A stretch of 64,000 nucleotides of DNA from Lichenibacterium ramalinae (GTDB taxonomy: Bacteria > Pseudomonadota > Alphaproteobacteria > Rhizobiales > Beijerinckiaceae). Shown here piece after piece: positions 1 through 64,000 of this stretch. Position numbers and translations under genes: made by a program. The notes beneath the pieces were generated by a model that worked only from the letters and a program-made list of their open reading frames with translations, was not told the DNA's origin and did no database searches. Each line of letters opens with the position of its first letter. The stretch's first letter is position 1. The stretch lies in contig NZ_QYBC01000001.1 in the NCBI RefSeq assembly GCF_004137085.1, positions 248,001-312,000 on the forward strand, given 5' to 3'.

Positions 1-377
1 GATTTCGGGATGTCGTCGAAGCCCGCCCGCCGCCCCTCGGCGTCGTAGGGATGACACCAGCCCCGGTTGTCGGCGAAGACCCAGAAGGCGTCCCGGTCGA
101 GCATGCTGAGGTCGGCCACGACATTGACCAGCACGCCGGCGCACCCCTCCTCGAGCAGCGCCCGCGTCAGGTGGTGGTGGTCGATCACGTAGGGGCGCTT
201 CTTCGGGCCGAGCAGGACCGGGATCATGTGCCGGCCGAGCCATTCGGCGCGGTCGCCGTCGGGCCGCTCGCTCCAGTCCCGGCGCTTCTCCGCCACCTCG
301 CGGAAGCCGACCGTCACCTGCGTGGGTCGGAGTTCGGCGATCGGCACCGTCTGAAGCAGGGGTTCGCGGGTCGACAT
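1..377 (-). CDS. ParB-like nuclease-domain protein, 3' end cut by window edge
   Basis: The first 125 codons of a minus-strand gene are present. The reading frame starts at an ATG (377-375) and runs off the left edge. The N-terminus MSTREPLLQTVPIAELRPTQ followed by VIDHHHLTRALLEEG resembles the small ParB-like family Pfam calls ParBc_2, in which a conserved IDxHHxxxAL motif is diagnostic. Members are stand-alone and do not carry the DNA-binding domain of true ParB, so a role in partitioning should not be assumed. A second ATG lies 7 nt upstream but is out of frame. The family assignment is from remembered motifs, and the C-terminus is not visible. Confidence 0.75.
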   Translation of the reverse strand, partial: MSTREPLLQTVPIAELRPTQVTVGFREVAEKRRDWSERPDGDRAEWLGRHMIPVLLGPKKRPYVIDHHHLTRALLEEGCAGVLVNVVADLSMLDRDAFWVFADNRGWCHPYDAEGRRAGFDDIPK

Positions 378-412
378 GGGCCATCCTGGACTAAGCTTGG
401 CCTCACTCCCTA

Positions 413-1414
413 TCAGGGCTGGCCGAACCTGTCGCGCCAGGCCGGCAGGGCGCCGGGGAAGGGCAGCGCCGCCGCCGCGAAGACACCCCGCGCCACCGCC
501 CGGGCCAGCGTCTCGGCCGCCAGCGCGCCGATCTCGGTGAGGTCGCGCGCCGTGACCGGGCGCGGGGTCAGCCCCGTCGCCGCCGCGAAGACGACGTCGC
601 CGTCGAGCGCCGCATGGGCGGGCCGCAGCGCCAGGGCGAGGCCGCCCTGGGCCACCACGGCGAGGCGCTTGCACTGCGCCTTGGTGAGGGGCGCGTCGGT
701 CGCCACCACGCAGATGGTGGTGTTCTCGGGCCGGTCACCCTTGGTGCGGAACGGGGGGGCGCCCGCGGGGCCGGAGCGCGGCAGGCCGAGGCCGCCGAAC
801 TCGGCGTCGCGCTCGTAGGGGGCGGCCCAGAAATGCGGGCCGTCGCCCACCGTGGCCTGTCCCAGCGCGTTGACGGCGGCGAGGGCACCGACGCGGTAGC
901 CCCGGGGCGTGACGGCGCTCGCCGAGCCGAGCCCGCCCTTGAGGTCCGCCGTGGTGGCGCCGAGCCCCGCCCCGACGCTGCCGAGCGCGAAGTGCGGCCC
1001 CGCCGCTGCCACGGCCGCGTGGCCGAGGTCCCAATAGGGCGGGCGGCGGCCCCAGGCCTTGTCGCCGCCGTTGGCGAGATCGAACAGCACCGCGCCCGGC
1101 ACGATGGGCACGCGCGCCGCCCCGACGGCGAAACCCCGACCCTGCGCCGCCAGGGCCGCCATGGCGCCGCCCATGCCGTCGAGCCCGAAAGCGGATCCGC
1201 CCGACAGCACCAGGGCGTCGACGCCCTCGACCGTCATCTCGGGTTCGAGCAGCGCCGTGTCGCGCACGCCGGGCGCGCCGCCGTGAATGGCGATGGAAGC
1301 GGTGGCCGGCCGGTCGAACACGACGGCGGTCAGGCCGGAGGCGAGGCGCCCGTCATCGGCGTGCCCGACCCGCAGGCCCGGCACGTCCGTGATGAGGTTG
1401 CGCGTGGCGGCCAA
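413..1414 (-). CDS. P1 (S58/DmpA) family aminopeptidase, self-processing
   Basis: A 333-aa protein with the hallmarks of P1-family N-terminal-nucleophile hydrolases (DmpA aminopeptidase, NylC). It opens with NLITDVPGLRVGHAD, has a central SGGSAFGLDG at about 71-80, and carries ENTTICVVATDAPL at 230-243. In this family the precursor cleaves itself before the Thr/Ser of that motif, here probably between N231 and T232, and the freed residue becomes the nucleophile. The substrate (N-terminal amino acids, D-amino-acid esters or amides) cannot be read from sequence. The frame begins at TTG 1414; a non-ATG start is plausible because the conserved N-terminus begins only four residues later. The gene lies 15 nt after the stop of the upstream exported-protein gene, so the two may be co-transcribed. 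Confidence 0.88.
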   Translation of the reverse strand: MAATRNLITDVPGLRVGHADDGRLASGLTAVVFDRPATASIAIHGGAPGVRDTALLEPEMTVEGVDALVLSGGSAFGLDGMGGAMAALAAQGRGFAVGAARVPIVPGAVLFDLANGGDKAWGRRPPYWDLGHAAVAAAGPHFALGSVGAGLGATTADLKGGLGSASAVTPRGYRVGALAAVNALGQATVGDGPHFWAAPYERDAEFGGLGLPRSGPAGAPPFRTKGDRPENTTICVVATDAPLTKAQCKRLAVVAQGGLALALRPAHAALDGDVVFAAATGLTPRPVTARDLTEIGALAAETLARAVARGVFAAAALPFPGALPAWRDRFGQP

Positions 1415-1429
1415 GGCGGCGGGGCCGCC

Positions 1430-1897
1430 TCAGTACTTGCGGCGCAGCACGACCTCGCGGCGGATATGGCGGTAGTGGCGCACAGGCGCGCAGACCGGCT
1501 CGCGGCCGAATTCTCGCGCATAATCGGCGCGGTAGACGTTCATGGCTTCGTCGCCATCGTGGTCGGCGGGAACGCCCGGGCCCTGCCAGGGATAGCCGCC
1601 GTCCCAGCCGGCGCGGGTGCGGAACCGGTCGCCGATCCGGTAGGCGCCCGGGCCCTGCCAACCGGTGCGGTAGCGGCAATAGACCTCGGCATCCCAGCGG
1701 AAGGTCGCGAGGTGGTGCGCCTTCCTCTCGATGTCCGCGTAGGTCGTGTCGTAATGGGCGTAGTTCAGCTTCCAATAGGGATAGTCGCCGTTGGCGATCA
1801 GCGGCGAGGTGGCGCTGGCCGGCGACGCCGCGGCCAGGAGGGTGGTGGCCACGAGGGCCGGGAACCAGTGACGCAAGCTCATCTCCCGCGCGGCCAT
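1430..1897 (-). CDS. Hypothetical exported protein
   Basis: 155 aa. Residues 1-30 form a classical signal peptide: a short basic start, the hydrophobic run FPALVATTLLAA and an ASA cleavage site. The mature part is rich in Tyr, Trp, Arg and Gly and has repeated GW/GY-Q-GPG segments (TGWQGPGAYRIGDRFRTRAGW, then GGYPWQGPG), but I do not recognise a named family. It is probably periplasmic. An alternative ATG five codons downstream would shorten only the signal peptide. The gene is divergent from ccdA and immediately precedes the P1 peptidase on the same strand. Confidence 0.6.
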   Translation of the reverse strand: MAAREMSLRHWFPALVATTLLAAASPASATSPLIANGDYPYWKLNYAHYDTTYADIERKAHHLATFRWDAEVYCRYRTGWQGPGAYRIGDRFRTRAGWDGGYPWQGPGVPADHDGDEAMNVYRADYAREFGREPVCAPVRHYRHIRREVVLRRKY

Positions 1898-2108
1898 GCG
1901 GCCGACTCGCCCATTTGACGCCGAATACCTTCATCTAACGCCGAAGCGCCCCGTCCCGCCGCACGGATTCGCCCGGCGCCCACACGAATCCCGCGACGTG
2001 TCGCACCGCCGCAACGGTGGGACGCGGTCCGGCCGGCACCGCCCGTGCGGCGGGCGGCTCCGCGGCGAAGACCTCGCCTGTTCGCCGCCGATCCTCTACG
2101 GATCCTCC

Positions 2109-2840
2109 ATGCCCAGTTCCGTGTCGTTCCCGGCCGCGCTGATCGCCGGCCTCGTCTCCTTCCTCAGCCCCTGCGTGCTGCCCCTGGTGCCGCCCTACCT
2201 GTGCTTCATGGCGGGGACCACGCTGGAAGAGTTGCAGGGCGGCGACGCAGGCCGCTCGCGCCGCGGCGCGCTGCTGGCCAGCCTGCTCTTCGTGGCGGGC
2301 TTCTCCACCGTCTTCGTCGCCCTCGGCGCCACGGCCTCGGCCTTCGGCACGCTGTTGCGCCAGCACGGCGAGGCCCTGTCGATCGTGGCGGGCCTCGGCA
2401 TCATCGTCATGGGGCTGCACTTCATCGGCCTGTTCCGGCTGGGCCTCCTCTATCGGCAGGCCCGCGTCGAGGTGCAGCGTCCGCCGGGGCTGTGGAGCGC
2501 CTATGCGATGGGGCTGGCCTTCGCCTTCGGCTGGACGCCCTGCATCGGGCCGATCCTCGCCGCCATCCTGGCGGTGGCGGGCTCCCAGGCGACGGTGGGC
2601 AGCGGCGCGGCGCTGCTGCTCGCCTATTCGGCCGGGCTCGGCCTGCCCTTCGTGCTGGCGGCCGTCGCCATCGGGACCTTCACGACCTTCCTGCGCGGTT
2701 TCAGGCGCCACTTCGCCACCATGGAGAAGCTCGCCGGGGCCGCCCTGGTGCTGACCGGCATCGCCTTCCTGTCGGGCGGCATGCAGAGCCTGTCGTTCTG
2801 GATCATCGAGACGTTTCCGGGCCTGGCACGGCTGGGCTGA
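2109..2840 (+). CDS. ccdA: CcdA-family cytochrome c biogenesis/thiol-reduction membrane protein
   Basis: 243 aa with about six transmembrane segments. It moves reducing equivalents from cytoplasmic thioredoxin across the inner membrane for cytochrome c maturation and periplasmic disulfide reduction. The two redox cysteines are in the expected places: LSPCVLPLVPPYLCF near the start of TM1 and FGWTPCIGPIL at the start of TM4. The frame is open 71 codons upstream, but the ATG at 2109 begins exactly at the family N-terminus and gives the usual length of 220-245 aa. The 3' end overlaps the end of the convergent prpE gene by 38 nt. No thioredoxin-like partner is visible nearby. Confidence 0.92.
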   Translation: MPSSVSFPAALIAGLVSFLSPCVLPLVPPYLCFMAGTTLEELQGGDAGRSRRGALLASLLFVAGFSTVFVALGATASAFGTLLRQHGEALSIVAGLGIIVMGLHFIGLFRLGLLYRQARVEVQRPPGLWSAYAMGLAFAFGWTPCIGPILAAILAVAGSQATVGSGAALLLAYSAGLGLPFVLAAVAIGTFTTFLRGFRRHFATMEKLAGAALVLTGIAFLSGGMQSLSFWIIETFPGLARLG

Positions 2841-4758
2841 CGGCGGGCCGCTCCGCCGGCAGGCCCCGGGCCAGAAGGGCGAGGCCGATCTCGTCCAGCG
2901 TCGCCGGGTCCTCGATGGTGGCGGGCAGCGCCCAGTCCGCCCCGTCGGCGATGCGCTTCATCGTGCCCCGCAGGATCTTGCCCGAGCGGGTCTTGGGCAA
3001 CCGGTCGACCGCCACGGCCAGCTTGAAGGCCGCCACCGGCCCGATGCGCTCGCGCACCAGCGCCACGACCTCGCCCTCGACGGCGGCACGGGGCCGGGCC
3101 GAGCCGGCCTTCAGCACCAGGAAGCCGAGCGGCACCTCGCCCTTCAGGGCGTCGCTCATGCCGATCACGGCGCATTCCGCCACATCGGGATGGGCCGCCA
3201 GCACCTCCTCCATGCCACCGGTCGACAGGCGGTGGCCCGCCACGTTGATGATGTCGTCGGTGCGGCCCATCACCCAGACGTAGCCGTCGGCGTCGACCGT
3301 GCCGGCATCGCCGGTCTCGTAATGGCCCGGGAAGGCCGACAGGTAGCTGTCCACCATCCTCCCGTCCTGTCCCCACAGCGTCGGCAGGGCGCCGGGCGGC
3401 AGCGGCAGCGCGATCACCAGCGCCCCCATGGTGCCGGGCGGCACCTCGGCGCCCGCCTCGTCGACGGCCTTGAGGGCGAAGCCCGGCATCGGCACGGTGG
3501 GCGAGCCCGCCTTGGTGGGCAGCAGCCCGAGGCCCGCCGGGTTGCCGGCGATGCACCAGCCCGTCTCGGTCTGCCACCAATGGTCCACCACGGGCAGGCC
3601 GAAGCCCTGCTCGGCCCATCGCACCGTGGTGGGATCGGCCCGCTCCCCGGCGAGGAACAGCGTGCGGAGGCGCGACAGGTCGTGGTGGCGCCGCAGCACG
3701 CCGTCGGGGTCCTCCTTGCGGATGGCGCGGAAGGCCGTCGGGGCGGTGAAGAAGGCCGCGACGCCATGGTCGGCGCAGACGCGCCAGACGGCGCCGGCGT
3801 CGGGCGTGCCGACCGGCTTGCCCTCGTAGAGCACGCTGGTGGCACCGTGGATCAGCGGGCCGTAGACGATGTAGCTGTGGCCCACCACCCAGCCGATGTC
3901 GGAGGCCGTGAAGAAGGCCTCCCCGGGCGCGACGCCGTAGAGGTTCGGCATGGACCAGGCCAGCGCCACCGCATAGCCGCCGGTGTCGCGCACCACGCCC
4001 TTGGGCAGGCCGGTCGTGCCCGACGTGTAGAGGATGTAGAGGGGGTCGGTGGCCTTCACCTCCACGCAGGCCGCCCGCATCCCGGCCCGTTCGGCCGCCG
4101 CCACCGCCTCGGCCCAATCGCGGTCGCGCCCCGGGACGAGGCCCGCCGGCGCCTGCGGCCGCTGCCAGACGAGGCAGCGGGCGGGCGCGTGGCGGGCGAG
4201 GCGCAGGGCCTCGTCGAGCAGCGGCTTGTAGGGCACGATGCGGGCCGGCTCGACCCCGCAGGACGCGGTGAGGACCAGCTTGGGCGCGGCGTCGTCGATG
4301 CGCTTGGCGAGTTCGGCCGCGGCGAAGCCGCCGAACACCACCGAATGGACGGCGCCGATCCGCGCGCAGGCCAGCATGGCGAAGACCGCCTGCGGGATCA
4401 TCGGCATGTAGAGGACGACGCGGTCGCCGTATCCCACGCCCTCGGCCGCCAGCACGGCCGCCAGGGTCGCCACCGTGTCGCGCATCTCGCCGTAGGTGAA
4501 GCGCGACACCGCCCCGGTGACGGGGCTGTCGTGGATCAGGGCGACCTGGTCGCGGCGCGCGCCGTCGGCGTGGCGGTCGAGCGCGTTGTGGCAGATGTTC
4601 AGCGTGGCATCGGGGAACCAGCGGCCGTAGGGGCCCGACGCCGGATCGAAGATGCGGTCGGGCGGGCGGATCCAGTCGACGGCCCGGGCCGCCTCGCGCC
4701 AGAAGGCCTCCGGGTCGCGGCGCCAGGCGGCATGGACCTCGGCATAACGGCTCGCCAT
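2803..4758 (-). CDS. prpE: Propionate-CoA ligase (PrpE/ACSS3-like)
   Basis: 651-aa cytoplasmic AMP-forming acyl-CoA synthetase. It carries the acetyl/propionyl-CoA synthetase N-terminal domain (start MASRYAEVHAAWRRDPEAFW), the P-loop-like YTSGTTGLPKGVV, the hinge region and the catalytic-lysine motif TRSGKILRGTMKRI near the C-terminus. The overall pattern, including VVFGGFAAAELAKRIDDA, fits PrpE better than acetyl-CoA synthetase. The substrate is therefore probably propionate, though acetate activity cannot be excluded. The chosen ATG has a purine-rich ribosome site (GGGAGGGAG) just upstream; the frame is open for 31 more codons without family similarity. The gene is convergent with ccdA, overlapping it by 38 nt. 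Confidence 0.9.
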   Translation of the reverse strand: MASRYAEVHAAWRRDPEAFWREAARAVDWIRPPDRIFDPASGPYGRWFPDATLNICHNALDRHADGARRDQVALIHDSPVTGAVSRFTYGEMRDTVATLAAVLAAEGVGYGDRVVLYMPMIPQAVFAMLACARIGAVHSVVFGGFAAAELAKRIDDAAPKLVLTASCGVEPARIVPYKPLLDEALRLARHAPARCLVWQRPQAPAGLVPGRDRDWAEAVAAAERAGMRAACVEVKATDPLYILYTSGTTGLPKGVVRDTGGYAVALAWSMPNLYGVAPGEAFFTASDIGWVVGHSYIVYGPLIHGATSVLYEGKPVGTPDAGAVWRVCADHGVAAFFTAPTAFRAIRKEDPDGVLRRHHDLSRLRTLFLAGERADPTTVRWAEQGFGLPVVDHWWQTETGWCIAGNPAGLGLLPTKAGSPTVPMPGFALKAVDEAGAEVPPGTMGALVIALPLPPGALPTLWGQDGRMVDSYLSAFPGHYETGDAGTVDADGYVWVMGRTDDIINVAGHRLSTGGMEEVLAAHPDVAECAVIGMSDALKGEVPLGFLVLKAGSARPRAAVEGEVVALVRERIGPVAAFKLAVAVDRLPKTRSGKILRGTMKRIADGADWALPATIEDPATLDEIGLALLARGLPAERPAVSPAVPGPETSR

Positions 4759-4911
4759 CCCGGCTCCCTCCCGATCCGGCCGTGATCCCGGCCTTGCCCG
4801 CCAACGTGCGGCGGGAGACGCCAGCTTGCGGCAGGGGCCGCCACGACGCAATCGGGCGCGGTGTTGCGGCAGGGCTCCGAACGCGGGGCGACGTGGGATC
4901 GTCGGGAGCGC

Positions 4912-4935
4912 CCTTCTCCCGCTGGCGGGAGAAGG
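4912..4935. repeat. REP-like extragenic palindrome
   Basis: A perfect inverted repeat with 11-nt arms (CCTTCTCCCGC / GCGGGAGAAGG) around TG lies between prpE and the ABA4-like gene. The following bases (GTGGCGCGGCGCC) extend the pattern I know from dispersed palindromic units in GC-rich alphaproteobacteria. It could also work as a terminator for the ABA4-like gene, whose stop is 40 nt away. Confidence 0.6.
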
Positions 4936-4974
4936 TGGCGCGGCGCCGTCGACCTCAATCCGGAGCCCTGGGTG

Positions 4975-5412
4975 TCACGGGCGCGCCGGGACGCGCCGGC
5001 CCGGGAGCGTCCTGACGCCCAGGAACAGCAGGAGGCCGATCGGCCCGGCCAGGAAGGTGAGGGCGAGGCAGGGCAGCAGGAGCCAGTGCGGCACGCCGCG
5101 CCGTCCGGCATCCTCGGCCTCCCAGGCGCCGGTCCACAGGTCGAGGGCCAGGTAGTGGACCCAGCCGACCAGCATCACGTGCGGGTCCGAGAAGGCGCGG
5201 GCGAGGCCCGACAGGGTCGTGAGGTCGGGGGCGGGCCCGCCCGCCCGGGCCAGGGCCAGCCCCACCATCACGGCATAGCCGACCGCCATAGCGGCCGCGA
5301 CGACGCGGGCGGACGCCACCAGCGCCGGGCGGGCGAGGGGCGCGAGGCAGAGGGCCAGCCAGCCGACGAGCGGCAGGGCATTGGCCAGCGCGAAGAGTTG
5401 GTCGTCCGACAT
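4975..5412 (-). CDS. ABA4-like (DUF4281) membrane protein
   Basis: 145 aa with four predicted membrane segments. The family signature is clear: DPHVMLVGWVHYLALDLWTG at about residues 80-100, then WLLLPCLALTFLAGPIGLLL near the C-terminus. Plant ABA4 is needed for neoxanthin formation; the bacterial members have no established function. I chose MSDDQLFALAN as the start because upstream residues in the frame are not membrane-like. The methyltransferase gene is 85 nt upstream on the same strand, so an operon is possible. Confidence 0.85.
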   Translation of the reverse strand: MSDDQLFALANALPLVGWLALCLAPLARPALVASARVVAAAMAVGYAVMVGLALARAGGPAPDLTTLSGLARAFSDPHVMLVGWVHYLALDLWTGAWEAEDAGRRGVPHWLLLPCLALTFLAGPIGLLLFLGVRTLPGRRVPARP

Positions 5413-5497
5413 CGCCGTCGCGCCTTCCGGACCGGAGCCAGCCCGTTGTCGCAACGGCGCGATGGGCCGGCGGTTCCCCGCCGGCCGGGCCGCGCCC

Positions 5498-6121
5498 TCA
5501 CGCGGGCCGGCGGCCCGTGACGGCCAGCAGCGGATCCCCGCCCCCGTCGCGGGCGAGCGGCCGGGCCGCCCTCACCTGCGCGAAGCCCGCACTCTGAAGG
5601 TAGAACGACACGAGGTCGGCGTGGTCGATACCAGACTGCCAGATCGCCACCGCCTTGGTGGGGAAGCAGCGGTCCGAGACCGTGACGACGATGGGCGCCC
5701 CGGGCACGAGGCACCGCAGCACCTCGCCGAAGACCGCCACGGGGTGTTCGAGGTACTGGACCGAGACGCAGCAGGCGGCACCGTCGAGGCTGGCGGTGGC
5801 CAGCGGCAGGGCGGGGTCGGCGTTGAGGTCCTGCACGATGCGGCGCGCGAGGCGCGGGTTGGCGTCGAGTTCGGCGCGGTTGAGCCCGAGGCCCACGACC
5901 TCGCCGTAGGCGACGTCGGCCGGCAGGTGGCTGATCCAGCTCGACATCAGGTCCAGCAGCCGGTCGCCCGGCGCGAAGGTCGCCCGGTAGAGGGCGGTCA
6001 CGGCCGCGATGGCGCGGTCGTCGATGTGGGCGACGAAGCGCGGCGACCCGTAGAAGAGCGGGTCGGGCGCGGCGTCGTGCTTGGCGAAAGCCCAGGCGGG
6101 AAAGTCGGGAGTGTCCGTCAT
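5498..6121 (-). CDS. Class I SAM-dependent methyltransferase-like protein
   Basis: 207 aa. The Rossmann core is recognisable: RLLDLMSSWISHLP replaces the usual glycine-rich motif I, an acidic strand end gives VVGLGLNRAEL, and LDGAACCVSVQYLEHP occupies the motif IV position. The C-terminal FPTKAVAIW...GSGID-like portion matches a widespread bacterial methyltransferase family of unknown substrate. Motif I is weak (DLMSSW instead of DxGxGxG), so SAM binding is inferred from overall pattern. The start ATG 6121 sits before MTDTPDFPAWAF. It is divergent from fbp, with 134 nt between the starts. Confidence 0.75.
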   Translation of the reverse strand: MTDTPDFPAWAFAKHDAAPDPLFYGSPRFVAHIDDRAIAAVTALYRATFAPGDRLLDLMSSWISHLPADVAYGEVVGLGLNRAELDANPRLARRIVQDLNADPALPLATASLDGAACCVSVQYLEHPVAVFGEVLRCLVPGAPIVVTVSDRCFPTKAVAIWQSGIDHADLVSFYLQSAGFAQVRAARPLARDGGGDPLLAVTGRRPA

Positions 6122-6255
6122 GGGACGGTGACGCGGTGCCGTCCCGCACCGTTCGCGGGACATATCGTCCCGGTGCGCCCCGACCAGGAGAGGCGCGCCG
6201 CCGGCCCGCCGTTGTGTTAACGCAGCATCACGGAATCATAGCGGGAGCGGACGAC

Positions 6256-7251
6256 ATGGCTGGTGAACTTCTGGCAGCTTATCTCGACGACTGGGCCGGC
6301 ACGGATGCGCAGCGGCGCGACGTCGCCGCCACCGTGATGGCGCTGACGGACGCCTGCCGGGCCATCTCGGTCCTGGTGGCGCAGGGCAACCTCGAGCAGA
6401 ACCTCGGCGCCGCCGTGACCGAGAACGTCCAGGGCGAGACGCAGAAGGCGCTCGACGATCTCACCGACCGCATGTTGATCGAGGCCTGCCGCAAGGCGCC
6501 GGTCGCCGCCGTCGCCTCCGAGGAGGACGAGCACCCCGTGCCGGGCAACCCGCAGGGCGCGAGCCTCCTCGTCGCCTTCGACCCGCTCGACGGCTCGTCC
6601 AACATCGACATCAACGTGTCGATCGGCACGATCTTCTCGGTGCTGCCGGTGAAGCCGGGCGCCGACCCGGTGTCGGTCGAGGCCTTCCTGCAGCCGGGCC
6701 GCAACCAGCTCGCCGCCGGCTACGTCCTCTACGGCCCCCAGACCACGCTCGTCATGACGGTCGGGGCCGGCGCCGTCTGCTTCACGCTCGACCGCCGGCG
6801 CGACGCCTTCGTGCTGACGCACGACAGGCTGGAGGTGCCGCACGCCACCAAGGAATTCGCCATCAACATGGCCAACCAGCGCCACTGGCCGAAGCCCGTG
6901 CAGCGCTACATCGACGAATGCCTGAAAGGCGCCGAGGGCGGCCGCGGCGAGAACACCAACATGCGCTGGGTGGCGTCGCTGGTCGCGGACTGCAACCGGG
7001 TGCTGATCCGCGGCGGCGTGTACCTGTACCCGGGCGATGCGCGGCCTGGCTATGCCGAGGGGCGCATCCGCGTGCTCTACGAAGCGTCCCCCATCGCCTT
7101 CGTGGTGGAGCAGGCGGGCGGCGAAGCCGTGACGGGCGCGGGCGAGAAGATCATGGACATCGTGCCCGCCCGGCTGCACCAGCGCGCTTCGCTGATCTTC
7201 GGCTCGCGCGACGAGATCGCCCGCATCGAGGAGCACCACGCGGCGGCCTGA
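6256..7251 (+). CDS. fbp: Fructose-1,6-bisphosphatase, class I
   Basis: 331-aa cytoplasmic enzyme that hydrolyses fructose 1,6-bisphosphate to fructose 6-phosphate in gluconeogenesis (and in the Calvin cycle where present). Metal-binding motifs are intact: ASEEDEH, then FDPLDGSSNIDINVSIGTIF, and the sugar-phosphate site GGVYLYPGD...RVLYEASPIAFVVEQAGG. The length is typical. The ATG at 6256 follows GCGGGAGCGG and starts the family N-terminus; 40 open codons upstream have no similarity. No other Calvin-cycle gene lies nearby, so a gluconeogenic role is the safer reading. Confidence 0.95.
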   Translation: MAGELLAAYLDDWAGTDAQRRDVAATVMALTDACRAISVLVAQGNLEQNLGAAVTENVQGETQKALDDLTDRMLIEACRKAPVAAVASEEDEHPVPGNPQGASLLVAFDPLDGSSNIDINVSIGTIFSVLPVKPGADPVSVEAFLQPGRNQLAAGYVLYGPQTTLVMTVGAGAVCFTLDRRRDAFVLTHDRLEVPHATKEFAINMANQRHWPKPVQRYIDECLKGAEGGRGENTNMRWVASLVADCNRVLIRGGVYLYPGDARPGYAEGRIRVLYEASPIAFVVEQAGGEAVTGAGEKIMDIVPARLHQRASLIFGSRDEIARIEEHHAAA

Positions 7252-7275
7252 CGGCCGGGGCGCCGCGACGGCGCG

Positions 7276-8493
7276 TCACGCACCCCGGCGGCCCCGCCAT
7301 TCCGACGCATAGAAGAGCAACGCCAGGACCGGCAGGGCGATGCCGATCGCGGATGCCAACGGCCAGCCGCCGGCCGCGAAGGCCCATCCCCCGGCGGCGG
7401 ACCCGACCGCGCCGCCGAGGAAGAAGAAGGCCATGAACATGCCGTTGAGCCGCGCGCGATAGTCCGCGCCGACGGAGAAGATGGCGCGCTGGCTCAGCAC
7501 CAGGTTGGCGGTGACGCCGAAGTCGAGCAGGATGGCGGCCGCCACCAGCAGGCCCAGCGCCAGCGGCGTGCCGGGCGTCGCCGCATGGGTCAGGCCGAAG
7601 CTCGCCGCCGCCAGCACCATGGCGCCGCCCGTCGCCGGGCGGATCCAGCCCCGGTCGGCCGCGCGTCCGGCCAGCGGCGCCGCGACGGCCCCGGCGACGC
7701 CCGCCAGCGCGAAGAGCGCGATCCCGGCCTGCGACAGGTGATACGGCGGCCCGGCCAGCAGCAGCGGCGTCGTGGTCCAGAACAGCGAGAAGGCGCCGAA
7801 CAGGCAGAACTGGTAGGCGGCGCGGCGGCGCAGTAGCGGCATGGTGCGGGCGAGGTGCAGCATGGAGGCCAGCAACGCCCCATAGGCCAGGCGCTGCGCC
7901 GGGACGCGCTGCGGCAGGGCGCGGTGCAGCACCGCCATCAGCACCACCATGATGGCGGTGGAGCCGAAGAACACCGCATGCCACGACGACACCTGGGCGA
8001 CGAAGCTCGCAGCCGGCCGCGACAGCATGATGCCGAGCATGAGCCCGCTCATGACGTTGCCGACCACCTGGCCGCGCTTCGCCTCGGGGGCGAGATGGGC
8101 CGCGAAGGGCACGAGGATTTGCACGGCGACGGAGCCCAACCCGATCATCAAGGCGGCCGGCAGGAACACCGCGGCGCTCGGGGCCAGGGCCGCGGCGAGC
8201 AGCGCGACCGTGGCCAGCGCCGTCACGGCGAGGGTCAGCCGCCGGTTCTCGACGAGGTCGCCGAGCGGCACGATGAAGAGCAGCCCGGCGCCGTAGCCGA
8301 GCTGCGTCATGGTGACGATGAGCCCCGCTCCGGCATGCGACAGGCCGAGCGAGGTGCTGATCGGCCCCGCCAGCGGCTGGGCGTAGTAGAGGTTGGCGAC
8401 GATGAGGCCGCAGGTCACGGCGAGCAGCATCGTGATGCGGCGCGGCACGGCATCGGGGAGCGCCGTGTCGGACGCGGTGGTCAGCGAGGACAA
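7276..8493 (-). CDS. MFS transporter (arabinose-efflux/YnfM-like)
   Basis: About 405 aa with 12 predicted transmembrane helices. MFS signatures include GLIVANLYYAQPLAGPIS in TM1, YGAGLLFIVPLGDLVENRR (motif A variant) between TM2 and TM3, and a second-half FMAFFFLGGAVGSAAGGWAF. This places it among efflux-type MFS proteins of COG2814; the substrate is unknown. The frame opens at GTG 8523, but TTG 8493 has a strong ribosome site (GGAGG, 7 nt upstream) and starts MSSLTTASDTAL, so I prefer it. Convergent with fbp; only 24 nt separate the two stops. Confidence 0.88.
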   Translation of the reverse strand: MSSLTTASDTALPDAVPRRITMLLAVTCGLIVANLYYAQPLAGPISTSLGLSHAGAGLIVTMTQLGYGAGLLFIVPLGDLVENRRLTLAVTALATVALLAAALAPSAAVFLPAALMIGLGSVAVQILVPFAAHLAPEAKRGQVVGNVMSGLMLGIMLSRPAASFVAQVSSWHAVFFGSTAIMVVLMAVLHRALPQRVPAQRLAYGALLASMLHLARTMPLLRRRAAYQFCLFGAFSLFWTTTPLLLAGPPYHLSQAGIALFALAGVAGAVAAPLAGRAADRGWIRPATGGAMVLAAASFGLTHAATPGTPLALGLLVAAAILLDFGVTANLVLSQRAIFSVGADYRARLNGMFMAFFFLGGAVGSAAGGWAFAAGGWPLASAIGIALPVLALLFYASEWRGRRGA

Positions 8494-8622
8494 GGGCAGG
8501 CCTCCGGGCGGGGTCGGATGCACCTGCGGTGGACTGCCGGCGGCCGCCCGTCAACCCGCGGCCCCGGGATCGCAGCCATGCGGCATCGCGCCGTGACGGA
8601 TCCCGGGCCGAGCGCCGGCGGC

Positions 8623-9585
8623 TCAGCCGCCGGTGGTGGCGAGCAGCCGGTTCACGCCGCCCTGGCCGTTGACGCCGTCGGGGAAGAAGCCGCCCTTCTG
8701 CGCGCCGGCCGCGCCGTAGACGACGTTCAGCACCTGCCGCGGCGTACGGGCGAAGGCGAGGCTGTTGGCATCGGTGTCGGTGATGTTGACGGGCGAGGGG
8801 AAGCCGCCGCCGAGCGTGCTCTGGTCGCCGCCGATCCCCTGGTCGTCGAGGGCGCCGGACAGCCGCGCCCGCGTCGCCGAGATCAGCGCCGTGGCGTTGG
8901 CATAGAAGGCGTTCTGCTGGGAGTAGAGCAGCGTCCGGATCGTGCCGAGATGATAGGCCTCGGCGGCGAAGATGCTGGAGGCGGCGGCGAGCGTCGTCTT
9001 GCTGGTGATGAAGGGCGCGGCGCCGTTATAGGCCGTGACGCCGACTTCGGTCAGCGTATAGGCGCCGAGCAGGAAGCTGTAGTCGTCCGCATAGGGGTTG
9101 AAGTTGCCCGGCAGGCCGGCGGCGGCGGCGAAAGCCGTGAAGGCCGTGTCGAGCGAGATGATGGGTTCGGCCACGGCGGCCCGGCCGAGGGCCGAGCGGA
9201 TGAAGATGATGTGGTTCTTCTCGTCGTTGGCGACTTCCGCCATGGCGTCGAGCACCACGGGATTCCCGAACGCGACCTTGCTGCCGCCGCGCACGCCGCC
9301 GCCCTGCTGGCCGATGCCGCTCGTCAGGTCGGCCGGCAGACCGATCCCGTAGACGCCGCGGTTGTAATATTCGCCCTCGAGATATTCGAGGTTCAGCGCG
9401 AAGTTCAGGATGGCGGTGTCGATGTCGGCCTGCTGGGCGTTGGCATCGTCCGTCATGGCGCCGGCGAAAGCCGCCAGCACGCCGCCGAACCCGGCCGCCT
9501 TCATGAAGGCCCGCCGGCCGGCTTCGAGGTCGATCGGGCGCTCGCCATCATTCTGCATGTGGTCGGTCGGCCTGGTGTCGGTCAT
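8623..9585 (-). CDS. Tat-exported ferritin-like domain protein
   Basis: 320 aa. A twin-arginine-type leader (EAGRRAFMKAAGFGGVLAAFAGA, shown in two pieces: R24-R25 followed by FMKAAGFGG) ends at ANA50 before QQADID. The mature protein has the ferritin-like core: LNFALNLEYLEGEYYNRG at about 60-76 and NDEKNHIIFIRSAL further on supply the E-x-x-Y/E-x-x-H ligands of a four-helix bundle. Such proteins are periplasmic, sometimes desiccation-related; whether iron is bound is not known. The repeated Ala-rich linkers and GGG loops are ordinary for the family. Start ATG 9585 is chosen over an in-frame upstream start because the upstream peptide has no leader character. Confidence 0.85.
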   Translation of the reverse strand: MTDTRPTDHMQNDGERPIDLEAGRRAFMKAAGFGGVLAAFAGAMTDDANAQQADIDTAILNFALNLEYLEGEYYNRGVYGIGLPADLTSGIGQQGGGVRGGSKVAFGNPVVLDAMAEVANDEKNHIIFIRSALGRAAVAEPIISLDTAFTAFAAAAGLPGNFNPYADDYSFLLGAYTLTEVGVTAYNGAAPFITSKTTLAAASSIFAAEAYHLGTIRTLLYSQQNAFYANATALISATRARLSGALDDQGIGGDQSTLGGGFPSPVNITDTDANSLAFARTPRQVLNVVYGAAGAQKGGFFPDGVNGQGGVNRLLATTGG

Positions 9586-9772
9586 GTCGATCTTTCCCGC
9601 GGTGTCGGCCGGGCCAGGACAAGGTCGTCGCGGGCTGCCGTAGTTCCGACACGCGATCGACCTGATCCGGGTTCCCGTCCCGCGCCCGATCCGGGCCGGG
9701 TGCGACAACAGGCCCTGTGCCGATGGTGGGCAGCGGAGCGACCGGATTGCCGTGGCGATCGCGAACGCTACG

Positions 9773-10318
9773 TCAGCGCGAGACGTCCTTGAGGCTCAGC
9801 GGCAGGCCGGCCGTCACCAGCACCACCCGGTCGCAGACCTCGGCGACGCGCTGGTTCAACCGGCCCTGCGCGTCCCGGAAGTCGCGGGCCAGGCGGTTGT
9901 CGGGCACGATCCCCCAGCCGACTTCGTTGGACACCAGGACGACGGCGCCGGCGAGCCGCGGCAGCGCGGCGACGAGGTCGCGGCAGGCGGGCTCCACGGC
10001 CTCGGCCGCCCGGTCCGGCGCGCCCCCGAGCATGACGTTGGTCAGCCACAGCGTGAGGCAGTCCACCAGCACGGTCCGGCCCGGGCCCGCCTCGCGTTCG
10101 AGGACCGCCGCGAGAGCCAGCGGCTCCTCGATGGTGCGCCAGCCGTCGGCCGCGCGGGCGTCACGGTGGGCCGCGATGCGGGCCCGCATCTCGTCGTCCC
10201 AGGCGGTGGCGGTCGCCAGGTAGATGCGGTCGAGGCCGGTGCCGCAGGCCAGCGCCTCGGCGTGCCGGCTCTTGCCCGAGCGCGCGCCGCCGATCACCAG
10301 CGTCAACGACGCCGTCAC
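9773..10318 (-). CDS. cobU: Adenosylcobinamide kinase/adenosylcobinamide-phosphate guanylyltransferase
   Basis: 181-aa bifunctional enzyme of the late B12 pathway. It phosphorylates adenosylcobinamide and then transfers GMP to make adenosyl-GDP-cobinamide, the acceptor for nucleotide-loop assembly. The P-loop GGARSGKSRHAE is at residues 10-21, and LTLWLTNVML and LVSNEVGWGIVPDNRLARDFRDAQGRLNQ (given here as landmarks at about 86-95 and 128-156) are family hallmarks. It starts at GTG 10318, sharing GTGA with the stop of a 42-aa open frame, so translation is probably coupled. No other cob gene is present in this window, and I find no cobalamin riboswitch upstream. Confidence 0.93.
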   Translation of the reverse strand: MTASLTLVIGGARSGKSRHAEALACGTGLDRIYLATATAWDDEMRARIAAHRDARAADGWRTIEEPLALAAVLEREAGPGRTVLVDCLTLWLTNVMLGGAPDRAAEAVEPACRDLVAALPRLAGAVVLVSNEVGWGIVPDNRLARDFRDAQGRLNQRVAEVCDRVVLVTAGLPLSLKDVSR

Positions 10319-10443
10319 GCCGACGCCTCCGAGCCGATGCGTCCGCGCTCGATCCGGAGCGGAGGCATCGGAGGCGAAGGCGCTTCGGAGCCCGTCGGGC
10401 CCGTGCCTTGGCGTTTGTCTGCGTCGGCGACGGCACGGCCCAT
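10315..10443 (-). CDS. Possible 42-aa protein upstream of cobU
   Basis: The open frame begins MGRAVADADKRQGTGPTGSE and ends SEASA at a TGA that overlaps the GTG start of cobU (GTGA). It begins 1 nt after the stop of the 67-aa gene. This tight packing between two same-strand genes is the only real argument that it is translated; the composition is low-complexity and no family is recognised. The DNA also contains a long imperfect inverted repeat (GCCTCCGA...TCGGAGGC), so the region may instead be a structured leader of cobU. Confidence 0.35.
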   Translation of the reverse strand: MGRAVADADKRQGTGPTGSEAPSPPMPPLRIERGRIGSEASA

Positions 10444-10444
10444 G

Positions 10445-10648
10445 CTAGCGCGCCAGCCAGCGCAGCAGCGTGCGCCACGAGACGGTGGTGCGGTTGTAGA
10501 CGCGATTGTAGGCGGCACGGCGCGGGTCGGTCAGCCAGCCCCAGCCGCGCGGTGCCTTGAGGCCGAGGCTGTGGCGCAGGTAGCGCCGCCAGGACAGGCG
10601 CGCCGCGAGGCTCTTCGCGGGCGAGGGGCGACGGAGGCCGTACTTCAT
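10445..10648 (-). CDS. Small basic conserved hypothetical protein
   Basis: 67 aa and strongly basic (about 18 Arg/Lys). The core is GLKAPRGWGWLTDPRRAAYN followed by RVYNRTTVSW. I recall very similar short proteins in many Rhizobiales, usually annotated hypothetical, so the reading frame is probably genuine. The tail AAYNRVYNRTT may bind nucleic acid, but that is a guess from charge alone. It lies 9 nt after the GNAT gene and 1 nt before the 42-aa frame, within a probable four-gene operon ending in cobU. Confidence 0.7.
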   Translation of the reverse strand: MKYGLRRPSPAKSLAARLSWRRYLRHSLGLKAPRGWGWLTDPRRAAYNRVYNRTTVSWRTLLRWLAR

Positions 10649-10657
10649 CCCGCAAGG

Positions 10658-11209
10658 CTAGTCGGACCCGGACGGTGCGTCCAGCATCAGCACCATATGC
10701 AGCTTGGCGACCGCCACCCCGTCCACCAGCATGGCCCGCGGCTCCCGCCCGAAGACCGTGAAGCCGCAGCGCCGGTAGAGCGCCTCGGCGCCGCCGTTGC
10801 CGTCCGACACGGTGAGGACGAGCTGGAGCAGGCCCGGCACCGTCCGGGCTTCGGCGACGAGGCGGCGCACCAGCGCACCGCCGAGCCCCCGCCCGGCCGC
10901 CGCCGGGGCGACCGCCACGCCGAAGACGGAACCCTTGTGGCGGTGCTTGGCGCGGAGGTCGCGCTTGAAACCGGCCGTGCCCACGACGTCACGGCCCGCG
11001 AAGGCGCCGAGCACGAAATCCTGCGGCCGTGCCGGATCGTGGATACGCGCCGCCGCCACGGCCAGCGCATGGCCGCGCTCCTCCTCGGCGCTGGAGCCGA
11101 AGGCCAGGGGGTTGCCCTCCAGGGCCGCCAGGCGGAACTCGGCATAGGCCCGCGCATCCTCCGGCACGAGGCGGCGGATCGAGGCCGGGGCGTCGGTCGA
11201 CGACATCAT
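10658..11209 (-). CDS. GNAT-family N-acetyltransferase
   Basis: 183 aa. The acetyl-CoA-binding motif A is VFGVAVAPAAAGRGLGGALV (family pattern Q/RxxGxG/A, here AGRGLGGAL), and the C-terminal motif ALYRRCGFTVFGREPRAM is standard. The substrate is unknown. Translation could begin at either of two adjacent ATGs (11209 or 11206), giving M(M)SSTDAPASIRRL; the 43 open codons upstream lack GNAT similarity. It heads a tight minus-strand cluster with two small genes and cobU. It is divergent from the BASS transporter. Confidence 0.88.
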   Translation of the reverse strand: MMSSTDAPASIRRLVPEDARAYAEFRLAALEGNPLAFGSSAEEERGHALAVAAARIHDPARPQDFVLGAFAGRDVVGTAGFKRDLRAKHRHKGSVFGVAVAPAAAGRGLGGALVRRLVAEARTVPGLLQLVLTVSDGNGGAEALYRRCGFTVFGREPRAMLVDGVAVAKLHMVLMLDAPSGSD

Positions 11210-11343
11210 GGGTGGCGGCTCCGTTCGGGAGGAGTTTCCGGCCGGCACGGAGCCACGGCGGGCGCCGCCGCGCAACCGCTTGTGCTGGCGCCCCCCGCGA
11301 AACCTGCTAAGTCGGGACGTCGACTCCACAGATTGCATGCAAA

Positions 11344-12351
11344 ATGCCGCTCAGCCGCCTCCTGTCCCGCGTCAAGTTCGACGTCTACCTCCTGTCGCTC
11401 ATCGGCACGGTGGCGGTCGCCGCCGTGTTCCCGGCCCGCGGGCCCGCCGAGCCGATCGCCAAGGGCGCCGTCTACGTGGCGGTGTTCCTGCTGTTCTTCC
11501 TCTACGGGGCGCGGCTGTCCACCAAGGCCGTGGTCGAGGGCATCGCGCATTGGCGGCTGCAGAGCCTGGTGCTGCTGTCCACCTTCGCGCTCTTCCCGCT
11601 GGTGGGGCTCGGGCTGACGGCGGCGCTGTCGCATTGGCTGCCGACCGAACTCGCCGCCGGGCTGATGTTCGTGTGCGTGCTCCCCTCGACGGTGCAGTCC
11701 TCGATCGCCTTCACGTCGATCGCGCGGGGCAACGTGCCGGCGGCGCTCTGCGGCGCCTCGGTGTCGAACCTCGTCGGCATGGTGCTGACGCCGCTCCTCG
11801 TCGGCGTGCTGCTCACCACCCACGGCTCCGGCTTCTCGTTGAAGGCCCTCACCGACATCGCGCTGGAACTGCTGCTGCCTTTCGGGCTCGGCCAGGTGCT
11901 GCGTCCCTGGGTGGGGCCGTGGATCACGCAGCGCAAGCGCGTCCTGTCCTACGTCGACCGCGGCTCCATCCTGCTCGTCGTCTATTCGGCCTTCAGCGAG
12001 AGCGTCGTGGCGGGGGTGTGGTCGCACATGGACGTGCGGAGCATCGTGCTGATCCTGGTGCTCGACGCCGTTCTGCTCGCCATCGTGCTGGCCGCCACCA
12101 CTGCGGCGAGCCGCCTGCTCGGCTTCTCGACCGAGGACGAGATCACCATCGTGTTCTGCGGCTCGAAGAAGAGCCTCGCCTCCGGCATCCCCATGGCCAA
12201 CATCCTGTTCCCGGGCGCCGCCGTGGGGGCGGTGGTGCTGCCCCTGATGCTGTTCCACCAGATCCAGCTCTTCGCCTGCGCCTCGCTGGCCCAGCGCTAC
12301 GCCCGCCGGCCGATCCCTGCCGCCCCCGCGCCGGATGCCGTCAGGGCGTGA
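11344..12351 (+). CDS. Bile acid:sodium symporter (BASS/SBF-like) family transporter
   Basis: 335 aa, about ten transmembrane segments. It matches the SBF-like group of bile acid:sodium symporters (Pfam PF13593 type). Landmarks are FLLFFLYGARLSTKAVVEGI in TM2-3, CVLPSTVQSSIAFTSIARGN at the unwound helix crossing, and FCGSKKSLASGIPMANILF in the second half. The physiological substrate of the bacterial members is generally unknown; organic anions are likely. Start ATG 11344. It ends five bases before a strong bidirectional hairpin shared with yggT. Confidence 0.9.
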   Translation: MPLSRLLSRVKFDVYLLSLIGTVAVAAVFPARGPAEPIAKGAVYVAVFLLFFLYGARLSTKAVVEGIAHWRLQSLVLLSTFALFPLVGLGLTAALSHWLPTELAAGLMFVCVLPSTVQSSIAFTSIARGNVPAALCGASVSNLVGMVLTPLLVGVLLTTHGSGFSLKALTDIALELLLPFGLGQVLRPWVGPWITQRKRVLSYVDRGSILLVVYSAFSESVVAGVWSHMDVRSIVLILVLDAVLLAIVLAATTAASRLLGFSTEDEITIVFCGSKKSLASGIPMANILFPGAAVGAVVLPLMLFHQIQLFACASLAQRYARRPIPAAPAPDAVRA

Positions 12352-12355
12352 GCAG

Positions 12356-12389
12356 GGCGCCTCGCCGGGGAAGCCCCCGGCGAGGCGCC
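12356..12389. terminator. Bidirectional hairpin between convergent genes
   Basis: A perfect 15-bp GC-rich stem (arms 12356-12370 and 12375-12389) with loop AAGC sits exactly between the stops of the BASS transporter and yggT. There is no T-tract on either side, so it may rely on structure or Rho, or protect 3' ends. Confidence 0.7.
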
Positions 12390-12394
12390 GCCCG

Positions 12395-12694
12395 TCAGCG
12401 CATGTAGATCGGCTGCGCGACCGCGTATTCGACGATGAGCTTCTGGATGAACAGGATGATCAGCAGCAGGATCACCGGCGACACGTCGATGCCGCCGAGG
12501 TTCGGCAGGAAGCGGCGGATCGGCCGCAGCGCGGGCTCGGTGACGGCTTCGAGGAAACCCCAGACCTGGCGAACGATGTTGTTGCGGAAGTTGATGACGT
12601 CGAAGGCGACCAGCCAGGACAGGATCGCCATGGCGATGATGAGGTAGGTGTACCAGTTCAGGAGGAGGAGGATGATGTCGATCAGCGAGCGCAT
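12395..12694 (-). CDS. YggT family membrane protein
   Basis: 99 aa with two hydrophobic halves. The YggT pattern is plain: [20 protein letters not shown] at the start, the linking segment with [20 protein letters not shown], and a final [14 protein letters not shown] helix. YggT proteins are inner-membrane proteins implicated in osmotic tolerance and division-plane functions in various bacteria, but the molecular role is not settled. Start ATG 12694 (MRSLIDII); longer in-frame versions upstream are not membrane-like. Confidence 0.88.
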
Positions 12695-12900
12695 GGTAGC
12701 TCCGGCCAGGGACAAGGCCGCGTGATCGCCCGAGTCCGAATGCGCCCGATGTAGCGGTCCCGCCACGGACCTGCAACCCGCGCCGCCCTGGCGCGGGCCG
12801 GCCGGGACGGCGACCGACACCCCGGCGGGCTTTCGCGCCGGCGCGGGATCGTGCATCCATCGCGGGCCCGGCACGACGGGCCGGGCGGGAGGGGGACGCG

Positions 12901-14274
12901 ATGGCGAGCGACGAGGTCCGCGGGGCGATGCGCGGCGACGCCCCGACGCTCGGGGCCGTGCGGGCCCCGGCGGCACCGGGCCTCACGGGGGCGCAATGGC
13001 GCACCATCGTGCTGGCCAGCCTCGGCGGCGCGCTCGAGTTCTACGACTTCATCATCTACGGCATCTTCGTGCCGTCCATCGCGGCGGCGTTCTTCCCGGC
13101 CTCGGACCCGCTGGTCGGGCTGGTGCTGAGCTTCTCGGTCTTCGCCGGCGGCTACCTGGCGCGGCCCTTCGGCGGCCTGCTGCTGGGCGCGCTCGGCGAT
13201 CGGTTCGGGCGGCGCGGCGTCTTCCTGTTCTCGCTCGGCGCCATCTCGGCCTCCACCGTCGCCATGGGCCTGCTGCCGGGCTATGCCAGCTGGGGCGTCG
13301 GCGCCACCGTCCTCATGGTGGCGCTGCGCCTCGTCCAGGGCCTGTGCCTCGGCGGCGAACTGCCCTGCTCCATCGTCTATGCGGTCGAGACGGCGCCGGC
13401 GCGCGGCGGTTTCGCCTGCGGCGTGCTGTTCTTCTGCGTCAACTCGGGCGTGAGCCTCGCCGCGCTGGTGAGCCTCGCCGTCAACACGCTGATGCCGCCC
13501 GAAGCCGCCGCTGCGACGGGCTGGCGCGTCGCCTTCGTGTTCGGGGGGCTGACGGGCCTCGCTTCCCTGGCGATCCGGCGTCGCCTGCACGAATCGCCGG
13601 AATTTGCGGCGCTGCGCGGGGTTGCCGCCCGCACGCCGCTGCGCGAACTCTTCGGGGCCTATCCCATGCCCGTGCTGATCGGCATCGGCACCTCGGCGGC
13701 GACCTCGGCCTTCAACGGCATGATGTTCGTCTACCTGCCGGCCTATCTCGTCCGGGTGCTGCATCACGCGCCGGCCGAAGCCGCCTGGGCGCAGAATGCC
13801 GGGCTCGCCACCACCTCGGTGGGGCTGCTCGCCGTCTCCTGGCTCGGGGACCGCATGCCGCGGCGCCACCTCCTGGCGCTCGGGGCGGGGCTGCTGGCGG
13901 CGCTGAGCTACCCGTTCTTCGCGGCGCTCGCCGCCGGCAGCCTCGGCATCGTGCCGCTCTTCGTCCTCGCCGGGGCGGTGGCGGCCCTCATCAACGGCAC
14001 CTTCGCCATGGTGCTGGCCGACCTGTTCCCGACGCGGGTGAGGTTCTCGGGCGTCGCCGTGTCGTACAACGTCAGCCAGACGCTGTTCGGCGGCACCGTG
14101 CCGCTCGTCGCGGCCGCGCTGGTGGCGGGCACGGGGTCGCCCCTGTCGCCTGCCCTCGTCATGGTGGTCTGCGCCGCCGTGGCCTTCGCGGCGACCTTCG
14201 GCCTCAAGCGCCACGGCGGACGGGTGGGAGCGGCCGAGCCGGCCTCACCCGCACCTCATCCCTCCGTTGCGTAA
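12901..14274 (+). CDS. MFS transporter, metabolite:H+ symporter (MHS) type
   Basis: 457 aa, 12 transmembrane helices. MHS features are [20 protein letters not shown] in TM1, the motif [19 protein letters not shown] after TM2, and [21 protein letters not shown] in TM4. Relatives import citrate, shikimate, alpha-ketoglutarate or betaine; the substrate here is not predictable. The C-terminal part [20 protein letters not shown] is typical of the family. The upstream gene is divergent yggT. Start ATG 12901 follows a GGAGGGGGA ribosome site, which supports it. Confidence 0.9.
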
Positions 14275-14396
14275 CGGGCCACGCTCTGCAATCGCTGACG
14301 CGATGTATACCATTTGAATCGAAGTGGAGCCTGCATCTTAGGCGAAGGTTGCCGACTCTCGGGCCAGAGTAAAACTTCGTTACGGACGTAGATGCC

Positions 14397-16205
14397 ATGC
14401 ATTGGCCTACGATGTTCGAACGCGGCGGGCCGACCTTGAGTTCTGACGATCTTCACCATGCCATCGCCGGAGAGGGCTTGAGCAGGAGCCCGGTCGGCCG
14501 CGTCATCTCGGTCACGGGGTCGCGGGCGGGCGTCGGCATCCTGCCCACGGGCGACCGCCGCTCCCATCCCACCGCCACGGTGGGGCGCTTCGTCGGGCTG
14601 CGGGCCGGCCAGTCCTTCATCGTCGCCATGATCACCGAGGCCACGGCCGAACTCCCGCCCGGCGCGCGCGAGCAGGGCTTCGAGACGTCGATCTACATCG
14701 ACCTCATGGGCGAGATCCGGCGCGACGCGGACGGCGCCGGCCGCTTCAAGCGAGGCGTCTCGGAATATCCCGCCATCGGCGACGAGGCCGTACCGCTCGA
14801 CGCCGACATCCTCCGGCTCATCTACGCCACCGACGATAAGGGGCTCGCCAACGTCGGCACGCTGCACCAGGATCAGGCGCTGCCGGCCTGCGTCGACGTC
14901 GAAGGGCTGGTGAGCAAGCACTTCGCGCTGCTGGGCACCACGGGTGTCGGCAAGTCCAGCGCCATGGCGGTGATCCTCAACGAGATCATCGCGCTGCGGC
15001 CGGACCTGCGGATCTTCCTGCTCGACGGCCACAACGAATACGGCCGCTGCTTCGGCGAGCGCGCCAACGTCATCAACTCGCGCAACGTCAAGCTGCCGTT
15101 CTGGCTGTTCAACTTCGAGGAGTTCACCGACGTCGTCTACGGCGGCCGGCCCGCCGTGGCCGAGGAGGTGGAGATCCTGGCCGAGGTGCTGCCCATCGCG
15201 AAGGGCCTCTACACCCAATACAAGGGCGGCGACCGCGCCATGCGGCGCAAGGGCGACCCGCGCGTCTCGGGCTTCACCGTCGACACGCCCGTGCCCTACA
15301 CCATCCAGGACCTGCTGTCGCAGATCGACGAGCGCATGGGACGCCTCGAGAACCGCGGCGCTCGCATGCACTACCACCGGCTGATGACGCGGATCGAGAC
15401 CATCCGCAACGACCCGCACTATGCCTTCATGTTCGAGAACGCCAACGTGGGCGGGGACACGATGGGCGAGCTTCTCACCAACCTGTTCCGGCTCGACTCG
15501 GCCGCCAAGCCCATCAGCGTCATGCAGATGGCCGGGCTGCCGCCCGAAACGATCGACGCCGTCGTCTGCGTGCTGTGCCGCCTCGCCTTCGATTTCGGCC
15601 TGTGGAGCGAGGGCGCGGTGCCGCTGCTCTTCGTCTGCGAGGAGGCCCATCGCTATGCCTCGTCGGATGCATCGGCCGGCTTCACCCCCACGCGCCGCGC
15701 CCTGACCCGCATCGCCCGGGAAGGCCGCAAGTACCGCGTGTCGCTCGGCCTCGTGACGCAGCGCCCCGCCGAACTCGACCCCACCATCATCGCGCAATGC
15801 GGCACGCTCTTCGCCATGCGCATGGCCAACGACCGCGACCAGGCCCTGTTGCGCTCGGCGGTGTCGGACGCCGCCACCAACCTCCTGTCCTTCGTGCCGA
15901 CGCTGGCGACCGGCGAAGCCGTGGCCTTCGGCGAGGGCGTCACGGTGCCGGTGCGGCTGGCCTTCCGCCGGATGCCGCCCGAGCGCGTGCCCCGCAACGA
16001 GCTGTCGCAGGCCCTCGGCCACCCGGGCTCGGGCGCCGGCGACGTGGACTTCATCCGCAGCGTGGTGGAGCGCTGGCGCGGCGCCTCGATGAGCGGCCGG
16101 CCCCGCCACGAGGAGGCCGAGGCCGAGGAAAGCCCCGACCTCCGCCTGCTGCGCAACCGCCTCGAATCGAGCCTTCTCCGCCCTTCCCCGACGTCCGCCG
16201 GCTGA
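14397..16205 (+). CDS. HerA-like ATPase (DUF87, FtsK-HerA superfamily)
   Basis: 602 aa. An N-terminal HAS-barrel-like region (about 15-135) precedes a HerA ATPase core. Walker A LGTTGVGKSS is at 179-188, Walker B LLFVCEEAHRYAS follows, and there is an arginine-finger region with TRIAREGRKYRVSLGLVTQR. HerA proteins form hexameric DNA-translocating motors, classically with the nuclease NurA in archaeal end resection; bacterial versions pair with various effectors in phage defence. No NurA or Sir2-like nuclease gene adjoins this one: upstream is an MFS gene and downstream a GGDEF-EAL gene 46 nt away. The 122-nt intergenic region before it is less GC-rich than average and probably holds its promoter. 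Confidence 0.88.
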   Translation: MHWPTMFERGGPTLSSDDLHHAIAGEGLSRSPVGRVISVTGSRAGVGILPTGDRRSHPTATVGRFVGLRAGQSFIVAMITEATAELPPGAREQGFETSIYIDLMGEIRRDADGAGRFKRGVSEYPAIGDEAVPLDADILRLIYATDDKGLANVGTLHQDQALPACVDVEGLVSKHFALLGTTGVGKSSAMAVILNEIIALRPDLRIFLLDGHNEYGRCFGERANVINSRNVKLPFWLFNFEEFTDVVYGGRPAVAEEVEILAEVLPIAKGLYTQYKGGDRAMRRKGDPRVSGFTVDTPVPYTIQDLLSQIDERMGRLENRGARMHYHRLMTRIETIRNDPHYAFMFENANVGGDTMGELLTNLFRLDSAAKPISVMQMAGLPPETIDAVVCVLCRLAFDFGLWSEGAVPLLFVCEEAHRYASSDASAGFTPTRRALTRIAREGRKYRVSLGLVTQRPAELDPTIIAQCGTLFAMRMANDRDQALLRSAVSDAATNLLSFVPTLATGEAVAFGEGVTVPVRLAFRRMPPERVPRNELSQALGHPGSGAGDVDFIRSVVERWRGASMSGRPRHEEAEAEESPDLRLLRNRLESSLLRPSPTSAG

Positions 16206-16251
16206 ACCCGCCACGAGACCCACCGGCGCGCCGGCAAGGACACCGTCACCC

Positions 16252-17901
16252 ATGATCGACGCCACCATGACCGAGCCCCCGCCCCCGCCCCCCGCTCCGG
16301 ACGACCGGGGCGGGGTCGGCGGGGATGCGGCGCGGCTCGCCCTTTTGGACGGGCTGTTCCAGGCCCTGCCGGTGGGGCTCGACCTGCGGGACCCGCACGG
16401 CGTCGCCGTGCTGCGAAACCCTGCCGCGGAAGCCGCCGCCGCGGCCGCGCCGGAGGACCTCCGCGCGACGCGCGAGGCCGTGACGATCCGCGGCGACGCC
16501 TACCTGCTCACCACCACGGTCGACCTCGCGGCCCAGCGCAAGGTCGAGGCGGAGCTGTTCCGGCGCGCCTATTACGACGAGCTCACCGGCCTGCCGAACC
16601 GCAGCCACCTGCAGCACGCCGTGGAGGAGCTGATGGAGCGCGGCAGCGGCCCCTTCGCCCTCGCCTTCGTGGACGTCGACGGCTTCAAGCAGATCAACGA
16701 CTATTACGGCCACGCGGTGGGCGACGCCATCCTGGTGAAGCTCGCCCGGCGCATCGCGGCGGAACTGCCGGCCGGCAGCCTGGTCGGCCGCATCGGCGGC
16801 GACGAATTCGTCCTGCTGCTGCGCGAAACCGACGACGTCCTCGTCGCCGTCGAAGCCCTGCTGGCCCGGCTGAAGGCGCCGCTCTTCGCCGAGGGTCACG
16901 AGATCTTCGCCTCCGCGTCGGTCGGCGTCAGCCTTTATCCGGAACACGGCCGGGACTACGAGACGCTGCGGCGCAACGCCGACATCGCCATGTACCGGGT
17001 GAAGAGCGGCCGCAAGGGCGCCGCCGCGCTGTTCGACGAAGACATGCGCATGGTGGCCCAGAGCCGCATGGAAACCGAGCAGCGCCTGCGGCTGGCGATC
17101 CGAGACCGCCGCTTCCTCTGCGCCTACCAGCCCAAGGTCGACATCTACACCCACCGGACCGTGGGGCTGGAGGTGCTGTTGCGCTGGCGCGACGAGGCGG
17201 GTTTCATCCAGCCGCCCGGGGAGTTCATCGGCCTCGCCGTCGAACTCGGCATGATCAACGACATCTCCCGCATGGTGCTGGACGAGACGGTGGCGGCGCT
17301 CGGCGACATCGACGCGGCCTTCGGCTGCGGCACGTCGATCAGCGTCAACGTCGCCGCCAAACAGGCCGGCGACATCGGCTTCATGACGGATTTCGCCGCC
17401 GACCTGCGGGCGACCGGCTGCCCCGAGCGCTTCATGGTGGAACTCACCGAGGAAGCCTTCTTCGCCAAGAGCGAGTTGCAGAGCACCGTGCTGCCGCTGC
17501 TGCGCGGCATCGGCACGAAGGTGTCGATCGACGACTTCGGCGTCGGCTATTCGTCGCTCTCGGCCCTGGCCGACCTCACGGCGGACGAGGTGAAGATCGA
17601 CCGCTCCTTCGTCACCGACATCCACCGCCGCCCGCGCAGCCAGAGCATCCTCAAGGCCATCGAGTCCCTGGGCCAGGCGCTCGACATGACGATCATCGCC
17701 GAAGGGCTCGAAAGCTTCGAGGAACTCACCTACCTCACCGCCGCCACGACGATCCGCCACGCCCAGGGCTATTACTTCTCGCGGCCTCTGGCCCTCGACC
17801 AGTTCACGTCGAGCCGCACCATCTCCTACGGTTCGTCCCGGGCGGCCGCCCCGGCCCGGATGGGGGCGGAAGCCCGCACGTCGCGCACCCGCGGCCGTTG
17901 A
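16252..17901 (+). CDS. GGDEF-EAL bifunctional c-di-GMP protein, soluble
   Basis: 549 aa without membrane segments. The N-terminal part (about 20-95) resembles a short PAS-like sensor. The GGDEF domain has an intact active site (GGDEF at about 182-186). The EAL domain (from about 285) has a variant signature EVL with the other catalytic residues kept: SVNVAAK, ELTEEAFF, IDDFGVGYSS, KIDRSFV, AEGLES, QGYYFSRPL. Both cyclase and phosphodiesterase chemistry look possible. It starts 46 nt after the HerA-like gene, in the same direction. An in-frame second ATG (16267) is another possible start. Confidence 0.92.
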   Translation: MIDATMTEPPPPPPAPDDRGGVGGDAARLALLDGLFQALPVGLDLRDPHGVAVLRNPAAEAAAAAAPEDLRATREAVTIRGDAYLLTTTVDLAAQRKVEAELFRRAYYDELTGLPNRSHLQHAVEELMERGSGPFALAFVDVDGFKQINDYYGHAVGDAILVKLARRIAAELPAGSLVGRIGGDEFVLLLRETDDVLVAVEALLARLKAPLFAEGHEIFASASVGVSLYPEHGRDYETLRRNADIAMYRVKSGRKGAAALFDEDMRMVAQSRMETEQRLRLAIRDRRFLCAYQPKVDIYTHRTVGLEVLLRWRDEAGFIQPPGEFIGLAVELGMINDISRMVLDETVAALGDIDAAFGCGTSISVNVAAKQAGDIGFMTDFAADLRATGCPERFMVELTEEAFFAKSELQSTVLPLLRGIGTKVSIDDFGVGYSSLSALADLTADEVKIDRSFVTDIHRRPRSQSILKAIESLGQALDMTIIAEGLESFEELTYLTAATTIRHAQGYYFSRPLALDQFTSSRTISYGSSRAAAPARMGAEARTSRTRGR

Positions 17902-17965
17902 AGCCCGTCGGGGCTCACGGTTCGGGGGGTGGCGTGCGTCGGCGGCAGGCCGGCCCCCGCCCGTG

Positions 17966-19030
17966 TCACGCGGCGGTCGCGCCGGCGATGTGGGCTTCGA
18001 GTTCCGCCGCGCGATGGGCGGCCGTGTGGGCGGCGAGCACGCGCGCCTGGCCCGATGCCCCGAGCGCCTGGCGGGCCTCCTCGCCGAGCCCGGTCAGCGC
18101 CGCCAGGACGTCGTCGCCCGAGCGCGCCACCAGGATGTCGCGGCCGGGCTGGAACACGCTGTCGAGCCCGTCCCAGGGGTCGGAGATGATCGGGGTGGCG
18201 CAGGCCGCGGCCTCGAACAGGCGCACGCTGGGGCTCCAGCCGGCCCGCACCATGTCGGCACGGGTGACGTTGAGGGTGAAGCGGCTGACGCCGTAGAACT
18301 CGGAATGGTCGGCCGGGCCGACGTGTTCGAACCGCGTGACGTTGGCGGGCCAGGGGATCCCGTCCGGATATTGCGGCCCCGCCACGCAGAAGCTGAGGTG
18401 GGGCGCGCGGCGGGCCGGCTCCAGCAGCAGCCGCTCCAGCACGGGCTGCCGATCGTCCGAATAGGTGCCGAGGTAGGACAGGTCCCAGCGCGGCGCGCCG
18501 TCCCAGGGGCGGTAGCGTCCGGGATCGACGCAGCAGTAGAGGGCGCGCGGCCCGGGCGAGCCGAACTCGCGCGCCAGCCGCTCCAGCATCGGCCCGCCCG
18601 TGAAGGACAGGTAGAGGTCGTAGCCGGGGATGAGCTCCGCCGACAGGTAGTCGCAGGTGCCCCGCTCCAGCGCCGCCACCGTCACGGGCGTGTCGATGTC
18701 GTAGAAGGCCGTGACGCCGCGCGCCCGGGCCTGCACGAAGGCCCCGACGGCGCGGCCGTCGGGCACGTAGGAGCCGACGATCACGGCATCGGCGCTCGCC
18801 ACCTCCTCGGCGAAGGCGTCCAGCCCGGCGAGGTCGTCGTAGAAGGCGAGGCGGCAGAAGTCGGGTTCGGCGAGGTCGCGGTGGGCGCCGCGGTACCAGG
18901 GCACGTCCCGCTCCAGGAACAGGATCTCGTGACCGCGGGCCGCGAAGGCGCCGAGCAGCGAGCGGTAGGTGGTGGCGTGACCGTTGCCCCAGGACGAGGA
19001 CAGCGACAGGCCGAGGACGACGAGCCTCAC
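17966..19030 (-). CDS. CgeB-like glycosyltransferase, paralogue 1
   Basis: 354 aa. It belongs to the CgeB/Glyco_trans_1-like group (GT-B fold). The N-terminus MRLVVLGLSLSSSWGNGHAT is followed by a C-terminal nucleotide-sugar site with RLFEAAACATPIISDPWDGL and a PGRDILVARSGDDVL segment. It is the last gene of the seven-gene minus-strand cluster and overlaps the previous gene by 4 nt (ATGA). It shares the N-terminal pattern SLLSSxWNxGxAxxYR with the two genes upstream of it, so the three probably arose by duplication. Its donor and acceptor sugars are unknown; with the epimerases and radical SAM gene it probably helps build a cell-surface or lipid-linked saccharide. Confidence 0.85.
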   Translation of the reverse strand: MRLVVLGLSLSSSWGNGHATTYRSLLGAFAARGHEILFLERDVPWYRGAHRDLAEPDFCRLAFYDDLAGLDAFAEEVASADAVIVGSYVPDGRAVGAFVQARARGVTAFYDIDTPVTVAALERGTCDYLSAELIPGYDLYLSFTGGPMLERLAREFGSPGPRALYCCVDPGRYRPWDGAPRWDLSYLGTYSDDRQPVLERLLLEPARRAPHLSFCVAGPQYPDGIPWPANVTRFEHVGPADHSEFYGVSRFTLNVTRADMVRAGWSPSVRLFEAAACATPIISDPWDGLDSVFQPGRDILVARSGDDVLAALTGLGEEARQALGASGQARVLAAHTAAHRAAELEAHIAGATAA

Positions 19031-20121
19031 GGCCGCGCGCCTTCCGCCCGCTCGGCCCGGCGGCGCTTCAGGATGGCGTCGACCTCGGCGCCCCGGCGCG
19101 CATAGGTGTGGTCCTTGAGGATGCGGGCCCGCGCGGCATCGCCGATGGCCCGGGCCCGCTCGGGCGTGAGGGCGGCCACGTGGGCGGCGACCTCGGCGCC
19201 GTCACGCGCCACCAGCACCTCGGTGCCCTCCTCGAGGAACAGGCCGAGCCCGACCCAGGCGTCGGTGATGAGGCAGGCGCCCGCGCCGGCCGCCTCGAAG
19301 ACGCGCGTCGCCGGCGAATAGCCCACGGCCGCCATGGAATCGCGGGCGATGTTCAGCACCGCCAGCGGCGACGTGTTGAAGGCATTGTGCTGGCGCGTGT
19401 AGACGTGGCCGATGTGGCGCACGTTGCCCGGCATGGGTTTCGACTCCCAGCCGTTGCCGCCGATGAGGAAGCTCCTCTCCGGCAGCCGCGCCGCGGCGTC
19501 GAGGAAGAACCGCTCGACGCGGGCTTCCCGGTCCGGCAGGCGGTTGCCGAGGAAGGACAGGTCCGCCCGGAAGGCGGGCTCGGCCGGCACCGGATGATGC
19601 GTGGTGGGGTCGAGCGCGTTGTAGATCGGGATGCAGCGGCGCGCCCCGAAGCCCTCGTAGGCGTCCACGACCGGCGGCCCGCCCCCGTAGGTGAAGACGT
19701 AGTCGAGCCCCGGCAGGGCGCGGTGCAGCGCGTGGCCGGCGTCGGCGCGCAGTTCCGCGAGGGTCGCGGGCGCGTCGACATCCCAGAAGATGCGGATGGC
19801 GTCCGGCCGGGCGCGGGCCATCACGCCCAGGGCCAGCACGTCGTCGAAGACGCCGACGCCGCTCGCCTTGACGACGACGTCGGCGCGGGCGGCCTCCGCC
19901 ATGACGCGGGTGACGCCCTCCTCGGTCGCCGGATAGACCACGACCTCGGCCCAGTCCGGCGGCTCGATGTCGCGGTGCTGCTGCCGGTCGAAGGCGTCGG
20001 GCTCGTAGAAGGTCGTGCGGTAGCCGCGGGCGTGCAGGTCCCGCAGCATGCCGCGGTAATAGGTGGCGGCGCCGTTCCAGTAGGAGGAGAGGAGCGAGGA
20101 GCCGTAGAAGGCGATGTTCAT
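19027..20121 (-). CDS. CgeB-like glycosyltransferase, paralogue 2
   Basis: 364 aa. It begins MNIAFYGSSLLSSYWNGAAT and has a C-terminal donor site with RVFEAAGAGACLITDAWVGL and EEGTEVLVARDGAEV, matching paralogue 1 in layout. DLSFLGNRLPDREARVERFF is the central strand-helix pattern typical of CgeB proteins (DLSYLGTYSDDRQPVLERLL in paralogue 1). The ATG at 20121 lies 4 nt into the end of paralogue 3 and its stop overlaps paralogue 1, so translation is probably coupled on both sides. Much longer readings of this frame run into other genes and are not real. Confidence 0.85.
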   Translation of the reverse strand: MNIAFYGSSLLSSYWNGAATYYRGMLRDLHARGYRTTFYEPDAFDRQQHRDIEPPDWAEVVVYPATEEGVTRVMAEAARADVVVKASGVGVFDDVLALGVMARARPDAIRIFWDVDAPATLAELRADAGHALHRALPGLDYVFTYGGGPPVVDAYEGFGARRCIPIYNALDPTTHHPVPAEPAFRADLSFLGNRLPDREARVERFFLDAAARLPERSFLIGGNGWESKPMPGNVRHIGHVYTRQHNAFNTSPLAVLNIARDSMAAVGYSPATRVFEAAGAGACLITDAWVGLGLFLEEGTEVLVARDGAEVAAHVAALTPERARAIGDAARARILKDHTYARRGAEVDAILKRRRAERAEGARP

Positions 20122-21245
20122 CGGGCGACCGGGACGGGGGAGGCGGCGGGCGAGGCGGAAGCGCGGAGCTGGTCCACCACGCCGATGAGTTCGTCGACGC
20201 GATGCGCGCAGGTGTGGCGGGCCCGCACGGCCGCGAGCCCGGAGGCCGTCAGGGCCTGGCGCAGGGCCGCGTCGTCGCGCAGCGCCGCGAGGTGGCGCTC
20301 CATCTCGGCGCCGCTGCGGGCCATGAGGAAGTCCTCGCCGACCTTGAACAGGCCCTCGCTGTCGTCCCAGGGAGCGGACACCAGCGGGATGCCGCAGGCC
20401 AGCGCCTCGAAGACCCGGATGGTCGGGATGCCGGGCAGCAGTTCGACGTAGAAGCGGCGCGGCACGTGCACGGTGGCGCGGTGGCGGGCGAAGACCGCGG
20501 GGGCGGACGCGTTGGGCAGCCAGCCGCGGTAATGGGCCTCGTAGTGCCGCAACGTGCCGAGCGCCTCGTCGGGGTAGCGCACCCCGTAGATGTCGAGCGG
20601 CAGGCCCTGGCGGCGCGCCGGGCCGAACAGGAAGTGTTCGAGCTCGGCCGAGCGCTCGCCGTCGCCCCAATTGCCGATCCAGACCAGGCCCTCGCGCGCC
20701 TCCTCCACGGCCGGCGGGCGGAACACGTGGGTGTCGGCGGCCTCGTGCCAGACGAAGACGCGGTCGCCCCAGCCCCAGCGCCGGTAGACGGCCGCCAGCG
20801 TCTCGCCGAAGGCCAGCACGCCGTCGTACCCGTCGAGGTCGAAGGCCCGGATGGCCTGCGGGTCGCTGACGGCGCGGTGGTGGGTGTCGTGGAACAGCAG
20901 GGTGAAGCGCGCCCCGCCCCTGCGGGCCCGGCCGAGGGCCGCCACGAGCGCGGGCTCGTTCCATTCGTGCACGATGACGAGGTCGGCGTCCGCACAGGCC
21001 TCGGCGGGATCGAAATCCGCCCCGAAACTGTGGGAATGGAGGTCGGGATAGTGGCGGCGGAAGGCATCGAGCCCGGCCTCGCCGGCGTCCTGCAGCAGGT
21101 TGTCGAGGCTCCAGGCGCCCTGCGGCTCGTAGGTCGAGACCTCGTGGCCCCGGCGGATCATCTCGCTCAGCACGCCGCGCAGGAAATGCGCGTTGCCGTG
21201 GTTCCAGCACGACAACAGCGAATGGGTGAAATAGCTGATCTTCAT
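20118..21245 (-). CDS. CgeB-like glycosyltransferase, paralogue 3
   Basis: 375 aa. Starts MKISYFTHSLLSCWNHGNAH and has the donor site RVFEALACGIPLVSAPWDDS followed by KVGEDFLMARSGAEME. This paralogue has an extra feature: a FHDTHHRA loop in the N-terminal half and GVRYPDEALGTLRHYEAHYR before the donor site, so it may use another acceptor. The ATG is 59 nt after the GT4 gene, the largest gap inside the cluster. The 3' end overlaps paralogue 2 by 4 nt. Confidence 0.85.
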   Translation of the reverse strand: MKISYFTHSLLSCWNHGNAHFLRGVLSEMIRRGHEVSTYEPQGAWSLDNLLQDAGEAGLDAFRRHYPDLHSHSFGADFDPAEACADADLVIVHEWNEPALVAALGRARRGGARFTLLFHDTHHRAVSDPQAIRAFDLDGYDGVLAFGETLAAVYRRWGWGDRVFVWHEAADTHVFRPPAVEEAREGLVWIGNWGDGERSAELEHFLFGPARRQGLPLDIYGVRYPDEALGTLRHYEAHYRGWLPNASAPAVFARHRATVHVPRRFYVELLPGIPTIRVFEALACGIPLVSAPWDDSEGLFKVGEDFLMARSGAEMERHLAALRDDAALRQALTASGLAAVRARHTCAHRVDELIGVVDQLRASASPAASPVPVAR

Positions 21246-21304
21246 CGGGCCGGACGGGGTCCTGGAGGCATGGGGCCCCGGAGCCATGGGGGCGGGAAGC
21301 GGCA

Positions 21305-22468
21305 TCAACGTCCGCCGCGGTCGGCCGAGGTACCGGAGGCACCGGCAGCGGTGGCACGGGCAGCCGGCGCCGGGACTGCCGGGATCTGGGCCGCCGTCGC
21401 ATGCGCGGTGCGGGTCGCCCCGACCATGGCGTCGACCGTGTAGCGGGCCGCGCGGTCCCGGCACAGGGCGGCGCGCTCGGCGCGCTCGTCCCGGTCGTCG
21501 AGCAGGCGCTGCAGGACGTCGGCCAGGGCCCGGTCGTCGTGCGGCGCCACGAAGAGCGCGGCATCGCCCCAGAGTTCGCGGAAGGTCGGGATGTCGGACA
21601 GCACCAGCGCGCAGCCGGCCTGGGCCGCCTCCAGCACCGACAGGCCGAAGGGCTCGTAGAGGGCGACGGAGGCGAAGATCGGCCGCTCGCCGAGCTTGGC
21701 CCGCAGCACGGCGGCGTCGAGGACGCCGAGCGCCACCGCATGGTGGAGCGCGATGCGGGCGCCGTTGGGACCCTGCAGCGGGCCGGCCGCCTCCACCGGC
21801 ACCGGCAGGCGCGCCGCGGCGCGGTCGAGCACGGCGAGGTTCTTGCCCTCGTCCCACAGCCGGCCCGCGGTGAGGACCGAGGCGGCCGGCGCGGCGGCCC
21901 CGGCGGCCAGCGGCGGCGCGTCGCGGCCGTTCGGCACCACGAGCGGCGCGGTGCCGAAGCCGTAGACGCGGCGCGTGGCCTCGGCGAAGGCGGCGCTCGG
22001 CGCCGCGACGGCGTCGGCGGCGGCGAGGCCGGCCTCGTGCAGGGCGGCGCGCCAGCGGAAGTCGGCCGGCAGGGCACCGCCCCGCACCGCCTCCCACCAA
22101 GTCGCCACGCAGGAATGCGCCACCGCCAGGGTCGGGCAGGCGAAGGCCGAGTCCGCGCCCAGCGCCGGGTGGTTCAGGTGCAGGATGTCGGCGCCCCCGC
22201 GGGCCGCCAGCACCGACAGCGCCGCCCCGCCCGCCCGCACGGCGGCGGCGTCTTCGGCCAGCCAGTCCGGCGGATGGCCGAGCGCCACGAGAGCGAGGCC
22301 CCGGGCGGCGGCATCGCGGCGCTGCGCCTCGGTGGGCGCGGGGCCCAGCACCGCCAGGGTGACGTCGTCGCCGCGCCGCGCCAGGGCGGCGCCGAGGTCG
22401 ACCGCATAGGTCCAGACGCCGCCGACCGCGTCGGCCGTCATCAGGACGCGGCGGCCCGGCGCCGTCAT
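21305..22468 (-). CDS. GT4-type glycosyltransferase
   Basis: 387 aa GT-B enzyme. N-terminal acceptor domain: VLMTADAVGGVWTYAVDLGA, then HLNHPALGAD. C-terminal donor domain: SVLTAGRLWDEGKNLAVLDR and the retaining-GT4 E-x7-E motif in YEPFGLSVLEAAQAGCALVL. The last 25 or so residues are Ala/Pro-rich and disordered-looking. The 5' end overlaps the radical SAM gene by 4 nt. It presumably adds one sugar in the product assembled by this cluster; donor specificity cannot be read. Confidence 0.9.
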   Translation of the reverse strand: MTAPGRRVLMTADAVGGVWTYAVDLGAALARRGDDVTLAVLGPAPTEAQRRDAAARGLALVALGHPPDWLAEDAAAVRAGGAALSVLAARGGADILHLNHPALGADSAFACPTLAVAHSCVATWWEAVRGGALPADFRWRAALHEAGLAAADAVAAPSAAFAEATRRVYGFGTAPLVVPNGRDAPPLAAGAAAPAASVLTAGRLWDEGKNLAVLDRAAARLPVPVEAAGPLQGPNGARIALHHAVALGVLDAAVLRAKLGERPIFASVALYEPFGLSVLEAAQAGCALVLSDIPTFRELWGDAALFVAPHDDRALADVLQRLLDDRDERAERAALCRDRAARYTVDAMVGATRTAHATAAQIPAVPAPAARATAAGASGTSADRGGR

Positions 22469-23754
22469 CGGCAGCAGGCCGCTTCGAGGGCGTGGAGCGG
22501 CAGCGGCTGCTGGTCCTGGATCTCGCTCATGCGGTCGAATTGCGCGAGGTAATGGGCGTGGGCGCGCTCCCACGCCTCGCCGTCCGGCTGGCCGAAGAGG
22601 CGGCGGTAGTCGGGCGAGGACGGATAGGGGTAGAGCGGCACGGGGTCGTTGGCCCAGACGCCGCGGGCCCGCAGCCCGTCGCGCCATTCGGCGACGAGCG
22701 CCGGGTCGTCGCCGGCGACTTCGAGCAGGTTGGCCTGCACGAAGGGCACGCTGCGGCGGGCGTGGACCAGGCGTTCGGCGAGGTCCTCGGTGGTCATGCG
22801 GCAGCTCTTGTCGAGCGCCGCCCGGCCCGCGACCGTGAGGCTCTCGACGCCCGCCTCGATCGACACGCAGCCCGCCTGGCCGAGGAGGTCCAGCATGTCG
22901 GGCTTCCACAGGTCGATGCGGGTCTGGATGCCGAACTGGATCGGCCGCGACACCAGGGCCTCGAGCAGCGGCTTCTGCGGCAGGAAGATCTCGTCGATGA
23001 AGTAGACGTAGGTGACGCCCTGCGCCACGAGCCCGTCGATCTCGGCGAGCAGCGGCGCGAGGTCGCGCTTCCGGTATTTGTCGCGGAAGTCGATCTTGGC
23101 GCAGAACGAGCAATGGTAGGGGCAGCCGCGCGACGCTTCGACCTCGGCGCCCGGGCCGTGCCCCTCGCTGCCGTAGCGGTGGTGATGGTGGTGGTGCCGG
23201 TCGATCCAGCCCTGGTCCCAGCGCAGGGCCGGCGCGTCGGTGAAGCGGCTGGCCGCGGGCGCGCCCGTGACGACGACGGCGTCGCCCCGGCGATACGCGA
23301 TGGACGGGACGCGGGCGAGGTCCGTCGCCTCGGCCAGCGCCGCCACGACCTCGTCGGACTCGCCCCGCACCACCACGTCGCAACCGAGCTTGCGCAGGGC
23401 CGTCTCGGGCGTCGCCGAGCCGTGCGGGCCGATCGCCACCGTGCGACCGCCGCGGGTGCCGAGCGCGGCCAGGAAGGCCCGGGGGCTGCGCAGCTCGGGC
23501 GGGGCGCAGCGCCAGAACAGGTAGGACGGGGCGGTCGTCACCACCGTCATGGCGGGGGCGAAATCCGCCACGGCTTCGGCCAGGGCCTCGGTCGTGAGGT
23601 CCATGAGGTGGCCGTCGTGCATCAGCACCTCGTGGCCGGCCCGCTCCAGCAGGTCCCGGGCATAGCCGAGCTCCAGCGGCAGGTGCGGGTGGCGGCAGCC
23701 GAAATAGATCGACTGCGCGAAGTCCCAGGCCGGGTTGACGAGGGCGATCCTCAT
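22465..23754 (-). CDS. B12-binding-domain radical SAM protein
   Basis: 429 aa. An N-terminal cobalamin-binding-like domain (about 1-150, starting MRIALVNPAWDF) is followed by a radical SAM core with CPYHCSFC (C211, C215, C218) for the 4Fe-4S cluster. EAGVES and later strands complete the barrel. Proteins of this build include methylases and ring-rearranging enzymes. I recall a family of this architecture limited largely to Rhizobiales saccharide cassettes (TIGR04295, 'rhizo-twelve'); the match is from memory. The B12 domain lacks an obvious DxHxxG cobalamin-ligand motif, as is common in this class. A natural six-histidine run sits at 187-192 just before the SAM domain. It is coupled by 4-nt overlaps to genes on both sides. 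Confidence 0.88.
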   Translation of the reverse strand: MRIALVNPAWDFAQSIYFGCRHPHLPLELGYARDLLERAGHEVLMHDGHLMDLTTEALAEAVADFAPAMTVVTTAPSYLFWRCAPPELRSPRAFLAALGTRGGRTVAIGPHGSATPETALRKLGCDVVVRGESDEVVAALAEATDLARVPSIAYRRGDAVVVTGAPAASRFTDAPALRWDQGWIDRHHHHHHRYGSEGHGPGAEVEASRGCPYHCSFCAKIDFRDKYRKRDLAPLLAEIDGLVAQGVTYVYFIDEIFLPQKPLLEALVSRPIQFGIQTRIDLWKPDMLDLLGQAGCVSIEAGVESLTVAGRAALDKSCRMTTEDLAERLVHARRSVPFVQANLLEVAGDDPALVAEWRDGLRARGVWANDPVPLYPYPSSPDYRRLFGQPDGEAWERAHAHYLAQFDRMSEIQDQQPLPLHALEAACCR

Positions 23755-24830
23755 GCGGGGCCTCCTGCGGTCATGCGTTCGGCCGGGGCCAGGGCGATGC
23801 CGTGCTCGTCGGCCAGCCAACCGACGAGACGCGCCACGCCGTCCCGCCACGGGCGCCAGGGGCGCAGGCCCAGGGCGTCGGCGACACGGCGCGTGTCCGA
23901 CACATAGTAGCGCTGATCGCCGGGCCGCCAACCGTGGTTTTCCACCGCGACCGGCCGGCCCGTCAGGCCCTCGATGTGGCGCAGCAGCTGGCGCAGGCTG
24001 ATGGCATTGGCGGGGCCGCCGCCGAGGTTGAAGGCCCGGCCCGCCACCCGGTCCATGTTGCGCCAGCAGCCCAGATACGCGTCCACGGCGTCGTCGACGT
24101 CGAGGACGTCGCGCACCTGGCAGCCGTCGCCGAAGAGGCTGATACCCTCGCCCTTGAGCGCCCGGATGGCGAAATGCGCCACCCAGCCCTGGTCCTCCGT
24201 GCCCATCTGGCGCGGCCCGTAGATGCAGCTCATGCGCAGCACAGCCGTGGGCACGCCGAAGCTGCGGGCGAAGTCGAGCGCGTATTGGTCGGCGGCGCCC
24301 TTGGAACAGCCGTAGGGCGTGTGGAAGTCGAGCGGCCGCGCTTCGCCGATGCCGGTCGCCCGCAGCGCCGGGTCGGCCGGCACGTAGGCGTCGTTGGTGA
24401 GCTGCAGCGCCACGTCGGCGAGGTCGCCGTAGACCTTGTTGGTCGAGGCGAAGACCAGCGGCACCGGCACGTCCCGCCGCCGCAGCGCGTCGAGCAGCGT
24501 GACGGTCGCCCGCACGTTGATCTCGAAATCGGCGAGCGGATCGACCATGGAGGTCGTGACGGCGACCTGGGCGGCGAGGTGGAACACGGCCTCGGCCTCG
24601 GCCGCCGCCGCCGCCAGCGCGGCGCCGTCGCGCACGTCCGCCACCACCACGTCGAGGGCGTCGCCGTGGCGCGCCTTCAGCCAATCAAGGTTGCGGGCCA
24701 CGCCCGGGCGCGACAGCGCGTCATAGACGGTGACGCGGTGGCCGAGGCCGAGCAGGCGGTCCGACAGGTTGGAACCGATGAAGCCGGCGCCGCCCGTGAC
24801 GAGGATGCGCGACGGAACTTCGCCCGCCAT
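23751..24830 (-). CDS. NAD-dependent epimerase/dehydratase (CDP-paratose 2-epimerase-like)
   Basis: 359-aa extended short-chain dehydrogenase. The NAD site is VTGGAGFIGSNLSDRLL; catalytic residues are S/T in FASTNKVYG and the YxxxK of YGCSKGAADQYAL. FASTNKVYG, FHTPYGCSKGAADQY and YGPRQMGTEDQGWVAHF are the pattern of tyvelose/paratose 2-epimerase-like enzymes, but the substrate in this cluster may be a different nucleotide sugar. Its ATG (24830) shares one base with the stop of the upstream epimerase gene, and its stop overlaps the radical SAM gene by 4 nt. Confidence 0.88.
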   Translation of the reverse strand: MAGEVPSRILVTGGAGFIGSNLSDRLLGLGHRVTVYDALSRPGVARNLDWLKARHGDALDVVVADVRDGAALAAAAAEAEAVFHLAAQVAVTTSMVDPLADFEINVRATVTLLDALRRRDVPVPLVFASTNKVYGDLADVALQLTNDAYVPADPALRATGIGEARPLDFHTPYGCSKGAADQYALDFARSFGVPTAVLRMSCIYGPRQMGTEDQGWVAHFAIRALKGEGISLFGDGCQVRDVLDVDDAVDAYLGCWRNMDRVAGRAFNLGGGPANAISLRQLLRHIEGLTGRPVAVENHGWRPGDQRYYVSDTRRVADALGLRPWRPWRDGVARLVGWLADEHGIALAPAERMTAGGPA

Positions 24831-25942
24831 CAGACCACCAGGCCGCGCGCTTCGAGCTCGCGGCGCGCCTCGGCCACGCGGTCGACGGCCTGCTGGCGCG
24901 CCACCCATTCGGCGAGTTCGGCGAGGCCCTCGCGGAAATCGGCCAGGGGCTCGTAGCCGAGGTCCTCGCAGATCCTGTCGATGTCGGGGATGCAGTGGCG
25001 GATGTCGCCCGCCCGCGCCACCCCGGCGATCTCCGGCGGCAGGTCGCGTCGGCCCATGGATTCGGCGAGCAGCGTCGCCACCTCCTCCACGGTGCGGTCC
25101 TCGCCCGAGCCGACGTTGTAGACGCCGCCCGCCGCCCGGGGATGGTCGAGCGCCAGGATGAAGGCGCGGGCCACGTCGGAGACGTGGACGAAGTCGCGGC
25201 GCTGCTGCCCGTCCTCGAAGATCACCGGCGGCATGCCGTTGTGGATGCGCGACGCGAAGATCGCCAGCACGCCCGTGTAGGGGTTCGACAGCGCCTGGCC
25301 GGGGCCGTAGGCGTTCCACAGCCGCAGCGCCACGCCCTCCATGCCGTAGGCGGGGGCGAGCGTGAGGGTGAGCCGCTCCTGGGTGTATTTCGAGATGGCG
25401 TAGACCGACGCCAGGGTCGGGCGCTTGGATTCGGGCGTCGGGGCCGGCTCCATCGGGCGCCCCTCGGGGTCGAGCGGGTCCCAGCTGCCGTCCGGGTTGC
25501 GGCCGCTCCGCAGCACCTCCTCGTAGAGCTTGCCGTCGCGGTCGCGGTAGAGGCCTTCCCCGTAGATGCTCATCGACGAGGCGACGACGACACGGCGCAC
25601 CGGGTTGTCGATCAGCTTCTGGAACAGGGTGGCGGTGCCGAGGTCGTTGACCGACACGTAGCGGTCGATCGCGTACATGCTCTGGCCGACGCCGACTTCC
25701 GCGGCGAGGTGCACCACCTTGTCGACGCCCTTCAGCGCCCGCGCGACGGCGTCGCCGTCCCGGACGTCGCCCTCCTGCACGTCGACGTCGGGGCCGAGTT
25801 CCGCCCGGGCGGAGCGGTCGTGGTGGACCTGGTCGATGAAGCTGTCGAGGACGCGGACGCGGTCGCCCTTGTCGAGCAGGGCCCGGGCGAGGTGCCGGCC
25901 GATGAAGCCCGCGCCGCCCGTGATCAGAACCGTCTCGCCCAT
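24830..25942 (-). CDS. NAD-dependent sugar 4-epimerase (dTDP-rhamnose 4-epimerase-like)
   Basis: 370-aa extended SDR, first gene of the seven-gene cluster. The coenzyme motif ITGGAGFIGRHLARALL is at the N-terminus, the catalytic YAISKYTQERL is central, and LRLWNAYGPGQALSNPYTGV is the substrate-loop signature of WbiB-like dTDP-6-deoxyhexose 4-epimerases. The final part, VAEARRELEARGLVV, is also characteristic of that group. ATG 25942 is preferred (GGGAGTGGG about 10 nt upstream); an in-frame TTG six codons earlier is possible. The promoter should lie in the 460-nt gap before it. Confidence 0.88.
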   Translation of the reverse strand: MGETVLITGGAGFIGRHLARALLDKGDRVRVLDSFIDQVHHDRSARAELGPDVDVQEGDVRDGDAVARALKGVDKVVHLAAEVGVGQSMYAIDRYVSVNDLGTATLFQKLIDNPVRRVVVASSMSIYGEGLYRDRDGKLYEEVLRSGRNPDGSWDPLDPEGRPMEPAPTPESKRPTLASVYAISKYTQERLTLTLAPAYGMEGVALRLWNAYGPGQALSNPYTGVLAIFASRIHNGMPPVIFEDGQQRRDFVHVSDVARAFILALDHPRAAGGVYNVGSGEDRTVEEVATLLAESMGRRDLPPEIAGVARAGDIRHCIPDIDRICEDLGYEPLADFREGLAELAEWVARQQAVDRVAEARRELEARGLVV

Positions 25943-26402
25943 GCCCGAACCCACTCCCAACGCCGTGCCACGCGGCCCGGCGGGGGAAAGCGTCCGTTTC
26001 CCGTGCCGGCCCCTGCCGTTTACCCCCGCGAGCCCCGGCGCACGATGCCGGGACAGCCTTGTCGGACGGTGGGCGAGCTTTGCTGGACGCCGCGCCGGGG
26101 ATCAATGGTTTCGGCCCGATTCCCCAGATCTCGCGACATCTTGCTGCACGATCGTGGCTCATCTGCCACGCCCAAGAGCATATCATAGGTTAGGACGTCG
26201 GCGACCATGGTCGATACGGCCCGCCCGGCAAAAAACGTCGGCCGCCGACGGCGCGCTGCCGCTTCGACGGGACGCGGCGGGAAGGTCCGCGGGTCCGGCG
26301 GTCGAAATCGCCGCCACGCGCGGAAAATCGACCCGGACATCGGGGCCCGAAACGCGAAAGGGCCGCCCCGAAGGGCGGCCCCGCATATCCCTTGCGGATG
26401 CG
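25943..26402. other. Intergenic region between rpsP and the saccharide cluster
   Basis: 460 nt without a convincing gene. It should contain the promoter of the minus-strand saccharide operon and, near 26360-26381, the terminator of the ffh-rpsP operon. The middle (about 26120-26200) is noticeably less GC-rich than its surroundings, as promoters here tend to be; I cannot name -35/-10 boxes with confidence. Confidence 0.5.
26355..26381 (-). terminator. Rho-independent terminator of rpsP
   Basis: Read on the minus strand, a 9-bp perfect stem GGGCCGCCC with a TTCG tetraloop is followed by TTT. It starts 22 nt after the rpsP stop. Confidence 0.8.
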
Positions 26403-26747
26403 TCAGGCGGCTTCGGCCTTGGCGGCCTCGGCGGCGGCGCGCTCCTGCGCCTTCTTCTTCGGCTGGGCCTTGACGGGGTTGTTGCGGGCCGGCCGCTCGC
26501 CGACGCCCACCGACGCCAGCAGGCGCAGCACGCGATCGGTCGGCTGGGCGCCCTTGGAGATCCAGTCCTTGGCCTTCTCGGCGTCGAGGACGAGGCGGGC
26601 CGTGTCCTCGGCGGGCTTCAGCGGATCGAAGGTGCCGATCTTCTCGACGAAGCGGCCGTCGCGCGGGGCGCGGGCGTCGGCGACAACGATGCGGTAGAAC
26701 GGACGCTTCTTGGCGCCCCAACGGGCGAGGCGGATCTTCAGGGCCAT
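26403..26747 (-). CDS. rpsP: 30S ribosomal protein S16
   Basis: 114 aa. The N-terminus [20 protein letters not shown] and [20 protein letters not shown] are diagnostic for S16, a small-subunit assembly protein. The C-terminal Ala/Lys/Glu-rich extension is usual in alphaproteobacteria. The ribosome site AAGGA lies inside the last codons of the upstream small gene, so the two are probably translationally linked. In many relatives rpsP is followed by rimM, trmD and rplS; here a terminator and a different operon follow, so that set is split or lies elsewhere. Confidence 0.97.
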
Positions 26748-26750
26748 GGT

Positions 26751-27044
26751 TCAGTTCCTTTCAGAAGGAGGGGGGAGCAGGTCTTCATCGCTGTTGCGTT
26801 GAATGAGGCGGTCGATGTCGCCCATCGGGTCCTCGGAGAGGCCCTGGGAGACGTAGACCTCGACGTCGACCGAGCCGTCGGCGAGCACGTCGATCTCCCA
26901 ATAGTGACCGGGCTCGTTGACGAGGAGCGACATGGCGTCGTCGCGATAGGCGGCGGGCGCGTAGGTGAGGTCGGCGGCGGACAGGCGCTCGCGGAGGGCG
27001 TTGAACACCGCGAACATCTTGGAGGTCGGGCCGTTCTCGGTCAC
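26751..27044 (-). CDS. Small conserved-looking protein between ffh and rpsP
   Basis: 97 aa from GTG 27044, whose GTGA overlaps the ffh stop, or 88 aa from ATG 27017 (MFAVFNALRERLSAADLTYA). The sequence looks like a real acidic alpha/beta protein: HYWEIDVLADGSVDVEVYVS then GDIDRLIQRNSDEDLL. I do not recognise a named family; small proteins with a WEIxFxxDGxVEVExF pattern exist elsewhere and are also uncharacterised. Placed between two ribosome/secretion genes and ending 3 nt before the rpsP ATG, it is almost certainly co-transcribed. Function unknown. Confidence 0.72.
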   Translation of the reverse strand: MTENGPTSKMFAVFNALRERLSAADLTYAPAAYRDDAMSLLVNEPGHYWEIDVLADGSVDVEVYVSQGLSEDPMGDIDRLIQRNSDEDLLPPPSERN

Positions 27045-28612
27045 TTCTTCTTGCCCCCGAAGGGGTTGAAGCCGCCGCCGAGGCCCGGCAGGCGCCCGCC
27101 GGCGCCGAGGCCCGGCAGGTTCGGCGGCAGCTTGGCGCCGAGCGACGAAGCGAAGCCGGGCGGCATGGCGCCGCCGAGGCCGCCGGCCTTGCCGCCGAGC
27201 TGCTTCGCCATGGCCTCGAGTTCGGCCGCGGTCGGCTCGGGCATGCCGCCACCCATGCCGCCGGCCCCGCCGAGGCCGAACATCGACGCCATCTTGCCGA
27301 GGCCGCCCTTCTTGCCGCCGCCCAGCATCTTCATCATGTCGGCCATCTGGCGGTGCTGCTTCAGCAGCTTGTTGACGTCCTCGACCTTCATGCCGGAACC
27401 GGCCGCGATGCGCTTCTTGCGCGACGCCTTGAGGATGTCGGGGTTGCGGCGTTCCTCGCGCGTCATGGAGGAGATGATGGCGCGCTGGCGCTTGATCACC
27501 CGCTCGTCGATGTTGGCGTCGGCCATCTGCTGCTTCAGCTTGCCCACGCCCGGCATCATGCCCATGATCCCGCCGATGCCGCCGAGCTTCTCGACCTGGG
27601 CGAGCTGGTTCGACAGGTCCTCGAGGTCGAAGCGCCCCTTGCGCATCTTCTCGGCCATCTTCATGGCCTGTTCGGCGTCGATCGACTCGGCCGCCTTCTC
27701 GACCAGCGAGACGATGTCGCCCATGCCGAGGATGCGGTCGGCGATGCGGGACGGGTGGAAGTCCTCCAGCGCGTCCATCTTCTCGCCGGTGCCGAGCAGC
27801 TTGATGGGCTTGCCGGTGACGGCACGCATCGACAGCGCGGCGCCGCCGCGGCCGTCGCCGTCGATGCGGGTCAGCACGATGCCGGTGATGCCGACCCGCT
27901 CGTCGAAGCTTTTGGCGAGGTTGACGGCGTCCTGGCCGGTGAGGCTGTCGGCGACGAGCAGGATCTCGTGGGGCTTGGCCGCGCCCTTGATCTCCGCCAT
28001 CTCGGCCATCAACGGCTCGTCGATGTGGGTGCGGCCGGCCGTGTCGAACATGACGACGTCGTAGCCCTGCAGCCGCGCGGCCTGTTCGGCCCGCTGGGCG
28101 ATCTGCACGGGCGTCTGGCCCGCCACGATCGGCAGCGTGTCGACGCCGACCTGGCGGCCCAGCACGGCGAGCTGCTCCTGCGCGGCGGGGCGCTTCACGT
28201 CGAGCGACGCCATCAGCACGCGGCGGCCCTGCCGGTCGACGAGGCGCTTGGCGATCTTGGCCGTGGTGGTGGTCTTGCCGGCGCCCTGGAGCCCGACCAT
28301 CATGATGGCGACGGGAGCGGGGGCGTCGAGGTCGATGGGCTGGGCGTCCGAGCCCAGCGTCTCCACCATAACGTCCGACACGATCTTGACGACCATCTGG
28401 CCGGGCGTGACGGACTTCACGACATTGGCGCCGACGGCCCGCTCCTTCACCTTGTCGGTGAAGCTCCGCACCACGTCGAGCGCGACATCGGCCTCCAGCA
28501 GGGCGCGGCGCACCTCGCGCATGGCGGCGGTGACGTCGGCTTCCGTCAGGGCACCGCGGCGGGTCAGCCCGTCGAAGATGCCGGACAGCTTCTCTGTCAG
28601 TCCTTCGAACAT
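27041..28612 (-). CDS. ffh: Signal recognition particle protein Ffh
   Basis: 523-aa GTPase that binds 4.5S RNA and signal sequences and delivers ribosomes to FtsY. N domain 1-90; G domain with P-loop GLQGAGKTTTT at 107-117, DTAGR and RIDGDGRGGAAL; methionine-rich M domain from about 330 with SMTREERRNPDILKASRKKR. The C-terminal 80 residues are Gly/Pro/Leu-rich and low-complexity (repeated GLGG and PGLG), longer than in E. coli but common in alphaproteobacteria. ATG 28612 begins the canonical MFEGLTEKLSGIFDGLTRRG; longer in-frame starts have no similarity. Confidence 0.97.
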   Translation of the reverse strand: MFEGLTEKLSGIFDGLTRRGALTEADVTAAMREVRRALLEADVALDVVRSFTDKVKERAVGANVVKSVTPGQMVVKIVSDVMVETLGSDAQPIDLDAPAPVAIMMVGLQGAGKTTTTAKIAKRLVDRQGRRVLMASLDVKRPAAQEQLAVLGRQVGVDTLPIVAGQTPVQIAQRAEQAARLQGYDVVMFDTAGRTHIDEPLMAEMAEIKGAAKPHEILLVADSLTGQDAVNLAKSFDERVGITGIVLTRIDGDGRGGAALSMRAVTGKPIKLLGTGEKMDALEDFHPSRIADRILGMGDIVSLVEKAAESIDAEQAMKMAEKMRKGRFDLEDLSNQLAQVEKLGGIGGIMGMMPGVGKLKQQMADANIDERVIKRQRAIISSMTREERRNPDILKASRKKRIAAGSGMKVEDVNKLLKQHRQMADMMKMLGGGKKGGLGKMASMFGLGGAGGMGGGMPEPTAAELEAMAKQLGGKAGGLGGAMPPGFASSLGAKLPPNLPGLGAGGRLPGLGGGFNPFGGKKK

Positions 28613-29072
28613 GGAAACCTCCGGCCCGGTGATCGACCCGCCCGACCGGCGATGTGCCGAGGTCGACGGGCCCTGTTGAAAAGCCAAAGCAGAGCGCGCC
28701 CGAGGGCGCTGAAGCGCTGTCGGACGTTCGCCTCCGCGCTCGGGGCACGGTCGGCGTTGGCGGGCCTCGAAAAGCCGTGAGGGCGCTTTAGGCGATCGGC
28801 GGGCGGGCTGTCAATGCCCAAGCGAACGGACCGGCTGAACGAGCGGTTGCAAGTCACGCCGGGCTCTGCTAGGCGTCATGGTGTATCCACGTGAACCGGG
28901 GGAGAGCTTCATGGCCAAGCACATCGTGTCTCCCCGGTCCTTCGGCGCCATGCGCCCGGGTTTCGCCGCGTCGTAAGGCGCCGCGACCCTTCGATACACC
29001 TCCTTCTTTCCGCCTGACGATCCACGTTCGCGCCGCGTCCGCCGTGGCACCGCGGGCGTGCCCGGAATTCCC
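28613..29072. other. Divergent intergenic region between ffh and the ABC exporter
   Basis: 460 nt with no large gene. It must contain the ffh promoter on the minus strand and the exporter promoter on the plus strand. A short plus-strand frame with a strong ribosome site lies at 28911-28976 (listed separately). Nothing else is recognisable. Confidence 0.5.
28911..28976 (+). CDS. Possible 21-aa leader peptide
   Basis: MAKHIVSPRSFGAMRPGFAA followed by S and TAA. A strong ribosome site (GGGGGAG) sits 6-12 nt before the ATG, which is unusual for a random frame. It ends 96 nt before the ABC exporter start. An in-frame ATG further up (28878) would add 11 residues. It may be a leader peptide or chance. 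Confidence 0.28.
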   Translation: MAKHIVSPRSFGAMRPGFAAS

Positions 29073-30860
29073 ATGTCTGACCGTTCGTCCCGCCGCGCGG
29101 ATGCGTTCCGCAGCGTGCTGCCCTTCGTCGTCCGGGGATGGCGTCGCCGCACCGGCCTCGTCGCCGGGTTGGTGTCGGCCATCACGGTGTCGACGCTGGC
29201 CGACGTCTTCCTGCCCTTCTACGCCGGCCGCCTCGTCGACGCGCTCGGCGGGGCCGACCGCGCCGTCGCGTTGCGGGCGGCGCTTCCGGCCTTCGCCGCC
29301 ATGACGGCGCTGAGCCTCGGCGCGGTGGCGCTGCGCCACCTCGCCTGGCGGCTGGTGATCCCGCTCACGCTGCGCACCATGGCGGAGATGGCGCGCGACG
29401 GGTTCGCCCGCGTGCAGCGCCTGTCGACGGAATGGCACGCCAACAGCTTCGCGGGCTCGACGGTGCGCAAGATCACCCGCGGCATGTGGGCGCTCGACGA
29501 ACTCAACGACATGCTGCTCCTGTCCTTCCTGCCCTCGCTCGTCGTGCTGCTCGGCACCATGGCGTTGCTGGGCGCGCGCTGGCCCTCGGTGGGCGCGCTG
29601 GTCGGGCTCTGCGCCGCCGTCTACATCGGGGCCGTGCTGGTGCTGACGACGCGCGTCCTCGCGCCGGCCTCGGCCCTGTCCAACGCCCAGGACACCCGCA
29701 TCAGCGGGGCGATCAGCGACGCCGTCGGCAACAATGCCGTGGTGAAGGCCTTCGGGGCGGAAGCGCGGGAGGAGGCGCGGCTCGACCGCGTTCTCGCCAA
29801 GTGGCAGCGGCGCACACGGCGAACCTGGCGCCGCGGCAACCTCAGCGGCACGCTGCAGCTCTCGATCCTGCTGGTGTTCCGCACCGCCATCGTGGGGCTG
29901 GGGCTCCGCCTGTGGTGGGACGGGCGCGCCGCGCCGGGCGACATCGCCTACGTGCTGACCACCTATTTCGTGGTGCACGGCTACCTGCGCGACATCGGCC
30001 AGCAGATCAACCGGCTGCAGCGGGGCGTCAACGAGATGGTGGAACTGGTGGCGCTCGACGCCGAACCGCTCGGCGTCGCCGACCGCGCCGATGCCCGGCC
30101 CCTCGCCGTCGCGGCGGGCGCGCTGCGCTTCGAGGGCGTGACCTTTCACTATCCGGGTCACGCCGCGCCGCTCTATCGGGACCTCGACGTGGCGATCCCG
30201 GCCGGGCAGCGGGTGGGGCTCGTGGGGCGCTCCGGCTCCGGCAAGACGACCTTCGTCAAGCTGGTGCAGCGGCTCTACGACCCGACCGGCGGCCGCATCT
30301 CGCTCGACGGGCAGGACGTGGCGCATGTCACCCAGGCGTCGCTGCGGGCCCAGGTCGCCATCGTGCCGCAGGAGCCCGTGCTGTTCCACCGCTCGCTGCG
30401 CGAGAACATCGGCTACGGGCGCCCCGGCGCCTCGGCCGAGGCGATCGAGCGGGCGGCGCGGCTCGCCAACGCGCACGGGTTCATCGCGCGGCTGCCGCGG
30501 GGCTACGACACGCCGGTCGGCGAGCGCGGCGTGAAGCTGTCGGGCGGCGAGCGCCAGCGGGTGGCGCTGGCCCGCGCCTTCCTGGCCGACGCCCCGATCC
30601 TGATCCTCGACGAGGCGACGTCGAGCCTCGATTCGGAATCGGAGGCGCTCGTGCAGGAGGCGATGGAGCGGCTGATGCGGGGGCGGACCGCCATCGTCGT
30701 CGCGCACCGGCTGTCCACGGTCCGCGCGCTCGACCGCATCCTGGTGTTCGACCGCGGCCGCATCGTCGAGGACGGCACCCACGCCGCCCTCCTGGCGCGG
30801 CGCGACGGCGCCTACCGGGCGCTGTTCGAGCGGCAGGCGGTGCCGGCCGAGGGGCCGTGA
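29073..30860 (+). CDS. ABC transporter, fused permease and ATPase (exporter type)
   Basis: 595 aa half-transporter working as a homodimer. Six transmembrane helices span about 20-320 (type I exporter fold), then the ATPase domain: Walker A LVGRSGSGKTTFVKLVQRL, Q-loop VPQEPVLFH, signature LSGGERQRVALARAF, Walker B ILILDEATSSLDS and the H-loop VVAHRLST. Relatives export lipids, oligosaccharide precursors or peptides. It stands alone in its transcription unit, flanked by ffh and the glycosidase operon; a link to the saccharide cluster is possible but not shown. ATG 29073 starts MSDRSSRRADAFRSVLPFVV. Confidence 0.9.
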   Translation: MSDRSSRRADAFRSVLPFVVRGWRRRTGLVAGLVSAITVSTLADVFLPFYAGRLVDALGGADRAVALRAALPAFAAMTALSLGAVALRHLAWRLVIPLTLRTMAEMARDGFARVQRLSTEWHANSFAGSTVRKITRGMWALDELNDMLLLSFLPSLVVLLGTMALLGARWPSVGALVGLCAAVYIGAVLVLTTRVLAPASALSNAQDTRISGAISDAVGNNAVVKAFGAEAREEARLDRVLAKWQRRTRRTWRRGNLSGTLQLSILLVFRTAIVGLGLRLWWDGRAAPGDIAYVLTTYFVVHGYLRDIGQQINRLQRGVNEMVELVALDAEPLGVADRADARPLAVAAGALRFEGVTFHYPGHAAPLYRDLDVAIPAGQRVGLVGRSGSGKTTFVKLVQRLYDPTGGRISLDGQDVAHVTQASLRAQVAIVPQEPVLFHRSLRENIGYGRPGASAEAIERAARLANAHGFIARLPRGYDTPVGERGVKLSGGERQRVALARAFLADAPILILDEATSSLDSESEALVQEAMERLMRGRTAIVVAHRLSTVRALDRILVFDRGRIVEDGTHAALLARRDGAYRALFERQAVPAEGP

Positions 30861-30866
30861 GAGAGT

Positions 30867-30886
30867 GCGGCGCCTTTCGGCGCCGC
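30867..30886 (+). terminator. Hairpin after ABC exporter
   Basis: Perfect 8-bp stem GCGGCGCC / GGCGCCGC with loop TTTC, 7 nt after the exporter stop. No T-tract follows, so termination strength is uncertain. Confidence 0.55.
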
Positions 30887-30982
30887 CATTCCGTCACGGC
30901 ACCGGGCGATCGCGTCGATCTCCGGTTGTCGTGGTCTGCACCCTTCTCTCCGAAGGAGCGACGGGCAGAGGTTTCCCCAGCC

Positions 30983-32284
30983 TCACGACTCGCGGCGGGG
31001 CTGCGCCGGCAGGTCGGCGGGCGTCAGGAAGCCGGCATGCACGACGGGGCCGATGCCGCCGTATTCGGCGAGGAGTTCGCGGTAGTCCTGCGCCACGGGG
31101 TTCGGCTTGCGGTCGAGGTCGTAGAGGCCGCAGTTCACCACCCTGTCGTTCTTCTCGCGCAACTCCGTGTCCCAGTCGATCTGGTCGACGAGCGAGTACC
31201 AGGTGAAGCCCAGCACCGGGATGCCGTCGCCGCGCAGGCGCAGCACGTTGATCCATTGCTTCCACAGCCAGCCCGGCGCCGCCTGCTTGTCGAAGACGTT
31301 GGTCTCGGTGTGCATCAGCGGCTTGCGGTAGCGGCGGTAATATTGGCGCGCCAGCTGGTACCAGCCGAGCACGTCCTCGGCCGGGATCACGCCGCCGTCG
31401 GGCTTGAGCAGGCGCTCGTTGCGGCCGTAATAGTCGAGGCCCAGCACCTGGTGGCCGGGCGCGTCGAAACTCATGAACCAGTCGAACTCGCCCTTGGTCA
31501 GGCCGCTTTCCAACAGGTAGCGGTAGACTTCGGCGTCGGGCGGGTTGCCGTAGAGCAGGTCGAGCGACACGAAGCGCATGGCGTTGGCGATGCGGTTGTC
31601 GCGGCTCGGCACCGCCCTCAGCTCGTGGAAATATTCGGCGCTCTCGCTCTGGATGATGAGCGCGTCCGGCCGGTGGCGCAGGATGGCGCGCCCCGCCAGC
31701 AGGCTCGCCGCCACGAGGTGCTTCAGCGCCGTCACGAAGGCGTGGTCGCTCCTCAGCTGCTCGTTCCAGAAGCCGTCCTTGGCGCTGACGCGGGCCGCCA
31801 CGTAAATCTCGTTGACGGGGGTCCAGTGCTTGACCCACGGGTAGCGCCGGGCGACCGCCTCGGCATATTCGGCGAAATGCGCCGGCAGGTCCGGGTTCTG
31901 GAAGTTGCCGAGCCAGTCCGGCACGCCGAAATGCAGGAGGTCGAGGATCGGCACGATGCCGCGCTCCCGCATGCCCTGCATGACGACGTCGGAGAAGCTC
32001 CAATCGTAGCGGCCGGGGCCGAGGTGGGTGAGGTGGTAGGGCAGGCCGTAGCGCAGGTAGCGCAGGCCCAGGCCCTTCACGAGGTCGAGGTCCTCGCGCC
32101 AGCGCTCGTAATGGCCGCATTCGGCGAGGAGGTCGCGGCGCAACCGGCCGCCGTCGACCTTGGGGTAGGAACATTCGATGCCGGTGGCGAACATGAAGGC
32201 ACCGTCGCGCTCCGCCCGGTCGCCGGGCCGGCCGCCGCCCTCGAGGTCCTGCAGCTTGTCGAGAAAGCTCTTCACAGCCGTCAC
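30983..32284 (-). CDS. Glycoside hydrolase family 1-like beta-glycosidase
   Basis: 433 aa (beta/alpha)8 enzyme. The acid/base glutamate is in TPVNEIYV (E159) and the nucleophile in PLMHTETNVFD (E327), the two family 1 positions; DLLHFGVPDWL is another conserved landmark. It is shorter and more divergent than classical GH1 beta-glucosidases, so the specificity is open. No signal peptide is present, which suggests a cytoplasmic substrate. It starts at GTG 32284 with a GTGA overlap to the stop of the GMC oxidoreductase gene and is the last gene of a three-gene operon. Confidence 0.85.
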   Translation of the reverse strand: MTAVKSFLDKLQDLEGGGRPGDRAERDGAFMFATGIECSYPKVDGGRLRRDLLAECGHYERWREDLDLVKGLGLRYLRYGLPYHLTHLGPGRYDWSFSDVVMQGMRERGIVPILDLLHFGVPDWLGNFQNPDLPAHFAEYAEAVARRYPWVKHWTPVNEIYVAARVSAKDGFWNEQLRSDHAFVTALKHLVAASLLAGRAILRHRPDALIIQSESAEYFHELRAVPSRDNRIANAMRFVSLDLLYGNPPDAEVYRYLLESGLTKGEFDWFMSFDAPGHQVLGLDYYGRNERLLKPDGGVIPAEDVLGWYQLARQYYRRYRKPLMHTETNVFDKQAAPGWLWKQWINVLRLRGDGIPVLGFTWYSLVDQIDWDTELREKNDRVVNCGLYDLDRKPNPVAQDYRELLAEYGGIGPVVHAGFLTPADLPAQPRRES

Positions 32285-33831
32285 GCTCCGCGTTTCGCCA
32301 GGAACCGGTCGGCGGTCCGCAGTGCCAGGGCCATGATGGTCAGGGCCGGGTTGGCGCCGAGCGCGCTCGGGAACGTGGAATTGTCCGACACGTAGAGGTT
32401 CGGCACGTCGTGCGCCTTCCCGTCCGGGTCGACGACGGAGCGCTCGGGGTCGGTGCCCATCCGCGCCGTGCCGATGATGTGGGCGTTGCGCGGGAAGGAC
32501 CAGATGTCGCGCGCCCCCGCCGCCTCCCAGATGCGCCGCATCAGCCGGTCGGCATGGTCGGTCATGCGCCGCTCGTTCTCCCCCATGGTGAAGTGCACGC
32601 GGGGCTTCGGCAGGCCGCGGGCATCCGGCTCGTCGGACAGTTCGAGGTAGTTGCCGGCGTCGGGCAGGCAGTCCCCCAGGATGTTGATGCCGGCCGTGTT
32701 GTTGTAGCCGCGCATGTGGGCGCGGAGCTGCGGCCCCCACAACTTGCGCCCGCGCGCCACCTGCGACGCATAGGTGACCGGCATGACGCCGATCGACTGC
32801 AGCAGGTAGCCGCCGGCGAAGTCGGCATCGGCCGGCCGGTGCGTGTCCTCGGAGATCAGCCCGCCCGGGATCCCCTTGAAGGGCCGCACGAAATCGTCGA
32901 ACTGGCCCCACACCTGGATGCCCGTATGGGCCATGAAGTTGCGGCCCACCTGCCCGCTGCCGTTGGCGAGGCCGCCGAGCAGCAGCAGGCGCGGCGTCTC
33001 GATGGCGCCGGCGCAGAGGAACACGGCGCGGCAGCGCTGGCGCTCCTCGCCCGCCGGCGTGCGGTACACCACGGCCGTGATGCGGCCGGCGGCGTCGCGC
33101 TCGAACCCGGTCGCGAAACATTCGGGGCGGATCTCGGCGCCGGCCGCGCGGGCCAGCGGCAGCCAGGTGACGTCGGCCGAGCCCTTGGCGCCCGTCGCGC
33201 AGCCCGCCTGGCAAAAGCCGCAGGCGTGGCAGGCGGGGCGGAAGACGGTGCCGTCGCTGGAATAGGAGCCCGACAGCGCCGCATTGGCGGCCGGCGAGGT
33301 GCGCAGCCCGAGCGCGTCGCAGCCGCGTTGCATCAGCTGCGCGGCGCCGTTCAGCGGCAGCGGCTTCAGCGGGTAAGGGGTGCGGGGCGGGCCCCAGGGA
33401 TAGGGCGAGGGACCCGAAACCCCCACCGTGGCCTCGACCTCGTCGTAATAGGGCTCCAGCGTCGCGTAGTCGAAGGGCCAGTCCTCGCCGACGCCGAACT
33501 CCGTCTTGAGGCGCAGGTCCGCCGGCTGCGCCCGCACCGTATAGGCGGTGTAATGCAGCGTGGAGCCGCCCACGCCCGTGCCGGAATTGTTGCGGCCGAA
33601 GGCGACGGGGTCGCGGCCGGCGCTGAGGCGCTCGTCGTTCCAGAAGAGGAACCCCTGGGCCTCCTCGTCACGGGCATAGTCGCGCGCCGGGTCGAGGGCC
33701 CGGCCGGCCTCGAGCGCCACGACCGACAGCCCGGCTGAGGCGAGCCGCGCCAGCAGCGGCGCGCCGCCCGCGCCCGTGCCGATCACCACGGCGTCGACCT
33801 CGTCGGACGGGGCGAAGGGGGCGCGGCTCAC
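32281..33831 (-). CDS. GMC family FAD-dependent oxidoreductase
   Basis: 516 aa. The FAD site is AVVIGTGAGGAPLLARLASA at the N-terminus; GTGVGGSTLHYTAYTVRAQP and the C-terminal RNAHIIGTARMGTD and NSTFPSALGANPALTIMALA are typical of GMC dehydrogenases of the gluconate/sugar type. A cysteine-rich PACHACGFCQAGCATG segment in the middle resembles the same region of bacterial glucose and gluconate dehydrogenase flavoproteins. With the subunit-3-like gene upstream it probably forms a heteromeric sugar or alcohol dehydrogenase passing electrons to the respiratory chain, though no cytochrome c subunit is encoded here. GTG 33831 overlaps the upstream stop (GTGA). Confidence 0.9.
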   Translation of the reverse strand: MSRAPFAPSDEVDAVVIGTGAGGAPLLARLASAGLSVVALEAGRALDPARDYARDEEAQGFLFWNDERLSAGRDPVAFGRNNSGTGVGGSTLHYTAYTVRAQPADLRLKTEFGVGEDWPFDYATLEPYYDEVEATVGVSGPSPYPWGPPRTPYPLKPLPLNGAAQLMQRGCDALGLRTSPAANAALSGSYSSDGTVFRPACHACGFCQAGCATGAKGSADVTWLPLARAAGAEIRPECFATGFERDAAGRITAVVYRTPAGEERQRCRAVFLCAGAIETPRLLLLGGLANGSGQVGRNFMAHTGIQVWGQFDDFVRPFKGIPGGLISEDTHRPADADFAGGYLLQSIGVMPVTYASQVARGRKLWGPQLRAHMRGYNNTAGINILGDCLPDAGNYLELSDEPDARGLPKPRVHFTMGENERRMTDHADRLMRRIWEAAGARDIWSFPRNAHIIGTARMGTDPERSVVDPDGKAHDVPNLYVSDNSTFPSALGANPALTIMALALRTADRFLAKRGA

Positions 33832-34535
33832 GGCCGGCCCTCCGAGGTGGCGAAGGCGGCGGCGACGGGTTCGGGCTCGCGCGGCTCGCGCTCGTCGAGG
33901 CCGATGGCCTGCCAGCCGCGGGCGTCGGCGTAGCCCGCGTAGCCGATCTCCTCCTGGGCGAGCGGATGGGCGTAGAAGCTCTCGGTGGCGGCCGCCAGGA
34001 GGTCCTCGAAGAAGGTTCGGGCTGGAAGCCCCCGCCAGGTCTCGCCCGGAGGGTCGCCGGCCGCTACGGCGGCGATCACCCGCTCGCGGTCCGCCGCGGC
34101 GAGGTCCGCGAAGGGCGCCCCCGCCATCAGGCGCGCCGTCTCGTCGATGCCGGCGAGGCCGCGCTTCATGGCACTGCCGTCGTCCGGCAGCGCATCGTAG
34201 CGCCAGCCGTCCGTCGTGCCGGCGGCGAGGCGGGCGTCGATGGCGCCCGGCACGTCGATGCGGCGTTCGCCCGTCTCGCCGAGCAGGTGGTCGCAGACGG
34301 CGCCGAGCAGGGCGAATTCGCCCGCGGCGAGGAACCGTGGTTCGATGACCGGCGGTTTGTCCATGCGTGCCTGCAGCGCCGCCCGGGTCGGAGCGGTGAC
34401 GAAGGGCGTGGCGATCAGCGCCGCGAAGGTGCCGTCCGGGTAGCGGTGGTCCCGCAGGCCGGCCGTCGCCGTCCCGGTGCCCGGCGCTGTCGTCGCAGTC
34501 GTGTCTTTGTCCACTGAGGCCCGGTCCCCGCGCAT
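33828..34535 (-). CDS. Gluconate 2-dehydrogenase subunit 3 family protein
   Basis: About 235 aa. The body from LAAGEFALLGAVCDHLLGET to ARTFFEDLLAAATESFYAHP, then the IGYAGYADARGWQAIG end, is the subunit-3 pattern. The usual role is as small partner of a GMC flavoprotein; many members carry a Tat leader for the complex, but no clear Tat motif is seen here. The start is uncertain: ATG 34535, ATG 34547 and GTG 34520 are all in frame and none has a strong ribosome site. First gene of the three-gene operon. Confidence 0.85.
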   Translation of the reverse strand: MRGDRASVDKDTTATTAPGTGTATAGLRDHRYPDGTFAALIATPFVTAPTRAALQARMDKPPVIEPRFLAAGEFALLGAVCDHLLGETGERRIDVPGAIDARLAAGTTDGWRYDALPDDGSAMKRGLAGIDETARLMAGAPFADLAAADRERVIAAVAAGDPPGETWRGLPARTFFEDLLAAATESFYAHPLAQEEIGYAGYADARGWQAIGLDEREPREPEPVAAAFATSEGRP

Positions 34536-34909
34536 GTTGCAGTGCATGATGCACCGGCGAGATGGCGCGCGCCCGTCCGCCGTCGAGGGGCCACTTGGCC
34601 GCAGTGCCGCATCGGATGCGCCGCCGCCGACGGGCCGCCGCCCCACCCGACGGGGGGCGCCGCCAGACCCGCCCGGGCCCCGCCCCCGCGGGACCGCCGG
34701 GAGCCGCGCGGAGCGGGCGGGCTTGAAATGGGGTCGGCCGATGCGGCGCGGCCCTGAACCCGATAACACATGCAAGTATTTTCGCTGCGACCAATGTACG
34801 CGATCGGACCCAGACCCGTGTTTGACGTGAAAACGCTCGACAGCCTCGGAGCCGCGGGTGAACAGTTTTGTCGCAAATCGCTCGACGGTGTCAGCCGAAA
34901 GGTGGTGCG
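34536..34909. other. Divergent intergenic region
   Basis: 374 nt separating the subunit-3 gene (minus) and the receiver gene (plus). The left half is extremely GC-rich; the right half from about 34760 is AT-richer and should hold the promoter of the response regulator. A TTTGACG at 34818-34824 could be a -35 element, but no convincing -10 follows at the right distance. Confidence 0.4.
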
Positions 34910-35302
34910 ATGCGGGTTCCGGCCTCCCATCCTCATTGTCTCGTCGTCGAAGACGAGGCCCTCGTCGGCATGGACGTCGAGGACGCGCTGAGCGAAGCGG
35001 GGTTCGCGGTGCATTGGGTGGCGTCGCCCGAAGGGGCCTCGGCCGCGCTCGCCGCCACCCAGCCCGACGTCGTCGTGCTCGACGTCGTGCTGCGGGCCCG
35101 CATGTGCACCGACCTCGTGCGCGACATCCGGCGCCGCGGCATCCCGATCGTGGTGCACAGCGGCTACGCGGCCAGCGGGGTTCCGGGCGAGTTCGACGGC
35201 GTGCCGTGGCTGCGGAAGCCGGCCGACATGCCGGTCCTGCTCGCCGCCGTCGAGGCGGCCCTGCCCCGGCGGGAAGCTCACACCGGCGCCGTCACCGCAT
35301 GA
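34910..35302 (+). CDS. Single-domain response regulator
   Basis: 130 aa made of one receiver domain with no output domain. The acidic pocket is VVEDEAL (E14, D15), the phosphorylation site VVVLDVVL (D58) and the conserved lysine is in WLRKPADMP. Such proteins relay phosphate or act allosterically. Start ATG 34910 follows AAAGGTGG. The last 25 nt overlap the end of the convergent Crp-type gene. Confidence 0.88.
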   Translation: MRVPASHPHCLVVEDEALVGMDVEDALSEAGFAVHWVASPEGASAALAATQPDVVVLDVVLRARMCTDLVRDIRRRGIPIVVHSGYAASGVPGEFDGVPWLRKPADMPVLLAAVEAALPRREAHTGAVTA

Positions 35303-36048
35303 GCGCCCCTGGCCGGCAGGAGCCGCTCGTATTCGGCCTCGGCCAGGCCGTAGCTTCGCCCCGCCAGCGCCCTCAGCCCGGCCCGGTCCAGGACGGTGAT
35401 GCGCCCACGCCGCGCCCGCACGAGACCGTGCCCTTCGAGGACCTGCACCGCCACCGTCACGCCGGGACGTCGCACCCCCAGCATGGTCGACAGGAAGCCG
35501 TGCGTCACCAGCAGGACGTCGTCGTCCGACCGGTCGTGGCACATCAGCAGCCAGCGCGCGAGCCGGACTTCGATGGTGAAACCCGCGTTGCTGTAGGCCG
35601 TGAAGGCGCCCTGCACCACGACGGCCTGCACGTAGCGGAGCAGCAGGGCGTGGAGCCCCGGGCTCCGGGCCACGGCGGATTCGAGGTCGGGCACGGCCAC
35701 GCGATAGCCCTGTCCCGGCCGTTGGACGGAACACGACAGGGGGCTGCGGTCGGCCCGGAGCAGGACCGGGACGGCGCCGATCAGCCCCTCGCGACCGATC
35801 ATGCCGACCTCGACCTGGCCCAAGGCCTCGTCGGTGGTGACGGATGCGAAGCCGCTTTCCACGAAGCAGACGTGGCTGGCCGGCTTCTCGGCCGAAAGCA
35901 GCACCTCGTGCAGCGACAGGGTCACGGGCTGCAGCGGCAGCAGGTCGAAGTCCTCCGAAGCCATGACGGCCAGGAGGCGGTTGCGGCAGGATCTCTGGTC
36001 GACGCTCCCCGTGGCGTCTCTCCATCCGCGACGACGTTCGGCTTGCAT
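35278..36048 (-). CDS. Crp/Fnr family transcriptional regulator A
   Basis: 256 aa. The N-terminal cyclic-nucleotide-binding-like barrel (about 35-140) lacks the PRExxS-type cAMP site and the N-terminal Fnr cysteines; the C-terminal winged helix (about 165-235) has VTHGFLSTMLGVRRPGVTVA as recognition region. Signal unknown. Divergent from regulator B, with 146 nt between the starts; convergent overlap with the receiver gene. Confidence 0.88.
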   Translation of the reverse strand: MQAERRRGWRDATGSVDQRSCRNRLLAVMASEDFDLLPLQPVTLSLHEVLLSAEKPASHVCFVESGFASVTTDEALGQVEVGMIGREGLIGAVPVLLRADRSPLSCSVQRPGQGYRVAVPDLESAVARSPGLHALLLRYVQAVVVQGAFTAYSNAGFTIEVRLARWLLMCHDRSDDDVLLVTHGFLSTMLGVRRPGVTVAVQVLEGHGLVRARRGRITVLDRAGLRALAGRSYGLAEAEYERLLPARGAHAVTAPV

Positions 36049-36194
36049 AGGACTGTCCCCTGCGGAAGCGACGCTGCCGTGATCTTACAGGACGTCGCAG
36101 TAGGATCAAATACAGGACCTTGCATCATCTGACGATAATTTAAGTTTACGTAGACTTTGACCAAATTCATCGATATAGATTTGGGAGTTTTCCA

Positions 36195-36959
36195 ATGCAG
36201 GACCGATTCATGGCGGATCAGTTCGGCCGAAAGCTGCAGGTGTATGGGCCGATGCCGGACGCCGATGTTGCCGACCTCGCGGCCCTTGCGGCAGATGCGG
36301 TCTGCGTCGGGCCCGATTGCGACATGGTGCGCGAGGGGGACCCCTGCGACTCCGTGCTGGCGGTGCTGCGCGGTTTCGCCTGCCGCTACCGCCTGCTGCC
36401 GGGCGGGCAGCGCCAGATCACCGCCTACCTCATCCCCGGCGACCTTTTCGGCCTCCAGGACGGGGCCATGCGGGCCGCCACCAGCACGATCGGCACCCTC
36501 ACGCCCTGCGCCGTCGCCCAGATCCCGCGCGACGCCTTCCTTGACCTCGCCCGGCGGCGGCCCGCCATCGACCGCGCCCTGCGGCTCGCCACGGTGACGG
36601 ACGAGGCCATCCTGCAGGAATGGCTGGTCAATGTGGGGCGCCGCACCGCCTACCAGCGCATCGGGCACCTCCTGTGCGAGCTCCTGGTGCGGATGCGGGC
36701 GATCGGCGCCGCGCAGGGCCACAGCTACGACCTGCCCCTGACCCAGTACGACATCGGCGACACGACCGCGCTTTCGGTGGTCCACGTCAACCGGACGCTG
36801 CAGCAGCTGCGCGGGGAAGGGCTGATCCGCTGGGATCGGCGCCGCGTCGACATCCCCAATCCCGAGCGCCTCGCCGCCGCTTCCATGTTCGACCCCGCCT
36901 ATCTCGGCCTCGGCGAGGCCCCGGCGGACAGCTTCGGGGACGACCGCCTGATCGCGTGA
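36195..36959 (+). CDS. Crp/Fnr family transcriptional regulator B
   Basis: 254 aa. The effector barrel includes VLRGFACRYRLLPGGQRQIT and YLIPGDLFGLQ; the DNA-binding part is LPLTQYDIGDTTALSVVHVN followed by RTLQQLRGEGLIRW. It belongs to the Crp_2-type winged-helix group common in Rhizobiales. It shares little with regulator A outside the fold, so the pair is not a recent duplication. The intergenic DNA is AT-rich with runs such as AATTTAAG, suited to divergent promoters. Two starts are possible, ATG 36195 and ATG 36210. Confidence 0.88.
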   Translation: MQDRFMADQFGRKLQVYGPMPDADVADLAALAADAVCVGPDCDMVREGDPCDSVLAVLRGFACRYRLLPGGQRQITAYLIPGDLFGLQDGAMRAATSTIGTLTPCAVAQIPRDAFLDLARRRPAIDRALRLATVTDEAILQEWLVNVGRRTAYQRIGHLLCELLVRMRAIGAAQGHSYDLPLTQYDIGDTTALSVVHVNRTLQQLRGEGLIRWDRRRVDIPNPERLAAASMFDPAYLGLGEAPADSFGDDRLIA

Positions 36960-37145
36960 CCGCCCGGCCGCCCGGCCGGCGCGACGCGAGACGGCGCGGC
37001 GACGCGCGGCTGTTGACGAAAGGCCGCGCGTCGGCACAGTGCCGCGCAGGGTCCCGGCGCGGCAGGGTCTCGGCGGCGCCGGGCACCGCGCCGCGCCGCG
37101 AGCCCTCACGCGCCGGCGGGCCGGCCTCAGTCTCGAGAACACGCC

Positions 37146-38093
37146 ATGGGTCTCACCGTCGCGGTCCAGATGGATCCCATCGACCGCATCAACATCGCAG
37201 GCGATTCCACCTTCGCCCTGCTGCTGGCCGCCCAGGCGCGGGGCCACGCGCTGCTCTACTACACGCCCGAAACCCTCTCGCAGCGCGCCGGCAGCGTCTT
37301 CGCCCCGATGCGGCCCCTCGCCGTGCGCGACGCGGCGGGCGACCACTTCACGCTCGGCGAGCCGCGGCACACCGACCTCGCCGAGGTCGACGTGGTGCTG
37401 CTGCGCCAGGACCCGCCCTTCGACCTCGCCTACATCACCTCGACCCACCTCCTCGAGCGCGTCCACCCGAAGACGCTCGTCGTCAACGACCCGGCGGGCG
37501 TGCGCAACGCGCCCGAGAAGCTCTTCGTGCTCGACTTTCCCGAGTTGATGCCGCCGACGCTGATCTCCCGCGACCGGGCCGCCATCGAGGCCTTCCGGGC
37601 CGAGCACGGCGACATCGTGATGAAGCCGCTCTACGGCAACGGCGGCGCGGCGGTGTTCAAGGTGTCGCGGCGGGACCCGAACTTCGGCTCGCTGTTCGAC
37701 CTCTTCACCGCCACCTTCCGCGAGCCCTGGGTGGCGCAGCGCTTCCTGCCGGAGGTCACCAAGGGCGACAAGCGCATCATCCTGGTCGACGGCGTCGCCA
37801 TGGGCGCCGTCAACCGCGTCCCGGCCGACGACGACATCCGGTCCAACATGGTGCGGGGCGGCGCGGCCGGGGCCACCGACCTCACGGCGCGCGAGCGGGA
37901 AATCTGCGACATCATCGGGCCGGAACTGAAGCGCCGCGGCCTGCTCTTCACCGGCATCGACGTGATCGACGGCAACCTCACCGAGATCAACGTCACGTCG
38001 CCGACGGGGCTTCGCGCCATCCGGCGCCTCGGCGGCCCGGACCTCGCCGAGGCCGTGTGGGACGCGATCGAGGGCAAGGTGGGCAAAGGCTGA
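37146..38093 (+). CDS. gshB: Glutathione synthase
   Basis: 315-aa cytosolic ATP-grasp ligase joining gamma-glutamylcysteine and glycine. N-terminal [20 protein letters not shown] is the gshB signature. ATP-grasp features are [40 protein letters not shown] and [19 protein letters not shown]. Length is typical. It stands alone here, between regulator B and the Fic module. Confidence 0.97.
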
Positions 38094-38232
38094 CGGCCCC
38101 CCCTTCCCGATCCGGGGCGGGTCGGACCGAGGCAAGACGTGAAACTGTTTCGCGGCTCCTCCGGTTGATTCGCTAAGCCGCGTCGTGATCCCTGGCCATG
38201 GCCGGCTGACCGAGACGATTTGGAAGACGATC

Positions 38233-38430
38233 ATGTCCGATGCGCTCGAGACTCTGATAAACCAAACCCGGACCATCACGATGGACGAAGCGCAGAAGCG
38301 CGAGCAGCGCTTGAGCTTCGTTTACGGCAACACGCACATCGAGAACGAGCGCATCACGCGGGACATCGTTGCAGAGGCCGATGCGAAAGTGTCGCGCGAG
38401 GAGACCGTCGACCTCGTGCAGCCGTCTTGA
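38233..38430 (+). CDS. Fic antitoxin (VbhA-like), first cistron of toxin-antitoxin pair
   Basis: 65 aa, MSDALETLINQTRTITMDEA onward. It contains RLSFVYGNTHIENERITRD, the inhibitory-helix motif of Fic antitoxins ([S/T]xxxE[G/N]); here the first position is N33 rather than Ser/Thr, while the inhibitory glutamate E37 and following N38 are kept. That glutamate blocks ATP binding in the partner's active site. The stop TGA overlaps the TTG start of the toxin. It could be read as the front of one frameshifted Fic gene, but both pieces begin and end like complete proteins. Confidence 0.72.
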   Translation: MSDALETLINQTRTITMDEAQKREQRLSFVYGNTHIENERITRDIVAEADAKVSREETVDLVQPS

Positions 38431-39083
38431 GTGAGTTCGAGGATCGGCGCAGCAAGCCAAACCCGGCTGATCTGATCACCGATCCGTCGATGAAGGCACG
38501 GCGAGAGGCCGAGAACGGCATCCGTCAATTCAGATCAGCCCTGGACATCATCCAAGCCCATATCGCGAAACCCGATCGACCTTTGCTCCTCACACCGACC
38601 TTGATCAAAGGTCTGCACAAAGTTGCCTTGGACGGCATCAATATTCAAGCCGGTTCGTATAGAAACGAACACGTCACAATTCAGGGAAGTCAGCATATCC
38701 CCCCTCGACCTGCAGATATCCCGGATTTTGTCCTTGGGATGTGCGATCATATCGATGAATACTGGCACGGTATCGATGCCACTGAACTTGCCGCTTATGT
38801 TCTGTGGCGGATCAACTGGATCCATCCCTTTGCTGACGGGAACGGCCGCACGGCAAGAACGATCTGCTACATGGTCCTGAGCGCGAAGCTTGGGTATGTC
38901 CTGCCGGGCTCACCGACGATTCCAGAGCAGATCGCGGCGGACAAGCAGCCCTACTACAAGGTTCTGGAGGAGGCCGACGACTCGTGGAAGCGAGGCTTTC
39001 TTGCGTTGTCGGGCATGGAATCGATGCTCGAAGCGATGCTCGAGCGTCAACTCAGGGGCGCAGCCCCTGCCGCAGCCAATTGA
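38427..39083 (+). CDS. Fic family AMP-transferase toxin
   Basis: 218 aa from TTG 38427 (read as M)SEFEDRRSKPNPADLITDP; ATG 38490 is a later alternative. The catalytic loop HPFADGNGRTAR (133-144) matches HxFx(D/E)GNGRxxR perfectly, and WRINW before it is usual, so the enzyme is probably active in transferring AMP (or another nucleotide) to protein hydroxyls. Expression is likely coupled to the antitoxin through the TTGA overlap. Codon use and GC content are visibly lower than in neighbouring genes (many ATA/AAT/TTT-type codons), which suggests horizontal acquisition. Confidence 0.88.
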   Translation: MSEFEDRRSKPNPADLITDPSMKARREAENGIRQFRSALDIIQAHIAKPDRPLLLTPTLIKGLHKVALDGINIQAGSYRNEHVTIQGSQHIPPRPADIPDFVLGMCDHIDEYWHGIDATELAAYVLWRINWIHPFADGNGRTARTICYMVLSAKLGYVLPGSPTIPEQIAADKQPYYKVLEEADDSWKRGFLALSGMESMLEAMLERQLRGAAPAAAN

Positions 39084-39196
39084 GGGCGGCCCCGGTCATC
39101 GTCGAAACATGACCGATACCCACCCTCCTCAAAGCTTCCACACTCTGCTGCGATCAGCACGAGCATCGCCATGGGATCACCCGGGAGCTTCCGATC

Positions 39197-39928
39197 ATGA
39201 CGCCGGTGGACGACCCTCTCGTGCTGATCGTCGAGGACGATGCCGACATCAGCGCCCTGATGGCCCGCTACCTCGGCGACAACGGTTTCTCCACCGAGAT
39301 CGCCGGGGACGGCGTCGCCATGGACCGCCGCATGGCGCAGCGCCGCCCCGACATCGTCGTGCTCGACATCAACCTGCCGGGCGAGGACGGGCTGTCGCTC
39401 TGCCTGCGGCTGCGCAATGCCGGGGGGCCGCCCGTCATCATGGTGACGGCCAAGGGCGAGGACGTGGACCGCATCCTCGGCCTCGAGATGGGGGCGGACG
39501 ACTACCTGCCGAAGCCCTTCAACCCGCGCGAACTCCTGGCCCGCATCCGCGCCGTGCTGCGCCGACAGGGCGTCGGGCCCGGCCCCGCGCCGGCCGCCGG
39601 GCCACCGCGGGTGCTGCGCTTCGCCGGCTGGACCATCGACCGCGGCGCCCGCCGCCTGACCGACCCCGACGGGACCCGCGTGGCCCTGACCAGCGCGGAA
39701 TTCGACCTCCTGTCGACGTTCTGCGACCACCCGGGCCGGGTGCTGTCGCGCGAGCGCCTGCTCGACCTCACGCAGGGGCCCGGCAGCGTGTCTCAGGATC
39801 GCAGCATCGACATCGTGGTGAGCCGCCTGCGCCTCAAGATCGAGCGCAACCCGCGCGAGCCGGACTTCGTCCAGACGGTGCGGTCCAGCGGCTACATCTT
39901 CTCGCCCGGCGTCGAGGCGGAGCCGTGA
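39197..39928 (+). CDS. OmpR-type response regulator
   Basis: 243 aa. Receiver domain with IVEDDAD, phosphoacceptor D57 in VVLDINLPGEDG, and K in PKPFNP; winged-helix DNA-binding domain from about 135 with LTSAEFDLLSTFCDHPGRVL and DRSIDIVVSRLRLKIERNPR. The alternative DNA-binding residues are similar to those of the tctD/ompR group, but the regulon is unknown. The stop TGA overlaps the GTG start of the kinase gene, a classical two-component operon. Confidence 0.93.
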   Translation: MTPVDDPLVLIVEDDADISALMARYLGDNGFSTEIAGDGVAMDRRMAQRRPDIVVLDINLPGEDGLSLCLRLRNAGGPPVIMVTAKGEDVDRILGLEMGADDYLPKPFNPRELLARIRAVLRRQGVGPGPAPAAGPPRVLRFAGWTIDRGARRLTDPDGTRVALTSAEFDLLSTFCDHPGRVLSRERLLDLTQGPGSVSQDRSIDIVVSRLRLKIERNPREPDFVQTVRSSGYIFSPGVEAEP

Positions 39929-41163
39929 GGGCGCCGGGCCGGCTGCTGCCCGGGCGCATCGCCACCCAGCTCATGCTGCTGGTGACGCTGTCGGCCCTCA
40001 TCTTTCACCTCTGCATGAGCGGGGTGTTCCTGCTGAACCGCAACGGCTGGTTCCGGCCCATGCATCCCGCCCTCGTCAACCGGCTCGACTACGCGGTCGG
40101 CGTCCTCGAAGCGGCCGCGCCGGACGGGCGCGCCGCCGTCGTCGACGCCCTCGCCCGCTCCGATCCCGCCCTCGACATCCGCCCCGACGCGTCCGGGGCG
40201 CCGGCGGGTCCCGGGCGGCGGCGCGTCGCCCTGCGCGGCGGCGCGGCCGTCACGCTCGCCGACACGGCGTCCCGGAGGAGCGGGCCCGACCCGTCCGTCC
40301 TGGCCTCCGGCACCCTGGTCTTCATCGCCCTGTCGACCACGCTCTTCGTGGTCTGGGCCGTGCGGGGCGTCACCGCCCCGCTCGGCCGCGTGGCGGAAGC
40401 CTTCGACGGCGTCGCCCTCGACGCGGCGTCGCTGGCCGGCAAGCCCCGCGTGCTGCCCGAAACGGGCGCCACCGAGATCGCCACCGTGGCGCGCGGCTTC
40501 AACCGCATGCAGGCACGCATCGCCCGGATGATGGCGGAGCGCACCGACATGCTGGCCGCCGTCAGCCACGACCTGCGCACCCCCATCACGCGGCTGCGGC
40601 TGCGGGCCGAATTCGTCGCCGATCCGCCGCTGCGCGAGCTCATGCTGCGGGACCTCGGCCAGATGGACGCGCTGGTCCATGCCGCGCTGTCCTTCATCCG
40701 CGACAGGGCCGTGGAACGGGTGCCGGCGCGGCTCGACCTCGCCAGCCTGCTGCGCACCGTCTGCGACGAGGCGGCCGACCTCGGCCATCGCGCCCGCTAC
40801 GGCGGGCCCGACCACCTCGTGATCCGGGGACACGAGGACGAGTTGCGCCGCGCCGTGGGCAACCTCGTCGACAATGCCGCGCGGGTCGAGGCCGAGGCCC
40901 TGGTCGAGCTCAGCCGCGAGGCCGACGGTACCGTCGCCGTGACGGTCAGCGACGACGGCCCCGGCATTCCGCCCGAGCGGCTCGACGAGGTCATGCAGCC
41001 GTTCCGCCGCGGGACCGACGACGGCAACCGGCCGCAGCCGTCCGGCTTCGGGCTCGGGCTGCCGATCGTGCAGGCCATCGTGGCGGCGCATGGCGGCACG
41101 CTGACGCTGAGCAACCGCCTGCCGCACGGCCTGTGCTGCCGCATCGCCCTGCCGGCCGCCTGA
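39925..41163 (+). CDS. Sensor histidine kinase
   Basis: 412 aa. TM1 about 14-36, a short periplasmic loop to about 125, TM2 about 127-147, HAMP, then HisKA with the phosphorylated H215 in AAVSHDLRTPITRLRLR and HATPase_c with the N box NLVDNAARVEAEALVEL, DDGPGI and GFGLGLPIV. The periplasmic loop (about 90 residues) is unusually small and Ala/Asp-rich, so the signal may be sensed in the membrane or via a partner. GTG 39925 is forced by the overlap with the response regulator. Confidence 0.92.
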   Translation: MRAPGRLLPGRIATQLMLLVTLSALIFHLCMSGVFLLNRNGWFRPMHPALVNRLDYAVGVLEAAAPDGRAAVVDALARSDPALDIRPDASGAPAGPGRRRVALRGGAAVTLADTASRRSGPDPSVLASGTLVFIALSTTLFVVWAVRGVTAPLGRVAEAFDGVALDAASLAGKPRVLPETGATEIATVARGFNRMQARIARMMAERTDMLAAVSHDLRTPITRLRLRAEFVADPPLRELMLRDLGQMDALVHAALSFIRDRAVERVPARLDLASLLRTVCDEAADLGHRARYGGPDHLVIRGHEDELRRAVGNLVDNAARVEAEALVELSREADGTVAVTVSDDGPGIPPERLDEVMQPFRRGTDDGNRPQPSGFGLGLPIVQAIVAAHGGTLTLSNRLPHGLCCRIALPAA

Positions 41164-41234
41164 TCAGGCCGGCGCAGGCCGGGGGACCCACTGTTTCCGT
41201 TGCGCGAGCCTCGCCAAAGCGGCGGTCTGCCGCT

Positions 41235-42476
41235 ATGGCCAAGCCCGAGCCTGCTTCCGGAACACCCGCCCATGACGCAATCCCCGAGCCCCACGTGACG
41301 GCGACGCCAGGGCCGCGGCGCCGCGCCCGCCGCGCCGCAGCCCTCGCGCTTCCCCTCGCCCTGTCGCTGGCGCTCGGCGCCTGCGCGTTGGGCGGGCGCG
41401 ACGCCTTCACGGCCGCCGACCAGGCGGTGGCGGCCGTGCCGGGCTTCGGTGCCGTCCGGGTGTGGGGCGACGCGCCGGCGCGGGCCGTCGCCAGGGCCGT
41501 CCTGCCCGCCCCGGCGCGGGGCATGGGGCGCGACGTGAACGTGCTGGCCCTTTCGGGGGGCGGCGCCGGCGGAGCCTTCGCGGCCGGCCTGCTCGACGGC
41601 TGGACGCGGCGCGGCGACCGCCCCGCCTTCGACGTCGTCACGGGCGTGTCGACCGGCGCGCTCATCGCGCCCTTCGCCTTCCTCGGGCCGGCCTACGACG
41701 CCGTGCTGGCGCGGCTCTACACCGGGGACGGGGCGGGCGGCGTCGCGGAGCCCGCCAACATCGTCGCCATCGCGACCGGTGACGGGCTGCTCGACCCCGG
41801 GCCGCTGCGCCGCATGGTCGAGGCCTATGCGACGCCGGACTTCATCGCCGCGATCGCGGCCGAGCACCGGCGCGGGCGGCGCCTGCTGGTGGTGACCACC
41901 AACCTCGACGCCCAGCGGCCCGTCGTGTGGGACATGGGGGCCATCGCGGCGAGCGGCCGGCCGGACGCGCCCGCGCTGTTCCGCGACGTGCTGGTCGCCT
42001 CCGCCAGCGTGCCGGCGGTGTTCCCTCCGGTGATGATCCGGGCCGAGGCCGGCGCGCGCGCGCTGGAGGAGATGCATGTCGACGGGGTGGCGACGGCCCA
42101 GATCTACCTGCGGCCCGACGTCTTCGCCGCCGCCTTCCCGAGCCGGCGCCTCCACATCTGGGCGGTGGTCAACAACACGCTGCCGCCCGAGTTCACCGTC
42201 ACGGCCCGGGGGACGCTGCCGATCGCCTACCGGTCGCTCGCCACCGTGATGAAGAGCCAGACCAACGCCACCGTGACGGCGGCCAGCGAGGCGGCGCGCC
42301 GGCTCGGCGTCGCCTTCTCGCTGGCCTATATCGACCATGCCGTGGCCTACGACCCCACGACGCCCTTCGCCGCCTCGTACATGGACCGGGTCTATGCCGT
42401 CGGCACCGGCGAGGCGCGGGACGGCACGGTCTGGCACCGCGACCTCGCCGGGCTGGCCGTGCCGGCCCAGCCGTAG
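41235..42476 (+). CDS. Patatin-like phospholipase lipoprotein
   Basis: 413 aa. A signal peptide ends in the lipobox LGAC (C50), so it is predicted to be lipid-anchored. Patatin motifs are oxyanion ALSGGGAGGAFAAG, nucleophile GVSTG and the Asp of DGVA, forming a Ser-Asp dyad. It probably hydrolyses acyl esters on membrane lipids. ATG 41235 is chosen because it keeps RRRARRAAALALPLALSL as signal start; the frame is open 34 codons upstream, overlapping the kinase end. Confidence 0.88.
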   Translation: MAKPEPASGTPAHDAIPEPHVTATPGPRRRARRAAALALPLALSLALGACALGGRDAFTAADQAVAAVPGFGAVRVWGDAPARAVARAVLPAPARGMGRDVNVLALSGGGAGGAFAAGLLDGWTRRGDRPAFDVVTGVSTGALIAPFAFLGPAYDAVLARLYTGDGAGGVAEPANIVAIATGDGLLDPGPLRRMVEAYATPDFIAAIAAEHRRGRRLLVVTTNLDAQRPVVWDMGAIAASGRPDAPALFRDVLVASASVPAVFPPVMIRAEAGARALEEMHVDGVATAQIYLRPDVFAAAFPSRRLHIWAVVNNTLPPEFTVTARGTLPIAYRSLATVMKSQTNATVTAASEAARRLGVAFSLAYIDHAVAYDPTTPFAASYMDRVYAVGTGEARDGTVWHRDLAGLAVPAQP

Positions 42477-42586
42477 CGCGGCAGCGGCGACGTCGGCCCG
42501 GAAGCGCCAAGGCGATTCCAACGGACCCGATCCTGCTCTAGAAGGGCCGGGTCCGCGGCCGCGGCCGCCACCGGAACCGCAGATCC

Positions 42587-43834
42587 ATGGCTCCTTCCGT
42601 CCCCGTCTCGCCGCTCGCCCCCACGGCGACGCCCGCCATGCCGACCATCGCGGGGCTGCGCTTCGCGGCCGGCGAGGCCGGCATCCGCTACAAGGGGCGG
42701 ACCGACGTCACGGTCGCGGTGCTGCCGGAAGGCACCGCGGTGGCGGGCGTCTTCACCCGGTCGCGCTGCCCCTCGGCCCCGGTCGACTGGTGCCGGGCGA
42801 ACCTCGGCGGCGGCAGAGCGCGGCTCCTCGTGGTCAATTCCGGCAACGCCAACGCCTTCACGGGACGCACCGGCGTCGCCTCGACGCGACTCACCGCCGA
42901 GATCGCGGGCCGCGCCAGCGGCGCGACGGCGGCCGAGATCTTCCTGGCCTCGACGGGCGTCATCGGCGAGCCGCTCGACGCGTCGCGCTTCGAGGGCGTG
43001 CTCGACAGGCTCGTCGCCGAGGCGCGCGAGGACGGCATCGCCGAGGCCGCCCGCGCCATCATGACGACCGACACCTTTCCCAAGCTCGCCACCGCCACGG
43101 CCGACATCGGCGGCGTGCCGGTGACGATCAACGGCATCGCCAAGGGTGCCGGCATGATCGCGCCCGACATGGCCACGATGCTGAGCTTCGTCTTCACCGA
43201 CGCCCCGATCGCCGCCCCGGCGCTGCAGGCGCTGCTGTCGCGCGGGGTCGAGGCCTCGTTCAACTGCATCACGGTCGACAGCGACACCTCCACGTCGGAC
43301 ACGCTGATGCTCTTCGCCACCGGGGGCGCGGCGGAGCGCGGCGCCCCCGCCATCGCCGATCCCGCCGACCCGCGGCTGGCCGGCTTCGCGGCGGCGCTGG
43401 ACGGGCTGCTGCTCGACCTCGCCCACCTCGTCGTCAAGGACGGCGAGGGCGCCCGCAAGTTCGTGTCGGTGCGGGTCGAGGGCGCCGAAAGCGATGCCTC
43501 CGCCAAGCGCATCGCGCTGTCGATCGCCAATTCGCCGCTGGTCAAGACCGCGGTGGCGGGCGAGGACGCCAACTGGGGCCGGGTGGTCGCCGCCGTCGGC
43601 AAGGCCGGCGAGGCCGCCGACCGCGACCGGCTCGCCATCTGGTTCGGGCCCATCCGGGTCGCCGCCGAGGGGCTGCGCGACCCCGCCTACGACGAAGCCG
43701 CCACCTCCAGCTACATGCGCGGCCAGGACATCGACATCCGGGTCGACATCGGCCTAGGCTCGGGACGCGCCACCGTTTGGACCTGCGACCTGACCAAACT
43801 CTATGTCGAGATCAACGGCGACTACCGCTCCTGA
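42587..43834 (+). CDS. argJ: Bifunctional glutamate N-acetyltransferase/amino-acid acetyltransferase
   Basis: 415 aa, typical length. ArgJ recycles the acetyl group from N-acetylornithine to glutamate in arginine synthesis and, in bifunctional forms, also uses acetyl-CoA. The protein cleaves itself before T197 in [13 protein letters not shown], which then is the nucleophile; [10 protein letters not shown] and the C-terminal [20 protein letters not shown] are family markers. The C-terminal 32 nt overlap the start of pbpC in another frame. Confidence 0.97.
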
Positions 43835-45983
43835 TCCGAAGCCCGCGGGGCCGCCGCGGCGGCTCCCGTTCGCCCGCGTCCCGTCCGCTCTCGTCCTGGC
43901 TGCCCTCGTGCTGGCCGCCCTCCTCGGCGCCCTCTGCCTGGACGGCGCCGTGCGGCGCGCCGAGGCCCACCTCGTCCCGCCCGCGCCCTCGACCCTCGTG
44001 GTCGACCGCGACGGGCGCCTGCTGCGCGCCTTCGCCACGCCGGACGGGCGCTGGTCCCTGCCGGTCGCCGGCCGCGACGTCGACCCGCGCTTCCTGACGC
44101 TGCTCACCGCCGTCGAGGACGCCCGCTTCGCCGACCACGCCGGCATCGACCCCCGCGCCGCCCTGCGCGCCGCCGCCCAGTGGGCGTGGCGGCGGCGGGT
44201 GGTGTCGGGGGCTTCGACCCTGTCGATGCAGGTCGCCCGGCTCCTCGCGCCGCGCCCCCGCTCGCTGCGTGCCAAAGCCGGCCAGGCCATCCGCGCCCTC
44301 GCGCTGGAACGGCGCTTCGGCAAGGCCGGCATCCTCGACCTCTACCTCCGCCTCGCCCCCTATGGCGGCAACCTCCAGGGGGTCAGGGCCGCCAGCCTCG
44401 CCTGGTTCGGCCACGAGCCGGACCGCCTGACGCTCGCCGAGGCGGCGCTGCTGGTCGCCCTGCCCCAGGCGCCGGAGCGCCGCCGGCCGGACCGGCAGGC
44501 CGCCCGTGCGCGGGCGGCGCGGGACAGGGTGCTGGCGCGGGCGGAGGCGCTGGGCCTCGCCGCCCCGGGCGAGGTCGCGGCCGCGCGGGCCGAACCCGTG
44601 CCGGGCGCGCGCCACCCCCTGCCCGCCCTCGCCTTCCACGCCGCCGGCGAGGCCCGGGCCGCGGCGCCCACGGCCCGGCGCATCCGGCTGACGCTCGACG
44701 GGCGGCTGCAGGCGAACCTCGAGGCGCTCGTCCGCCGCCACGCCGCCCGCTTTGGCCCGGCCGTGTCGGGTGCGCTGCTGGTCATCGACAATGCCAGCGA
44801 CGAGCTGCTGGCCGATGTCGGCACCGCCGACCCCGGCGCCGCGGCCAGCGCCGGGGGCATCGACATGGCGCGGGCCTGGCGCTCGCCTGGCTCGGCGCTG
44901 AAGCCCTTCGTCTACGCCATGGCCTTCGAGGACGGGGCGGCGGCGCCCGACACGCTGGTCGAGGACCGGCCGACGCATTTCGGCGCCTACGGGCCGGCGG
45001 ACTTCGACGACGCCTTCACCGGCACCGTGACGGCGCGGCGCGCCCTCCAGCAGTCCTTGAACCTGCCGGCCGTGGCGCTGCTGGAGCGGGTCGGGCCGGC
45101 GCGGTTCCTGGCGCGGCTCGCCGACGTGGAGGTGCCGACCGCCCTGCCCGGCACCGACCCGCCCGGCCTTGCCGTGGCGCTCGGCGGGCTCGGGATCCGC
45201 CTCGTCGACCTCGCGCGGCTCTATGCCGGGCTGGCCCGGGGCGGCGCGGTGCCGGCCCTGGTCGAGCGGCTGGAACCGCCGCCGCCCCCCCGGCCGCCCG
45301 GGCGGAGCCTAACCGACCCCGTCTCGGCCTGGGCGGTGGGCGACATCCTGCGCGGCGCGGCCCCGCCCGCCAACGGCCTCGCCGGGCGGCTCGCCTTCAA
45401 GACCGGCACCTCCTACGGCTTCCGCGACGCGCTGGCGCTCGGCTTCAGCCGGCGCTTCACCCTGGCGGCGTGGCTCGGGCGGCCGGACAACGGCGCCGTG
45501 CCGGGCCTCGTCGGGCGGCAGGCGGCGGCGCCCCTGCTGTTCGACGCCGCGGCGCGCCTGCCCGGCCCGCTCGAACCGCCCCCGCGCCCGCCCGGCGTCC
45601 CGGCGCCCGAGGCCGCCCTGCCGCAACCCCTGCCGCAACCCCTGCGCCGCTTGGCGACGCCGCGCCTGGAGGGGGAGGTCGCCTGCGGGGTCGCGCCCGG
45701 GGCGGCCGGCTGCGCCCGCGCCGCGCCGGCCCTGCGCATCGCCTATCCGCCCGACGGCGCCACGGTCGACCTCGGCCTCGCCGACCCGAACGGCGTGCCG
45801 GATCCCCTGGCCCTGAAGGCGGAAGGCGGCGCGCCGCCCTTCACCTGGTTCGTCAACGGCCTGCCGGCCGGCGGCTCGTCACGCCGCGAATCCCGCTGGC
45901 AGCCGGACGGCGCGGGCTTCGCGCGGCTCACCGTCGTCGACGCCACCGGCCGCCAGGCGGGCGCGGCGGTGCGGCTGCGCTAA
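43803..45983 (+). CDS. pbpC: Penicillin-binding protein 1C
   Basis: 726 aa bifunctional peptidoglycan synthase. N-terminal membrane anchor about 28-48; GT51 transglycosylase with [15 protein letters not shown] and [13 protein letters not shown]; transpeptidase with SxxK in SPGSALKPF (about 361-369), SLN and KTGTSYGF; and the PBP1C-specific C-terminal biopolymer-binding domain (from about 635) ending in a beta-sandwich with [12 protein letters not shown]1C proteins often work with an alpha-2-macroglobulin-like partner (yfhM), which is not present here. Start ATG 43803 overlaps argJ by 32 nt, so translation is probably coupled. Confidence 0.93.
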
Positions 45984-46053
45984 GAATGTGACCACGCCAG
46001 CTCCCCTCCCGCCGGGCCGGACGTCGCACAAATGCCACAGCGCCGCTGATGTT

Positions 46054-46086
46054 GCGCCCCGAGCCCCCGCCGGGGTTACGGGGCGC
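46054..46086 (+). terminator. Hairpin downstream of pbpC
   Basis: 8-bp stem GCGCCCCG / CGGGGCGC around 17 nt that can itself form a CCCC/GGGG stem. It lies 70 nt after pbpC and 58 nt before the porin gene, and may end the argJ-pbpC transcript or structure the porin leader. Confidence 0.5.
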
Positions 46087-46143
46087 CTTACCGTCCTGTA
46101 ATTTCAAATCCAAGTTTCGGCTCCTGGTCTAGGGCGGGGTTTC

Positions 46144-47481
46144 ATGCGTCATCACATCAAGGGCGGCCTCGTCGCCGCGTTGGGCCTCATGTCGGGCACC
46201 GCGCTGGTCCAGGCGGCCGACCTTCCGGCCCGCACCGCCCCGGTCCCGGTCTTCGTCGCCCCCGTGGTGAGCGACTGGGGCGGGTTCTACGCCGGCTCCA
46301 CCTACGGCTACGACTTCACCAACTTCCGCACCCGGCAGGGCAACGGCGCGTCGCGCAAGCTCGACAAGTCGGGCCAGAGCGGCGGCGGCTTCGTCGGCTA
46401 CAATTACCAGTTCGGCCATGTCGTGGTGGGCGCCGAAGGCGGCATCGACCTGAACCTCGTGCGCGGCAACGAGCGGGCCACGACGGCCGGCCTGCCGACC
46501 CATCTCGACAGCCTCTACGACGTCCGCCTGCGCGGCCGCCTGGGCTACGAGTTCGGCTGGTTCATGCCCTTCGTGGCGGGCGGCGCCGTCATCAACGAGA
46601 GCTACCAGTCGTCCGAGGCGCCGCTCAACGCGTCCGGCGCCAACAAGCAGTCGACCGGCTACACGATCGGCGCGGGCGTCGACGTCAAGGTCAACCCGGC
46701 CGGCTACCTCGGCCTGCAGAACGGCTTCCTCGCCAGCCTGCTCGGGCCGCTGGTCGTGCGCGTGGAATACCTCCACGACAGCCTGCCGACCTCGACCTAC
46801 GCCTTCGCGGGCCGCTCCTTCCGCACCAATTCGGACAGCGACATCATCCGCGCCGCCATCATCCAGCGCTTTGGCGACAACCCGGCACGTCCCTACATCG
46901 ACGCCGCCACGCAGACCGTGAACTGGGCCGGCGGCTACGGCGGCGTCTTCGGCGGCGGCGGCTTCATCACCCCGGAGACCAAGAACCTCCTCACGGGCGG
47001 CAAGACCCGCTACGACACGTCGGGCGCCCAGGGCGGCCTCTACACCGGCACGAACTTCATCTTCCGCGACCACTACATGCTCGGCATCGAAGGCTCGACC
47101 GCCTACACCGACATCGAGGGCAAGGGCCGGCAGCCGACCGGGCCGGTCTCGTTCCGCAACTACATCAACGCCGACCTGCGCGCCCGCGCCGGTTACGCCT
47201 GGGGCTCCTACCTGCCCTTCGTCTCGGCCGGCTTCGCCTACGGCCGCAGCGAGCAGATCGACACCAACACCGGCTCGCAGCTCGGCCGCGTCAACAACGA
47301 GGCCATCGAGGTCGGCGCCGGCCTCGACTACCGCATCTCCGAGCGGGTCTCGGTGCGCGGCGAGTACCTCCACGAGTTCGGCATCAACGACAAGATCGTC
47401 AACCTGAACAACACCAACACCGCCAAGCAGTCGATCGAAGGCGACTTCTTCCGGGTCGGCGCCGCCTACCACTTCGAGTGA
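46144..47481 (+). CDS. Outer-membrane beta-barrel protein with two tandem Omp25-like units
   Basis: 445 aa. Signal peptide 1-25 (VQAAD). The rest splits into two similar units. Unit 1 (about 45-243): WGGFYAGSTYGYDFT, LRGRLGYEFGWFMPFVAGGA, VVRVEYLHD, ending AAIIQRFG. Unit 2 (about 261-445): WAGGYGGVFGGGGF, LRARAGYAWGSYLPFVSAGF, VRGEYLHEFG, ending VGAAYHFE with the C-terminal aromatic residue expected for BAM insertion. Each unit resembles an eight-strand Omp25/31-type barrel, so the protein may form two barrels or one larger one. Such fused double-unit proteins occur in Methylobacterium-like genomes. Confidence 0.88.
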   Translation: MRHHIKGGLVAALGLMSGTALVQAADLPARTAPVPVFVAPVVSDWGGFYAGSTYGYDFTNFRTRQGNGASRKLDKSGQSGGGFVGYNYQFGHVVVGAEGGIDLNLVRGNERATTAGLPTHLDSLYDVRLRGRLGYEFGWFMPFVAGGAVINESYQSSEAPLNASGANKQSTGYTIGAGVDVKVNPAGYLGLQNGFLASLLGPLVVRVEYLHDSLPTSTYAFAGRSFRTNSDSDIIRAAIIQRFGDNPARPYIDAATQTVNWAGGYGGVFGGGGFITPETKNLLTGGKTRYDTSGAQGGLYTGTNFIFRDHYMLGIEGSTAYTDIEGKGRQPTGPVSFRNYINADLRARAGYAWGSYLPFVSAGFAYGRSEQIDTNTGSQLGRVNNEAIEVGAGLDYRISERVSVRGEYLHEFGINDKIVNLNNTNTAKQSIEGDFFRVGAAYHFE

Positions 47482-47488
47482 GGCCCGC

Positions 47489-47545
47489 GGCGACCGCGCG
47501 AGGGGTCGCCGTCACCCGGTATCTCGCGGCCCCTCGCGGGGCCGC
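47489..47545 (+). terminator. Two consecutive hairpins after the porin gene
   Basis: Stem 1: GGCGACC / GGTCGCC (47489-47495 and 47504-47510). Stem 2: GCGGCCCC / GGGGCCGC (47526-47545) with loop TCGC. Both are followed by CGTCAC but not by a T-run. Confidence 0.55.
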
Positions 47546-47661
47546 CGTCACAGACCGTGCCGATCATCGGGCCCGCGCAGTCCAGGCCGCCGTCATGCGG
47601 CGCCGGGACGCCGCGGGCCCTGTCGTTTCGAGCGCCGGCCGCCGCTGTCCCGGCAGTCGGG

Positions 47662-48192
47662 TCATTCCAGCGGATAGGAAGCCTCGACCACGTAGGGGCC
47701 GCCGCCGACCGAATCGCGCGCCGAATACAGGTTGAAGCTCGCGGCCTCGAAGCGCCGCGTCAGGAAACCGCGGGTTCCGAGGTAATGCGCCACCGCCGTC
47801 TGCGACGCGTTGCGCATGCGGGCCAGCGTCACGTGGGGGACGAAGCGGCGCGGCTCGGGCGGCAGCCCGATGCGCCGGAACAGCCGCTCCTGCTCGGCCT
47901 GCAACTCCACCAGGGCGGAACCGGGCTGGGCCTTGGCGACGATGGCGCGGGGCTTGTCGCCGCCGAAATAGCCGAGCCCCTCCAGCGTGACGGTGAAGGG
48001 CTTGCGGTGGATTCCCGCCATCACCTCGTCGACCGCATCCGCGGTCTCGGGATCGATGTCGCCGATGAAGCGCAGCGTGAGGTGGTAATCCTCGACGTCG
48101 ATCCAGCGCGCGCCGGTCAGCCCGCCCCGCATCAGGGCCAGTTCCTCGGCGAGTTCGGCCGGAAGCGCGAGTCCCGTGAACAGACGGGGCAT
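47662..48192 (-). CDS. thpR: RNA 2',3'-cyclic phosphodiesterase (2H family)
   Basis: 176 aa. The two catalytic HxT motifs are DYHLTLRFIGD (about 46) and VPHVTLARM (about 125), symmetric as in 2H phosphoesterases. N-terminus MPRLFTGLALPAELAEELAL is typical of ThpR, which opens 2',3'-cyclic phosphates on RNA. The physiological substrate in bacteria is uncertain. Confidence 0.93.
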   Translation of the reverse strand: MPRLFTGLALPAELAEELALMRGGLTGARWIDVEDYHLTLRFIGDIDPETADAVDEVMAGIHRKPFTVTLEGLGYFGGDKPRAIVAKAQPGSALVELQAEQERLFRRIGLPPEPRRFVPHVTLARMRNASQTAVAHYLGTRGFLTRRFEAASFNLYSARDSVGGGPYVVEASYPLE

Positions 48193-48290
48193 GGCTCGAC
48201 TCCTCGATTCGCGGTGGGACGACGCCCGAGCCTAGAGCAGGAACGCCCTCGATTCCAAGCCGGAGCGGATCGGGCTCGGGCGGAAGCCAC

Positions 48291-48659
48291 TCAGAAACCC
48301 GGCAGGTCCCGCGACAGGCCCTTGGCGGCGAGTTCGCCGAGGTAGTGCTCCCATTTGGCCGGGCGGTCGGTGCCGAGCTCGTGCAGGTAGTCCCAGGTGA
48401 ACAGGCCGCTGTCGTGGCCGTCGTCGAAGACGAGCTTCACGGCGTAATGGCCGACGGGCTCGACCGCCGCGATGCGCACGTTGCGCTTGCCGCCGACCGT
48501 GCGCTTCTCCGCCGCCGTGTGGCCCTGCACCTCGGCGCTCGGGCTGGTGACCCGGAGGTATTCCGCCGCGAGATCGAAGATGCCGTCGTCGTAGGTGACG
48601 GCGAGGAGGCGGCCACCGTCCTTGAGGCGCAGCTCGATCGGCCAATTTTGCGTCGACAT
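48291..48659 (-). CDS. DUF971 family protein
   Basis: 122 aa. WPIELRLKDGGRLLAVTYDD and DGHDSGLFTWDYLHELG are the DUF971 signature (gamma-butyrobetaine hydroxylase N-terminal-like domain). Single-domain bacterial members are often found near iron-sulphur or molybdopterin genes; here moaA lies 2 kb away on the other strand. Molecular function not established. ATG 48659 precedes MSTQNW. Confidence 0.85.
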   Translation of the reverse strand: MSTQNWPIELRLKDGGRLLAVTYDDGIFDLAAEYLRVTSPSAEVQGHTAAEKRTVGGKRNVRIAAVEPVGHYAVKLVFDDGHDSGLFTWDYLHELGTDRPAKWEHYLGELAAKGLSRDLPGF

Positions 48660-48832
48660 TCCGTTGTTCCCTGGGTTTCGCGCCAAATCCGTTGCCACAG
48701 TCTCGCCGGACATTGTAGCCTTCCGCACAAAGGGCTCCCACCACCGCGGCCTGTCGCTTCCGCCCCGCTTCGATGCGGCGAGCGGTGGGGACGGGCTGTG
48801 CCGGCGGGGGCCATCATCTCGGGAGGAACCCC

Positions 48833-49048
48833 ATGGTCCATCGGATCGACGACAGCCCCGTGCGCCGCAAGCGCCCCTCGCCCTGGCTGTGGCTGCTGCT
48901 CATCCCCTACCCGGCCCTGCTCTGGGTGCCGTTCTACAACAGGGTCGAGCCGCAGATCCTCGGGTTCCCCTTCTTCTACGCCTATCAGATGGCCTTCGTG
49001 GTGCTGACCGCCATCGTCACGGCCCTCGTCTACGCCGTCACGGACTGA
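48833..49048 (+). CDS. DUF3311 small membrane protein
   Basis: 71 aa with two membrane segments: WLWLLLIPYPALLWVPFYNR and FFYAYQMAFVVLTAIVTALV. DUF3311 genes almost always precede a sodium:solute symporter gene, as here (78 nt). It is thought to be an accessory subunit of the transporter. Ribosome site GGGAGGAA before ATG 48833. Confidence 0.92.
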   Translation: MVHRIDDSPVRRKRPSPWLWLLLIPYPALLWVPFYNRVEPQILGFPFFYAYQMAFVVLTAIVTALVYAVTD

Positions 49049-49126
49049 CGCCGCAGCGGCCCTGACCTCGCAGCGGCCCCGGCGCCTCGCCCGGGCCCCG
49101 AACCCTTCTGCCGAATCGAGAGAACC

Positions 49127-50668
49127 ATGCCGGTCAACTGGATCGCCCTGACGGTCTTCGTGTTGTGTTTCGCGGGCGTCACCGTCCTGGGCTTCGCCTC
49201 CGCCCATTGGCGCAAGGGCGATCTCGACCTCCTGCACGAATGGGGCCTCGGCGGCGGCACCTTCGGCACGCTGATCACCTGGTTCCTCATCGGCGGCGAC
49301 ATCTACACCGCCTATACGTTCATCGCGGTGCCGGCCGTGGCCTTCGGCGCCGGCGCCCTCGCCTTCTTCGCCGTCCCCTACACGACGCTGATCTACCCCA
49401 TCACCTTCGTGGTGTTCCCGCGCATGTGGTCGGTGTGCCGCCGCCACGGCTATATCACGGCGGCGGATTTCGTGCGGGGCCGCTTCGGCAACCGCTGGCT
49501 GGCGCTCGCCGTGGCGCTGACCGGCCTGCTCGCCACCATGCCGTACATCGCCCTGCAGCTCGTCGGCCTCGAAGTCGTCATCGCCGGCCTCGGCGTCACG
49601 ACGGAAGGCCTCATCGGCCACCTGCCGCTGCTCATCGCCTTCGTGATCCTGGCGGCCTTCACCTACACGTCGGGCCTGCGCGCCCCCGCCACCATCGCGG
49701 TCGTCAAGGACCTGATGATCTACATCGTCATCATCGCGGCCGTGGGCGTGGTGGTGCGCACCTTCGGCGGCTTCGGCCCCCTCTTCGCCGCCGTGCCGCC
49801 CGAGAAGCTCATCCTGCCGACACCGCCGGCCGGCTCCACCGGCGTCTACGGCGTCTACGCCAGCCTCGCGCTCGGCTCGGCCGCCGCGCTCTTCATGTAT
49901 CCCCACGCCATCACCGCCATCCTGTCCTCGTCGACCCGGAACGTGATCCGCCGCAACTCGGCCCTGCTGCCGGCCTATTCGCTGGTGCTGGCCTTCCTGA
50001 CGCTGCTGGGCTTCATGGCGATCGCCGTCGGCGTGAAGGCCAAGCCGGAATATGCCGCGCTGTTCGCCCGCTACAGCAACCAGTTCGCCGTGCCGGCCCT
50101 GATCCTCGACATCTTCCCCCCGTGGTTCGCCGGCTTCTCCTTCGCCGCCATCGGCATCGGCGCCCTCGTGCCGGCCGCCATCATGTCGATCGCCGCCGCG
50201 AACCTGTGGACGCGCAACATCCACCTCGAATTCATCAACCCGCGCGCCACGCCCGCCGAAGAGTCGCGGATGGCGAAGCTGGTGTCGCTGCTGGTGAAGT
50301 TCGGCGCCCTCGTCTTCGTGCTCGGCATCCCCAAGGAATATGCCATCAACCTGCAGCTGCTCGGCGGCGTGTGGATCATCCAGACCCTGCCGGCCGTGCT
50401 GATCGGCCTCTACACGCGCTGGTTCAACTCCTGGGCCCTGCTGGCCGGCTGGGCCGTCGGCATGGCCTTCGGCACGCTGGTGGTCGACGCCAACGCCTTC
50501 AAGAACGCCACCTACGTGCTGTCGGTCGGCGGCTACCAGCTCCCCGGCTACGTCGCCATCTACGCGCTCGCCGCCAACCTCATCGTGGCCGTGGTGGTGA
50601 CGCTGCTGGTCAACATGGTGCTGAGGCCCGAGCGCCGCGACGCCACGGTGGCGGCCGACTACGTCTGA
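49127..50668 (+). CDS. mctP: Sodium:solute symporter, monocarboxylate permease MctP-like
   Basis: 513 aa, about 13 transmembrane helices. The SSS-family core is present: WGLGGGTFGTLITWFLIGGD and TAYTFIAVPAVAFGAG in TM2-3, and SAAALFMYPHAITAILSSST centrally. Close relatives in rhizobia (MctP) take up lactate, pyruvate, propionate and alanine. Co-occurrence with DUF3311 supports this subgroup. With prpE elsewhere in the window, short-chain acid use by this organism is plausible. Confidence 0.9.
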   Translation: MPVNWIALTVFVLCFAGVTVLGFASAHWRKGDLDLLHEWGLGGGTFGTLITWFLIGGDIYTAYTFIAVPAVAFGAGALAFFAVPYTTLIYPITFVVFPRMWSVCRRHGYITAADFVRGRFGNRWLALAVALTGLLATMPYIALQLVGLEVVIAGLGVTTEGLIGHLPLLIAFVILAAFTYTSGLRAPATIAVVKDLMIYIVIIAAVGVVVRTFGGFGPLFAAVPPEKLILPTPPAGSTGVYGVYASLALGSAAALFMYPHAITAILSSSTRNVIRRNSALLPAYSLVLAFLTLLGFMAIAVGVKAKPEYAALFARYSNQFAVPALILDIFPPWFAGFSFAAIGIGALVPAAIMSIAAANLWTRNIHLEFINPRATPAEESRMAKLVSLLVKFGALVFVLGIPKEYAINLQLLGGVWIIQTLPAVLIGLYTRWFNSWALLAGWAVGMAFGTLVVDANAFKNATYVLSVGGYQLPGYVAIYALAANLIVAVVVTLLVNMVLRPERRDATVAADYV

Positions 50669-50676
50669 CGTCGCGC

Positions 50677-50708
50677 GGGGGTGCTGTCCTTCCCGTGACG
50701 GCACCCCC
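50677..50708 (+). terminator. Hairpin after mctP
   Basis: A 12-bp stem (arms 50677-50688 and 50697-50708, one G-T pair) with an 8-nt loop lies 9 nt past the mctP stop, before moaA. It is followed by C-rich rather than T-rich sequence. Confidence 0.6.
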
Positions 50709-50749
50709 CCCCGCTACCGCTCGGCGGCGAGACGCCCTATATAGATCCC

Positions 50750-51787
50750 ATGCTGCAAATGCCCGCCTCAGGCTTCGCCGCCGCCGAAGCCGCGCCGCTC
50801 ATCGATCCGTTCGGGCGCGCCATCACCTACCTGCGCGTTTCGGTGACGGACCGCTGCGACTTCCGCTGCGTCTACTGCATGTCGGAGCAGATGCAGTTCC
50901 TGCCGAAGCGCGACCTCCTCACCCTGGAGGAGCTCGACCGGCTCTGCACGGCCTTCGTCGAGCGCGGCACCCGCAAGCTGCGCATCACCGGCGGCGAGCC
51001 CCTGGTGCGGCGCGACATCATGCAGCTCTTCGGCAAGCTGTCGCGCCATCTCGGCTCCGGGGCGCTCGACGAGCTGACGCTGACCACCAACGGTTCGCAG
51101 CTGGCGCGCTTCGCCGAGGAACTCGCGGGGTGCGGCGTCAGGCGGGTCAACGTGTCGCTCGACACGCTCGACCCCGCGAAGTTCGGCGTCATCACGCGCT
51201 GGGGCGATTTCGACCGCGTGGTCGACGGCATGGCGGCGGCGCAGCGGGCCGGGCTGAAGGTGAAGCTCAACGCCGTGGCGCTGAAGGGCGTCAACGAGGA
51301 CGAACTCGCCGACATGGTGGCCTGGTCGCACGACCGCGGCATGGAGATCACCTTCATCGAGGTGATGCCGCTCGGCGAGGAGGGCGGGGACCGGTCCGAC
51401 CAGTTCCTGTCGCTGGAAGAGGTGCGGTCGCGGCTGGGCGAACGCTTTTCGCTGTCGCCCCTCGCGGTGTCGACGGGCGGGCCGGCGCGCTACTGGCGCG
51501 TCGGCGAGACGGGGGGCCGCGTCGGCTTCATCACGCCGCTCACCCACAATTTCTGCGAAAGCTGCAACCGGGTGCGCGTCACCTGCACGGGCACGCTCTA
51601 CATGTGCCTCGGCCAGAACGACGCCGCGGACCTGCGAGCCGCCCTGCGCTCGCCAGACCCAGACGCGGCGCTCGAGGCCGCCATCGCCGAGGCCATCTCG
51701 CGCAAGCCCAAGGGCCACGACTTCGTCGCCGACCGCCTCGCCGCCAAGCCCCGTGTCGCCCGCATGATGAGCACCACGGGCGGCTGA
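50750..51787 (+). CDS. moaA: GTP 3',8-cyclase (molybdopterin biosynthesis)
   Basis: 345 aa radical SAM enzyme that turns GTP into the first pterin intermediate of the molybdenum cofactor. N-terminal cluster CDFRCVYC (C36, C40, C43); C-terminal cluster C269, C272 and C286 in the CX2CX13C arrangement; the C-terminal GG tail needed for activity is present. Molybdenum cofactor is required by nitrate reductase, and nitrate genes follow within 2 kb, but no other moa gene is nearby. Confidence 0.97.
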
Positions 51788-51864
51788 GCTCAAAGGCCAG
51801 CGAGCCTAAAGGCCACCGCCACCGAGGGCGATGCCGGGCCGTGGCTGGGTGGGCGGTGCCCGCC

Positions 51865-53124
51865 TCACGCCATCAGGGTCTGGATGCCCTGCTCGTAGAG
51901 CGCCGTGAGTTCGCCGAACCGCGCCAGCAGGGTTTCGCTGAGGACGGCGACATCGCGGCGGGCCGCGACGGGGTCGGCGAGGGCGTGGCGGAAGCCCGCC
52001 CAGGCCTGCAGGGCGTCCCCCATCACGGCTTGGATCTCGCCTGTGCTGAGCGGTGCCGCCGCCAGGAAGGCCAGGCCCTGCTCGAAATCCGCCTCCGCCC
52101 GGCGCATGGCATCGCCGTCGCCGGGGCGGTCGATCAGCGTCGACAGGATGGCGCCCTTGGCGATCCGCTGCGACAGCATGCGCTGGCGCCCCGACACGTT
52201 GATGATGCGCAACGCCGCCGCGAAGCCGGCCGTCTCGAGGTTGCGGGTCAGCGCTTCGGCCTGGCCGAGCAGCCGTTCCGCGAGGGCATCGACGGCGGCG
52301 AGCCGCGCCGTGGTCGGGCGGTCCCGCACCGCAGCCTTGAGCTCCGACCAGGGGCCGAGCACGCCGTCGAGCAGGTCCCCGAAGGTCGCCCGCGACAGGC
52401 TGCGGCCCAGCACGGCGAGGTTGGCGTCGGCCTGGGCGACGGAATCGTCGCAGAGCCGGCGCGCGGCCTCGGGCTCGATCCCGGCGCAGCCCAGGCCGTT
52501 CAGCTTGACGATGCGCTGCGACAGCATGCGGAGCTGCCCGGCGCGGTTGATGGCATCGGCGTAGCGGGTCGCGTCGATCACCTGCTGGGCCACCTGCCCG
52601 ATGCGCTGCTTCGACTGCATGGCGGCCGAGCGCAGCACCTTGAAGGCCTCCTCCTCGGGCACGTTGCGGACCCGCATGAGGATGCCCTTGGCCCGGTCGA
52701 CCAGCTTGCGTTCGCTGAAGCGGTCGCGGACGTCGGAGAGTTCGGCCCGCAGCGCCTGGTCGCGCCGGAACCGGGCCTGGGCCACGTGGATGACCGAGCG
52801 CAGGCGCCGCGGCGCGTAGCCGTCCACCACATAGGCATGCACGCCCGCACCCGCCGCGCGCTCGATCTTCTCGGCATCCGGGTCGGCCGTGAAGAGCACG
52901 AAGGGGCGGGGCGCCGTGTCCTGCAGCGTCGCCGTGATGGCGAACAGGGCATCGCCCGGGTGATTTTCATAGCAGACGACCACGTCCGGGGCAGAGCGGA
53001 TCACGTCCTGCACCATGGTGCGCAGGTCGAGCGCCGCCCCCACCGTGAGCCCCACGCTTTCGAGGTCGCGCGCGAGCCCTGGCGCGCCGGGGCCGCCGGA
53101 GGAGAAGAACGAGACCGTCGTCAT
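51865..53124 (-). CDS. ANTAR antiterminator with two nitrate-sensor-like P-box (PilJ/NarX-type) domains
   Basis: 419 aa. Residues 1-115 form a receiver-like domain without a clear phosphoacceptor (VVVCYENHP where VVVLD is usual). The ANTAR RNA-binding domain follows (about 134-183: RFSERKLVDRAKGILMRVRN, then EEAFKVLRSAAMQSKQRIGQ). Two helical domains each carry a P-box motif: AINRAGQLRMLSQRIVKL (191-208) and IINVSGRQRMLSQRIAKG (308-324). In NarX/NarQ the matching box (GSLRMQSYR) holds nitrate through its arginine; both copies here keep G-x-x-R-M-x-S-x-R. ANTAR proteins prevent termination by binding leader hairpins; NasT and NasR do so for nitrate assimilation. It is divergent from a nitrate transporter gene. 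No transmembrane segment is seen, so it should be a soluble cytoplasmic sensor. Start ATG 53124. Confidence 0.88.
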   Translation of the reverse strand: MTTVSFFSSGGPGAPGLARDLESVGLTVGAALDLRTMVQDVIRSAPDVVVCYENHPGDALFAITATLQDTAPRPFVLFTADPDAEKIERAAGAGVHAYVVDGYAPRRLRSVIHVAQARFRRDQALRAELSDVRDRFSERKLVDRAKGILMRVRNVPEEEAFKVLRSAAMQSKQRIGQVAQQVIDATRYADAINRAGQLRMLSQRIVKLNGLGCAGIEPEAARRLCDDSVAQADANLAVLGRSLSRATFGDLLDGVLGPWSELKAAVRDRPTTARLAAVDALAERLLGQAEALTRNLETAGFAAALRIINVSGRQRMLSQRIAKGAILSTLIDRPGDGDAMRRAEADFEQGLAFLAAAPLSTGEIQAVMGDALQAWAGFRHALADPVAARRDVAVLSETLLARFGELTALYEQGIQTLMA

Positions 53125-53204
53125 GGAGCAACCGCCAACCGGACCCACCGCCGCATGGGAGCCCGGGGGGCGGTGCAAGCCCCGCGCCGCCCGGCCCAAA
53201 CGGG

Positions 53205-53220
53205 TGGCACGCATCGTGCA
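53205..53220 (+). promoter_or_regulatory. Sigma-54 promoter of narK
   Basis: TGGCACG-CATC-GTGCA matches the consensus TGGCACG-N4-TTGCA at 11 of 12 fixed positions, with GG and GC exactly 10 nt apart. Transcription would start near 53231, giving a leader of about 118 nt. It predicts nitrogen control through NtrC-type activators. Clear paired NtrC sites upstream are not evident; one GGTGCA half-site lies at 53172-53177. Confidence 0.78.
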
Positions 53221-53274
53221 AATCCCGGCTCGGCTGCACCGACGCGGCCGACTTTCGCCTCGCACGCCGAGTCG

Positions 53275-53294
53275 TGCCCACAGAGCCGTGGGCA
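53275..53294 (+). promoter_or_regulatory. ANTAR-type RNA hairpin in narK leader
   Basis: A perfect 7-bp stem TGCCCAC / GTGGGCA closes the six-base loop AGAGCC. ANTAR target hairpins have six-base loops with A at position 1 and G at position 4, exactly as here. It sits about 45 nt into the predicted transcript and 55 nt before the ATG. A second weaker structure (CTCC-TCGC-GTCA-GCGA...GGAG, 53304-53327) follows it. I do not find a second loop of the same type nor a clear U-tract terminator. Confidence 0.65.
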
Positions 53295-53348
53295 ATCCGT
53301 GCCTCCTCGCGTCAGCGACCGGGGAGACAACGCCTCTTGGAGCGCATC

Positions 53349-54719
53349 ATGGCAGTTGGAACGCCCACCGGTAAGGCCACCCGCATCGACCTGTTCAGCC
53401 TGAAGACCCCGCAGATGCGGGCCTTCCACCTGACATGGCTCGCCTTCTTCGTCTGCTTCTTCGCCTGGTTCGCGACGGCACCCCTGATGCCGACCATCGC
53501 CAAGGACCTGTCGCTGTCGAAGGACCAGGTCTACAACATCACGATCGCGGGCGTGTTCGCCACCATCCTGGCCCGGGCCGTGATCGGGCCGATGTGCGAC
53601 CGCTACGGGCCCCGCATCACCTACACGCTGCTGCTCGCGCTCGGCGCCATCCCGGTCTTCCTGATCGGATTCGCCCAGGACTACACGTCCTTCATGATCG
53701 GCCGCCTGTTCATCGGCGTGATCGGCGCCTCCTTCGTGGTCACGCAGTACCACACGTCGGTGATGTTCGCCCCGAACGTGGTCGGCACCGCCAACGCCAC
53801 CGTGGGGGGCTGGGGCAATGCCGGCGGCGGCGTCACCCAGACCATCATGCCGATCATCTTCAGCGGCATCGCCGCCTACGGCCTTTCGGCGTCGCTGAGC
53901 TGGCGCGCCGCCATGGTGGTGCCGGGCGTGGCGATGCTGATCGTGGCGGTGCTCTACTGGCGCTTCACCCAGGACACGCCGCTCGGCAACCTGTCCGCCC
54001 TGCGCGCCAAGGGCATCGTGGTCGACACCGGCAAGAAGGGCGGCCTCGGCGTGATGCGGCAGGCGGCCCGGAACTACCGCGTCTGGCTCCTCGCCGCCGG
54101 CTACGGCGCCTCCTTCGGCGTCGAGCTCTTCGTCCATTCCATCGCCGTCACGTATTTCGTCGGCAAGTTCCAGATGACGCAGGGCAATGCCGGCTACGCG
54201 GTCGGCGCCTTCGGCCTGCTCGCCTTGTTCGCCCGGGCGCTCGGCGGCCTCCTGTCGGACCGAGTGGCCTACTCCAAGGGCCTCGGCGGCCGGACCTGGC
54301 TGCTCTTCGCCATGCTGCTGTGCGAGGGCGTGTTCCTCATCGCCTTCTCGCAGTCCGACTCGGTCGCGCTCGCCGTGGTCTTCCTGCTGGTCTTCGGCCT
54401 GTTCACCCACATGGCCTGCGGCTCCCTCTACGCCATCGTGCCCTTCGTCGACCGCAAGGTGCTGGGCGGCGTCACCGGCATCATCGGCGCCGGCGGCAAC
54501 GTCGGCGGCGTGGTGGCGGGCTTCCTGGCCCGCGGCACCGGCAACGTCCAGGTCACCTTCCTGATCCTGGGCATCGTCGCCGTGGTCTGTGCCTGCGGCG
54601 CCGCCGCCATCCGCTTCTCGCTCGCCCACAGGGAAAGCGAGCAGGCGCTCTACGACGAGGCGGTCGCCGAGCGCCGGAGCGCGGCAACCTTGTCGACCGG
54701 GGCCGCCGTCACGGCCTGA
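53349..54719 (+). CDS. narK: Nitrate/nitrite MFS transporter (NarK type)
   Basis: 456 aa, 12 helices. Nitrate signatures are GGWGNAGGG in TM5 and GAGGNVGG in TM11; the substrate arginines are within RAVIGPMCDRYGPR (TM2) and ARALGGLLSDRV (TM8). Start ATG 53349 follows TTGGAG. Assimilatory uptake is the likely role, since no respiratory reductase is nearby; NasA-type reductase genes must lie outside the window. The leader carries the sigma-54 promoter and ANTAR-type hairpin described above. Confidence 0.92.
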   Translation: MAVGTPTGKATRIDLFSLKTPQMRAFHLTWLAFFVCFFAWFATAPLMPTIAKDLSLSKDQVYNITIAGVFATILARAVIGPMCDRYGPRITYTLLLALGAIPVFLIGFAQDYTSFMIGRLFIGVIGASFVVTQYHTSVMFAPNVVGTANATVGGWGNAGGGVTQTIMPIIFSGIAAYGLSASLSWRAAMVVPGVAMLIVAVLYWRFTQDTPLGNLSALRAKGIVVDTGKKGGLGVMRQAARNYRVWLLAAGYGASFGVELFVHSIAVTYFVGKFQMTQGNAGYAVGAFGLLALFARALGGLLSDRVAYSKGLGGRTWLLFAMLLCEGVFLIAFSQSDSVALAVVFLLVFGLFTHMACGSLYAIVPFVDRKVLGGVTGIIGAGGNVGGVVAGFLARGTGNVQVTFLILGIVAVVCACGAAAIRFSLAHRESEQALYDEAVAERRSAATLSTGAAVTA

Positions 54720-54738
54720 AACCTCCCCGGCGCGGCGC

Positions 54739-54762
54739 GCTCCCGGCGGTTGCGCCGGGAGC
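54739..54762 (+). terminator. Hairpin after narK
   Basis: 10-bp perfect stem GCTCCCGGCG / CGCCGGGAGC with a GTTG loop, 19 nt after the narK stop. No T-run. Confidence 0.6.
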
Positions 54763-54824
54763 CGCAGGAACAGCGGTCCGGTCTACGACGTTCGCCGTCA
54801 CCTCGTCCCCGACCGGAACCGCCC

Positions 54825-56018
54825 ATGCGCCCTCCCCTGCCTCACCGCCGCCGCGCCGCCCACGCCCTGTTGAGCGCGACGCTGCTGGCGTCCACGGCGG
54901 CCTTCGCCGCCGCGCCCAACGCCGAGGCCCCGATGGCCGGCCACGCCGCCGCCACGGCCAAGCTCGAAAAGGTCATGAGCTTCGACCACCAGGTCACGGG
55001 CGTCGCCGTCAGCGAGGACGGCCGCATCTTCGTGAGCTTCCCGCGCTGGTTCGAGGACGTGCCGGTGTCGCTGGCCGAAGTCACCAAGGACGGCAAGCTG
55101 CGCCCCTATCCGGATGCGGAATGGAACAGCTTCCGCAACGCCGACCCCAAGAGCCCGGGCGACCACTTCGTCTGCGTGCAGGCCGAGACGGCGGACGGCA
55201 AGGGCCACCTCTGGGTCATCGACCCCGCCGCCCCCGCCACCGGCTTCATCGTGCCGGGCGGGCCCAAGCTCGTCGAGATCGACCTCAAGACCGACAAGGT
55301 CGTGCGAACCTTCAAGTTCGGCGGCGACGTCGCCCCGCAGGGCAGCTACCTCAACGACGTGCGGCTCTCCCCCGACGGGCGCTTCGCCTATATGACGGAC
55401 AGCGGCGCCCAGGGCGCGCTCGTGGTGCTCGACGTCACGACGGGCCAGGCCCGCCGCGTGCTCGACGGCGCCATGCAGACCCAGGTCGACAAGTCCGTGA
55501 AGGTCGTTATCGGCGGCAAGGAGATCCACACCGCCGACGGTCGTGGCGTCCAGTTCGCGGCCGATTCCATCTCGCTCGATCCCAAGGGCGAGTACCTGTA
55601 CCTCCAGCCCCTGACCGGCAAGACGCTGTACCGGATCGCGACGTCGGCGCTCCAGGACGCGAGCCTGGCGCCCGACGCGATGTCGGCGAAGGTCGAGACG
55701 GTGTCGCCGAGCGAGCCCAACGACGGCCTGTGGCAGGACCGGACCGGCAAGCTTTTCTTCACCGCCGTGCAGAAGGACGCGATCGAGACGCAGGAGCCCG
55801 GCGCCAAGGAGCGGCACCTCCTGGTGAAGGACCCCCGCCTCGTGTGGCCCGACACCTTCGCCGAAGGGCCGGACGCGACGCTCTACGTCACCAACTCGGC
55901 CATCCAGAACTCGCCGCGCTACAATCCCCACGGATGGACGGAGCGGACGTTCAACCTTTGGAAGATCGTCCCGAAGGAGAAGGGCGAGATCGCCGGCAAT
56001 CCCGCCTTCGACAAGTAG
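54825..56018 (+). CDS. Major royal jelly/yellow-family protein (dopachrome tautomerase-related)
   Basis: 397 aa with a signal peptide (HRRRAAHALLSATLLAST ending about AFAAA). The MRJP/yellow six-bladed propeller pattern is evident: GVAVSEDGRIFVSFPRW, SYLNDVRLSPDGRFAYMTDS, GVQFAADSISLDPKGEYLYL and YVTNSAIQNSPRYNP. Bacterial members are exported and uncharacterised, sometimes called L-dopachrome tautomerase-related. Probably periplasmic. ATG 54825 starts the signal peptide. Confidence 0.9.
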   Translation: MRPPLPHRRRAAHALLSATLLASTAAFAAAPNAEAPMAGHAAATAKLEKVMSFDHQVTGVAVSEDGRIFVSFPRWFEDVPVSLAEVTKDGKLRPYPDAEWNSFRNADPKSPGDHFVCVQAETADGKGHLWVIDPAAPATGFIVPGGPKLVEIDLKTDKVVRTFKFGGDVAPQGSYLNDVRLSPDGRFAYMTDSGAQGALVVLDVTTGQARRVLDGAMQTQVDKSVKVVIGGKEIHTADGRGVQFAADSISLDPKGEYLYLQPLTGKTLYRIATSALQDASLAPDAMSAKVETVSPSEPNDGLWQDRTGKLFFTAVQKDAIETQEPGAKERHLLVKDPRLVWPDTFAEGPDATLYVTNSAIQNSPRYNPHGWTERTFNLWKIVPKEKGEIAGNPAFDK

Positions 56019-56026
56019 CACCCGGA

Positions 56027-56049
56027 ACCGGCGTCCGCCGGGCGCCGGT
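56027..56049. terminator. Hairpin between convergent genes
   Basis: 7-bp stem ACCGGCG / CGCCGGT with a 9-nt loop lies between the stops of the yellow-family gene and the FNT gene. Confidence 0.45.
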
Positions 56050-56054
56050 CGCGC

Positions 56055-56930
56055 TCAGCCGCCATTGGCCTTGTCGAGTTCCTCGCGCACGGGGGCGTGG
56101 TTGAGCAGCGCCACCAGCGAGGTGCCGCCCACCACGTTGCCCAGGAAGGTCGGCACGAAGAAGTGGCCGACGTAGTCGCCGATGCCGATCTGGCCGACGA
56201 TCACCAGGTAGGCGATCTCCGACGAGCCCGCGATGAGGTGGGAGGTGTGGGAGATCGCCACCAGGTAGGTGATGATGAGGATCAGCAGCAGCCGCGACTG
56301 GCCGGCGCTGGGCATGAGCCAGACCATGAGGGCGATGAGCCAGCCCGCCAGCATGGACTTCAGCGCCATGTGCCAGAAGGAGTCGCGCAGGGCCTCCTGG
56401 CCGATCTCCGACAGGGCCTGGGTGACGGGCTCCTGGAACAGGCCCGGCACCGCCAGCAGGGCCGCGAACAGCACGGTCCCGACCACGTTGGCGACCAGCA
56501 CCACCGCCCAGAGCCGCAGCATGCCCGACACCGCCGCCCCGGTGGGCTTGGTGAGCACGGGCAGCACCGCCGTGAGGGTGCTCTCGGTGAAGAGCTGCTG
56601 CCGGCCGAGCACGACGATGAGGAAGCCGGTGGTGTAGCCGAAACCCGAGACCAGGATGCGCCAGGGCGCGTCCGGCAGCGCGGCGCGCATCACCGCCATG
56701 ATCAGGAAGGAAAAGCCCATCGACAGGCCGGCGGCGAGGCCCGACCAGGCCAGGGCCGAGATGCTGCGGTCGAGTTCGCGTTCGCCGTCATGGCGGATGA
56801 TGTCGTGGATCTTGACGGGCTCGGGCGCCGACGAGATCGCCGTCTGGAACGTGTCGCTGAGCGTGTCGGCCCCGGTGCCGCTCGACTGCCCCTCCCCCTC
56901 ACCGTCCTCGTCGCCCCTGTTCCGCGTCAT
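56055..56930 (-). CDS. Formate/nitrite transporter family channel (YfdC-like)
   Basis: 291 aa. After a 50-residue acidic, Gly/Ser-rich cytoplasmic tail come six helices with FNT features: LGRQQLFTESTLTAVLPVLT, VLVANVVGTVLFAALLA, and HTSHLIAGSSEIAYL with SxxY. It belongs to the YfdC branch rather than FocA/NirC; transported anions for this branch are not well defined. Its place 1.3 kb from narK invites a role in nitrite traffic, but that is only context. Confidence 0.87.
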   Translation of the reverse strand: MTRNRGDEDGEGEGQSSGTGADTLSDTFQTAISSAPEPVKIHDIIRHDGERELDRSISALAWSGLAAGLSMGFSFLIMAVMRAALPDAPWRILVSGFGYTTGFLIVVLGRQQLFTESTLTAVLPVLTKPTGAAVSGMLRLWAVVLVANVVGTVLFAALLAVPGLFQEPVTQALSEIGQEALRDSFWHMALKSMLAGWLIALMVWLMPSAGQSRLLLILIITYLVAISHTSHLIAGSSEIAYLVIVGQIGIGDYVGHFFVPTFLGNVVGGTSLVALLNHAPVREELDKANGG

Positions 56931-57045
56931 CGCCGGCCATCCGCATCGTGTGTGGTGTCACAGGCTCGCCGTGAAGCTCCGCGTCGGCGGCGGCCTGAAC
57001 GGCCTTAACGCCGTGCCAGCTCGGATCGGGGCGGCGATCATCGCC

Positions 57046-57076
57046 AAATAAAAAGGGCCCGCCTGGCGGCGGGCCC
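57046..57076 (-). terminator. Rho-independent terminator of the livJ-like gene
   Basis: On the minus strand, a 9-bp perfect stem GGGCCCGCC / GGCGGGCCC (loop GCCA) is followed by TTTTTATTT. It begins 24 nt after the stop at 57100; the clearest intrinsic terminator in the window. Confidence 0.92.
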
Positions 57077-57099
57077 CTCGCGATGGTCCCGTGACGGGA

Positions 57100-58221
57100 T
57101 CAGTCGTTCTGGACGTAGGTGATCTGGCCGTTGGGCTGCTTCTTCCAGGTGTACATGACGTAGCCGGCCTGGGTGAGGTCGCCCTTCTTGTCGTAGGACA
57201 GGTCGCCGATGACCGTGTGGAACTTCATCCCCGAGTGCATGGCGTCGGCCATCTTGTGCGGGTCGATGGACTTCGCGCTCTCGGCGGCCTGCGCCATCAC
57301 CTGCACGGCGGCGTAGCTATAGAGCGTGTAGGCCTGGGGGTCGAAGTTCTTGGCGGCGAATTCCTTCACCACGGCCGCGGCGTTGGGGTTCTTGCGCGGG
57401 TCGGGGCCGAAGGTCATCAGCGTGCCTTCCGCGCCGGGGCCGGCGATCGAGGCGAACTCGTTGTCGGTGATGCCGTCGCCCGACATCATCGGGGACTTGA
57501 TGCCCTGGTCGGTCATCTGGCGGCGGATGAGGCCGCCCTCGGGGTGGAGCCCGCCCCAGTAGACCACATCGGCGCCGGCGGCCTTCACCTTGGAGACGAC
57601 GGCCGAATAGTCCTTCTCGCCGGCGTTCACGCCCTCGTAGAGGGCGGGCTTGATGCCGGCCTTGGCCAGGGCCGCCATGGTGGCGTCGGCCAGACCCTTG
57701 CCGTAGGTGGTCTTGTCGTGGAGGATGGCGATCTTCTTGCCCTTGAAGTGATCCTCGATGTACTTGGCGGCGACGGCGCCCTGCTGGTCGTCACGGCCGC
57801 AGGTGCGGAACACGTCCCACTTGCCCTTCTCGGTGAGGGTGGGGTTGGTGGCGGCCGGCGTGATCATCAGCATGCCGTTCTCGAGGTAGACGTCCGAGGC
57901 CGGAATGGTCACGCCCGAGTTGAAGTGGCCGACGACGTATTTCACGCCGTCGCCGACGAACTTGTTGGCGACGGAGACGCCCTGCTTGGGATCCGACACG
58001 TCGTCGCCGGTCTCGATCGTGATCTTGTTGCCGAGGATGCCGCCCTTGGCGTTGATGTCCTCCACCGCCTGCTGCGCGCCCTGCTGCAACTGTGCCCCGA
58101 AGGCCGCGTTGGGGCCGGTGAGCGGCCCGGCGACGGCGAGCTTGAAATCTGCCGCATGGGCGAGGCCGGAAAAGGCGAGACCCGCCGCCAGCACGAAACC
58201 CGTCAATCCGATGGTCTTCAC
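57100..58221 (-). CDS. Branched-chain amino acid-type ABC substrate-binding protein
   Basis: 373 aa. Signal peptide 1-23 (FSGLAHAAD). LivJ-like periplasmic binding fold: LAVAGPLTGPNAAFGAQLQQ, VVGHFNSGVTIPASDVY, KKIAILHDKTTYGKGLADAT and YGGLHPEGGLIRRQ-like YWGGLHPEGG. Highly Lys/Asp-rich and well expressed-looking. No permease or ATPase genes adjoin it, so it must use a transporter encoded elsewhere. The ligand is not predictable; Leu/Ile/Val is the family default. Confidence 0.92.
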   Translation of the reverse strand: MKTIGLTGFVLAAGLAFSGLAHAADFKLAVAGPLTGPNAAFGAQLQQGAQQAVEDINAKGGILGNKITIETGDDVSDPKQGVSVANKFVGDGVKYVVGHFNSGVTIPASDVYLENGMLMITPAATNPTLTEKGKWDVFRTCGRDDQQGAVAAKYIEDHFKGKKIAILHDKTTYGKGLADATMAALAKAGIKPALYEGVNAGEKDYSAVVSKVKAAGADVVYWGGLHPEGGLIRRQMTDQGIKSPMMSGDGITDNEFASIAGPGAEGTLMTFGPDPRKNPNAAAVVKEFAAKNFDPQAYTLYSYAAVQVMAQAAESAKSIDPHKMADAMHSGMKFHTVIGDLSYDKKGDLTQAGYVMYTWKKQPNGQITYVQND

Positions 58222-58716
58222 GTCATAATTCTCCGTGGCTGCAAGATCCGGCCGTGCCGGTTGTCGAGGCCGCGGCGGATTTGATGCGATTGTTCAGGCC
58301 GAGTCCAGTCACATCTGCAGGGCGTGCAGAGATGACCGGCCGGTGTCGCGACGGGCTGAGAGCAAGCTTCGTGCCGGGGCGCTTGCACCGTCGCGACAGG
58401 CGCCGGCATCTCGCCGGTGCCGCGGCTTTCATCGGGCGTCAACCTTTCTCGTCGACCGATGGCGCGGTCTTGATCTGTCGGCGAGCCGTCGTGTTCGCCG
58501 GCCGGGCAGGACGTTTCCCTGTTCGACTTCGAGGGCGGCTGCCGTGCGGTTCTCCTTTGGCCTTGCGTCCAGCCATTAACCCTAATGTCGGGTTAAAGGC
58601 GCCCCTCGAATGATCGCTGCTACAACAGGGGCAGCGGGCGTGGCGGCAGCCGCCCGCTTCGTCACGGCGGCGCCGCAGCTTCGGCACCACTGCATCGCGC
58701 GATTCGAGGAACCGGC
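58222..58716. other. Divergent intergenic region livJ-like / rcdA
   Basis: 495 nt. It should hold the promoter of the binding-protein gene on the left and that of rcdA on the right. The right part contains the CtrA-like palindrome (58576-58596) and a GATTC (58701-58705), a possible CcrM methylation site. No gene is supported. Confidence 0.6.
58576..58596 (-). promoter_or_regulatory. CtrA-like box upstream of rcdA
   Basis: Palindrome TTAACCC-N7-GGGTTAA. Read on the minus strand it contains TTAA-N7-TTAG, one base off the CtrA consensus TTAA-N7-TTAA. It is the most AT-rich block for several kb and lies 120 nt before the rcdA start. Confidence 0.55.
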
Positions 58717-59253
58717 ATGGTAAGCGTCAACTCCAGCGTCGACGGCGGCAACACCATCAGCTTCGCCCACCGCCTCGCCGGCTCGCCGCGCTTCAAGGCC
58801 CTGTTCCGCGACGGCATGCACCTCGTGGAAGAGGTGGCGGCCTATCTCGACGGGCCCGGCCGCGACGAGGCCAAGAACCTGCCGCGCCCCGTCGCCATCG
58901 CCTACGCGGCCGAAAGCATGCGGCTGACGACGCGCCTCATGCAGGTGGCCTCCTGGCTGCTGGTTCAGCGGGCCGTCAACGAGGGCGAGATGGACCCGGA
59001 GCAGGCCGAGGCCGAAAAGCACAAGGTGCGGCTGTGCCCGCAGGACGTGGCCTCGGGCCCGGGCGTCTTCGCCCAGCTGCCGCCGCTGCTCCAGGACCTG
59101 ACCGACCGTTCGCTGCGCCTGCAGAACCGCATCATCTACCTCGACCGCTCCATCCGCCTGCCCGCCGAGGCCGCTCCCGTGGCGCCGGTCGGCGTGGTCA
59201 GCGAGTTCGATCTCCAGCGCGCCCGCATCCTGCAGGCCTTCCACGGCCGCTGA
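58717..59253 (+). CDS. rcdA: RcdA-type regulator of CtrA degradation (DUF1465)
   Basis: 178 aa, helical. ISFAHRLAGSPRFKALFRDG near the start and AYAAESMRLTTRLMQVASWL centrally are the DUF1465 pattern. In Caulobacter RcdA is an adaptor that brings substrates such as CtrA to ClpXP with CpdR and PopA. The C-terminal part is partly disordered (AEAAPVAPVG), as in Caulobacter where it is needed for function. GAGGAA ribosome site before ATG 58717. Confidence 0.88.
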   Translation: MVSVNSSVDGGNTISFAHRLAGSPRFKALFRDGMHLVEEVAAYLDGPGRDEAKNLPRPVAIAYAAESMRLTTRLMQVASWLLVQRAVNEGEMDPEQAEAEKHKVRLCPQDVASGPGVFAQLPPLLQDLTDRSLRLQNRIIYLDRSIRLPAEAAPVAPVGVVSEFDLQRARILQAFHGR

Positions 59254-59416
59254 CGCGCCCGGGGCCGCAGCCGTCCGGGCGCTCTCGGCCCGGCCCCCCG
59301 CGACGTTCGCCGCCGCCCTGGGCAAGGGGCGCGCCCCATGCTTCACTCCCCGGCCCGAGACGCGCCAGAAGGCGCGCCGGGCCTTGTGAAGGGCGGAACG
59401 CCGCCGGGGAGGCGCC

Positions 59417-61021
<1,605 letters not shown>

Positions 61022-61321
61022 CCTGACGTAAAAAGCTTCTTCCGGCGGGGAGACTCGCCGTTCGATCCCTGTCGAACGCCCTGCCGAACGGTCCCAGGCA
61101 GCTTCGATGGAGTAAAATCGTCCTTCATCGTGAGTCGTCGCGTCGATGACGAGCCCTCGATGCGCGGTCGCCGCAGTCCTCATCGGCATCTTTCGGCGGT
61201 CGTTATGGTCGAGACGCGATGTCGTGGGCCGCGAAGTCTGGATGTGACCATTGTTTTAGGAGTTTTCTCCCAGGTTATTGGCATCGGCGGGTTCCAGCAC
61301 GCCGAGGGAGACGTTCCTGAG
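61022..61321. other. Intergenic region before second GGDEF-EAL gene
   Basis: 300 nt. A 7-bp hairpin CGTTCGA / TCGAACG (61059-61078) follows the ligase gene and may end its transcript. The stretch 61240-61290 is AT-rich and suits a promoter. In-frame starts of the downstream gene extend to 61205 and beyond, so part of this could be coding if an earlier start is used. Confidence 0.4.
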
Positions 61322-63382
61322 ATGACGAAGATGGGCCCCGAGCGCAGTGTCGAACTGAGCACCGAGGTGAAGGAGGAGCAGGTTGCGGCCTTGGCGTCGG
61401 GCCAGATGCTGTCGCTGCCCGCCAACTGCTTCATCGCCACCGTGACGCTCCTGGTGGTGTGGGGTTCGGTCGCGCCCTGGGCGATCTGGTGCTGGTACGC
61501 CGGCGTCCTGGTGACCAACGGGGCCCGCCTCGCCCTCTCGGTCTGCTGCCTCGGCTTCGGGCCTTGGCGGCTGTCGCTGTCGCGGCGGATCGGCCTCCAG
61601 GTCGGGCTGGCGGCGGTGAACGGGCTGATCTGGGCGGTCCTGCCCGCCGCCATGCTCGAGGACAGCAATCCGTCCGGGCCGCTCGCCTATTTCGTCATCG
61701 CCGGCATCACGGCCGGGGCTTCGGCCTATGCCGGGGCCTTCGCCCTCGTGGGCCAGGTCTTCGCCCTGCCGATCCTCGGCGCGGTGGCGGTCAAGTACAT
61801 GCTCACCGGCGGGATCCAGCACGCCACCTTCGCCCTCACCGTGGTGCTGTTCGCCGCCATCATCACGCGGTCCTCGACCAACGCCCAGCAGAGTTTCACC
61901 CGGGCCGTCTACCTCAGGACCGAGGCCGTCGCGCTGGCCGAGTCGCTCAAGCTCGAGCATGCGGCCTCGACGCTGGCGGCCCAGCGCCTCCACCATCTCG
62001 CCAACCACGACCCGCTCACCGGCCTGTGCAACCGCGCGGCCTTCGCCCAGGCGCTCGACGGCTGGCTGGGGCGCGTCGGGGACGATGGGCTCGACGCCTT
62101 CTTCCTGTTCCTGATCGACCTCGACCACTTCAAGTCCATCAACGACACGCTGGGGCACGGCTCCGGCGACAGGGTGCTCAAGGAGGTCGCCTCACGGCTC
62201 ACCGGCGCGGTCGGCGCCACGCAGATCGTGGCGCGGCTCGGCGGCGACGAATTCGCCATCCTGGTGGCGGATGTCGGGGGCCCGGGCGGCGCGGCGGGGC
62301 GGGGCGACCGCGGGCAGGCCTTGGCGGAAGCCCTGATCGCCCGGGTCAGCGGCCCCTTCGCGATCGGCGAGCGCCGGCTCACGATCGCCATGAGTCTCGG
62401 CTTCGCGGCCGCCCCGGAGAACGATTCCACCGCCGAAGGCCTGCTGGCCCATGCCGATCTCGCCCTCTACGCCGCCAAGGACGAGGGCCGGCACCGCGCG
62501 CGCCGCTTCGACGCCACCCTGCTCGCCGCCGCCACCATGGCCCGCGACATCGAGCACGACCTCGAACAGGCCCTCCAGGGCGACGGGTTGGAGGTGTGGT
62601 TCCAGCCGCAGGTGGCGATCGCCACGGGCGCGACGGTGGGCCTGGAAGCGCTGCTGCGCTGGAACCACCCCGCGCACGGCTGGGTCGCGCCGCCCGCCAT
62701 CGTGGACGCGGCGCTGCGCACCCGCAGGTCGGCGGAACTGACGGGCTTCATCGTCGACCGGGCGGCCGCCATGGCGAGCCAGTTGTGCGGTGCCGGGCGG
62801 GACGACATCCGGGTCGGCGTCAACCTGTCCCCGAAGGAGATCGCCCAATACGACGTCGCCTCGCTGCTGCGCCGCGCCATCGCCCGCCACGGAATCGATC
62901 CCCGCCAGCTGGAGGTGGAGATCACCGAAGAAGCCTTCGCGGCGAGCGAGAACGGGCTCGCGGTGCTGTCGGACCTCGTGTCGGTCGGCGTGCGGCTGGC
63001 GATCGACGATTTCGGCGCCGGCTGTTCGTCCATCGCCTACCTGCGCAGCATGCCGGTGGACCGCATCAAGATCGACCGGAGCTTCGTCACGGGCCTGGCG
63101 GGCCGCCGCAAGGACCAGATCCTGGTCCAGGCCATCCTGGGGATCGGCGTGTCCTTCGGCATCGAGGTCGTGGCGGAAGGCGTCGAGACCGCGGACGACG
63201 TCGCGGCGCTGTCCGCCATGAACTGCCGGCTGGCGCAGGGCTATCATTTCGGCCGGCCGATGCCGCCGCAGCGGCTGTGGGCCTGGCTGGCGGAGCGGGA
63301 CCGCGCCGCCGATGCGCCGGCCGGAACGCCGCCGCGCCTCGCGCCATACGCCAGGGCCGACGGCACGCTGGCGGCGGCCTGA
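61322..63382 (+). CDS. Membrane GGDEF-EAL bifunctional c-di-GMP protein
   Basis: 686 aa. The N-terminal 190 residues hold about five to six transmembrane helices of an unnamed sensor type. GGDEF domain with an intact GGDEF (307-311); EAL domain with EAL (442-444) and the catalytic set NLSPKE, ITEEAFA, DDFGAGCSS, KIDRSFV, AEGVET, QGYHFGRP, so both activities look possible. I chose ATG 61322 (MTKMGPERSVEL); ATG 61205 is an alternative that adds 39 residues. Confidence 0.9.
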   Translation: MTKMGPERSVELSTEVKEEQVAALASGQMLSLPANCFIATVTLLVVWGSVAPWAIWCWYAGVLVTNGARLALSVCCLGFGPWRLSLSRRIGLQVGLAAVNGLIWAVLPAAMLEDSNPSGPLAYFVIAGITAGASAYAGAFALVGQVFALPILGAVAVKYMLTGGIQHATFALTVVLFAAIITRSSTNAQQSFTRAVYLRTEAVALAESLKLEHAASTLAAQRLHHLANHDPLTGLCNRAAFAQALDGWLGRVGDDGLDAFFLFLIDLDHFKSINDTLGHGSGDRVLKEVASRLTGAVGATQIVARLGGDEFAILVADVGGPGGAAGRGDRGQALAEALIARVSGPFAIGERRLTIAMSLGFAAAPENDSTAEGLLAHADLALYAAKDEGRHRARRFDATLLAAATMARDIEHDLEQALQGDGLEVWFQPQVAIATGATVGLEALLRWNHPAHGWVAPPAIVDAALRTRRSAELTGFIVDRAAAMASQLCGAGRDDIRVGVNLSPKEIAQYDVASLLRRAIARHGIDPRQLEVEITEEAFAASENGLAVLSDLVSVGVRLAIDDFGAGCSSIAYLRSMPVDRIKIDRSFVTGLAGRRKDQILVQAILGIGVSFGIEVVAEGVETADDVAALSAMNCRLAQGYHFGRPMPPQRLWAWLAERDRAADAPAGTPPRLAPYARADGTLAAA

Positions 63383-63390
63383 CGCCTGGG

Positions 63391-63454
63391 GACGCCGCGC
63401 CCGGCGCGGCGACGTTCAGGCAAAGACGCCGCGCCCGGCGCGGCGGCGTTCAGC
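63391..63454. repeat. Direct repeat of a palindromic 30-mer
   Basis: Two copies (63391-63420 and 63425-63454) of a 30-nt unit differ at two positions and repeat with a 34-nt period. Each contains the perfect hairpin CGCCGCG-CCCGG-CGCGGCG. They fill the space between two convergent genes, and the second copy runs into the stop codon of the right-hand gene. Confidence 0.75.
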
Positions 63455-64000
63455 CCATCCTCGTGCCCGCCATGGTCCAGCGGCTCGGCGGCGCGCTGTC
63501 GATGTCGGACAGCGTGTGGCGCAGCGACCAGCCGAGCCTCACCACCGACTGAAGCCGGAGGAAATCGTCCGGGCGATGCGGCCAGCGCGCGCCGCCGTGG
63601 AACAGGTGGATGCCGTCCGCCAGCATGACGGCGTCGCCGTCCCGCAAAGTCCGGTCCTGGTAGATGGACACCAGCGCCGGCCGGTCCGGCCTCGGCAGGG
63701 TCAGCACGGTCGGGGATGCGGGGCGCGCGACGCGCTCCGCCATCGCAGTCCGCCGCCCGGCCCGGCGATGCCGGGCCAGGCGCAGGCGGCGCTCACGGCG
63801 GGCGAGCATGACCCGCAGCGGTCGCGACCGCGACGCCGCCCAGATGCGGCGCGGGCCGCGGCGGCGCGCCGCCGTGCGGGTGGCCGGGGCCGGCGAGGAG
63901 GCCGCCACGGAAACCTGTTCGGGCCAGAACTCCGCGCGGCGCAGGCCGAGGTCGTCGCCCGCGACGGCGGCATGTGCCAGGCCGAGCGCCGTGCCGGCAA
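63450..64000 (-). CDS. Unknown protein, 5' end cut by window edge
   Basis: The last 183 codons of a minus-strand frame open to the right edge. Visible order: AGTALGLAHAAVAGDDLGLR at the edge, an Arg/Ala-rich basic linker, then a compact C-terminal region, LVSIYQDRTLRDGDAVMLAD and GIHLFHGGARWPHRPDDFLR, ending RWTMAGTRMG. I do not recognise the family. The C-terminal region looks structured (Trp/His/Asp-rich) and the middle disordered; an internal GTG at 63908 would be a fallback start. Part of the gene lies outside the window. Confidence 0.6.
   Translation of the reverse strand, partial: AGTALGLAHAAVAGDDLGLRRAEFWPEQVSVAASSPAPATRTAARRRGPRRIWAASRSRPLRVMLARRERRLRLARHRRAGRRTAMAERVARPASPTVLTLPRPDRPALVSIYQDRTLRDGDAVMLADGIHLFHGGARWPHRPDDFLRLQSVVRLGWSLRHTLSDIDSAPPSRWTMAGTRMG

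Follow-up and report, generated by a model that had tools for sequence, protein, structure and literature searches.

The leader of a narK-like gene in Lichenibacterium ramalinae is very probably an RNA target of an ANTAR protein, and we hold it likely, with somewhat less assurance, that it is targeted by the ANTAR protein encoded next to it, through the mechanism proposed below. A sigma-54-type promoter motif and two hairpins conserved in relatives, here termed P1 and P2, precede the gene in the stretch of DNA under study (64,000 nucleotides of contig NZ_QYBC01000001.1, hereafter the window), and the neighbouring gene encodes a regulator with ANTAR and PilJ domains.

The narK-like gene (53349-54719, plus strand) encodes a nitrate/nitrite MFS transporter, recognised by NCBIfam TIGR00886 at 315.4 bits against a cut-off of 311.7, and judging by sequence its probable ribosome-binding site is GGAG at 53339-53342 (plus strand). 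Read directly from the sequence, the sigma-54-type promoter TGGCACGCATCGTGC occupies 53205-53219 of the plus strand with GG at 53206-53207 and GC at 53218-53219, which is the exact GG-N10-GC arrangement claimed in an earlier note on this DNA; the context of the TGGCAC-N5-TTGC consensus is kept, the first base of the TTGC being G rather than T. From the usual spacing between sigma-54 promoters and their starts, transcription is predicted to begin at 53231 (plus strand), 12 bases past the promoter GC, and P1 of relatives starts within a few bases. The leader thus delimited runs from 53231 to 53348 (plus strand), and its 118 bases, followed by the narK ATG at 53349, agree with the length of about 118 nt estimated previously. 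The regulator gene, with receiver-like, ANTAR and two PilJ stretches (Pfam PF03861, PF13675), lies on the minus strand at 51865-53124, divergent and adjacent as had also been claimed. Convergent with it is a moaA-like gene (molybdenum cofactor synthesis; window 50750-51787), a neighbour that fits a nitrate-reductase context. Elsewhere in the window, a formate/nitrite-family channel protein, below its family cut-off, is encoded at 56055-56930, downstream of narK on the opposite strand, and an ffh sRNA match (Rfam RF01793, 38.2 bits) falls at 28689-28741 on the minus strand.

The suggestion that nitrogen limitation governs initiation stands in part. The sigma-54 promoter is present and is kept in relatives, and it is the promoter that points to this layer; no NtrC-like site stood out in the 130 bases upstream in the window (best score 9 of 12, nothing striking). 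Among the family loci there is a slight excess of good NtrC-type palindrome scores over shuffles, with a score of at least 10 of 12 in the 130 bases upstream at 11 of 73 loci, relative to 46 of 1460 shuffles.

Both leader hairpins have stems of 7 bp and A1/G4 hexaloops. P1 (CGGCUGC-ACCGAC-GCGGCCG; 53231-53250, plus strand, loop 53238-53243) begins on the predicted first transcript base, 53231, and P2 (UGCCCAC-AGAGCC-GUGGGCA; 53275-53294, plus strand, loop 53282-53287) is the perfect stem with an AGAGCC loop to which the earlier note had applied the A1/G4 rule. That note considered a second hairpin not obvious; one does exist, namely P1, upstream of P2 with the loop ACCGAC. Among 20,000 dinucleotide shuffles of the 119-base leader, none contained two A1/G4 hexaloop hairpins, even when stems of at least 6 pairs were accepted, while at least one such hairpin of at least 7 pairs arose in 100 of 20,000, and one of at least 7 pairs starting at +1 to +3 in 3 of 20,000. 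No third A1/G4 hairpin of at least 5 pairs is present in the window leader. The folding energy of the leader is ordinary (z -0.50), and its stability is therefore no evidence for the element. Rfam found no family in the leader at the gathering score, and with E up to 10 returned four leader matches (E 5.3-8.9), none of them related.

Set against the ANTAR-target definition of Ramesh et al. (2012), the window leader has two hairpins each of at least 3 pairs (7 bp and 7 bp), hexaloops with A1 and G4 (ACCGAC and AGAGCC), and an ANTAR gene in the genome, here the adjacent gene with PF03861; the terminator overlapping P2 that this definition treats as non-obligatory, and that is reported alongside about 30% of the hits in ANTAR genomes (PMC3369931), is absent from the window leader. 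The P1-P2 linker of 24 nt in the window is outside the 5-12 nt spacing of Enterococcus faecalis eut. For EutV, inter-loop spacing is described as critical, with E. faecalis linkers of 5-12 nt and loss of antitermination upon a 20-nt extension, and a single hexaloop is given as the minimal binding unit (PMC3369931, PMC8934654). Because the published ANTAR-RNA search definition permits a variable linker (PMC3369931), the 24 nt bear on EutV-like spacing and not on membership among ANTAR targets, and a folded linker would reconcile this length with the published EutV spacing rule.

Comparative evidence for such folding comes from two alignments. A3 comprises 32 leaders, aligned with MAFFT without structure, from 39 distinct leaders (L070, L015, L061, L065, L068, L045 and L088 were left out, and L067 is a duplicate); as its members were picked with purine-1 loops and GUGC partly in view, it leans towards the pseudoknot. 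A4 comprises 44 covariance-model matches from 74 sources, and is wider than A3, but the model was trained on A3. Unprompted, RNAalifold recovered P1 and P2 from the 32 leaders, along with a helix that joins GCAC of the linker to the GUGC downstream of P2; when a linker hairpin around the GCAC loop is added (53251-53254 with 53269-53272, plus strand, its loop holding GCACG), this helix becomes a pseudoknot, in which GCACG at 53262-53266 pairs with CGUGC at 53298-53302 (both plus strand; the four inner pairs are counted below). Over the four helices, 91.4% of cells in A3 (32 leaders) are paired and 15 of 22 pairs show two-sided change, and none of 500 shuffles matched the paired percentage or the covariation score; the corresponding values in A4 (43 distinct of the 44) are 91.1%, 16 of 22 and, again, 0 of 500 shuffles. 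The conservation in relatives that the earlier note had looked to covariance to reveal is thus borne out for P1, P2 and their loops, with covariation above shuffles. The weakest helix is the linker hairpin, with 75.8% of cells paired in A3 and 79.7% in A4. In A3 the pseudoknot alone has 96.1% of cells paired, a percentage, like its covariation score, that none of 500 shuffles attained; its counts of pairs and of types, two of the five covariation measures, were reached by 116 and 383 of 500 shuffles, respectively. On this comparative footing the linker hairpin and pseudoknot are fairly supported, and we judge the pseudoknot itself to be a probable structure.

Within the 44 model-matched leaders, loop position 4 is G alongside a purine at position 1 in all 44 for P1 and in 43 for P2, a tally to be read with the caveat that a purine at position 1 had been a selection criterion for P1 candidates. 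Both loops are strictly A1/G4 in 19 of the 44, and the P1 loop opens with G rather than A in 22. Where both hairpins were reported (25 of the A3 leaders), the loop starts lie 43-47 bases apart; in the remaining 7 the P2 stem is interrupted or was missed by the hairpin script.

In the regulator, Pfam identifies ANTAR (PF03861, 1.9e-17) and two stretches of PilJ (PF13675, 1.1e-19), and the order is a receiver-like domain first, then ANTAR, then the PilJ pair. In the predicted structure (mean pLDDT 72.9, three sequences used, low in the ANTAR part) the N-terminal third is receiver-like, and the best solved matches of the model by Foldseek are EutV with RNA (6ww6, E 1.3e-5) and without RNA (E 1.5e-5). 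Alignments to 1s8n and 6wsh show the phospho-acceptor Asp replaced by Tyr, and this Tyr (Y52) is kept in all four aligned proteins, making phosphorylation unlikely and the PilJ pair the probable input. By a simple pattern, the window protein contains two RMLSQR motifs, and the family proteins at least one in 71 of 73 cases and two in 30 of 73; the two PilJ stretches with these motifs render a nitrate layer plausible, and nitrate sensing by the PilJ pair is likewise plausible from sequence. No NIT domain of the NasR type was found, Pfam at E 0.001 giving only PilJ and ANTAR, and the PDB match to the nitrate regulatory protein 4akk spans residues 101-183 only. There is also a weak sequence match (E 0.0037) to PDB 6gcv, which we take to be the PilJ domain of McpN. 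In relation to NasT, which acts together with NasS and is not known to carry a PilJ sensor, the receiver-like part is present but fused to PilJ.

The full-length regulator is encoded by three of six genomes of the genus and, at E 1e-40, by one of 385 sampled genomes of the class, which is the window's own. Among 399 genomes from the family to which G418 belongs, 70 encode relatives at E 1e-50, and 60 of these align from query position 25 or earlier; the hits that carry a name come from Lichenibacterium minor (80%) and Rhizobacter sp. Root404 (52%). This family appears to be of Burkholderiales type, as the narK and ANTAR matches of the Rhizobacter locus in G953 are identical in score. Regions from the 70 family genomes together with three congeners provided a set of 73 loci, tallied without L013 (which repeats L044) and L073 (a plasmid). 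A sigma-54-like site with a purine-1/G4 hexaloop P1 at +1 to +7 occurs at 66 of these (loop A1 in 41, G1 in 25), is absent at the thresholds used from seven, and arose in none of 730 shuffled upstream regions. The genes recognised behind the leader are narK of two distantly related types, or nirB. It is this conservation that argues for sigma-54 initiation and for an ANTAR target beside its probable cognate regulator. In a tree of 66 of the 73 proteins (those of at least 380 residues), the three Lichenibacterium rows nest within 27 rows otherwise of G418's family (95/95), which suggests, tentatively in view of the midpoint root, that the regulator may have been transferred into Lichenibacterium. 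A separate protein clade of 18 tree rows (100/100; L016, L087, L089-L091, L093-L096, L098, L100-L102, L104, L106, L107, L110 and L112) includes many leaders that keep the sigma-54 site and P1, and the covariance model R1 at E 0.001 matches only L094 among them. By eye, T-runs come after GC hairpins in L102, L107 and L110, as well as in L109 and L111 outside the tree, the arrangement of true terminators.

Searching with the covariance model gave one strong site in the window's own genome, the window leader at E 1.7e-11, the next match being at 0.13; of 20 chosen genomes, 16 had a match at E 1e-9 or better. The window leader is a training row and 15 of those 16 strong matches are training leaders, such that these are matches by construction. 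The one new strong instance outside the training set (72.4 bits) precedes nirB in genome G815, on the contig that also bears the regulator gene but about 2.3 Mb away from it, and forms 3 of the 4 pseudoknot pairs; in that genome (L085, L130) the leader beside the regulator is degenerate, the full element standing before nirB elsewhere. Weak matches were obtained in G1089 and G805 (E 0.011, beside its regulator gene, and 0.032, elsewhere, respectively), and none in G003 and G005, which are without the full-length protein. Relatives without the full-length protein also lack the RNA: among 21 relatives, the model matches only the three that have the protein, all three being training rows.

In Rhizobacter (L013, 9552-9526, minus strand), a sigma-54-like site with an 8-bp AACGGC hairpin at +2 precedes an NMT1_2 (NrtA-like) transporter gene or operon, and the sequence makes this a possible second target of the same regulator; the 170-base leader contains no second hairpin of the P1 kind with at least 5 pairs. 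The nas operon of the window's own genome (L159; NasC-like and NirB-like genes, both under curated cut-offs) was rejected as a second target, as a scan for A1/G4 loops within 130 bases of its sigma-54-like site revealed no such hairpin of at least 5 pairs. Sigma-54-like sites were seen at the nitrate reductase operon in three genomes of the genus (L159, 13607, minus; L160, 19063, minus; L161, 1966, plus), with no A1/G4 hairpin of at least 5 pairs found nearby. The next own-genome model match (E 0.13, L162) was likewise set aside, the scan giving no plus-strand sigma-54-like site. A kinase/phosphatase-like gene lies between narK and nirB in Rhizobacter (L013, 1547-3448, by eye) and on a Comamonadaceae plasmid (L073, 1045-2763, as annotated).

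Downstream of P2, the conserved GUGCCUCC element (53299-53306, plus strand) is complementary to GGAG(C)GCAU at 53339-53347, the narK ribosome site. When the post-P2 region is folded, the GUGCCUCC strand and the ribosome-site region form at least 6 pairs in 23 of 23 leaders and the start codon is touched in 18, counts that carry no control. The controlled comparisons are less favourable. When arms were exchanged among 17 leaders, 918 of 2000 permutations bound at least as well as the matched arrangement. The mean strength of matched arms was attained by 16% of shuffled arms, and in 3 of 17 leaders the arm ranked first among the 11-mers of that leader (in the window, 5 of 91 were better). Mean predicted pairing of the Shine-Dalgarno (SD) sequence over 22 leaders was 0.80, compared with 0.72 in shuffles, and in the window 0.62, compared with 0.82; in the window and in L012, CUCC prefers a GGAG upstream of the SD. 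A ribosome-site stem was therefore rejected as a general feature, the permutation and shuffle controls lending it no general support, and least in the window. In light of these controls, we regard it as evenly balanced whether output is mainly translational rather than through terminator readthrough.

The scheme we propose, in which we infer binding, nitrate sensing, direction and the output step, would proceed as follows. Sigma-54 RNA polymerase, presumably under nitrogen limitation, would start at 53231, so that the first RNA made is P1, followed by the folded linker hairpin and then P2. The PilJ pair of the one-component regulator would probably bind nitrate, and the regulator would bind the hexaloops of P1 and P2, whose distance apart may be set by the linker hairpin and pseudoknot, which would also tie P2 to the strand just after it. 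Because the narK ribosome site is a second possible partner of GUGCCUCC, binding would probably shift GUGC between the pseudoknot and the ribosome site, and so probably turn narK translation on when nitrate is present. Whether this leader belongs to a class of its own among ANTAR leaders, as a pseudoknot switch gated by the protein, with P1 at the 5' end, in which the linker GCAC and the ribosome site compete for GUGC and the nitrate-bound regulator opens translation of narK (elsewhere nirB) without a terminator, is doubtful enough that we offer it only tentatively.

Classical antitermination, in which ANTAR binding to P1 and P2 would prevent termination in the leader, either at a hairpin lacking a U-tract (CUCCUCG/CGGGGAG) or by Rho, is a possibility of some weight, albeit one we do not favour. 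ANTAR systems characterised before 2012 all attenuate transcription (PMC3369931); the alternative stem in question (CUCCUCG 53303-53309 with CGGGGAG 53320-53326, plus strand) is stable and follows P2 in the window, and some relatives with P1 only (L102, L107, L109, L110 and L111) are those with the hairpins and T-runs seen by eye. Against this, no U-tract follows the window stem, and a scan of 53100-53420 for intrinsic terminators found none (shuffles mean 0.3), so the earlier note was right that a terminator is not obvious, and the antitermination it proposed is not supported by the anatomy. Furthermore, no run of at least four T occurs between +75 and the start used in any of the 24 leaders reported, out of 27 (L046, L047 and L053 had no SD by the rule used), the start in several being the first ATG with a ribosome site and not that of narK. 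The first ATG with a good ribosome site differs from the narK start suggested by homology in L050, L064, L067, L078, L080, L082 and L084, and a short upstream reading frame may lie between leader and narK in these.

The pseudoknot invites a separate doubt, in that the GUGC strand might be kept for another reason, such as a ribosome-site stem, and its pairing with GCAC be a by-product of GC-rich sequence. We think this rather unlikely. A shifted register already gives four-pair matches in 18 of 32 leaders, but the true register gives 30 of 32, among leaders picked with GUGC in view. Covariation of the pseudoknot is mainly one event: two-sided changes amount to 7 cells in four sequences (L074, L076, L079 and L059), of which the first three form one clade (support 100/99, protein tree). 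Yet in those three, two adjacent pairs change together (G-C to A-U and C-G to U-A), and the shuffles fell short in paired percentage and covariation score. The full four-pair helix is present in 31 of the 44 model matches and missing in 13, with 90.7% of pseudoknot cells paired there. It is very improbable that the hairpins have no relation to ANTAR and merely stabilise the transcript of a sigma-54 gene, as P1 could do by protecting the RNA at its extreme 5' end; against this, both hairpins carry purine-1/G4 hexaloops, the element lies next to an ANTAR gene and co-occurs with it, it recurs ahead of nirB and of narK genes of two distantly related types, and the own nas operon has a sigma-54-like site without A1/G4 hairpins.

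If the proposed scheme is true, lichen-associated and Burkholderiales-type bacteria would have a compact RNA switch through which nitrate controls its own import and the reduction of nitrite, and the folded linker would point to a way for an ANTAR protein to serve loops that lie far apart. Simple compensatory changes could, moreover, separate the effects of binding, pseudoknot and ribosome access in such a system.

Nitrogen control above nitrate-sensing ANTAR control is the scheme described for Klebsiella nas/NasR (PMC5424462). Among the closest known systems is Klebsiella oxytoca nasF/NasR, which is nitrogen-regulated and in which a nitrate-responsive, one-component sensor-ANTAR fusion acts on an A1/G4 leader hairpin (PMC5424462, PMC7496416, PMC3369931). 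The earlier suggestion that the mechanism may differ from nasF holds for the sensor architecture and the RNA layout: NasR has a NIT domain, whereas the window sensor is a PilJ pair after ANTAR with a receiver-like domain in front, and the window leader, unlike nasF, has no visible terminator, a probably folded 24-nt linker and a probable pseudoknot. The overall design is that of a NasR/nasF-like nitrate leader. With E. faecalis eut/EutV, the system shares a receiver-ANTAR core, tandem P1/P2 hexaloops and the model's best fold match (6ww6), but the window receiver is without the phospho-Asp (aligned to Tyr), its linker is 24 nt as opposed to 5-12, and no terminator overlaps P2. As in Paracoccus denitrificans nasA/NasT-NasS, two leader hairpins precede nitrate-assimilation genes under superordinate nitrogen control (PMC5424462), although termination is proposed there. 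Translational control near the ribosome site has been proposed or shown for actinobacterial and mycobacterial ANTAR RNAs, in which, unlike in the window with its upstream hairpins, the dual hairpin covers the ribosome site and binding represses (PMC8164766). The PilJ domain is shared with McpN, for which nitrate binding is reported (PMC6381276, PMC7247690); McpN is a chemoreceptor with a periplasmic sensor, whereas the window protein fuses two PilJ stretches to an RNA-binding domain. Terminator-less ANTAR RNAs, including some close to ribosome sites, have been described before (PMC3369931). In the open-access literature searched, to the extent that its text was available, we found no description of an ANTAR-PilJ fusion, which adds a sensor architecture, or of a pseudoknot in an ANTAR RNA, the accessible text of PMC8164766 and PMC11162775 giving none. 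What appears to be new here is thus the sensor architecture, the position of P1 at the sigma-54 transcript start, and the linker hairpin with its pseudoknot.
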